31,925 bases of DNA from a virus, in the IMG/VR virus record IMGVR_UViG_3300036785_000806, positions 1 through 31,925 of that record; one strand, given 5' to 3'. The notes beneath the pieces were generated by a model. The model worked only from the letters and a program-made list of their open reading frames with translations. It was not told the origin of the DNA and made no database searches. Both the position numbers and the translations under genes were made by a program. Positions 1 to 31,925 of this stretch are shown one piece after another; within the stretch, counting starts at the first letter, position 1, and each line of letters begins with the position of its first letter.

Positions 1-50
1 GCCGACTGATAAAGTTCCAGTGGCTCATAGCTTAGAAAGGAATGGTCAAA

Positions 51-2003
51 ATGGGAGTAGAAGCTGATTTTAGTGGCTGGGCCACTAAGGCTGGTCTCAA
101 ATGTTCAGATGGACGGATCATCATGCCGGATGCTTTTAAGCATCAGGATACTTTGAAGGTTCCTCTCGTTTGGCAACATGGGCACAATGATCCAGAAAAT
201 GTGCTTGGCCATGCGATTTTGGAAAATCGTGCCGAAGGTGTTTATTGTTTCGGGTTTTTCAATGATTCACCAAAAGCTGTTCATACTCATGGGTTGATTC
301 AGCACAAGGACATCACAATGATGTCTATTTGGGCTAATGATCTCATTGAACGGTCGAAGAAAGTTCTTCACGGAGCTATTCGTGAAGTTAGTCTTGTACT
401 TTCCGGGGCAAATCCTGGTGCTCTTATCGAGAATGTTACTATTCGTCACTCTGATGATGAAGAGACAGTTCTTGATGATGAGGCCATCATTTATACCGGG
501 CTTTCTTTCGAGCACGCAGATGGAGCACCAGCAACAACTGATTCTTCTGGTGATAGTGGAGAAACAGTGCAAGATGTTTATGATTCGATGAGCCCAAAGC
601 AACAAGAAGTTCTTCATTACTTGGTTGGTATGGCTCTTGAAGGGTCAGATGGTAGTAGTGGAGACAATGTTTCACAATCGGACATTTCTAGTGACACGAT
701 TCAAGGCATTTACGATGGAATGACGGACAAGCAGAAAAAGGTGCTTCACCACTTCATGGGCGAAGCTCTTGGTCAAGATGATGGAGAACTTCCCGACTCT
801 GAGAAAGGTAACCAAATGAAGCACAACATTTTTGAAGGCGATGACAAAGACAAGAAGGGAGGGCCGGTTCTTTCTCATGAGGATGTTAAGGGTATCGTCG
901 CTGATGCTACTAAGTGTGGGTCTTTGAAGCAAGCCACAGAGAACTATGCGATTGCGCATGGCATCAATCAGATTGATACGCTGTTCCCTGAGGCTCAGGC
1001 TCTTACATCAGCTCCAGAGTTTTATACTCGCCGAACGGAATGGGTGAACACGGTGTTGAGTGGTGCTCGTAAATCACCATTCAGTCGGGTAAAGACTCAC
1101 TTTGCAGACCTCACATATGATGATGCCAGGGCAAAGGGGTATGTCACTGGAGCGATCAAAGAAGAGGAATTTTTCTCGACTTCTAGGCGAGAGACAATGC
1201 CGCAAACGATCTACAAGAAGCAGAAGCTTGATCGTGATGACATCATTGATATCACTGACTTTGATGTTGTGGCATGGATGAAGAGTGAGATGAGGCTTAT
1301 GCTCGACGAAGAACTCGCTCGTGCAGTCCTTATCGGTGATGGACGTAACATTACGAGTCCAGACAAGATCATGGAAGATCGTATTCGTCCAATTGCCACG
1401 GATGATCAACTCTTTACGATTGAAATTCTGGCTGACTTTGCTGCCAATGGCGTTCAAGATGTTGTTGACGCTATTGTTCAGTATCGTGCACTGTATCGTG
1501 GAACTGGAACCCCAGCCATGTATACGAGTGAGGCATTTATCGCTCAGGTCATGCTGTTGAAGGATACTTTGGGTCGACGTATTTACACTTCTTTGGAGCA
1601 ATTTGCTTCAGAAATTCGTGTTTCTTCGGTTATTCCAGTCGATATCTTTGATCCTTCATCTGGTAGTCCAATAGCAGTTATTGTCAGTATGACAGACTAT
1701 GTTCTCGGCGCCGATAAGGGCGGAGAAGTTAATTTGTTCGACGATTTCGATATTGACTATAACCAATACAAGTATTTGATCGAGGGTCGTTGTTCTGGTG
1801 CTTTGGTGAAGTTGAAGTCGGCTATGGTCGTTAGACAAGGAACGTTTGTCGCTCCGCCAGGTGGGACTGTTCATGCTATTGTTCCTGAGCCACCTAATAA
1901 TCGACAGAGCGTTCCTCCAGTTCATGGATCTCTTCCAGACACTGGCGGGGGAACAGCCGAAGCCTCGTCAAAGAAAGAGACTTCTAAAGAAAAGTCTGAA
2001 TAA
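51..2003 (+). CDS. Fused capsid maturation protease, scaffold and major capsid protein
   Basis: This is a head-assembly polyprotein of about 650 residues. Residues 1-130 resemble the HK97-type prohead protease (peptidase S78): a histidine pair in LVWQHGH (about residues 40-45) and a serine in AIREVSLVLSG (about 114) fit the catalytic His and Ser. An acidic linker follows with two copies of a roughly 26-residue helical unit (TVQDVYDSMSPKQQEVLHYL and TIQGIYDGMTDKQKKVLHHF), a likely scaffold (delta) region. From about residue 256 the chain has the HK97-fold capsid pattern, including DITDFDVVAWMKSEMRLMLD and an ARAVLIGDGR segment. The C-terminus is Pro/Gly/Ser/Lys-rich. I prefer the ATG at 51 because AAAGG lies 10 bases upstream; the ATG at 42 abuts that site. 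An in-frame internal ATG at 816 could make capsid protein separately. The fusion is known in phages; catalytic residues are assigned by eye. Confidence 0.9.
   Translation: MGVEADFSGWATKAGLKCSDGRIIMPDAFKHQDTLKVPLVWQHGHNDPENVLGHAILENRAEGVYCFGFFNDSPKAVHTHGLIQHKDITMMSIWANDLIERSKKVLHGAIREVSLVLSGANPGALIENVTIRHSDDEETVLDDEAIIYTGLSFEHADGAPATTDSSGDSGETVQDVYDSMSPKQQEVLHYLVGMALEGSDGSSGDNVSQSDISSDTIQGIYDGMTDKQKKVLHHFMGEALGQDDGELPDSEKGNQMKHNIFEGDDKDKKGGPVLSHEDVKGIVADATKCGSLKQATENYAIAHGINQIDTLFPEAQALTSAPEFYTRRTEWVNTVLSGARKSPFSRVKTHFADLTYDDARAKGYVTGAIKEEEFFSTSRRETMPQTIYKKQKLDRDDIIDITDFDVVAWMKSEMRLMLDEELARAVLIGDGRNITSPDKIMEDRIRPIATDDQLFTIEILADFAANGVQDVVDAIVQYRALYRGTGTPAMYTSEAFIAQVMLLKDTLGRRIYTSLEQFASEIRVSSVIPVDIFDPSSGSPIAVIVSMTDYVLGADKGGEVNLFDDFDIDYNQYKYLIEGRCSGALVKLKSAMVVRQGTFVAPPGGTVHAIVPEPPNNRQSVPPVHGSLPDTGGGTAEASSKKETSKEKSE
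804..818 (+). promoter_or_regulatory. Candidate internal ribosome binding site and start codon inside the capsid gene
   Basis: AAAGG at 804-808 is followed after 7 bases by an in-frame ATG at 816, exactly between the protease/linker part and the capsid part of the fused gene. Starting here would give a 395-residue protein, the usual size of an HK97-type capsid subunit with its delta domain. This would provide the large excess of capsid protein over protease that assembly needs. It is inferred from position and sequence only. Confidence 0.45.
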
Positions 2004-2016
2004 CTAAGGAGTTTCG

Positions 2017-2346
2017 ATGGCCAGATTTCACGGAGAAATAGGATATGGTGAATCTATAGAAACTCCACCGGAATCTGGCATTTGGGTGGATAAAATTACA
2101 GAATTCACTTATCAAGGCGACATTATTCGTAATTCTAGAAGAGTCGATAATAACGAAAAGATTAACGAAGATGTCGTAATATCTAATTCTGTTAGTATTG
2201 TAGCAGATGAATATGCCGTCGAAAATTTCTTAAACATTAAGTATGTGAGATGGTCTGGGGGTTTATGGACTGTTACAACTATACAAGTCGAGAGCCCCCG
2301 GCTCATCATGCAACTAGGGAGTGTTTACAATGGGCCAACGGCTTGA
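2017..2346 (+). CDS. Head-to-tail stopper (head closure) protein
   Basis: A 109-residue protein directly after the capsid gene, with AAGGAG 7-8 bases upstream of its ATG. It contains the pattern IIRNSRRVDNNEKIN, then ISNSVSIVADEYAVENF, and ends RLIMQLGSVYNGPTA. I recognise this pattern from stopper proteins of actinobacteriophages, which seal the DNA-filled head and dock the tail. Its place between capsid and tail terminator fits this role. The last 17 bases overlap the next gene, suggesting coupled translation. The family is assigned from memory of the pattern. Confidence 0.7.
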   Translation: MARFHGEIGYGESIETPPESGIWVDKITEFTYQGDIIRNSRRVDNNEKINEDVVISNSVSIVADEYAVENFLNIKYVRWSGGLWTVTTIQVESPRLIMQLGSVYNGPTA

Positions 2347-2635
2347 TTTACAAACTCTTTTACTAGATTTGCTTGGATCTCCAAATGTATATTTTCAACC
2401 GCCACCGAGCATAAAAATGGCATATCCGTGTATCGTTTATAGACGTGATAATGCAAGAGCAGAGTTTGCTGACAATGGACCATATAAGCATAGGAAACGT
2501 TATCAACTTACAGTTATTGATGTGAATCCAGATAGTGCCATTCTTGATAAAGTTGCTGCGCTTCCTCTTTGCTCTTTTGAACGTTTTTTCACGGCTGACA
2601 ATTTAAACCACGACATATACAACCTTTTCTTTTAG
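2330..2635 (+). CDS. Tail terminator protein
   Basis: About 101 residues from the ATG at 2330, which has AGGGAG 8 bases upstream; a GTG three codons earlier is less likely. Visible features are MGQRLDLQTLLLDLLGS, the NVYFQPPP segment, PCIVYRRDNARAEFADN and the C-terminal FTADNLNHDIYNLFF. This pattern is typical of siphovirus tail terminators, which cap the tail tube and fix its length. Order (stopper, terminator, major tail protein) supports the call. It overlaps the stopper gene by 17 bases. Confidence 0.7.
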   Translation: MGQRLDLQTLLLDLLGSPNVYFQPPPSIKMAYPCIVYRRDNARAEFADNGPYKHRKRYQLTVIDVNPDSAILDKVAALPLCSFERFFTADNLNHDIYNLFF

Positions 2636-2647
2636 AAGGAGAAAAAG

Positions 2648-3514
2648 ATGAAGCTTGCATGGGACGAGCTTGGCAACCGATTTTATGAGACAGGTGTTGA
2701 CCAAGGAGTGTTGTATCTTCCTGATTCAAAGGGAGCATACATTAATGGTGTTGCTTGGAATGGTCTTACTGCGGTTACAGAATCGCCTTCTGGCGCTGAA
2801 CCTAATGCGCAGTATGCCGACAACATCAAGTATTTGAATCTCTTCTCAGCAGAAGAGTTTGCAGCAACAGTTGAAGCGTTCACTTATCCGGACGAGTTTG
2901 CTCAGTTTGATGGTCTTGCCACGCCGGTTCCTGGTGTGAGTGTTGGACAGCAAGCTCGAAAGACATTTGGACTTTCCTATCGAACAAGGGTTGGAAATGA
3001 CATCGAAGGAGAGTCTTACGGTCATAAACTGCATCTTCTCTATGGATGTACTGCCAGTCCTTCTGAGAAGGCGTATCAGACCATTAATGACTCACCGGCA
3101 GCGATTGCTTTCAGTTGGAGTGTAACAACGTCTCCAGCAGCTGTGACAGGAATGAAGCCTACTTCCCTCATTACCGTCGATTCGACAAAGGTAACCCCGG
3201 AAGATTTGCTGGCGCTCGAGACAGTACTTTATGGAGCCGAAGGTACTAATCCAGTATTGCCACCTCCCGATTCTGTCATTGCCCTATTCACTAGCGGCGC
3301 CACAATGGTTATCCCAGAAGCACCGCTATTTGATGGCGTTACATTTACTTTGACCATCCCAGTAGTTGCTGGACTTAAGTACTTTATTGGTGCGGATGAG
3401 GCTCCTCCAGGAGACATGGTCCTTGCAGTAAGTACTCTTGTTACAGCCCGGCCAGAACCTGGCTATCTGATCACTCCTGGGACTGACTCTGACTGGTATT
3501 ACACCGTTGCATAG
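2648..3514 (+). CDS. Major tail protein 1
   Basis: A 288-residue tail tube protein with an AAGGAG ribosome site. The N-terminal 190 residues (WDELGNRFYETGVDQGVLYL, VAWNGL, FTYPDEFAQFDGL, YRTRVGNDIEG, KLHLLYG) are the tube domain and are closely paralleled by the protein at 4084-5055, so the two are paralogues. The C-terminal 85 residues, after a PPPDSVIALF segment, look like a separate beta-rich, Ig-like surface domain not shared with the paralogue. Position after the terminator and before a chaperone-like gene is typical of the major tail protein. Which paralogue forms most of the tube cannot be decided from sequence. Confidence 0.8.
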   Translation: MKLAWDELGNRFYETGVDQGVLYLPDSKGAYINGVAWNGLTAVTESPSGAEPNAQYADNIKYLNLFSAEEFAATVEAFTYPDEFAQFDGLATPVPGVSVGQQARKTFGLSYRTRVGNDIEGESYGHKLHLLYGCTASPSEKAYQTINDSPAAIAFSWSVTTSPAAVTGMKPTSLITVDSTKVTPEDLLALETVLYGAEGTNPVLPPPDSVIALFTSGATMVIPEAPLFDGVTFTLTIPVVAGLKYFIGADEAPPGDMVLAVSTLVTARPEPGYLITPGTDSDWYYTVA

Positions 3515-3527
3515 TTAGGAATTGAGA

Positions 3528-4070
3528 ATGCTCAGACTTAATATCGAAGGAGAGGAATTTTTCGATGAACAGACAAATACCTTCGAAACGGTTATTGATA
3601 TGGTTATTGAGTTTGAGCATTCTTTGATTTCACTGTCAAAATGGGAGTCAGAATACCAAACGCCATTTTTGGCTTCTGGGAAAAAAACTCCAGAAGAAAT
3701 TTTCGGATATCTAAAAGCGATGATTATATCTCCCGACACAGATCCTGATGTTTTGTATCGATTACCAAAAGGCGCTATTGACAAGATTCAAGAATACATC
3801 GATTCTAGTCAATCAGCAACTACTTTTGGGATGATGCCAGAACGTCGTGGTTTGGGTGAGGTCATTACTTCAGAGCTGATTTATTATTGGATGGTAGCTT
3901 TTAATATTCCTTTTGAGTGTCAGTATTGGCATTTGAATCGGCTATTCTCTTTAATTCGAATTTGTAACATAAAGAATTCCAAACCAGAGAAAATGTCTCG
4001 CCATGAGTTGGCGAGTAGAAATGCTGCTTTGAATGCTAAGAGGAGAGCAGAATTGAATACCAAGGGATGA
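3528..4070 (+). CDS. Putative tail assembly chaperone
   Basis: About 180 residues from the ATG at 3528, which has AGGA 7 bases upstream; a TTG two codons earlier is unlikely. The protein has a helical body with LISLSKWESEYQTPFL, an EEIFGYLKAMI segment, SELIYYWMVAFNIPFECQ and a basic C-terminus MSRHELASRNAALNAKRR. I have seen this pattern in phage genes between the major tail protein and the tape measure, where tail assembly chaperones lie. The gene shows no obvious frameshift partner: the next frame opens with a new ATG and its own ribosome site at 4084. The call rests on position and pattern, not on a tested homology. Confidence 0.5.
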   Translation: MLRLNIEGEEFFDEQTNTFETVIDMVIEFEHSLISLSKWESEYQTPFLASGKKTPEEIFGYLKAMIISPDTDPDVLYRLPKGAIDKIQEYIDSSQSATTFGMMPERRGLGEVITSELIYYWMVAFNIPFECQYWHLNRLFSLIRICNIKNSKPEKMSRHELASRNAALNAKRRAELNTKG

Positions 4071-4083
4071 TAAAGGAGAAGGC

Positions 4084-5055
4084 ATGCCTGTTTTGGAATG
4101 GGATAAAGTAGGAGAAAGAGTCTATGACACTGGTTTAGATAGAGGCGTTTTATACCTTCCAGATGGCTCAGGAGTTGCTTGGAATGGTCTTGTTTCTATT
4201 TCTGAAATATTCGATAAGGAAGTAGAAGCTATTTATTATGATGGAAGAAAAATTAATGATTTAGTTTCACTTGGAAGTTTCTCAGCGACCATGACGGCCA
4301 TGACTTATCCTGATGAATTCGCAGAAATTGAAGGACTAGAGTCTATAAAACGCGGCGTTTTATTGGGAGACCAGCCGCCAAAATTGTTTAATCTTTGTTA
4401 TAGAACTCAAGTTGGAAATGATGTTGACGGGCCTTCAAAAAATTATAAGATTCATCTGATTTACAATATAACCGCCATTCCATCAGATAGAGTATCAAAC
4501 ACTATATCGGCAGATGTAGGTCTTACTTTATTCGAATGGAATCTTACAACTATCCCGGAACAAGTTAGTGGTTATCACCCAACATCGCACATAATTGTAA
4601 ACTCTGGGAATATTGATCCATTTCTTTTGGAAGATATCGAAGAAATACTTTATGGGTCTTCTATTTCTGATGCTTTTCTTATTCCAATGGATGATTTGTC
4701 AGATAAAATAAATGAATGGTATCGAGTTAAGATTGTTGATAATGGAGATGGAACGTGGACAGCAACTTCTTTGCGGGAAGATTTTATTCATTTTTATGCT
4801 GATAGTTTGTTTGATATTTCTGGTGTTAATGCTGTATATCCTGATGATTGGACCTTTTTAATTGGTGATACTTATGATGTTCTAGATGCTCCAGCTATTA
4901 AAATTGATGATGGAGAAGACGGCACTTGGACTGCATCAACTGATCACAGCCTTCTTATTGATATCAGTGACGATGGTTTGTTTGATATTCAAAATGCAAA
5001 CGCGGTTTATCTTGGTCCAGATACTTATCGAATTTCAGACACCCTCGATGATTAA
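4084..5055 (+). CDS. Major tail protein 2, a diverged paralogue with a repeated C-terminal domain
   Basis: A 323-residue paralogue of the protein at 2648-3514. Shared segments include WDKVGERVYDTGLDRGVLYL, GVAWNGL, MTYPDEFAEIEGL, YRTQVGNDVDG and KIHLIYN. The first 195 residues should therefore be a tail tube domain. The C-terminal part differs: it holds two tandem copies of a roughly 45-residue unit, each with a DGTWTA core followed by LFDISGVNAVY or LFDIQNANAVY. Such appended domains usually decorate the outside of the tail. A strong AAGGAG site precedes the ATG. Codon use is more AT-rich than in the first copy, so this may be an older or acquired copy. It may form a minor tube ring or a tail-tip section. 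Confidence 0.7.
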   Translation: MPVLEWDKVGERVYDTGLDRGVLYLPDGSGVAWNGLVSISEIFDKEVEAIYYDGRKINDLVSLGSFSATMTAMTYPDEFAEIEGLESIKRGVLLGDQPPKLFNLCYRTQVGNDVDGPSKNYKIHLIYNITAIPSDRVSNTISADVGLTLFEWNLTTIPEQVSGYHPTSHIIVNSGNIDPFLLEDIEEILYGSSISDAFLIPMDDLSDKINEWYRVKIVDNGDGTWTATSLREDFIHFYADSLFDISGVNAVYPDDWTFLIGDTYDVLDAPAIKIDDGEDGTWTASTDHSLLIDISDDGLFDIQNANAVYLGPDTYRISDTLDD

Positions 5056-5066
5056 AAAGGAGAATA

Positions 5067-5783
5067 ATGGCCACAGTAACTGGTTACACAGCAGAAAAAA
5101 TGAAGACCATTGAGAATGAAACTGTCGTTGATGGTGAAGTTCGAGCCGATAATCTCTTTCTTGTCCGTCGGGATGGTGTAGAAATTGATGCTGGTGATGT
5201 TCGTGGTCCACCGGGCCCTCCTGGACCTGGAGGAACAGACGTTACCGGTTTGATGGATCTTCTTTGTCCGGTAGGTTCTTGTATGACTTTTGCTGGTCAA
5301 GTAGTTCCTGATGGTTGGCTTCTTTGTGACGGAGCAAGTTATCTCAGATCGAATTACGTGGCTCTTTTCGATTCTATCAGTATTACTTATGGAGCAGCGG
5401 ACCCAACGCATTTCAATGTTCCTAATTTAGCTGACCGTATGGTTCGGGGAATGAGAACCGGTGGTGCTAGTCCTGGTGCATTTGGTGGAAATGCTGATTC
5501 TACTCTTCCATCTCATAATCATAACCACAGTCATGGAGTTTATGGCGCAGGACAGCATAGTCACTCTGTTGCTAATGATTATGGGTTTCGTATCGGACTC
5601 AGTGCTCCAGGCAGTTCGCTGAATGTTGTAACTTCACCAGGAAACGGAATTAGTTTCACTTCATTGGATGCAGCAGGAAATCATGATCATGCTCTTACTG
5701 GTGATGCTACTCCTTCTGGAGTGAGTCCTGTTGGAACGAATCTTCCCCCGTATCTTGTAATGAGGTATATCATTCGATACTAG
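5067..5783 (+). CDS. Collagen-like / tail collar fibre protein
   Basis: A 238-residue receptor-binding or tail-fibre candidate with AAAGGAG before the ATG. After about 45 residues (VRADNLFLVRRDGVEIDAGD) it has a short collagen-like run GPPGPPGPGG. A phage tail collar domain follows, with the typical VPDGWLLCDGASYLRSNY and FNVPNLADRMVRGM. The C-terminal third is rich in His/Gly, with SHNHNHSHGVYGAGQHSHS and NHDHALTGD, a pattern common in short fibres whose histidines can bind metal along a trimer axis. The gene lies before the tape measure, which is unusual for a fibre gene and suggests a fibre attached along the tail or at the neck. Confidence 0.75.
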   Translation: MATVTGYTAEKMKTIENETVVDGEVRADNLFLVRRDGVEIDAGDVRGPPGPPGPGGTDVTGLMDLLCPVGSCMTFAGQVVPDGWLLCDGASYLRSNYVALFDSISITYGAADPTHFNVPNLADRMVRGMRTGGASPGAFGGNADSTLPSHNHNHSHGVYGAGQHSHSVANDYGFRIGLSAPGSSLNVVTSPGNGISFTSLDAAGNHDHALTGDATPSGVSPVGTNLPPYLVMRYIIRY

Positions 5784-5792
5784 AGGAACATT

Positions 5793-6173
5793 ATGCCAAT
5801 AGAAATAACAAGTCAAGGAGATTACAAGTCAACGAGAGAATATCTTAAATCGGTGGATAGTAAAAAGATATTTTCAGATATTGAGCATTATGCTCATCTT
5901 GGGCTGGCTGCACTTCAATCATCTACTCCTGTCGATACTGGTCTTGCCCAACATTCGTGGGGTTTCCAAATTACAAGTGATTCTGCCGGTCCTGGTATTT
6001 CTTGGTATAACGACGACATAGAAGGTGGCTTATCAGTTGTAATCCTTATTCAGTATGGGCATGGAACTGGAACAGGAGGATACGTTCAAGGACGAGATTT
6101 TATTAATCCTGCTATGCGTCCAGTATTCGATTTTATTTCGACCGAGCTAGGAAAGAAGGTGAGTGGTGGCTAG
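5793..6173 (+). CDS. HK97 gp10-like neck or minor tail protein
   Basis: A 126-residue protein beginning at an ATG 6-7 bases after GAGGA. Its middle shows the pattern of HK97 gp10-like proteins: STPVDTGLAQHSWGF, an ISWYNDD segment, VVILIQYGHGTGTGGYVQG and FINPAMRP. Such proteins usually act at the head-tail joint or in tail assembly and lie near the stopper and terminator. Here the gene sits between a fibre gene and the tape measure. Its end overlaps the tape measure start by 11 bases, so the two are probably translationally coupled. Confidence 0.6.
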   Translation: MPIEITSQGDYKSTREYLKSVDSKKIFSDIEHYAHLGLAALQSSTPVDTGLAQHSWGFQITSDSAGPGISWYNDDIEGGLSVVILIQYGHGTGTGGYVQGRDFINPAMRPVFDFISTELGKKVSGG

Positions 6174-9100
6174 TAGCGTTGATAATCGTGTAGTATCTAT
6201 TAGATTCGATAATGCTAATTTCGAAAAGAACGTTGCCTCCACTATTGCTAGTCTTGATAAATTAGAGGCAAAACTCGATTTCAAAGGAGCCTCCAAAGGT
6301 CTAGACGATATTGGTACTGCTGCTAAGAATGTAGATCTTGGTGGGATGGCATCTGGTGTCGAGAAAATTGCTAGTAAATTCAACGCGCTCGGTGTTATCG
6401 GATTCACAGCTATTCAGAGTATTACTAATTCGGCAATCGGTTTTGTAACGAACTTTGCGAAGAAAGACATTTTAGAGCCCATCATTACTGGTGGTACAAA
6501 GCGTGCCAACAACATCGAGCAAGCAAAGTTCCAGTTCAGAGGCCTAGGCGTTGATGTAGACGCAGCAATGCAGAGTGCTTTGGGTGCTGTTAAAGGTACA
6601 GCTTATGGGTTAGATGAAGCTGCTAAGGCTGCTGCTCAGTTTGCTGCTTCTGGTATTAGTGCTGGTGCAGACATGACCACATCTCTTCGTGGTATTGCTG
6701 GTACTGCAGCTATGACCGGGTCGTCCTTCAGCGATATGGCGTATTTGTTCACGACGTCAGCAGCCTCTGGGAAGATTACGAACATCGACCTTCAACAGTT
6801 TGCTACAAGAGGTTTGAATGCTGCAGCTGCTCTAGGTAAGCAGATGGGTAAGTCTGAGCAACAGATCCATGCGATGGCCACTGCTGGGACGCTTGACTAC
6901 AAGACATTTGCCAATGCCATGGATCAAGCCTTCGGCTCCCATGCTACCCAAGCCAACGAGACCTACACCGGTTCACTGGCCAACATGCATGCCGCATTGG
7001 CCAGACTAGGCGCCGCATGGTTCGGGCCAGAGAGAACCCAAATGAGGGATCTCTTCAATGCCTTGACACCTGTTATTGACAACGTCACCGCCGCCCTGCA
7101 GCCGCTTATCGATGCCTTCCTACAGATGAAAGGCATTGCCACCGGATCAATTATTAGTGCTCTGGGGAAGCTTGACTTCACAAATCTGACTAAGGCAATG
7201 CCTAACTTCGCCGAAGGCTTTATGAATGCGTTCAAAGGCATTCAGCAAGTCCTCGGTGTTGTCAAAGATGCATTCAAAGAGATCTTTCCTCCTAAGACTG
7301 CCTCAACTATCCTCTCCATCTCAGAGGCTTTCAAGAGCTTTTCTGAACACCTCAAAATGGGAGCAGAAACGGCAGGAAAGCTCAAGAGCATTTTTGCTGG
7401 GTTCTTTTCGGTTCTTTCAATAGGATGGGAGATCATCAAAGGACTTGCTCTAGTTTTTGCAGATCTAGTTGCAGCCATTTTTCCAGCGTCAAAAGGCTTC
7501 CTTACCTTTGGCGCAGGTATCGGAGATGCTCTAACAAAGCTTAAAACATTTCTTGTCGACGGTGGACGGCTTCACAACTTCTTTGTGAAATTGGGTGAGG
7601 TTCTAGCCGCTCCAATTGAGTTTATAAGAAAACTCGGAAAGGTTATAAGCGATTTCTTCAGTATAACAATTAGCGATAAAATTACTTCTAGGTTTGGCGA
7701 TGTCAAAAGTGGGGCAGAAAGTGCTGGCGGGGCTTTCAGTTGGTTGGCTACCACCTTTAGTTGGGTTATTGACGGGTTGGAAAAAGTTGGAAACTATATA
7801 TCGACTTGGTTTTCTCATCTTGGAGAGAATCTAGCGAAAGCAATGAATTCTACAGATTTCAACTCGGCCATTGATGCTCTTAATGTTGGTCTCCTTGGCG
7901 GGATTGTGATAATGCTCAGGAAATTCTTTAAGAGCGGATTGAAAGTTGATCTTACTGGCGGGCTTCTTGGTAAAGTAAACGGCATGTTTGACACGCTTTC
8001 CAAGACGCTTCAATCATTTCAAACGAAAGTCAAGGCAGAAGCTTTGATGAAGATCGCTGAAGCAATCGGCCTTCTTACTATTTCGATTGTCGTCTTGTCT
8101 TTGATCGATTCGGCTGCTTTGGCAAAGGCGTTGACTGCCATCGCTGTTGGGTTTGGTGAACTAGCTGCGACGTTGGAAGTATTGAACAGAATAACCACTA
8201 CATCTGGTGGGCTCAAGTTGGCTGTTATTGGGGCCGCCTTGATAGAGCTTGCTGTCGCTATCGATATTCTATCGGTTTCTGTAGCTATATTGGGCCACAT
8301 GGACCCGAAACAACTTGCTCAGGGATTAGTTGGAATCGCTGTTGCTCTAGGAATTCTTATTGCTGCGACGAAAATCTTGACTGCAGATCCTGGCCAGATG
8401 ATTCTTGCGGGACTTGCGCTTGTCACAATGTCCACAGGTCTTCTTATTCTCAGTGGTGTCGTAAAGATATTTTCTATGATGTCATGGGAACAGATGGGGA
8501 AGGGGCTTTTAGGCGTTGGTGTTGGGATCGCATTAATAGCTGCTGCGTTGAATTTCATGCCTACTTCTGGTGCTATAGCTGGTTTGGGGTTTATCGAAGT
8601 TGCTGTCGGTCTGACTATCCTATCAAAAGCTGTAGCATCGTTTGCTAAGATGTCCTGGACCCAAATGGCGAAGGGGTTAGTCGGCATAGGTGCAGGATTG
8701 GCAATTATTGCTGTAACTATGACTCTTATGCCTCTAACTCTTCCTATCACAGCAGCAGGAATTCTTGTTCTGAGCGTAGCGCTAAGCATTATGGCTGTTG
8801 CTATCGAGCAGATGGGTAAACTAAGTCTTGGCACGATTGTCAAAGGACTTGGGTCTTTGGCAGTCATGTTGCTTCTTCTTGTCGTAGCTGTCAATGCTAT
8901 GAGTGGTGGTATTGTCGGAGCAGCGGCTATGATTATTGTTGCTTCCGCATTGACTATAATGGCAAAAGTACTCGAGACGTTGGCAAAATTGAGTATTGCT
9001 CAGATTGTAACTGGTCTTATAGCCATAGTAGGAGTATTGCTCGTATTTGCTGTCGCCGCCATTGCTATGTCGGAGATTCTTCCTGCGATGCTTGCTCTTG

Positions 9101-10746
9101 GCGCAGCGCTTCTTCTCCTAGGTGCTGGACTTGCCTTGTTCGGGGCAGGAGCATTTCTTGCTGCTACAGCATTCCAAGTCATGGCGGCATCAGGAGTAGT
9201 TGGAGCATTGGCTATTGTCAAGGCGCTAGATATTATCGGGCAAGCTCTACCAAAACTAGCTGCTGATCTTGCTCTATTCGCAATCAATTTCGTCAAGAAT
9301 TTCTTGGCCGGTCTACCAGATCTTATTAAGGTCCTTGGTACGGTTCTTAACACGCTTGCTGACGTGCTAATCAAATTCATACCAAAGCTTGGGAAGCTTA
9401 TCCGAACGCTTCTTGACGAGGTATTCAAGATTATTCAAGAAGATTTCCCGAAAATTATTGAAACAGCCAATCAGATGATTCTTGCATTTCTGCAAGGTAT
9501 ATCCGATCATGTGGGAGAATTTGTAACTGTCGGGGTTGAGATTATAACCAACTTTATCAATGGGATTGCTGATAACATTGGACTGATTGCAGAAGCTGCA
9601 GTTAATTTGATTCTTGCTTTCCTTCAGGCAATTACAGATTCTTATGAGCAGATAATTGCCGGTGGATTGGCCATGCTTATGGCACTTCTTCAGGGTATAA
9701 CCGACAACATTACTTTGGTAATAGACACAGTTACCACAATCATCACGACGTTTATTCAAGCTATTACAGACAGCATTACACAAATCGTTGAAGCTGGCGT
9801 AACCATGATCGTCAAGCTCATCGAAGGTATTACCGCCGGTATTGTCAGGATTGTGGATGCTGTTGCGACGCTTATTGTGACTTTCCTTCAATCACTTGAA
9901 ACTCATATCGGAGAAATTATTGATGCCGGTGCGCATTTGATAATCAAGTTTATTGAAGGCCTTGGTACCAAAGCTGTAGAAATTGCCGCTGCCGCAACGA
10001 CAACTATTACCACGTTCATTGAAGCTTTGGGTAAAGATGCAGTTCAGCTCGCCGAAGCTGGGGCCAAAGTACTTGAGAAAACTCTTGAAGGTCTAACTGC
10101 TGCTATCACTACGCATGCACCGAAACTTAGAGAAGATTGTAAAGCACTTGGTTTGGCTATTGCTGATGGAATTACTTTGGGAATGGCCTCAAAGGTTGAA
10201 AAGGTGGCCGAAGGTGCAGCTAATTTAGCTAAGGGTGCGTTTGAACATGCCAAGAGCGCTGTTGGTGCATCTAGTCCGGCCAAAGCCTTTATCGGTCTTG
10301 GCCAAGATATGGGCGATGGTCTCGCTATAGGTTTGGGAGACACCACAGCAGTTGACAATAGTGCAGCTAATATGGCAAACAGCGCGGTTTCTAGTATCCG
10401 GGATAGTTTGAGCAAGGTTCCTGACATGCTTGTTGGTCTTGACAATATTGCTCCGGTTATCACGCCTGTAGTCGATTTGACAAACGTTATAAAGGCTGGT
10501 TCTGATATTTCCAGTTACTTCGGTACTGGTGTTATATCTCCAAATTCTTCTCTTACTCAGGCAGGTGCTATTTCGTCTTCAATCGTTCCATCTTCTCAGG
10601 ATACTGCTACTTCTATGCCACCAGTCCCAACTCAAGTTACGTTTGAGCAGACGATCAACGCTCCCACAGAGTTGACGACGAACGACATCTATCGTAACAC
10701 AAAGAGTCAAATTGTGTTGGCGAAAGAGGAGTTGAATATTTCATGA
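6163..10746 (+). CDS. Tape measure protein
   Basis: At 1,527 residues this is the longest gene in the window and has the composition of a siphovirus tape measure protein, which sets tail length and helps eject DNA. The N-terminal 330 residues carry the conserved phage tape measure region (AAQFAASGISAGADMTTSLR, ITNIDLQQFATRGLNAAAAL, GTLDYKTFANAMDQAFG). Residues about 620-1040 are very hydrophobic, with five or more roughly 60-residue repeats, each containing a motif like MSWEQMGKGLLGVGVGIALI. Residues about 1106-1303 are nine 22-residue repeats. The C-terminal part has a conserved GASSPAKAFIGLGQDMGDGL segment. It starts at GTG (6163 or 6166) inside the previous gene. Extending a tail of roughly 0.15 nm per residue would give about 230 nm; that factor is general knowledge, not measured here. 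Confidence 0.93.
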   Translation: MVASSVDNRVVSIRFDNANFEKNVASTIASLDKLEAKLDFKGASKGLDDIGTAAKNVDLGGMASGVEKIASKFNALGVIGFTAIQSITNSAIGFVTNFAKKDILEPIITGGTKRANNIEQAKFQFRGLGVDVDAAMQSALGAVKGTAYGLDEAAKAAAQFAASGISAGADMTTSLRGIAGTAAMTGSSFSDMAYLFTTSAASGKITNIDLQQFATRGLNAAAALGKQMGKSEQQIHAMATAGTLDYKTFANAMDQAFGSHATQANETYTGSLANMHAALARLGAAWFGPERTQMRDLFNALTPVIDNVTAALQPLIDAFLQMKGIATGSIISALGKLDFTNLTKAMPNFAEGFMNAFKGIQQVLGVVKDAFKEIFPPKTASTILSISEAFKSFSEHLKMGAETAGKLKSIFAGFFSVLSIGWEIIKGLALVFADLVAAIFPASKGFLTFGAGIGDALTKLKTFLVDGGRLHNFFVKLGEVLAAPIEFIRKLGKVISDFFSITISDKITSRFGDVKSGAESAGGAFSWLATTFSWVIDGLEKVGNYISTWFSHLGENLAKAMNSTDFNSAIDALNVGLLGGIVIMLRKFFKSGLKVDLTGGLLGKVNGMFDTLSKTLQSFQTKVKAEALMKIAEAIGLLTISIVVLSLIDSAALAKALTAIAVGFGELAATLEVLNRITTTSGGLKLAVIGAALIELAVAIDILSVSVAILGHMDPKQLAQGLVGIAVALGILIAATKILTADPGQMILAGLALVTMSTGLLILSGVVKIFSMMSWEQMGKGLLGVGVGIALIAAALNFMPTSGAIAGLGFIEVAVGLTILSKAVASFAKMSWTQMAKGLVGIGAGLAIIAVTMTLMPLTLPITAAGILVLSVALSIMAVAIEQMGKLSLGTIVKGLGSLAVMLLLLVVAVNAMSGGIVGAAAMIIVASALTIMAKVLETLAKLSIAQIVTGLIAIVGVLLVFAVAAIAMSEILPAMLALGAALLLLGAGLALFGAGAFLAATAFQVMAASGVVGALAIVKALDIIGQALPKLAADLALFAINFVKNFLAGLPDLIKVLGTVLNTLADVLIKFIPKLGKLIRTLLDEVFKIIQEDFPKIIETANQMILAFLQGISDHVGEFVTVGVEIITNFINGIADNIGLIAEAAVNLILAFLQAITDSYEQIIAGGLAMLMALLQGITDNITLVIDTVTTIITTFIQAITDSITQIVEAGVTMIVKLIEGITAGIVRIVDAVATLIVTFLQSLETHIGEIIDAGAHLIIKFIEGLGTKAVEIAAAATTTITTFIEALGKDAVQLAEAGAKVLEKTLEGLTAAITTHAPKLREDCKALGLAIADGITLGMASKVEKVAEGAANLAKGAFEHAKSAVGASSPAKAFIGLGQDMGDGLAIGLGDTTAVDNSAANMANSAVSSIRDSLSKVPDMLVGLDNIAPVITPVVDLTNVIKAGSDISSYFGTGVISPNSSLTQAGAISSSIVPSSQDTATSMPPVPTQVTFEQTINAPTELTTNDIYRNTKSQIVLAKEELNIS
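9478..10071 (+). repeat. Nine tandem 22-residue (66-base) repeats in the tape measure gene
   Basis: Reading the tape measure frame from 9478 gives nine successive 22-residue units without gaps, for example ITNFINGIADNIGLIAEAAV, LMALLQGITDNITLVIDTVT and ITTFIQAITDSITQIVEAGV. Each unit has hydrophobic residues at the same places and a central G/A-I-T-D-like turn. The DNA copies have diverged, so the repeat is clearest in protein. Gain or loss of a unit would change tail length in fixed steps. Confidence 0.85.
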
Positions 10747-11579
10747 AATTAACTTCCATCGAAATCCATATAAAAAATTCCACAGATATCATGGTTCTTA
10801 GTTTTCGTGATCCTACAAGACGTAATGCGTTTAATATCAAAGATATTACTGGGTTGGACGCAGAAAACATATTAGCTCAACCTCATGCAGGGACTAGCCA
10901 GACAGAAAAGTATTATACTCTTTATGCCCAAAAAAGAGATATTGTTTTTAAAATTGGCCTTAATCCCAGGCAAGGTGAGGGAGAATCTCATTCGGATCTC
11001 AGAGATGCCATATACAAAGCGGTTTCTTCTTCGAGGGCCAGTGAAGTAGAGATACATTTCAAGAACGGAACTGAACTAGTAGCTACTTTGTCCGGGTTTA
11101 TATCTAAGATCGAGGCCCCACACTTTACAAAGACGCAGGAAGTAACCCTCACAGTATCATGTAAGAATCCTATGTTGAAATCTCCTTATCCGGTACAAAT
11201 TGATGTGAAAGATCTAAATCCTTCATATACGATTATTTATGATGCTAGATCGACTTCCCCACATGGATTAACATATTCTGTCAGTTTATTTTCAGATTTG
11301 CCCGAAATGGTTTTTGGTTCTCCTGAAGGCGATTGGCATTTCGGTCTTGCTCCAACTGCAGTCGGTGGATTTCAGAGAAGCGATATTTTGCATGTCTCGA
11401 GTGAAGACCCAAAGGAAGTTTATCTCAATCGAGGCGCAAATAAATTGTATATTGCTGATGCTATTACACCTGGCTCTTCTTGGCCGATCGTATTTCCTGG
11501 GCACAATGTTTTCAAATTTGAAACGACACTTATTGTTTGGGAAGCGATTTCTTATCACCAGACGTATTGGGGTGTGTAA
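10743..11579 (+). CDS. Minor tail protein, distal-tail (Dit-like) candidate
   Basis: A 278-residue protein whose ATG overlaps the tape measure stop (ATGA). In siphoviruses the gene after the tape measure usually encodes the distal tail protein that joins the tube to the tip. Consistent features are a beta-rich sequence, an LRDAIYKAVSSSRASEVEIHF segment, a TVSCKNPMLKSPYPVQID segment about halfway along, and a C-terminal galectin-like-looking stretch (YLNRGANKLYIADAITPGSS). I do not recognise a diagnostic motif, so the name rests mainly on position and size. Confidence 0.6.
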   Translation: MKLTSIEIHIKNSTDIMVLSFRDPTRRNAFNIKDITGLDAENILAQPHAGTSQTEKYYTLYAQKRDIVFKIGLNPRQGEGESHSDLRDAIYKAVSSSRASEVEIHFKNGTELVATLSGFISKIEAPHFTKTQEVTLTVSCKNPMLKSPYPVQIDVKDLNPSYTIIYDARSTSPHGLTYSVSLFSDLPEMVFGSPEGDWHFGLAPTAVGGFQRSDILHVSSEDPKEVYLNRGANKLYIADAITPGSSWPIVFPGHNVFKFETTLIVWEAISYHQTYWGV

Positions 11580-11581
11580 AT

Positions 11582-12685
11582 ATGGACATTATCGTATTTA
11601 ATGATCTAGTAAATTTAACTTATATTCGATATGGTAAAATTGTCAATGATCTCACCAGTAAAATGTGGATTGAGCGATTTGATAAAGCAAGTGAGTTCAC
11701 ATTCACTGCTTCAGCCGCAGGTAATATTCAAAAAGTACTTCCAATTGGGGCATTGGTTTCACACGTTAATACTTCACAATTGATGATTGTTGAAAATCAT
11801 GAAATTGTCGATAATGCGGACAAAGATCCGATTATAAAAATTACAGGCAGAGGATACGAGACGTTTTTCGACAATAGAAGTGTTGGGACAGACCGAACTG
11901 CTTTCCCCCGATGGGCTAATGACCAATATCCTATTGCTGGTACTGAAGTTGGGAATCAAATTAAACTGTTATGGGATCATCATAATTATGGTTATAATCC
12001 AGGAGATAGTGTTCCAAATGTCTATGCGGTATGGAATGGAGTAAGTATTTCTCCTCCAGTCGCCAGAACTATTGAGCGAGGTCCTCTATACACACGTATG
12101 GAAGAGTTGGCAAAGATAGATAAGCTTGGAATAACGGCTCTTCGTCCTTTTGGACCAAACAGTAACAACACTTCAGCGACTCAAGTGATAATACTCATAC
12201 ATTCTGGGGTTGATAGAAGTCAAGAGGTTATGCTCTCATATGCTGCTGGTGATATTGTTGGAGCTGATTATCTTTGGAGCAATAAATTTGATAAAAATGC
12301 TGCTCTTGTGACCGGTAAATGGTTAGAGGTCATAATCAATCCGTCAGAAACCGGAGCTAGAAGACGAACAATGTACATCGAAGCAAAAGATATTGATAAT
12401 GCTTGGAATGATCCTCCTTCGACAAATGAAGATATATGGGCCATATCAGCAGCATTGGATCAACGTGGAAGAGAAATACTTAAATCTCAAAATCAAATCA
12501 TTCTTACAAAGGCTGAGACTTCAAAAGAAGGACTAAGCTCTTTTTACCGTAAAAATTACAATGTTGGAGATTTAATCAGTGTATATGGCCAATACAATGA
12601 TATTACTAAGATGCGTGTGACCGAATACGTGGAATTTGAGGATGAAAATGGTGAAAACGGATATCCAACACTTAACCTAGAATAG
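11582..12685 (+). CDS. ReqiPepy6 Gp37-like minor tail protein
   Basis: About 367 residues from the ATG at 11582, three bases after the previous stop; an ATG at 11537 would add 15 residues that overlap the upstream gene. The N-terminus IVFNDLVNLTYIRYGKIVND, the WIERFDKASEFTF segment, and later ITGRGYETFFDNR and RTIERGPLYTRMEELA match the Gp37-like domain named after Rhodococcus phage ReqiPepy6. The C-terminus has YNVGDLISVYGQYNDITKMR, a typical tail-hub ending. These proteins sit at the tail tip directly after the distal tail protein and probably form the hub. The ribosome site is weak (GGGGTG), consistent with coupling to the upstream gene. Confidence 0.75.
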   Translation: MDIIVFNDLVNLTYIRYGKIVNDLTSKMWIERFDKASEFTFTASAAGNIQKVLPIGALVSHVNTSQLMIVENHEIVDNADKDPIIKITGRGYETFFDNRSVGTDRTAFPRWANDQYPIAGTEVGNQIKLLWDHHNYGYNPGDSVPNVYAVWNGVSISPPVARTIERGPLYTRMEELAKIDKLGITALRPFGPNSNNTSATQVIILIHSGVDRSQEVMLSYAAGDIVGADYLWSNKFDKNAALVTGKWLEVIINPSETGARRRTMYIEAKDIDNAWNDPPSTNEDIWAISAALDQRGREILKSQNQIILTKAETSKEGLSSFYRKNYNVGDLISVYGQYNDITKMRVTEYVEFEDENGENGYPTLNLE

Positions 12686-12692
12686 GAATTTT

Positions 12693-12983
12693 ATGAATAA
12701 GAAAATTCTTCATATTTCTTTCTTAATTTTGATCTTTTTGTATATTGTCACCACATATGAAACTGGGATATATTACGGTGTAGAAATTGGTGGAGTGGTT
12801 TTAATTTTCATTGTCTATTTTGTATTATCGACTTGGTTTTCATCACCGCATTATGACGGTACTATGAATGTTATATCTGTAGATGGTAAAAAAGTAATCT
12901 CTCTCGAGTTGTATAAAGAGCCAGAAGAGTTAATAGTGATGAAAGATGTGTCTTTTAAAGTTGTAATTGATCCAAAGGAATAA
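12693..12983 (+). CDS. Small protein with two membrane segments, unknown function
   Basis: A 96-residue protein with TAGGA seven bases before its ATG. Two hydrophobic helices at about residues 5-20 and 27-47 are followed by a soluble C-terminal half (VISVDGKKVISLELYKEPEE) that looks like a small beta domain with alternating hydrophobic residues. It directly follows the tail-hub gene and is followed at once by a copy of the shared promoter motif. I do not recognise the family. A role at the cell envelope or in lysis is possible, but nothing specific supports it. Confidence 0.7.
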   Translation: MNKKILHISFLILIFLYIVTTYETGIYYGVEIGGVVLIFIVYFVLSTWFSSPHYDGTMNVISVDGKKVISLELYKEPEELIVMKDVSFKVVIDPKE

Positions 12984-13012
12984 TCGCAACATATACATGG
13001 GGTAATATGAGA
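12984..13012 (+). promoter_or_regulatory. Promoter motif copy A
   Basis: TCGCA at 12984, ACATG ending at 12999 and a -10-like TAATAT at 13003-13008. The distance from TCGCA to the -10 box is 19 bases, as in five other copies. The next gene starts 20 bases downstream. Confidence 0.65.
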
Positions 13013-13027
13013 GACAGAAAGGAAAAT

Positions 13028-13318
13028 ATGTTGAGATATTTCTTTAATGTGAATAAGGTTCTGAGCGTCGATTCAGAAATTAATGCAATTCTTAAAGAGA
13101 TGTCAACAATTGGAGTAAATTCATCGAATTATCCAACAATGATCGAGTATTATGAACAACTCAGTGCGGTCAAAGCAAGAGAAAATAAGCCGCATGTGAG
13201 TAAAGACACGATTGCCCTCATTGTTGGGAATTTGGTGGGGATTGTTCTGATTTTGATGTACGAGCAGAAGCACGTTTTAACGTCGAAAAGCTTGAACCGA
13301 GTTTTACAACTGAAGTAA
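13028..13318 (+). CDS. Small tail-anchored membrane protein, unknown function
   Basis: 96 residues from the ATG at 13028, which has GAAAGGA upstream; an in-frame ATG at 13007 lies in the promoter's -10 region and would be untranslated or leaderless. The N-terminal two thirds are helical (INAILKEM, YPTMIEYYEQLSAVKAREN). One hydrophobic segment, TIALIVGNLVGIVLILMYEQ, lies near residues 62-82, followed by a short basic tail. I have seen similar proteins (GNLxGI followed by YE) as hypothetical proteins in actinobacteriophages. It is a single-gene unit between promoter copy A and a terminator. Confidence 0.7.
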   Translation: MLRYFFNVNKVLSVDSEINAILKEMSTIGVNSSNYPTMIEYYEQLSAVKARENKPHVSKDTIALIVGNLVGIVLILMYEQKHVLTSKSLNRVLQLK

Positions 13319-13354
13319 TCAAAATAACCATCTATCTGTTTAAGAACACAACGG

Positions 13355-13393
13355 CCATGCAAGGTTTACAAAGGATCTTGCATGGTTTTTGTG
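13355..13393 (+). terminator. Rho-independent terminator
   Basis: A perfect 9-base-pair stem, CCATGCAAG (13355-13363) with CTTGCATGG (13377-13385), is followed by TTTTTGTGTTTTT. It ends the unit for the gene at 13028-13318. Confidence 0.85.
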
Positions 13394-13596
13394 TTTTTCG
13401 TTTTTATAACAAGCTTTTATTTTTTTCGAACCTTAAAAATCCCCCGGGGAAACTTTTTCCTAAACAATTTGAAAAAACGCCTTCTAGGATTCGTTCTAAG
13501 CCCTGCAAATTAAAAAGATGGGGTAAGCATCCAATAATTTGTAAAACAGGCGCAAATCATCTGAGAGGGGGTTATATTTCGATCTAAGCGATTATC
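13394..13596. other. Non-coding gap with small hairpins
   Basis: The gap between the terminator and promoter copy B has no gene with a ribosome site; the one open frame crossing it begins inside the terminator and has no protein-like pattern. It holds a CCCCGGGG palindrome near 13443-13450, a bulged hairpin with a TTCG loop near 13481-13500, and GATG/CATC arms near 13518-13532. It might be part of a short RNA or a regulatory site; the evidence is weak. Confidence 0.4.
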
Positions 13597-13625
13597 TCGC
13601 ATAAATTACATGTATTATAATGAGA
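13597..13625 (+). promoter_or_regulatory. Promoter motif copy B
   Basis: TCGCATAAATTACATG is followed by a perfect TATAAT at 13616-13621, with GAGA just after it. The TCGCA to -10 distance is 19 bases. No TTGACA-like box lies 17 bases upstream of the -10 box. It precedes the gene at 13646. Confidence 0.75.
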
Positions 13626-13645
13626 ACTAAACAAAGGAGGGTTTA

Positions 13646-13867
13646 ATGAATGAGGACATCAGCATTTGGCACAAGAGCTATGATGAGCTCTCAGCTGCCG
13701 ATCTTGTTAAAGTTACTGCTGCAACAGCTATCATATCGTATTTAACGGTGATATCTATTCCAGTGGTAATTTCAGGAATTGTCGGTGGCGTGAGCGAAAT
13801 CAAGGCTCGTCGCAAAATGAAGAAAGCCATCAAAGAATTGGAAACATCTTTGACAAAGGTTCAATGA
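13646..13867 (+). CDS. Small membrane protein, unknown function
   Basis: 73 residues with a strong ribosome site (AAAGGAGGG). A helical N-terminus (WHKSYDELSAADLVKVTAAT) leads into one long hydrophobic segment, about residues 27-48 (IISYLTVISIPVVISGIVGG), followed by a highly basic helix (KARRKMKKAIKELE). By the positive-inside rule the C-terminus should be cytoplasmic. It is a single-gene unit bounded by promoter copy B and a strong terminator. No family recognised. Confidence 0.75.
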   Translation: MNEDISIWHKSYDELSAADLVKVTAATAIISYLTVISIPVVISGIVGGVSEIKARRKMKKAIKELETSLTKVQ

Positions 13868-13869
13868 AT

Positions 13870-13899
13870 CCTAGGCCCCTACGGGGGCTTAGGTTTTTT
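13870..13899 (+). terminator. Rho-independent terminator with UACG tetraloop
   Basis: A 10-base-pair stem (13870-13879 with 13884-13893, one G-T pair) is closed by a C(TACG)G tetraloop and followed by six T residues. Promoter copy C begins only a few bases later. Confidence 0.9.
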
Positions 13900-13901
13900 C
13901 C

Positions 13902-13930
13902 TCGCATAAAATACATGGCTTATAATGAGA
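13902..13930 (+). promoter_or_regulatory. Promoter motif copy C
   Basis: TCGCATAAAATACATG with TATAAT at 13921-13926 and GAGA after it. The spacing is 19 bases, as in copies A, B, D, E and F. Confidence 0.75.
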
Positions 13931-13950
13931 GCTAACTAAGGAGAAATCAA

Positions 13951-14133
13951 ATGGAAAACGTTGTTAAGAATGAGACCCGTTTCGGTGGATTCAAGAAGTT
14001 CATCAGAGACCACAAGTTTGGGATGCTGGTCACCGCTGGTGCCGTTATTGGTACAGTGTTGATCGTCGCCAAAGCGAATGGATCTGAGGACTCTGAGTCA
14101 CTGATTCCGGATTCACTTGACGTCGTGGCCTGA
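13951..14133 (+). CDS. Small membrane protein, unknown function
   Basis: A 60-residue protein with AAGGAG upstream. A basic N-terminus (RFGGFKKFIRDHKFG) precedes one membrane segment, about residues 24-41 (MLVTAGAVIGTVLIVAKA), and the C-terminus is short and acidic (EDSESLIPDSLD). The charge pattern suggests the N-terminus is inside the cell. It stands alone between promoter copy C and its own terminator. I do not recognise the family. Confidence 0.7.
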   Translation: MENVVKNETRFGGFKKFIRDHKFGMLVTAGAVIGTVLIVAKANGSEDSESLIPDSLDVVA

Positions 14134-14156
14134 AAATCCACGGTTATTCAAAAGAA

Positions 14157-14197
14157 GGACTAAGTCCCCCAACAGGGATTTAGTTCTTTTTATTTTT
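14157..14197 (+). terminator. Rho-independent terminator
   Basis: A 12-base-pair stem pairs GGACTAAGTCCC (14157-14168) with GGGATTTAGTTC (14175-14186), with two G-T pairs and a six-base loop, followed by TTTTTATTTTT. It ends the 13951-14133 unit just before promoter copy D. Confidence 0.85.
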
Positions 14198-14200
14198 CCT

Positions 14201-14229
14201 TCGCATAAATTACATGCATTATAATGAGA
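14201..14229 (+). promoter_or_regulatory. Promoter motif copy D
   Basis: TCGCATAAATTACATG with TATAAT at 14220-14225 and GAGA after it, differing from copy B by one base between TCGCA and GAGA. Gene start is 22 bases downstream of the -10 box start plus its ribosome site. Confidence 0.75.
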
Positions 14230-14246
14230 ACTATGAAAGGAAAAAT

Positions 14247-14432
14247 ATGGCCGGTACAAAGACAAACAAGGCCCTTAACGATCTTGCAGACAGTCTACAC
14301 AAAATTGAAATGGCAATGCGTTCAACACTGAACAACGAAGAGTCAATGGAAATTTTAGTGGATGCGCTGCACGATTGCATAACGGCAATGGGTGGAATTC
14401 GTACACTAAATAAACTTGAGAATAGTTTGTAA
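14247..14432 (+). CDS. Small soluble helical protein, unknown function
   Basis: 61 residues from the ATG at 14247, which has GAAAGGAAAA upstream; an in-frame ATG at 14214 lies within the promoter and is rejected. The protein is predicted entirely helical by eye (NKALNDLADSLHKIEMAMRS, SMEILVDALHDCITAMGG) with no membrane segment. It is unusual here because its neighbours are membrane proteins. It has its own promoter (copy D) and terminator. No family recognised. Confidence 0.7.
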   Translation: MAGTKTNKALNDLADSLHKIEMAMRSTLNNEESMEILVDALHDCITAMGGIRTLNKLENSL

Positions 14433-14435
14433 AGG

Positions 14436-14463
14436 AGAGGACCTACGGGTCCTTTCTTTTTTT
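14436..14463 (+). terminator. Rho-independent terminator with UACG tetraloop
   Basis: AGGACC (14438-14443) pairs with GGTCCT (14448-14453) around a TACG loop, extendable by two pairs, followed by CTTTTTTT. It starts four bases after the stop codon of the preceding gene. Confidence 0.85.
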
Positions 14464-14476
14464 AAAAGGAGGATAA

Positions 14477-14623
14477 ATGAGTTACAGAACTAGATATCCA
14501 TATGCGATCACCGTACGAAAAAGATATGGGTTCTGGCATTTCTTAGGAGATGTCTTTATGATTTTCCTTACCTGCGGTCTTTGGTTGATTTATATTTTCA
14601 TTAGGGAGATGAGACAACAATAA
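14477..14623 (+). CDS. Very small membrane protein (48 residues)
   Basis: An AAAGGAGG ribosome site precedes the ATG at 14477. The protein starts MSYRTRYPYAITVRKRYGFW and has one hydrophobic segment, FMIFLTCGLWLIYIFIREM, ending in a short basic tail. Tryptophan-rich segments of this kind (LTxGLWLxxxF) are common in small actinobacterial and actinophage membrane proteins. The stop codon overlaps the next ATG (TAATG), so it is coupled to the gene at 14623. No promoter copy lies directly upstream, so it probably depends on read-through of the preceding terminator. Confidence 0.65.
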   Translation: MSYRTRYPYAITVRKRYGFWHFLGDVFMIFLTCGLWLIYIFIREMRQQ

Positions 14624-15360
14624 TGAACCTTCAATCCATATTTACAAACACAGTAAAACTAATCAAATCAAATTCACCTCTAATTTTTACTGCGCTTGGT
14701 ATTGGTGGAGTGCTTACAACGTCATATTTCGTAGCCAAAGGATCATTTGAAGCAGCTGATATTCTGATATCAGAAGATAATTTAAAATCGATGCCAAACA
14801 AAGAAAAAGTTAAGACAGTCTGGAAGTGTTATATTCCAGCCGGAATATCTGGAGTAGCGACTATTGGATGTATTGTTTGCTCGTCCAGAGCCAGTAACAA
14901 TCGTACAGTAGCGGCCATTACAGCATATTCTCTTACAGAGAGAGCATTCTCTGAGTATCGAGAACAAGTTGCTGAGCAATTTGGAAAAGGAAAAGAACAA
15001 AAAGTACGAGATGAAATAGCAAAAGATAGGGTTGCAAAACGTCCAGTTGGTTCTCAAGAGATAATCATCGCCGGATCTGGGCATGTTCTGTGTTGTGAGT
15101 TATATACAAATCGATATTTCAGAAGTGACATGGAGAAATTGAAAAGATCTCAAAATACGATCAATGCAAAAATTCTTAGTGAGTTATATGTAGCCCTTGA
15201 TGAGTTGTACGAGTTACTCGGATTGGATTCAACTTCGAATTCATCAATGGTTGGGTGGGATTCTGATAAATTACTGGAGTTGGAATTCTCTACTACAATT
15301 GCTGATAATGATGAACCTTGCTTAACATTCAACTACAACTATGTCAAACCCTTGAAATAA
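14623..15360 (+). CDS. DUF6353-like membrane protein, copy 1
   Basis: A 245-residue protein. Two hydrophobic segments lie near residues 20-39 (IFTALGIGGVLTTSYFVAKG) and 69-88 (YIPAGISGVATIGCIVCSSR), separated by a charged stretch. Then comes AFSEYREQVAEQFGKGKEQK, a linker, and a soluble C-terminal domain with ILSELYVALDELYELLGLD followed by SSMVGWD. The protein at 16715-17620 has the same order of elements, including EYRE and a GSVVGW motif, so they are paralogues. I believe both belong to DUF6353, a phage family of unknown role, but I cannot check this. The two-helix N-terminus suggests a membrane-anchored domain facing the cytoplasm. Confidence 0.75.
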   Translation: MNLQSIFTNTVKLIKSNSPLIFTALGIGGVLTTSYFVAKGSFEAADILISEDNLKSMPNKEKVKTVWKCYIPAGISGVATIGCIVCSSRASNNRTVAAITAYSLTERAFSEYREQVAEQFGKGKEQKVRDEIAKDRVAKRPVGSQEIIIAGSGHVLCCELYTNRYFRSDMEKLKRSQNTINAKILSELYVALDELYELLGLDSTSNSSMVGWDSDKLLELEFSTTIADNDEPCLTFNYNYVKPLK

Positions 15361-15365
15361 TGGTT

Positions 15366-15394
15366 TCGCACATTATACATGGGTTAATATGAGA
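15366..15394 (+). promoter_or_regulatory. Promoter motif copy E
   Basis: TCGCACATTATACATG with -10-like TAATAT at 15385-15390, spacing 19 bases, followed by GAGA. It precedes the 54-residue gene at 15406. Confidence 0.65.
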
Positions 15395-15405
15395 GAAAGG
15401 AACAA

Positions 15406-15570
15406 ATGAAGCAAATAAATATTTCAGTATTCCCAGCAGAGGACCCACGTCCGATTGAACATCAAATCGCCAGAGTGGTTGTCATGTCCGTTATAGGACT
15501 TGTCGCCACCACGGTTATTGGAAGTTTATACGACAAGGCTTTTCTGAAGGAAATGAAAGACAGTCTGTAA
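15406..15570 (+). CDS. Small membrane protein (54 residues)
   Basis: The ATG at 15406 has GAAAGGA upstream. The product starts MKQINISVFPAEDPRPIEHQ and contains one hydrophobic segment, about residues 24-41 (VVVMSVIGLVATTVIGSLY), followed by a charged tail (DKAFLKEMKDSL). It is a single-gene unit between promoter copy E and a strong terminator. No family recognised. Confidence 0.7.
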   Translation: MKQINISVFPAEDPRPIEHQIARVVVMSVIGLVATTVIGSLYDKAFLKEMKDSL

Positions 15571-15591
15571 ACATTTGAGGTTTCTCAAAAG

Positions 15592-15625
15592 CAGGATCTG
15601 TGCTACGGCATGGATTCTGTTTTTT
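15592..15625 (+). terminator. Rho-independent terminator with UACG tetraloop
   Basis: A 12-base-pair stem (15592-15603 with 15608-15619, three G-T pairs) closes on a C(TACG)G loop and runs into six T residues. It is the third terminator here with this tetraloop. Confidence 0.85.
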
Positions 15626-15645
15626 CACTATAGAAAAGGAACGAT

Positions 15646-16062
15646 ATGCTTAAGCGTGAAATAAAATACGAAGATTTCGATGGTGTCGAAACCTCTGATA
15701 TTGTATATTTCAACCTTTCCAAGCCAGAATTGATCGAACTCGATGTAGAGCATGGAGAAGGATTTGGGAGAGTATTGGAGCGAATCATCGAAACAAAGGA
15801 TAACAAGGAGCTAGTCAAGCTGTTTAAAGACATCATTTTGATGGCCTATGGACAGAAATCTGAAGATGGAAAACGATTTATCAAATCGGAGAAACTTCGA
15901 GAAGAATTCTCACAGACAGCAGCATATTCTTCATTGTTCATGGAGTTGGCCACAGATGATGAGGCTGCAGTTAAATTCTTGACAGGATTGCTTCCAGCAG
16001 ATATGCGTGAAACTGTTGCTTCTAATCTCACAACTGCAGCTGATACAACGCCGGTGACATAA
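15646..16062 (+). CDS. Conserved phage protein, tail-chaperone-like, unknown role
   Basis: 138 residues with AAAGGA upstream. The sequence starts MLKREIKYEDFDGVETSDIV, then has YFNLSKPELIELDVEHGEGF, VKLFKDIILMAYGQKSEDGK and SLFMELATDDEAAVKFLTGL. I recognise this as a common small protein of Gram-positive phages, sometimes placed near tail genes and compared with tail assembly chaperones. Here it is far from the tail genes and couples to the next gene by a TAATG overlap. The family resemblance is fairly clear; the function is not. Confidence 0.6.
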   Translation: MLKREIKYEDFDGVETSDIVYFNLSKPELIELDVEHGEGFGRVLERIIETKDNKELVKLFKDIILMAYGQKSEDGKRFIKSEKLREEFSQTAAYSSLFMELATDDEAAVKFLTGLLPADMRETVASNLTTAADTTPVT

Positions 16063-16700
16063 TGGAAGATTACGCTGGAAATTCGAAAAAAAATAGAGAA
16101 GTGCCGGCTCTTCCAAAAAAAGAAATTCATCCTGTTGTTACTGGAGAAGTTCTTGTCAAGAAGAAGACTCTTGGTATCAAATTTAAGGAGCTCTTTATAG
16201 AAGCAGATCTCAAGAGTGTAAATCGGTACATAGTATATGACGTTCTATTACCAGCGATCCGTAATACGATTGTCGATGCTGCTACCAAGGGTATTGAGAG
16301 AATGATGTATGGAGAATCCGCCATTCGTCGTAGAAATTATGGCCCTATGGCAAGTCCTCGAATTACATATAATTCACCAGTAAATCGAGGATATACTTCA
16401 ACGCCAATTTCTCGCCCATATTCTAGAGTTCCAACAGATTTGCATGAGCAACGTTATAATCGAGAAGAGTTTATTTTGAGCAGCCGTGAAGAAGCAGAAA
16501 CGGTTTTGACTCAGATGAATGAGATAATCGATACATATGAGGTTGTTTCCGTTGGAGATCTGAATGAACTTCTTGGACGTCCGTCATCACACGTGGATAA
16601 TAAATGGGGATGGATATATTTGGGAGATGCCAGAATTCAACAAATTCGAGAAGGATATTTACTCAATTTGCCACAAGCTGAACCGATGCAGGCAATCTGA
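16062..16700 (+). CDS. Conserved phage protein of unknown function
   Basis: A 212-residue protein whose ATG overlaps the upstream stop. A disordered basic N-terminus (ALPKKEIHPVVTGEVLVKKK) is followed by VNRYIVYDVLLPAIRNTIVD and IERMMYGES, then an Arg/Tyr/Pro-rich disordered middle. The compact C-terminal domain has FILSSREEAETVLTQMNEII, TYEVVSVGDLNELLGR, a DNKWGW motif and REGYLLNLP. I have seen this architecture often in phages of Gram-positive bacteria, always without a known function. No membrane segment or catalytic motif is visible. Confidence 0.6.
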   Translation: MEDYAGNSKKNREVPALPKKEIHPVVTGEVLVKKKTLGIKFKELFIEADLKSVNRYIVYDVLLPAIRNTIVDAATKGIERMMYGESAIRRRNYGPMASPRITYNSPVNRGYTSTPISRPYSRVPTDLHEQRYNREEFILSSREEAETVLTQMNEIIDTYEVVSVGDLNELLGRPSSHVDNKWGWIYLGDARIQQIREGYLLNLPQAEPMQAI

Positions 16701-16714
16701 CAGAAAGGCATATT

Positions 16715-17620
16715 ATGAAGCTTGACAAGCTCACTAGGTTTATAGGCAGAAACATTCTGTTGACGAAGAAGAATTCTCCGCATATTTTCTTTGCGGTTGG
16801 GATTGTTGGAGCTGTAGGCGCAACTGTTCTTGCCTGCCGAGCAACCCTTAAATTAGAAGAGACTGTTGACGAGATCAAAGAGGATTTCAATGCGGTAAAT
16901 CAACTCGAGCAGAATAGAAAGGATACTTCATATAAAATCGGGAAAGCATATACGGAAGACGAGCATCGGAAGGATCTCGGATTTGTATATGCCAAAAGTT
17001 CTTTGCGACTCGTAAAGCTTTATGGGCCATCTGTTGTGGTTGGTGGGCTTTCTATATTTGCATTGACGGGTTCTCATGTACAGCTGACTCGTAGAAATAC
17101 GGCTCTTACTGTGACGTTGGTAGGCGCAATAAAGGCTTTTGACGAATATCGTGAGAGAGTTCGCACAGAAGTCGGTGAAAAAAGAGAAGCAGAAATTCAT
17201 TCCGGAGCATTTAAGAATCATGTAGATGCAAAAGGTAAAACAAATGTTGTAAATCCTGTCGAGGTTAACTCGCTGTCAAATTATGCTCGTATGTTCGATT
17301 GGACGAATATAAATTGGCGTGAAGATCCTGATTTGAATCGTCTGTTTATCAACGTCGCACAAAATCATGCCAATTACATGTTGAATTCGAGAGGGCATTT
17401 CTTTTTGAATGATGCTTATGATGCGCTTGGATTGCCTCGTACTAAAGAGGGTTCTGTAGTCGGATGGGCAAAAAGTGGGGATGGAGATAGATATGTTGAT
17501 TTTGGATTTTATGAACTAAATCCAAGAGAAGAATTCCCTTCCAAAGATCATTGTGTTCTTCTGGACTTTAATGTGGATGGCGTTGTCTATCATCTAATAG
17601 GAGAAAAAGAATGTCAATAA
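16715..17620 (+). CDS. DUF6353-like membrane protein, copy 2
   Basis: 301 residues, with GAAAGG upstream. The order of elements matches the protein at 14623-15360. A first hydrophobic segment lies near residues 25-47 (IFFAVGIVGAVGATVLACRA), then a long charged linker, then a second segment near 103-120 (LYGPSVVVGGLSIFALTGSH). Then come FDEYRERVRTEVGEKREAEI and a C-terminal soluble domain containing NDAYDALGLPRTKEGSVVGW and YVDFGFYELN. This copy has a longer linker and an insert (NWREDPDLNRLFINVAQNHA) before the final domain. The C-terminal domain is the best-conserved part between the copies. Function unknown. Confidence 0.75.
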   Translation: MKLDKLTRFIGRNILLTKKNSPHIFFAVGIVGAVGATVLACRATLKLEETVDEIKEDFNAVNQLEQNRKDTSYKIGKAYTEDEHRKDLGFVYAKSSLRLVKLYGPSVVVGGLSIFALTGSHVQLTRRNTALTVTLVGAIKAFDEYRERVRTEVGEKREAEIHSGAFKNHVDAKGKTNVVNPVEVNSLSNYARMFDWTNINWREDPDLNRLFINVAQNHANYMLNSRGHFFLNDAYDALGLPRTKEGSVVGWAKSGDGDRYVDFGFYELNPREEFPSKDHCVLLDFNVDGVVYHLIGEKECQ

Positions 17621-17639
17621 AGAAAGAAGGTTTGTAACG

Positions 17640-18362
17640 ATGAAGGTAGGTCCTCGTATGTACGGATTTCTTACACATGGAGCTACGATTCCAGTTGCTA
17701 TAGGAGTTATTTCCTTAGGTACTGGATTGGTTATCGGTTTTAAGGCCGGTCGTAAAGTTGAAAGAGCCATGGAAGATGAAAGGCAGATGAATATAAGAGA
17801 ACGATTGCATGAAGAGCACGCAAAAAAGAGTGCTGCAGATCGTAATGCTCATTCTATACCATCTGCACCGAAATTCGATCATGATGCGATGGAGCAGTTC
17901 ATTGCAGATCAAGAAGTGAAGTATGTAGAACCAGATCCAGAACCAGAAGAAGCTACACAGATTCAATTCGCAATGAGTGATGAAGAATGGGATTACGATA
18001 GGGAAGTTAAGATAAGGACAGAAGCTTTCCCATACGTTCTTCACAAGGATGAGTTTTATGCGGATGAAAAGAACTATACACAGATCACTCTGACATATTA
18101 TGCCCAGGATAACATCATGTGTGATGAGGATCAAACGCCTGTTTATAATTATCATAATGTAACAGGCCCTCTACGATTCGGGCATGGCTCAGGCGATTCA
18201 AGCGTGTTCTATGTTCGAAATGATGTGAGAAGGGCTGAGTATGAAATTATTCATGACCCAGGCCTTTTCTCTGTAGATGTATTGGGACTTGATGCCGACG
18301 GAATAATGGAAGAAGAAATTGAACATTCTCGGCATTCAGTGAGAAAATTTAGAATGGAATGA
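17640..18362 (+). CDS. Single-pass membrane protein with soluble C-terminal domain
   Basis: 240 residues. One N-terminal hydrophobic segment (IPVAIGVISLGTGLVIGFKA, about residues 17-36) is followed by a charged coiled-coil-like stretch (VERAMEDERQMNIRERLHEE) and an acidic linker. The C-terminal domain (about 115-240) holds PYVLHKDEFYADEKNYTQIT, LTYYAQDNIMCDEDQ and LRFGHGSGDSSVFYVRN. This domain is familiar from hypothetical phage proteins. It would face the cytoplasm. It follows the DUF6353-like gene by 19 bases and precedes the gene at 18364 almost directly, so these are probably one transcript. Confidence 0.65.
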   Translation: MKVGPRMYGFLTHGATIPVAIGVISLGTGLVIGFKAGRKVERAMEDERQMNIRERLHEEHAKKSAADRNAHSIPSAPKFDHDAMEQFIADQEVKYVEPDPEPEEATQIQFAMSDEEWDYDREVKIRTEAFPYVLHKDEFYADEKNYTQITLTYYAQDNIMCDEDQTPVYNYHNVTGPLRFGHGSGDSSVFYVRNDVRRAEYEIIHDPGLFSVDVLGLDADGIMEEEIEHSRHSVRKFRME

Positions 18363-18363
18363 T

Positions 18364-18882
18364 ATGAGAGAGCCTATTGAACATGAATATTTCAACTGGC
18401 TCTGTGCAAAAGTTTTAGAACCAAGGTCGTCAGTATACTATGACCTACTTATTATGTTGCATAAAACTGAATTTGTCTGGGTTATACCAGCAGATAGGCA
18501 TAGAGCGGAAGATGGACTCGAGTTGAGAATTGATTTTTTACGGGAAATAGATAATGAAACAAATGAATATTGGTTAAATGAACCCTGTTCAATGCTTGAG
18601 TTTCTCATATCGTTTGCCAAGCGTGCAGAATTTCAAACCGAGTATAGTCTTAAAAAATGGTTTTGGATATTTATAGAAAATCTAAAACTTAACGAATTTA
18701 CTAGAATATCGAGTAAAGACATATCTGAAATTGAAGAAATTTTAGATAGATTCATTTGGAGAGATTTCGATGCACAAGGAAATGGAGGTCTATTCCCTTT
18801 AATCACCCCGCAGAAAAACCAAAGAGATACAGAAGTTTGGTATCAATTTTTTGAGTATATTGATGAGCAGCAGATTGCCTAG
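18364..18882 (+). CDS. Conserved hypothetical phage protein
   Basis: 172 residues, starting one base after the previous stop. It contains YFNWLCAKVLEPRSSVYYDL, VIPADRHRAEDGLELRIDFL, PCSMLEFLISFAKRAEFQTE and a C-terminal EVWYQFFEYIDEQQ. This pattern occurs as a hypothetical protein in many phages of Gram-positive bacteria. It lies directly upstream of the replication gene with 9 bases between them, but there is no motif to link it to replication. No membrane segment is seen. Confidence 0.6.
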   Translation: MREPIEHEYFNWLCAKVLEPRSSVYYDLLIMLHKTEFVWVIPADRHRAEDGLELRIDFLREIDNETNEYWLNEPCSMLEFLISFAKRAEFQTEYSLKKWFWIFIENLKLNEFTRISSKDISEIEEILDRFIWRDFDAQGNGGLFPLITPQKNQRDTEVWYQFFEYIDEQQIA

Positions 18883-18891
18883 AAAGGAGAA

Positions 18892-21800
18892 ATGTTGGAC
18901 TTCTATAACGTGGTTGTCACAGAGAAAAAAGATGGAGTCTTTCAAGTTCGTCCTGACTGGATAATTGGCCGATCTACAGATCTGATGACCCGTGGTGGTG
19001 CATTCTATGCCATATGGGACGAAGAACGTGGGTTATGGTCCAAAGATATTTATGATGTTCAACGATTGGTAGATGCAGATCTGGAATGGCATGCGCAAGA
19101 AGTAAAAGAAAAGACAGGAACGAAGTGTACTGTTGCCAGATTAAGTATTAACAGTTCAAAAATTTGGGATGAGTTTCAGCGATATCTTCGCAATAGTGCT
19201 AACAACTTCCATTCTTTGGACGAGAAACTTATATTTGATAATATGAAAGTTTCTAAGAATGATTATGCCACTATCAAACTTCCATATTCTTTGAAGAAGG
19301 GGAAGTATGACGCTTGGAATTTGATTGTTGGAACTTTGTACAACAAGGAGGAAAGAGAAAAGATCGAGTGGGCCATAGGAGCAGTAGTTTCTGGAGATAC
19401 AAAATATATTCAGAAATTCCTTGTATTCTATGGCCCACCAGCCACTGGCAAATCTACAATTCTCAATATAATTCAAAAACTTTTTGACGGGTACGCAATC
19501 GTATTCGATGCTCGAGAGCTCTCTAGTAGTAATAACGCATTTGCAATGTCAGCATTTAGAGGTAATCCTCTCGTTGGTGTTCAACATGATGGAGATCTAT
19601 CTCGAATCTATGATAATACAAAATTGAATTCGATTGTTTCACATGAGATCATGATCGTCAACGAAAAGTATCGATCTCCTTTTGAATTGAGATCTAATGC
19701 ATTTTTGTTCATGGGGACCAATGTTCCAGTAAAAATCTCTGATGCCAAGGCTGGGATCATAAGAAGACTTATCGATGTGGTTCCAACCCAAAAAACCATT
19801 GATACCGAAAGCTACCATATCCTCATGGAGCAAACAAACTTTGAATTGGGAGCCATTGCTGAGCATTGTTTGTCGAGATACAAATCGCTTGGCCGAAATT
19901 ATTACAACGCATATCGTCCTAGGAACATGATGCAGCAAACAGACATTTTTTATAATTTCGTGGAGTTTTATATCGATACCTTCAAAGAAGAAGACCCAAT
20001 CACCCTGACAAAATCGTGGGCCTTGTACAAGGAATACTGTATTGATACGGGTATTGAAAAGCCTCTTCCACAATACAAGTTTCGTGAGGAATTGAAAAAT
20101 TACTTTAATAATTTTGAGGAGAGGAAGAAGCTCGATGGCAAAGACTTTCGAAATCTATATTCAGGATTCAAATATCTTGAAAAGGTCATCTCTTTTACAG
20201 AGCTCCCAATTAAGCCCACAGGTATATATTCCATTGAGTTACGAGAGCAGCATTCCGTATTTGACGAGCAGTATCGAGGACGCCCTGCTCAGTACGCTAG
20301 TGATGACGGTGTACCCAAGAAAAAGTGGATCAACATTATCACAACGCTTGGTGATCTCAATACTCATAATCTACATTACGTCAAAGTACCGGAAAACCAT
20401 ATCGTCATCGATTTCGACTTGGTGGACGAAGACGGAAGCAAAGATCTCGACCAAAATATCAAAGCAGCGTCAAAGTTCCCCCCAACATACGCAGAAGTAA
20501 GTAAAAGCGGAAAAGGTATTCATCTTCACTATATTTATCTAGGTGATTTGAAAGAACTTTCCTCTGTCTATGATGTTGGAATAGAAATCAAAATTTTTGC
20601 GGGAGATAGTGCACTTAGAAGAAAACTTACGACATGTAATAATGTCAACATCACCGCAATAGACAGAGGGCTTCCAAAAAAGGAGAAGTCTTTGATACCG
20701 ACCAAAAGCATTCAAAGCGAAAAAGGTCTTCGAGATCTAATTATAAGAAACATGAAGAAAGAAATTCACCCCGGAACGAAACCCTCAATCGATTTCATTC
20801 ACACAATTTTAGATGAGGCATACGAATCCGGGATGGCTTACGATCTTCGTGACATGCGATCGACGATACTGACCTTTGCAGCCAAAAGTTCTCATCAAGC
20901 CCTAGCTTGTATCAAACTTGTACAAAGTATGCAATTTGTAGGTAAAGGCGCAATGCCCGAGGTTTACGATGGAGAATCTCCTGTCGTATTCTTTGACATC
21001 GAGGTATATCCGAACCTTCTCGTTGTCTGTTGGAAAGCAGAAGGTGAACAACAAGTTTCTCGAATGATTAATCCCGAGCCAATGGAAGTTGAGCCTTTGC
21101 TCAAGATGAAGTTGGTCGGGTTCAATAATCGTCGATACGACAATCATATCTTGTATGGCAGATACATTGGATATTCTCTAGAAGAGCTTTATGTTCTCAG
21201 TCAGAAGATTATTCTCGGGGGAAATAATCGGGATGTTTTTTTGGGTGAGGCTTACAATTTGTCTTATGCGGATATTTACGATTTCAGCTCAAAGAAACAA
21301 GGGCTGAAACAATTTATGATCGACCTTGAAATTCCTCATATTGAAATCGATCTTCCATGGGACAAACCAGTTCCAGAAAAATTTTGGCCAGTAGTTGAAG
21401 CATATTGTGTCAATGATGTTATGGCAACTGAGAAAGTCTTCGAAAATAGGAGACAAGACTTCGTCGCAAGACAAATTCTGTCTGCTATATCAGGATTGTC
21501 AATAAATAGTACGACACAAGCACACGCAGCAAAGATCATATTTGGAAACGAAAAAAATCCTCGGAGTTCCTTTACCTATACTAACCTCGGGGAAAAATTC
21601 CCGGGGTATATTTTTGACGGAAAGGAGAGCACATATCGTGGAGAAATCACCGGAGAAGGTGGTTATGTCTATGCCGAACCTGGCACCTACGAGAACGTGT
21701 CCGTTTTGGACATTGCGAGTATGCATCCGACGAGTATCGAGTGCCTCAATCTATTTGGACACTATACCAAGAAATTCAGTGAGCTCAAAGAAGCGCGTTT

Positions 21801-22629
21801 GGCAATCAAGCATAAGGACTACGAGACTGCACGGAGGTTATTTGACGGCAAGCTCGGACAATTTCTGGACGACGATAAGGACTCTGAGGTATTATCCTAT
21901 GCTCTTAAGATTGTCATCAACATCGTCTATGGACTCACTAGCGCACGATTTGACAACCCGTTTCGGGATAACCGTAATAAGGACAATATCGTAGCCAAAC
22001 GTGGTGCGCTTTTCATGATTGATTTGAAGCATGCGGTTCAAGAACGTGGATCAAGTGTAATTCATATCAAAACAGACTCCATAAAGATCCCGAACGCCAC
22101 TCAAGATACAATCGACTTTGTCATATCCTTTGGAAAAGAATATGGGTATGATTTCGAACAAGAACCGACTTATGACTGGTTCTGCTTGGTCAATGACGCT
22201 GTCTATATTGCTCGAAGCGGCGACAAATGGACAGCTGTCGGAGCCCAATTCCAAGATCCTTATGTGTTGAAGACTGTGTTCACACATGAAGAACTCGAGT
22301 TCAAAGACTTCTGCAGGGCTAAGAATGTCGTGCAAGGACGAATGTATCTCGATTTCTCAGATAGTGGAGAGATCGAGAACATGGTGCACGTTGGCCGCAC
22401 CGGAAGCTTTGTTCCTGTCTTGGATGGCGGAACCTTATGGCGGGTTAAAGACGATATGAAATATGCTGTGAGTGGGACAAAAGGATATTCTTGGATAACC
22501 CGTGAAGTAGCTGCAGAACGTAATGAAAGCAAGACCTTGCATATTGATATGTCATATTTTGAACTCTTGAAAGACAAAGCAATTGAAGCTATATCCCAAT
22601 TTGGGGAACCATGTGGATTGGATATTTGA
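18892..22629 (+). CDS. SF3 helicase - primase - family B DNA polymerase fusion
   Basis: One 1,245-residue chain carries the main replication activities. (1) D5-like SF3 helicase: Walker A GPPATGKST at 181-189, a DGD acidic motif, then SNAFLFMGTN and an arginine pair in GIIRRLIDV. (2) Archaeo-eukaryotic-type primase: catalytic DFD at 507-509, GKGIHLHY with H544, and an IEIKIF strand. (3) Family B polymerase: exonuclease DIE at 702-704, an NNRRYDNH motif and YCVNDVMATEKV; polymerase motif A DIASMHPTS from D940, motif B K1006 to Y1013-G1014 (KIVINIVYG), and motif C KTDS at 1060-1063 instead of DTDS. I recall KTDS from related phage polymerases, so it is probably functional. AAAGGAG precedes the ATG. 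The next gene looks like a single-strand binding protein. Confidence 0.85.
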   Translation: MLDFYNVVVTEKKDGVFQVRPDWIIGRSTDLMTRGGAFYAIWDEERGLWSKDIYDVQRLVDADLEWHAQEVKEKTGTKCTVARLSINSSKIWDEFQRYLRNSANNFHSLDEKLIFDNMKVSKNDYATIKLPYSLKKGKYDAWNLIVGTLYNKEEREKIEWAIGAVVSGDTKYIQKFLVFYGPPATGKSTILNIIQKLFDGYAIVFDARELSSSNNAFAMSAFRGNPLVGVQHDGDLSRIYDNTKLNSIVSHEIMIVNEKYRSPFELRSNAFLFMGTNVPVKISDAKAGIIRRLIDVVPTQKTIDTESYHILMEQTNFELGAIAEHCLSRYKSLGRNYYNAYRPRNMMQQTDIFYNFVEFYIDTFKEEDPITLTKSWALYKEYCIDTGIEKPLPQYKFREELKNYFNNFEERKKLDGKDFRNLYSGFKYLEKVISFTELPIKPTGIYSIELREQHSVFDEQYRGRPAQYASDDGVPKKKWINIITTLGDLNTHNLHYVKVPENHIVIDFDLVDEDGSKDLDQNIKAASKFPPTYAEVSKSGKGIHLHYIYLGDLKELSSVYDVGIEIKIFAGDSALRRKLTTCNNVNITAIDRGLPKKEKSLIPTKSIQSEKGLRDLIIRNMKKEIHPGTKPSIDFIHTILDEAYESGMAYDLRDMRSTILTFAAKSSHQALACIKLVQSMQFVGKGAMPEVYDGESPVVFFDIEVYPNLLVVCWKAEGEQQVSRMINPEPMEVEPLLKMKLVGFNNRRYDNHILYGRYIGYSLEELYVLSQKIILGGNNRDVFLGEAYNLSYADIYDFSSKKQGLKQFMIDLEIPHIEIDLPWDKPVPEKFWPVVEAYCVNDVMATEKVFENRRQDFVARQILSAISGLSINSTTQAHAAKIIFGNEKNPRSSFTYTNLGEKFPGYIFDGKESTYRGEITGEGGYVYAEPGTYENVSVLDIASMHPTSIECLNLFGHYTKKFSELKEARLAIKHKDYETARRLFDGKLGQFLDDDKDSEVLSYALKIVINIVYGLTSARFDNPFRDNRNKDNIVAKRGALFMIDLKHAVQERGSSVIHIKTDSIKIPNATQDTIDFVISFGKEYGYDFEQEPTYDWFCLVNDAVYIARSGDKWTAVGAQFQDPYVLKTVFTHEELEFKDFCRAKNVVQGRMYLDFSDSGEIENMVHVGRTGSFVPVLDGGTLWRVKDDMKYAVSGTKGYSWITREVAAERNESKTLHIDMSYFELLKDKAIEAISQFGEPCGLDI

Positions 22630-22641
22630 CAAGGAGAGATA

Positions 22642-23106
22642 ATGGCTGATGATGTACGCACATTCATGATTGAAGATGCCCGTCTTCTGTTCAAAAATTT
22701 CAGTGGAAAGGAAGGGCAATATAATCGAGAAGGAGATAAGAATTTCTCAGTTGTTCTTGACGATAAGGTTGCTATCCAGATGCTCGAGGATGGTTGGAAT
22801 GTCAAATATCTCTCTTCCAGAGGAGAAGATGAAGAAGATACACCGTATATCCAAGTGGCGGTGAACTTCAATAATCGTCCGCCTCGAGTTGTGATGATCA
22901 CATCCACATCCAGAACATATCTTAACGAAGAATCCGTGTCGGTCTTGGATTGGGCTGATATTCAAACTTGTGATCTCATCGCCCGTGGATACGAATGGAC
23001 AGTAAACGGCAAAAGTGGGACAAAAGCATATCTCCAATCCATGTTCGTCACGATTGAGGAAGACGAGCTTGAGCGTAAGTACGCTGTAATCGAATCGGAG
23101 GCATGA
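22642..23106 (+). CDS. Putative single-stranded DNA-binding protein
   Basis: 154 residues, 12 bases after the replication gene, with AAGGAG upstream. It begins TFMIEDARLLFKNFSGKEGQ and has NREGDKNFSVVLDD, LEDGWNVKYLSSRGEDEEDT, PYIQVAVNFNNRPPRVVMI, and a C-terminal AYLQSMFVTIEEDELERKY. This layout, beta-rich with aromatic residues and an acidic C-terminus, matches phage single-strand binding proteins with an OB fold. It would coat DNA unwound by the fused helicase. The call depends on pattern recognition and operon position. Confidence 0.6.
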   Translation: MADDVRTFMIEDARLLFKNFSGKEGQYNREGDKNFSVVLDDKVAIQMLEDGWNVKYLSSRGEDEEDTPYIQVAVNFNNRPPRVVMITSTSRTYLNEESVSVLDWADIQTCDLIARGYEWTVNGKSGTKAYLQSMFVTIEEDELERKYAVIESEA

Positions 23107-23214
23107 ATGAAGTCAAAAATACGCCCCCCCTCTGATTGGTATTGGGACAGAATTCTTGCCTGGACTATAATTCTAGGTTGTGCGTCATATCTAGCATCAA
23201 TGCCTGCTAAGTAA
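23107..23214 (+). CDS. Possible 35-residue membrane peptide
   Basis: The ATG lies directly after the preceding stop (TGAATG), with GGAGG seven bases upstream. The peptide begins MKSKIRPPSDWYWDRILAWT and continues as a short hydrophobic segment (IILGCASYLASM) to the stop. The good ribosome site and Lys/Arg-then-hydrophobic order support translation. It is too short for any family call. Confidence 0.5.
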   Translation: MKSKIRPPSDWYWDRILAWTIILGCASYLASMPAK

Positions 23215-23241
23215 CTCAGCCACTATTAACAGGAGTATGTG

Positions 23242-23634
23242 ATGGATAATATTGAATACGCGACATTTGTCAGAAAACCCTTCAAGGTTAAAGCCATCGA
23301 GATCACAAAGGAGAATATTGGTGAGATCGCCGAAGGAATCGGTGAGCTTCGTCAAACCGATAAAGGCATCCCTTATATCTCGGTTAATCGTCGATTGGTT
23401 CCCAACATTTTTAGAGCATATATTGGATTCTGGGTTACTGTGATGGGTGAAGACGATAATGTTCGATGCTTGTCAAGAAAGACCTTTTTCAATCAGTTTG
23501 TGCCTTGCACGGAAGAAGTCGACGTTATGGCATCCAGAATTAACATTCCAGAATACGACATCGAAGCGTGGGTAGCTGCTGCTGGGGAGGAGGCGGAAGA
23601 AGAAAGTCATAACATATTCGACGATCAACCTTAG
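23242..23634 (+). CDS. Conserved hypothetical phage protein
   Basis: 130 residues from the ATG at 23242, which has AGGAG six bases upstream; a GTG one codon earlier is too close to that site. It shows VRKPFKVKAIEITKENIGEI, YISVNRRLVPN, AYIGFWVTVMGEDDNVRCLS and KTFFNQFVP. I know this pattern from small phage proteins of unknown role. The C-terminus is acidic (AAAGEEAEEESHNIFDD). It is the last gene before promoter copy F. Confidence 0.65.
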   Translation: MDNIEYATFVRKPFKVKAIEITKENIGEIAEGIGELRQTDKGIPYISVNRRLVPNIFRAYIGFWVTVMGEDDNVRCLSRKTFFNQFVPCTEEVDVMASRINIPEYDIEAWVAAAGEEAEEESHNIFDDQP

Positions 23635-23636
23635 CC

Positions 23637-23665
23637 TCGCATAAAATACATGGGTTATAATGAGG
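23637..23665 (+). promoter_or_regulatory. Promoter motif copy F
   Basis: TCGCATAAAATACATG with TATAAT at 23656-23661, spacing 19 bases. It is nearly identical to copy C although almost 10 kb away, so the motif is actively conserved. It starts three bases after the stop at 23634. About 75 untranslated bases follow before the next ATG. Confidence 0.75.
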
Positions 23666-23742
23666 AGAGTATAGATAATAAGCTACATAAGATAGCACTA
23701 TACACTCTTCATTTTATTTTTCTATATAAGGAGAAACTACTA

Positions 23743-24015
23743 ATGACAAAAAAATCTATGGGTGAGCAACTTGAGCGTCTTTTGACTAAGACATTCGTCC
23801 TTGATATAGAAAAAGACAACATTGAATTAATCACATTCTTAAACAATGGGGTAAAACCACATCTCACTGACAAGAAAAAAGTCTTAGTCATAGATGTTTT
23901 GAATCGTGATGAAATCAAAACAGCTATATTACCGGCAGAGGATGTGTGGGATAATGAGCATTACAAAAACCCAGTCCTTGTTGCAGGACTTCTCAAATTT
24001 GACTATACTGATTAG
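23743..24015 (+). CDS. Hypothetical protein, 90 residues
   Basis: The ATG at 23743 has AAGGAG upstream; the frame is open back to 23650, but the leader there has no ribosome site and overlaps the promoter. The protein has a helical start (GEQLERLLTKTFV), then IELITFLNNGVKPH, KKVLVIDVLNRDEIKTAILP and VLVAGLLKFDYTD. It looks like a small alpha/beta protein. I do not recognise the family. It heads a run of four small overlapping or adjacent genes ending at 24683. Confidence 0.6.
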   Translation: MTKKSMGEQLERLLTKTFVLDIEKDNIELITFLNNGVKPHLTDKKKVLVIDVLNRDEIKTAILPAEDVWDNEHYKNPVLVAGLLKFDYTD

Positions 24016-24027
24016 AAGGAGAAATCC

Positions 24028-24273
24028 ATGCCTACAAAAGACGATACTTTCAAAACTGAACTTAAATTTTCAGAAGATTTGAAAATTGGAGATGAGTTTT
24101 ATTTAGCAGGCATTTTGGTTAGAGTTGAAAAACGTCGGCTTAATAAGAAAAAGCATATTGTGCTCGAACTGTTCATTTATGGGGCGAGTTTCAAGAAGTA
24201 CTCGACGGCAATGCTCATATTTCCTCCTAGAACTCCGATGGATGTGGTGGAAGAAGGAGAAATCCATGACTAA
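24028..24273 (+). CDS. Hypothetical protein, 81 residues
   Basis: AAGGAG precedes the ATG. The product is mainly beta strand by eye: LKFSEDLKIGDEFYLAGILV, VEKRRLNKKKHIVLELFIYG and STAMLIFPPRTPM. The GDEFYLAGILVRV segment resembles small barrel folds that bind nucleic acid or protein. The end overlaps the next gene by 8 bases. Function unknown. Confidence 0.6.
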   Translation: MPTKDDTFKTELKFSEDLKIGDEFYLAGILVRVEKRRLNKKKHIVLELFIYGASFKKYSTAMLIFPPRTPMDVVEEGEIHD

Positions 24274-24466
24274 AAAAATGATCTTTATATTGGAAGACGA
24301 AGGAGATGATGGGCCAATTAGGTTTGTCATGGAGATACCAAAATCGTCTAGAAAAGAAACACTTTTTGAGACGATGGAAGAAAATCTTGCATTACTCAAA
24401 GACACATACAACGAGTTCGAAGAAAGACGTGAACAACGAATTCGAGAAAGTAGTCGCAATGCCTAA
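24266..24466 (+). CDS. Hypothetical protein, 66 residues
   Basis: The ATG at 24266 has AAGGAG upstream (inside the previous gene's end). An upstream in-frame ATG at 24125 is rejected because it would overlap the previous gene almost entirely. The product begins MTKKMIFILEDEGDDGPIRF, then has a charged helix (TMEENLALLKDTYNEFEERR). No family recognised. It overlaps the next gene by 8 bases. Confidence 0.55.
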   Translation: MTKKMIFILEDEGDDGPIRFVMEIPKSSRKETLFETMEENLALLKDTYNEFEERREQRIRESSRNA

Positions 24467-24683
24467 AGTCGGAGATGTTGTCCGAATTCGTGAAGTATAC
24501 AGTTTCGGGACGGATGAGAATTTTACTGGAAAAGTAGGAGTAGTTGTTTATCCAGCAACATGCATAACTCGTAAAGGAGAAGAAATACCAGCTTCCTTTG
24601 TATGGGTTTCTGAAGACATGGCTGGATATTTCAAAGTAACTGAGTTAGACGTAATTGGGAATTGTTTTGCGGGAGTAAGGTAG
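24459..24683 (+). CDS. Small SH3-like barrel protein, unknown function
   Basis: 74 residues from the ATG at 24459. The pattern PKVGDVVRIREVYSFGTDEN followed by FTGKVGVVVYP, PASFVWVSEDMAGYFKVTEL suggests a small KOW/SH3-like beta barrel. The ribosome site is weak, and an in-frame GTG at 24429 is an alternative that adds ten residues. The frame is open further back, but that part shadows the previous gene. Its last 15-20 bases are also the 5' strand of the first stem of the structured RNA that begins at 24665. Confidence 0.55.
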   Translation: MPKVGDVVRIREVYSFGTDENFTGKVGVVVYPATCITRKGEEIPASFVWVSEDMAGYFKVTELDVIGNCFAGVR

Positions 24684-24758
24684 GGTATTTTCATATCCCT
24701 GGGAGCACCTACCGGCTGATCATCCCATTCACCCGCGATGGTCAGGGAGCCCGCAAAA
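24665..24758 (+). ncRNA. Three-way-junction RNA, unit 1 of a tandem pair
   Basis: Three stems enclose a junction. P1: TTTTGCGGG (24665-24673) with CCCGCAAAA (24750-24758), 9 pairs. P2: GGTAGG (24679-24684) with CCTACC (24708-24713). P3: CTGATCATC (24716-24724) with GATGGTCAG (24737-24745), 9 pairs with one G-T. The single-stranded joints are AGTAA, GG and GGAG. Unit 2 has the same joints with different stem bases. P1 starts inside the last codons of the previous gene, and its stop codon lies in P2. I do not recognise a known riboswitch or ribozyme. Structure is seen in the sequence; function is unknown. Confidence 0.7.
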
Positions 24759-24779
24759 ATCTTGCGTGGGTGGAGTGAT

Positions 24780-24817
24780 CGTCGTTTGGGCGACGTTAAA
24801 TAGATCTTAGGCCCAAA
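24780..24817 (+). other. Linker with possible H-type pseudoknot
   Basis: Between the two junction units, CGTCG (24780-24784) pairs with CGACG (24791-24795) around the loop TTTGGG. That loop is perfectly complementary to CCCAAA at 24812-24817, so an H-type pseudoknot can form. The tract is non-coding. Confidence 0.45.
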
Positions 24818-24820
24818 GCG

Positions 24821-24893
24821 GTTGTGGGAGATTAAGGATACTCACGCTATCCGGCTCACCGACACTATGCCCGCCGGTGAGGGAGCCCACAGC
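24821..24893 (+). ncRNA. Three-way-junction RNA, unit 2 of a tandem pair
   Basis: P1: GTTGTGGG (24821-24828) with CCCACAGC (24886-24893), 8 pairs with one G-T. P2: GGATA (24836-24840) with TATCC (24848-24852), loop CTCACGC. P3: CTCACCG (24855-24861) with CGGTGAG (24875-24881). The joints are AGATTAA, GG and GGAG, matching unit 1 (AGTAA, GG, GGAG). Both P3 loops end in CCCGC. Stem sequences differ between units while pairing is kept, which is strong evidence that the RNA structure matters. The 3' strand of P1 also overlaps a possible CACAG/CTGTG hairpin (24888-24902), so a switch between two states is conceivable. Confidence 0.7.
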
Positions 24894-24918
24894 ATGACTG
24901 TGAAGGTCACACAGAGCG

Positions 24919-25100
24919 CCACGGGATGCCACATCCTCTTGTGGTTCAGATAAACAAAAAACCGGTTTCTCTTAGTTGGGACACAAACCCCAATGCTAGA
25001 TCAAGTTTGTTTGTGAGCTTGGTCAATTGAAACGACGGGGGCATGTATGGTTTGATAATGAGCCGTTTGTGGGACGGTACTATCATACTGTACATGCCCC
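24919..25100 (+). other. Run of hairpins downstream of the tandem RNA
   Basis: Four hairpins follow unit 2. One has GGATG/CATCC inside a CCAC/GTGG stem, about 24919-24944. One pairs TTGGG (24976-24980) with CCCAA (24989-24993). One pairs GATCAAG (24999-25005) with CTTGGTC (25018-25024). The last is a 63-base hairpin, 25038-25100, with a perfect 10-pair base (GGGGCATGTA with TACATGCCCC), then about 9 more pairs and a CCGT/ACGG tip. None is followed by a T-run, so they do not look like terminators. With the two junction units this gives roughly 440 bases of structured, non-coding sequence. Confidence 0.55.
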
Positions 25101-25126
25101 TATTACCTATTCGACAAAGGAGCGTT

Positions 25127-25300
25127 ATGCCTGACAGAGTAATAAACAATGTCTCTGTTAAAGGGACTAACACATCCGCCAACGCTTTGTGTGAGGATTG
25201 TCTCGAGGAGATTTTATTCATAGAGAAAGTCGGCGGTGCTTGGGAAAGGGCGAAACATTGGGCTTTGATGCATAGATGTGATACTGATTTCGCGGCATAG
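25127..25300 (+). CDS. Small Cys/His protein, possible zinc-binding
   Basis: 57 residues from the ATG at 25127, which has AAAGGAG upstream; the frame is open back to 25043 but that part crosses the long hairpin. The sequence begins MPDRVINNVSVKGTNTSANA and has a CEDC motif, then a helix, then WALMHRC. A CxxC pair with a later H-x-x-x-H-x-C-like end could bind one zinc ion. It sits between the structured RNA and an SF2 helicase. Family not recognised. Confidence 0.6.
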   Translation: MPDRVINNVSVKGTNTSANALCEDCLEEILFIEKVGGAWERAKHWALMHRCDTDFAA

Positions 25301-25338
25301 CATACAAGGCTTAAATTTTTTGGAAGGAGGTGACATAA

Positions 25339-26526
25339 ATGGAACTGATGCAGCATCAACTAGACGCCATTGAGTTGTTAGGCAGTGGAAAGATCTTGTG
25401 GGGAGGGGTTGGCGTAGGTAAAAGCGCCACCGTTTTGGGATACTACATGAAAGCCGAACAACCTCGTGATATTTATGTCATCACTACCGCAAAAAAGCGT
25501 GACAGTCTTGATTGGGAGAAGGAGGCTGTCGGATTCGGTATCGGGCCTGAGTTGAGTGTAGCAGGTTTGATTACTGTCGATTCGTGGAACAACGTCAAGA
25601 AATACATCGGGATTAAGGACGCCTTCTTTATTTTCGATGAACAGCGCCTTGTGTCAAATGGGTCTTGGGTAAAGAGTTTCATAAAAATTGCCCGGGAAAA
25701 CCATTGGGTATTATTGACTGCAACCCCGGGAGATACGTGGTTGGATTATGCCCCCGTATTCATCGCAAACGGATTTTACAGGAACATAACCAACTTCAAA
25801 TTTGAGCATATTTTGTACGAACCATGGACAAAATATCCAAGAATTCGGATGTATTTGAAGGAGAAAAAGCTCGAATTTTTGCGTAATGATGTCTTGGTAG
25901 AGATGCCATATTTCAGTCACACAGAGAGATATTTGAACTATTTACCGGTCAAATATGATAAGGGTTTGTATAAAATTGTCTTCAAAAACCGGTGGAATCC
26001 TTGGGAAAATCGGCCTATTAAGGATGCTTCTGAGCTGTTTCGATTGATGCGTAGGGTAGCCAATAGTGATCCTTCACGCCTTGAAACGGTGCGTGAACTG
26101 ATGAAAACTCATCCTAAATTGATTATTTTCTACAATTTTAATTACGAATTGGCCATTTTAAGGACTTTGAAGGACGAAATTTCGGTTTTTGAATGGAACG
26201 GGCATAAAAAAGACCCCCCTCCAGAAGGAAATGGGGGTGATAAATGGGTATATTTGGTGCAATATATAGCCGGTTCGGAGGCTTGGAACTGCATTTCGAC
26301 GGACGCAATGGTGCTATATTCGCTCACATATTCGTATAAAAACTTCGTTCAAGCGCAAGGAAGAATCGACCGTTTAAACACTCCATTTTCGTCATTATTT
26401 TACTATATTTTGGCGTCAGATCTGAAAATCGATTTTGAAATAAAAAAATCTTTGCAGAATAAAAAGAATTTTAACGAAAAAAAGTGGATAAAAAAGGACG
26501 AAAATTTAGAGTTGTTTTTTGAGTAA
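25339..26526 (+). CDS. SF2 (SNF2-like) helicase
   Basis: 395 residues with a strong AAGGAGGTGA ribosome site. Motifs in order: Q-like MQHQLDAIELL, Walker A GGVGVGKSA at 22-30, Ia-region YVITTAKKR, Walker B FFIFDEQR (D100-E101, DEQR in place of DEAH), motif III LLTATPGD at 125-132, then a second RecA-like domain with KLIIFYNFNYE and motif VI AQGRIDRLN near 339-347. This is the compact form of helicase common in phages, able to use ATP to move on DNA, possibly in replication or recombination. The C-terminus is lysine-rich. It is smaller than most cellular SNF2 proteins and lacks extra domains. Confidence 0.85.
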   Translation: MELMQHQLDAIELLGSGKILWGGVGVGKSATVLGYYMKAEQPRDIYVITTAKKRDSLDWEKEAVGFGIGPELSVAGLITVDSWNNVKKYIGIKDAFFIFDEQRLVSNGSWVKSFIKIARENHWVLLTATPGDTWLDYAPVFIANGFYRNITNFKFEHILYEPWTKYPRIRMYLKEKKLEFLRNDVLVEMPYFSHTERYLNYLPVKYDKGLYKIVFKNRWNPWENRPIKDASELFRLMRRVANSDPSRLETVRELMKTHPKLIIFYNFNYELAILRTLKDEISVFEWNGHKKDPPPEGNGGDKWVYLVQYIAGSEAWNCISTDAMVLYSLTYSYKNFVQAQGRIDRLNTPFSSLFYYILASDLKIDFEIKKSLQNKKNFNEKKWIKKDENLELFFE

Positions 26527-26630
26527 AAAATGGAAGATTTTCAAAAGTTAAAAATGTGCCGCTTTTTAGGGTAGTTAGTGGTATTGGTATAAGTGCATGT
26601 TAAAGGCCCTTTTTGGGTAAAAAAATGGGG

Positions 26631-26773
26631 GGCGTCATATTTGCAAAAAACACATCAAAAAAGTCTTATATATATTTCTTACCTATTTACTCTGATCAGA
26701 TAGTATAGAGAGTATACATATATGACATTCTATTTAAGAACTTTTTCGATGTTTTTTCGCAAATGTGACGCCG
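26631..26773. repeat. Long imperfect inverted repeat with central palindromes
   Basis: The left arm (GGCGTCATATTTGC, then A/T-rich bases with CACATC, 26631-26669) is the near reverse complement of the right arm (26734-26773, ending GCAAATGTGACGCC). About 38 bases per arm match with a few mismatches and short gaps. Between the arms lie the perfect palindrome TCTGATCAGA (26691-26700) and the dyad GTATA-GAGAG-TATAC (26703-26717). The tract is non-coding and AT-rich. Replication origin, operator region and small mobile element with terminal repeats are all possible; no target-site duplication is visible at its ends. Confidence 0.65.
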
Positions 26774-26800
26774 AAGGATTTTTGTGGATTTGGAGCTAAA

Positions 26801-27337
26801 ATGTACCACGAATTCGAAGAAATTTGGAGAACTATCGAAGAATTCCCAAATTACGAAATTAGTACTTTTGGGAGAATTTACAACAATCGCCAAGATTGCT
26901 ACATGCAAACCAGCAAAACGCTGTTTGGACACGTCAAAATCACTCTAATGGATGAAAATCACGTCCGGCATACCAGAAGCGTTGCTAGAATCCTCGCAGA
27001 GGCCTTTATTTTGCCTTCTAACGCCCGCTGTACCCAAGTTGTGGTCCTGGATGGCAATCTGGGTAATATTTGGTTAGAAAACCTTGTGTGGCGTCCGCCA
27101 TGGTATGCGTGGAAGTATTCTCGTCAGTTGAAGGTTGAACAACCAACATATTTCAAAAATCTTTTTGTAAATAACATAACCAAAGAAATATTTTATCACT
27201 CAATCATCGAAGCCGGGATGGCAGAGGGATTATTATTTTCAGACATTTGGAGATCTACCTATACTGGCGAGCGCGTTTTTCCAGATGATTCAATTTTTGA
27301 AATTGTGGACATGAGAAAAAATGAAGGAGATTTTTAA
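26801..27337 (+). CDS. NUMOD4/HNH-family protein with degenerate nuclease motif
   Basis: 178 residues from the ATG at 26801, which has GGAG seven bases upstream; an ATG at 26765 is less well placed. The N-terminus EEIWRTIEEFPNYEISTFGR is a clear NUMOD4 DNA-binding motif. It is followed by a region shaped like an HNH homing nuclease (TRSVARILAEAFILP, then VVVLDGNLGNIWLENLVW). The usual catalytic N-H-x-D-G is V-V-L-D-G here, so the first histidine and asparagine are missing; it may bind DNA without cutting. The C-terminus, IVDMRKNEGDF, is echoed by a second out-of-gene copy just downstream. It follows the long inverted repeat. Confidence 0.75.
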   Translation: MYHEFEEIWRTIEEFPNYEISTFGRIYNNRQDCYMQTSKTLFGHVKITLMDENHVRHTRSVARILAEAFILPSNARCTQVVVLDGNLGNIWLENLVWRPPWYAWKYSRQLKVEQPTYFKNLFVNNITKEIFYHSIIEAGMAEGLLFSDIWRSTYTGERVFPDDSIFEIVDMRKNEGDF

Positions 27338-27377
27338 ACTTGTTGATATGAGAAAAGAAGAAGGGGATGATTTTTAA
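27302..27377 (+). repeat. Direct repeat: duplicated 3' end of the NUMOD4 gene
   Basis: The last codons of the gene (27302-27337, reading IVDMRKNEGDF-stop) are followed at once by a diverged second copy (27339-27377, reading LVDMRKEEGDDF-stop). The second copy has no start of its own and partly provides the ribosome site region for the next gene. It looks like the remnant of a duplicated or exchanged gene tail. Confidence 0.7.
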
Positions 27378-27387
27378 AAGGAGATGG

Positions 27388-27672
27388 GTGAATAAAAACA
27401 TTGAAGATAATAGGCGACGGATATATGGGAATAGGGGGATGTTTGATGTGACGGTTAGAGTTCCATATGGATTTCCAAATCCTGAAGAAGCTGCTGGATT
27501 TATTCAAGCCGCTATTTCAGAAGAGATGCGTAGACAAAATTGGATTGGAGAACCAACTGTGTTATGGCGTGAAAATGTTCCAGAAGGAAAGATTTGTATA
27601 TTTGAGCCAGGGCGTGGAATTAGTGAAGCAAGTATTAAAAATCTTCCTCATAATTTGATCGAGCCAGTATGA
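27388..27672 (+). CDS. Hypothetical protein
   Basis: About 94 residues if started at GTG 27388, which has AAGGAG four to five bases upstream. Alternatives are ATG 27367 (seven residues longer, overlapping the repeated tail) and ATG 27439, which starts the part that looks best folded: VTVRVPYGFPNPEEAAGFIQ, AAISEEMRRQNWIG and EGKICIFEPGRGISEA. It looks like a small alpha/beta protein. Its stop overlaps the next ATG (ATGA), suggesting coupling. No family recognised. Confidence 0.5.
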   Translation: MNKNIEDNRRRIYGNRGMFDVTVRVPYGFPNPEEAAGFIQAAISEEMRRQNWIGEPTVLWRENVPEGKICIFEPGRGISEASIKNLPHNLIEPV

Positions 27673-28043
27673 ATGATCCATTTGATGATTCACGATTTGT
27701 GGCGGGAACAGTCATGATCGGGCGCATGGGTGCTACGAATTTTCAAGTTCGTTTCTGCGAAGAGGAAGAGCCAACTGTCTGGATAGTGTCGGCAAGATGG
27801 GAGCGAAATAATAAAGAGCGTTGGGAAGCGGCAGGAGCTTTAGACCCAGGAACCGCTATGTATAGATTTCTTGAGTTAGTTATGGATGGGGGCGCATGTT
27901 TGCATTGTGGGAAGGTTACAAGTATCGACGATTTACCAGCTACAACGCCAATGGATACCGTCATGGATAAAATGTTTTGTATTTATCGTTATGACCCAGA
28001 ATTAAGAACTTATCGGCGAAGTTGTGAGGGTTTGAAGCCATAG
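27669..28043 (+). CDS. Conserved actinophage-type protein with a CxxC motif
   Basis: 124 residues. Segments IGRMGATNFQVRFCEEEEPT, WIVSARW, EAAGALDPGTAMYRFLELVM, DGGACLHCGK and FCIYRYDPELRTYRRSCEG match a pattern I have seen in many actinobacteriophage hypothetical proteins. A CLHC pair and a later cysteine (RRSCEG) could hold a metal ion. This is one of the better clues that the host is an actinobacterium. Function unknown. Promoter copy G follows directly. Confidence 0.7.
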   Translation: MNDPFDDSRFVAGTVMIGRMGATNFQVRFCEEEEPTVWIVSARWERNNKERWEAAGALDPGTAMYRFLELVMDGGACLHCGKVTSIDDLPATTPMDTVMDKMFCIYRYDPELRTYRRSCEGLKP

Positions 28044-28055
28044 AGTATTTCCTCG

Positions 28056-28082
28056 TCGCAAAAACATGTATTGATATGGAGA
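28056..28082 (+). promoter_or_regulatory. Promoter motif copy G, divergent
   Basis: TCGCAAAAACATG with a -10-like TGATAT at 28072-28077. The ACATG-to-box spacing is kept, but the TCGCA-to-box distance is 16 instead of 19. It starts 13 bases after the previous stop and precedes the nuclease gene at 28122. Confidence 0.45.
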
Positions 28083-28121
28083 GGAATCGCTAATCTGATA
28101 TTTATTTTTTTGGAGGAGCTT

Positions 28122-28424
28122 ATGTCTCAGAGCGAAGCTGTGTATCAGGCAAAGCTTATTAAGAAACTTAAGCATTTATTTCCTTCGTCAATTATACTTA
28201 AACCAGATGCCATGGATGTGCAAGGAATACCAGATATTTTAATTCTTTATGGTGATCGATGGGCGATGTTAGAATGTAAGCGTTCTTCAAATTCTTCACT
28301 TCAACCAAATCAAAACCATTATCTTGAGTTGTTTAATGCCATGTCGTTTTGTGAAATTATATACCCAGATATAGAAGAGATGGTACTTAATGATCTTCAA
28401 TTCGCATTTAGACTTAAAAGATAA
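28122..28424 (+). CDS. VRR-NUC domain nuclease
   Basis: 100 residues from the ATG at 28122, which has TTGGAGGAG upstream; an in-frame ATG at 28071 lies in the promoter region. The layout is that of a stand-alone VRR-NUC (PD-(D/E)XK superfamily) nuclease: SEAVYQAKLIKKLKHLF, a GIPDILILYGDRWAMLECKR core with the D and E-C-K residues, and PNQNHYLELFNAM. Such small phage proteins are expected to cut branched or structured DNA. The gene overlaps the next, also a nuclease, by 35 bases. Confidence 0.8.
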   Translation: MSQSEAVYQAKLIKKLKHLFPSSIILKPDAMDVQGIPDILILYGDRWAMLECKRSSNSSLQPNQNHYLELFNAMSFCEIIYPDIEEMVLNDLQFAFRLKR

Positions 28425-28947
28425 ACATGCGTTTTTAAGCCCAAGTAATTATCATTGGTTAAACTATAATGATGAAAAATTAGAAGCTCGGTATCTCTCG
28501 GCAATGGCGGCAAAAAGAGGCTCTGATATTCATGCTCTTGCCACGGAAGCGATTCGTCTTGGTATAAAATTAGCAAAATCAAATCAGGCATTGTCTACTT
28601 ATGTTAATGATGCCATTGGTTACAAAATGACCTCTGAACAGGTACTTTATTATTCTGAAAACTGTTTTGGAACTGCAGATGCAATATCATTCAGAAGAAA
28701 TAAGCTTCGAATTCATGATCTTAAAACTGGAATTGTTCATACATCAGAAAGACAGCTTGAAGTTTATGCAGCTTTGTTTTGTCTCGAGTATGGAATAGAT
28801 CCATACACAATTGAGGTTGAACTTCGGATCTATCAAAGAGAGGAAATTCGTATTTTTGACCCAACCCCAGATTTAATATCTCACATCATGCAAGTCATTA
28901 TGGAGTTTGATAAACAAATAGAGGCCATAAAGGAGGCGAGCCTGTGA
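28390..28947 (+). CDS. PD-(D/E)XK exonuclease, RecB/Cas4-like
   Basis: 185 residues. An N-terminal substrate-binding helix region (RGSDIHALATEAIRLGIKLA) leads to the nuclease core: ENCFGTADAISFRRN, then LRIHDLKTG with the D-x-K residues, then ERQLEVYAALF (the QxxxY motif). This is the usual RecB/Cas4-type arrangement. It starts inside the VRR-NUC gene and ends overlapping the GTG of the next gene, so the three form one coupled unit. In phages such enzymes act in recombination, DNA processing or host DNA breakdown. The iron-sulphur cysteines of true Cas4 are not seen. Confidence 0.75.
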   Translation: MIFNSHLDLKDKHAFLSPSNYHWLNYNDEKLEARYLSAMAAKRGSDIHALATEAIRLGIKLAKSNQALSTYVNDAIGYKMTSEQVLYYSENCFGTADAISFRRNKLRIHDLKTGIVHTSERQLEVYAALFCLEYGIDPYTIEVELRIYQREEIRIFDPTPDLISHIMQVIMEFDKQIEAIKEASL

Positions 28948-31592
28948 TTATCGAAGAAGATGACTTATTACACTATGGAATTCTTCGACGTTCAGGGCGA
29001 TACCCGTGGGGTAGTGGTGGTAATGTGGAGCAAAGGAGTAAGAGTTTTCACGATTATGTCGAAGATATGAAATCCCAAGGCCTTACGGAAAATCAAATTG
29101 CTAAAGGTGTTGGGCTTACTGAAGCACAATTTCGTGCAACCAAAACAATTGCAACTGCAGCGACTAAACAAGCAAGGATTAGCCAGGCGCAAAGACTTAA
29201 AAATACTGGTATGTCTAATGTCGCTATTGGGAAAGAAATGGGAATTAACGAGTCTGTTGTGAGATCTTTACTTAAGCCAGGAGCCGCAGACAAGACGCAC
29301 ATACTTATTGAAACATCAGATATGCTTAGACGTCAAGTTGCTGAAAAAACTTATGTGGATATTGGAGAAGGAGTCGAAGTCGGTCTAAATATCAGTAAGG
29401 AAAAACTTAATGCAGCCGTATCTATTCTAGAAGATGAAGGATACCGGAAGCATATAATTAAGATGCCGCAAGCTGGCACAAAGTTTGAAACAAACATGAA
29501 AGTTTTGACCCCCCCTGGAACAACATGGGGGGATGTTCAAAAAAATAGGGATAAAATTAAACAGATTCAAGAATTTTCTGATAGTGGTGGTAGAGATTAT
29601 GGTAAAGTTCATGATGCCATAGCGCTCGACCCAAAACGTTTACAGGTCATTTACAAAGAAGATGGTGGTGGTGAAGCTGATGGCGTAATATATGTGCGAC
29701 CGAATGTTAAAGACATCACGCTTGGTAAATCTTTGTATGCTCAAGTTCGTGTTCAGGTTGGTGATGGGCATTACATCAAAGGAATGGCAATATACAAAGA
29801 TGATATGCCTAAAGGGGTAGATCTTCAATTTAATACTAAAAAAACCAGTACAGGCAACAAGTTAGATGCCTTGAAGCCGCTGCAAGAAGATAAAGATCTT
29901 CCGTTTGGAGCTATTGTTAGTCAGATACTTGAGAATCCTGGAACTCCTCATGAAAAAAATGTATCTGCTATGAATATTGTTCGTGAAGAAGGACAATGGG
30001 TTGATTGGAATAAAAAACTGTCATCGCAATTCCTTTCAAAGCAGAGCCCAAAGTTAGCATTAGAACAATTAAATATGACTTATGAGCGTCGGCTAAATGA
30101 ATTTGACACAATCATGTCGCTTACGAATCCTACAATTAAGAAGCATCTTCTTAATGCGTTTGCTGAAGCTACTGATTCTGCAGCAGTTCATCTTGATGCC
30201 GCAGCTTTATCAAGTCGTCAACAATGGCACACAATTCTTCCGATAAATTCAATGAAGACTGATGAAATTTATGCAACAAATTACAACAATGGTGAGCGGG
30301 TAGCTTTAATTAGGTTCCCTCATGGTGGAACATTCGAGATTCCTGAATTAACAGTTAACAACAGGAATCCAGAAGCACAACGCTTGCTAGGAGAATCTCG
30401 AGATGCTGTTGGTATTCACCACACAGTAGCTAGTCGTTTGTCTGGTGCTGATTTTGATGGCGACACAGTAGTAGTCATTCCAAATAATCAAGGGAAGATT
30501 AAAACTACCCCTGCTCTTGAAGGATTGAAGGGTTTCGATCCACAAGAATTGTATAAAGCATACCCGGGTATGGAGAAAATTACTCCGGCTCGTAAACAAA
30601 TGGAGATGGGTAGTATAACCAATTTAATTACAGACATGACTGTTCATGGTGCACCACAAAATAAGATAGCCCAAGCTATTCGCCATTCCATGGTAGTCAT
30701 TGATGCTGAGAATCACAACCTTGATTATCGTAAGTCTTCTCAAGATAATGGTATACCAAAGTTGAAGACTGAGTATCAGGGTGGTAGTAAGAAAGGTGCG
30801 TCTACTCTGCTGTCCTTGGCAGGGTCGCCTGAATGGATCAATCAAAGAAAGGCCCGTCCTGCTAGACAAGGTGGCCCCTTCGATCCAAAGACTGGACGTA
30901 AGGTCTACGTTGATACAGGTAAAACAACTAGATCTGGGACACTAAAGAAAGAGGCAGTTCCAAAGCTAGCTAATGTAGAGGATGCAAGGGCCCTGTCATC
31001 GGGTACCCGTATGGAGACTGTGTATGCTAGTCACTCTAATGATCTGAAAGCATTGGCTAATGCTGCTCGTGTGGCATCACACAAGACCCCCTCTCTCATC
31101 TACTCTCCCTCTGCTAAAGTTTCATACGCCCCTCAAGTTGAAAGCCTGACCTCAAATTTGAAGACCGCCCAAAAAAACAGGCCTCTTGAAAGACAGGCAC
31201 AGGTCATTGCAAACGCAGAGGTCCGGGCCAAGCGGGATGCTAATCCTAATCTTGAGGAATCAACTGTTAAGAAGATTAAGTTTCAATCGTTAGAGAAGGC
31301 TCGTGTACGCATGGGTGCTAGCAAGAAGGAATCCCAGATAGAGATCTCACCTAAGGAGTGGGATGCTATTCAAGCTGGTGCCATCAGTGACAACAAGCTT
31401 AGGCAGATCCTATCTAACACAGACATAGAGGTAGTGCGTCAGTATGCAACACCAAAGGAGGTGTATCTAATGACACCTGCTAAGACACGTAGGGCTGCCT
31501 CTATGCGTACAGCTGGCTACACTAGGGCTGAGATAGCTGCTCAGTTGGGTGTATCACTGACCACTCTAGACACAGCATTGAAAGGAGAATGA
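28944..31592 (+). CDS. RNA polymerase-like protein with DFDGD motif and HTH motifs
   Basis: 882 residues, starting at GTG with AGGAGG upstream. Near residue 10 is LHYGILRRSGRYPWGSG, followed by two helix-turn-helix-like repeats (LTENQIAKGVGLTEAQFRAT and MSNVAIGKEMGINESVVRS). The middle has LIRFPHGGTFEIPELTVNN, then SGADFDGD with D503, D505 and D507. DFDGD is the metal-binding signature of two-barrel RNA polymerases, including the bacterial beta-prime subunit, QDE-1 and the single-chain phage enzyme YonO. The C-terminus has a third HTH (YTRAEIAAQLGVSLTTLDTA). The likely role is transcription of phage genes, but it might also be a virion or inactive relative. Base composition is more GC-rich from about 30800 to the end than before. 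Confidence 0.65.
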   Translation: MIIEEDDLLHYGILRRSGRYPWGSGGNVEQRSKSFHDYVEDMKSQGLTENQIAKGVGLTEAQFRATKTIATAATKQARISQAQRLKNTGMSNVAIGKEMGINESVVRSLLKPGAADKTHILIETSDMLRRQVAEKTYVDIGEGVEVGLNISKEKLNAAVSILEDEGYRKHIIKMPQAGTKFETNMKVLTPPGTTWGDVQKNRDKIKQIQEFSDSGGRDYGKVHDAIALDPKRLQVIYKEDGGGEADGVIYVRPNVKDITLGKSLYAQVRVQVGDGHYIKGMAIYKDDMPKGVDLQFNTKKTSTGNKLDALKPLQEDKDLPFGAIVSQILENPGTPHEKNVSAMNIVREEGQWVDWNKKLSSQFLSKQSPKLALEQLNMTYERRLNEFDTIMSLTNPTIKKHLLNAFAEATDSAAVHLDAAALSSRQQWHTILPINSMKTDEIYATNYNNGERVALIRFPHGGTFEIPELTVNNRNPEAQRLLGESRDAVGIHHTVASRLSGADFDGDTVVVIPNNQGKIKTTPALEGLKGFDPQELYKAYPGMEKITPARKQMEMGSITNLITDMTVHGAPQNKIAQAIRHSMVVIDAENHNLDYRKSSQDNGIPKLKTEYQGGSKKGASTLLSLAGSPEWINQRKARPARQGGPFDPKTGRKVYVDTGKTTRSGTLKKEAVPKLANVEDARALSSGTRMETVYASHSNDLKALANAARVASHKTPSLIYSPSAKVSYAPQVESLTSNLKTAQKNRPLERQAQVIANAEVRAKRDANPNLEESTVKKIKFQSLEKARVRMGASKKESQIEISPKEWDAIQAGAISDNKLRQILSNTDIEVVRQYATPKEVYLMTPAKTRRAASMRTAGYTRAEIAAQLGVSLTTLDTALKGE

Positions 31593-31596
31593 TTAG

Positions 31597-31839
31597 ATGG
31601 CAGACACTGTGATGCTTACAACTATAGACAATCCTTATGATCCTTTCACTGAGTACGATGAGTGGTATGTGTTTGATGGAATGCATGGGTACAACACACC
31701 AAGCATGCTAGCCTACATCGTGGTCATGTCAACACAAATTTCAGAAGTTGATCAAGAGGTTGCAATCGAGTTAGCAATTAATGAAATTTTAAAAGAAAAC
31801 GTTACAGGAATGTACAAAAAAGTTTCTTTAAACGAATAA
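31597..31839 (+). CDS. Hypothetical protein, 80 residues
   Basis: The ATG lies four bases after the upstream stop; AAAGGAG is about 13 bases upstream, a long spacing. The product begins MADTVMLTTIDNPYDPFTEY, then has YDEWYVFDGMHGYNTPSMLA and a C-terminal helix (VDQEVAIELAINEILKENVT). This resembles small phage proteins that follow the polymerase-like gene, but I cannot name a family. Base use shifts from GC-richer to AT-rich within the gene. Confidence 0.6.
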   Translation: MADTVMLTTIDNPYDPFTEYDEWYVFDGMHGYNTPSMLAYIVVMSTQISEVDQEVAIELAINEILKENVTGMYKKVSLNE

Positions 31840-31887
31840 AATCTTTTTAAATAATTTTTAAAAAAAAATAAAAAAAAATTTAGAAGG

Positions 31888-31920
31888 GAGGGGGGGGTCT
31901 CGCAAAAGGTACCCCCCCTC
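31888..31920 (+). terminator. G/C-run hairpin near window end
   Basis: GAGGGGGGG pairs with CCCCCCCTC around a loop containing TCTCGCAAAA. It follows an A/T-rich tract (31840-31882) after the last gene. It lacks a T-run, and the A-run lies upstream, so termination is uncertain; it could also be a regulatory hairpin. The loop carries a TCGCA like the promoter motif but no -10 box follows in view. Confidence 0.4.
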
Positions 31921-31925
31921 TGCAT

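Follow-up and report, generated by a model that had tools for sequence, protein, structure and literature searches.

A phage RNA carries one three-way junction (3WJ) twice, upstream of a Pistol ribozyme and again, by comparison with its homologues, as the P3 arm of that ribozyme. Whether this RNA is a modular one processed by the Pistol, with the 3WJ domain capping or marking the new RNA end, we regard as an even question. The window, the whole stretch of 31,925 nt analyzed here, is IMG/VR record IMGVR_UViG_3300036785_000806, a phage sequence of environmental origin. Comparison with related phages establishes, as predicted elements, the 3WJ fold and its varying positions, the Pistol core with its pseudoknot, the attachment of the 3WJ to P3, and the folded tail.

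The source is probably a siphovirus with an Actinomycetota host; the host is assigned from relatives of its helicase in Streptomyces, Arthrobacter and Gordonia phages. Enterococcus phages are likewise among the helicase matches.

Table 1. Features of the RNA locus in the window
Feature	Start	End	Strand	Basis or detail
3WJ copy 1 (type A)	24665	24758	+	Minimum free energy fold; model R2, 39.3 bits, E 1.3e-8
Copy 1 P1	24665-24673	24750-24758		TTTTGCGGG/CCCGCAAAA
Copy 1 P2	24679-24684	24708-24713		GGTAGG/CCTACC, long loop
Copy 1 P3	24716-24724	24737-24745		9 bp
Spacer between copies	24759	24820		62 nt
Pistol ribozyme core	24780	24820	+	Rfam RF02679, 43.3 bits (gathering 34.5)
Pistol P1	24780-24783	24792-24795
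Pistol pseudoknot	24785-24791	24811-24817		TTTGGGC with GCCCAAA, 7 bp
Pistol P2 5′ strand	24803	24806		GATC
3WJ copy 2 (type B), forming Pistol P3	24821	24893	+	R2, 61.3 bits, E 1.5e-14; L018 and L048 arranged alike
Copy 2 P1	24821-24828	24886-24893		GTTGTGGG/CCCACAGC; starts directly 3′ of AGCG
Copy 2 P2	24836-24840	24848-24852
Copy 2 P3	24855-24861	24875-24881
Expected Pistol cleavage junction A24894/U24895 and P2 3′ strand GACU	24894	24899	+	Read against Pistol consensus (PMC4604425)
Structured tail	24894	25100	+	About 205 nt; alignment A4 and consensus fold, three phages
Tail stem	24965-24969	25029-25033		Covarying
Tail long hairpin	25037	25100		Covarying
SF2 DNA helicase gene	25339	26526	+	phrog_62, E 1e-50

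Two copies of one junction

An earlier note, made from the sequence alone, described two copies of one 3WJ separated by 62 nt, and both are found there. The 3WJ is the minimum free energy structure of each copy folded alone (-36.6 kcal/mol for copy 1 and -25.1 kcal/mol for copy 2). Fold energy by itself is weak evidence for the 3WJ and not decisive, with z-scores of -2.9 for copy 1, -1.05 for copy 2 and -0.5 for the whole 281 nt.

The first relative was reached through the helicase. It is the L018 phage, whose helicase is 76% identical and whose order is 3WJ, Pistol and 3WJ. Pattern scans added the L025/L048 phage with three copies and the L035/L049 phage with one, and the set comprises eight copies in four phages including the window. 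MAFFT misaligned the raw copies, so the arms were set by hand, and the first model used loops that had been shortened or masked with N. A covariance model from seven copies (R1) scores 46.8–76.1 bits for all eight true copies, and both window copies are also detected by R2, a model that contains sequences of the other phages alone (Table 1).

The stems covary, as the earlier note had proposed from two copies, and the homologues carry compensatory changes. Over 17 pairs in the eight natural copies, 93.9% of the cells are paired against 39–47% in slid-partner controls, and double-sided changes occur in eight pairs against at most three in the controls, although the slid control is somewhat flattering because the structure guided the alignment. 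The near-constant positions are GGG-AG..(N)AA-GG, CC-GG-C and GG.AG-CCC. The joints of copy 1 are AGTAA, GG and GGAG. Those that the note called conserved are indeed nearly invariant, but most copies have AGAUNAA as joint 1, and the AG-UAA of copy 1 is only a shortened form. The CCCGC that ends both P3 loops in the window, also pointed out in the note, is not kept in the other copies, so its loop-loop pairing with P1 or GGG was dropped. Scanning viral contigs for the exact pattern with the CCCGC loop gave only chance matches.

These comparisons indicate that the 3WJ is a real RNA building block, as the same fold stands in other positions in related phages. It is absent from Rfam, where no relevant family, riboswitch or other, matches it at E up to 10. 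The Rfam ribozymes, Twister and hammerhead among them, were considered as its identity and dropped for want of a match. A coding region was also discarded, as no frame is both open and common to the three loci compared, in line with the noncoding reading of the earlier note. In a GTDB scan with 80 of 115 stretches scored, the best R1 score was 28.5 bits, against at least 46.8 for the true copies, and is taken as chance. No earlier report of this RNA was found in the open-access papers searched.

A Pistol ribozyme between the copies

The Rfam scan leaves the 3WJ without a family but matches the spacer, which the earlier note had passed over, to the Pistol ribozyme. The refuting outcome named in the note, a match to an established Rfam family, is therefore half realized, in the spacer and in copy 2 as the P3 arm of the Pistol. 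We read the window on the Pistol anatomy of PMC4604425 and PMC6154101. Besides P1 and the pseudoknot, the core contains TTAAATA, the P2 5′ strand and TTAGG..AGCG. Elsewhere, the RF02679 scores are 41.3 bits in the L025 phage and 30.0 bits, under the gathering cut-off, in L018. The pseudoknot covaries, the window pair being replaced by ATTGGGC/GCCCAAT in L018 and CTAGGC/GCCTAG in the L025 phage.

Rfam places the Pistol at 24780-24833, its end being forced in that alignment. The P2 3′ strand would then lie in joint 1 of copy 2 (24830-24833), which we rejected because no P3 is left and L018 lacks the bases that match there. Instead, GTTGTGGG directly after AGCG forms with CCCACAGC the outer stem of copy 2, so that copy 2 is the P3 arm. 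A Pistol requires P3 directly after GCG and a 2-nt gap to P2′ (PMC4604425). In the window, L018 and L048, P1 of the 3WJ starts right after GCG and exactly 2 nt lead to P2′, with two mismatches in the L048 stem.

All three 3WJ-Pistols, those of the window, L018 and the L025 phage, have AU at the expected cleavage site, where every other Pistol read, L051 included, has GU. The AU site does not bar membership, since the Pistol GU is only modestly conserved and variable in identity (PMC4604425). P2 is weak, as GATC/GACU in the window makes two standard pairs, one wobble and one mismatch, and L018 has about one pair. Equivalents of purine 32, G33, G40 and G42 are retained. From the AU site and the weak P2, cutting by the 3WJ-Pistols may be slow or lost.

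A structured tail before the helicase gene

The earlier note ended the unit at 24893, short of a covarying structure that continues to about 25100. This tail has a conserved hairpin CUGUG..CACAG, a conserved UAAACAAAAAACCGG and the covarying stem and long hairpin of Table 1. Double changes occur in 20 of the 60 predicted consensus pairs in the window, L018 and the L025 phage. L051 has the first half of the tail in common with them, and the tails of the Microbacterium phages Camille and Count are similarly laid out on a weak alignment. In the tail pattern search, the remaining matches beyond L051 are chance ones in coding sequence. The helicase gene stands directly downstream of the RNA in L018 and the L025 phage as well.

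Farther downstream in the window, 28944-31592 encodes a large protein that matches phrog_4291, labelled RNA-dependent RNA polymerase; it is possibly a YonO-like phage RNA polymerase. A promoter-like element, ATACATGGnTTATAATGAGA, recurs in several related phages: in the window at 13911 and 23646, in L048 at 16458 and 19731 (-), in L049 at 3935, 10425 and 11239 (-), and in L050 at 7090 and 15697 (-). TCGCA precedes it in the window, L048 and L050. At some sites, an immediate hairpin and T-run follow and then a ribosome-binding site.

P3 as a graft site

The junctions change places among the phages. Type A is upstream and type B inside the Pistol in the window, and the two are exchanged in L018. 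In the L025 phage, A and B form a tandem without a Pistol; a promoter-like sequence precedes the pair, and a small Cys-rich ORF follows immediately. The Pistol P3 of this phage holds a third copy, which differs from both. The lone copy of L049 precedes another Cys-rich ORF.

Pistols were compared among other actinophages, namely Gordonia GMA7 and GTE7, Microbacterium Camille and Count, and Curtobacterium JoyLin and Pippin15. Unrelated modules occupy P3 in other actinophages. JoyLin and Pippin15 are closely similar phages whose P3 arms differ between near-identical flanks, and a T-arm-bearing module that Count has within its Pistol P3 precedes the Pistol in Camille. By these comparisons, the Pistol P3 appears to be a general graft site for structured modules in actinophages.

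The T-arm module, tRNA- or tmRNA-like, is at L175 1243-1380 in Count and L014 about 1335-1440 in Camille; its tmRNA matches are sub-threshold in Camille and none in Count. Separately, P3 of the third 3WJ copy at L048 6528-6596 (-) resembles a tRNA T-arm, GGTTCGATTCC. At L035 about 380-425 (-), GCGACGTTAAATAGAGCTTAGAC resembles a decayed Pistol core; the lone 3WJ lies about 200 nt upstream of it. In Gordonia phage GMA2, a Pistol-like sequence (L176 1201-1242) abuts the 3′ end of a tRNA-Trp within a tRNA cluster, much as theta ribozymes neighbor phage tRNAs.

Discussion

We propose one RNA composed of 3WJ copy 1, the Pistol with copy 2 as P3, and the folded tail before the helicase gene. The transcript would be cut after A24894. 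Its upstream product would then end in a compact 3WJ-Pistol-3WJ block with a 2′,3′-cyclic phosphate, and the downstream RNA would begin with a 5′-OH at the folded tail. From its position we infer a capping role of the 3WJ, which would most likely serve as a rigid module for binding or end capping, shielding the processed RNA or bringing a factor to it. Such a role fits the 3WJ position and the conservation confined to the junction, with the loops free. Cleavage may play no part in what the 3WJ does, as the L049 copy is alone and the L025 phage tandem has no Pistol. Ligand sensing or a further ribozyme appears less likely than an end-protecting or factor-binding 3WJ.

The ribozyme resembles RF02679 Pistols in P1, the pseudoknot, the conserved core, the P3 right after GCG and the 2-nt junction before P2′, but differs in the 3WJ on P3, the AU at the cut, the weak P2 and the long conserved tail. 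The actinophage Pistols likewise lie mostly at or just past a gene end, often with folded noncoding sequence next, and their P3 arms are variable, being elaborate in Camille and Count. However, they keep GU, and R1 finds no 3WJ of this kind among their P3 modules. The theta ribozymes of phages are also small and proposed to trim noncoding RNA ends, but have an HDV-like fold and adjoin tRNAs (PMC10879173).

The 3WJ could instead bind a protein, from the phage or its host, that controls the adjacent genes, with a separate Pistol merely tolerating it as P3. This is a possible but rather doubtful reading. The invariant joints with free loops, the location in leaders and between genes and the Cys-rich ORFs behind the L025 phage tandem and the L049 copy agree with it, but there is no protein candidate, the downstream genes vary, and single and double copies both exist. 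The earlier note likened the pair to glycine-type tandem aptamers. The tandem is real, one fold in two copies in a row, and a riboswitch, which on P3 would make a natural ligand-controlled ribozyme, is suggested also by the conserved junction core, the placement in leaders of L018 and the L025 phage, and a P3 adjoining the cleavage site. Nonetheless, we find it unlikely. The sequence, Rfam and gene context do not match the glycine type, no Rfam riboswitch matches even with E relaxed to 10, no metabolic gene is shared, and the 3WJ is so far seen in only a few phages. The single copies (L049 and the L025 phage Pistol P3) and the differing downstream genes specifically disfavor the aptamer.

A 3WJ acting on P3 as a sensing domain, among the exchangeable phage P3 modules, would make the Pistol a natural ligand- or protein-controlled ribozyme, which we likewise think improbable. 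We give as little credence to a decayed Pistol retained as a scaffold, its fold selected, its cutting lost and its RNA working uncut. That all three relatives have the AU site and a poor P2 despite a covarying pseudoknot, and that L018 scores below the Rfam cut-off, would suit such decay, whereas the retained purine 32, G33, G40 and G42 equivalents and the modest conservation of GU oppose it. Least probable is that the 3WJ cleaves itself as a ribozyme of a new kind, discovered near a Pistol as other ribozymes were. It adjoins the Pistol and is compact and conserved, but it matches no ribozyme family, is nested in the Pistol P3 and has no known catalytic core in its sequence.

In summary, the preferred reading is a modular, Pistol-processed phage RNA with a capping or marking 3WJ. 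The comparison adds a covariation-supported RNA domain not listed in Rfam and points to the Pistol P3 arm as a site onto which phages graft folded RNA modules. The shared tail with swappable arms offers a testable case of RNA processing and end protection, or of natural control of a small ribozyme.
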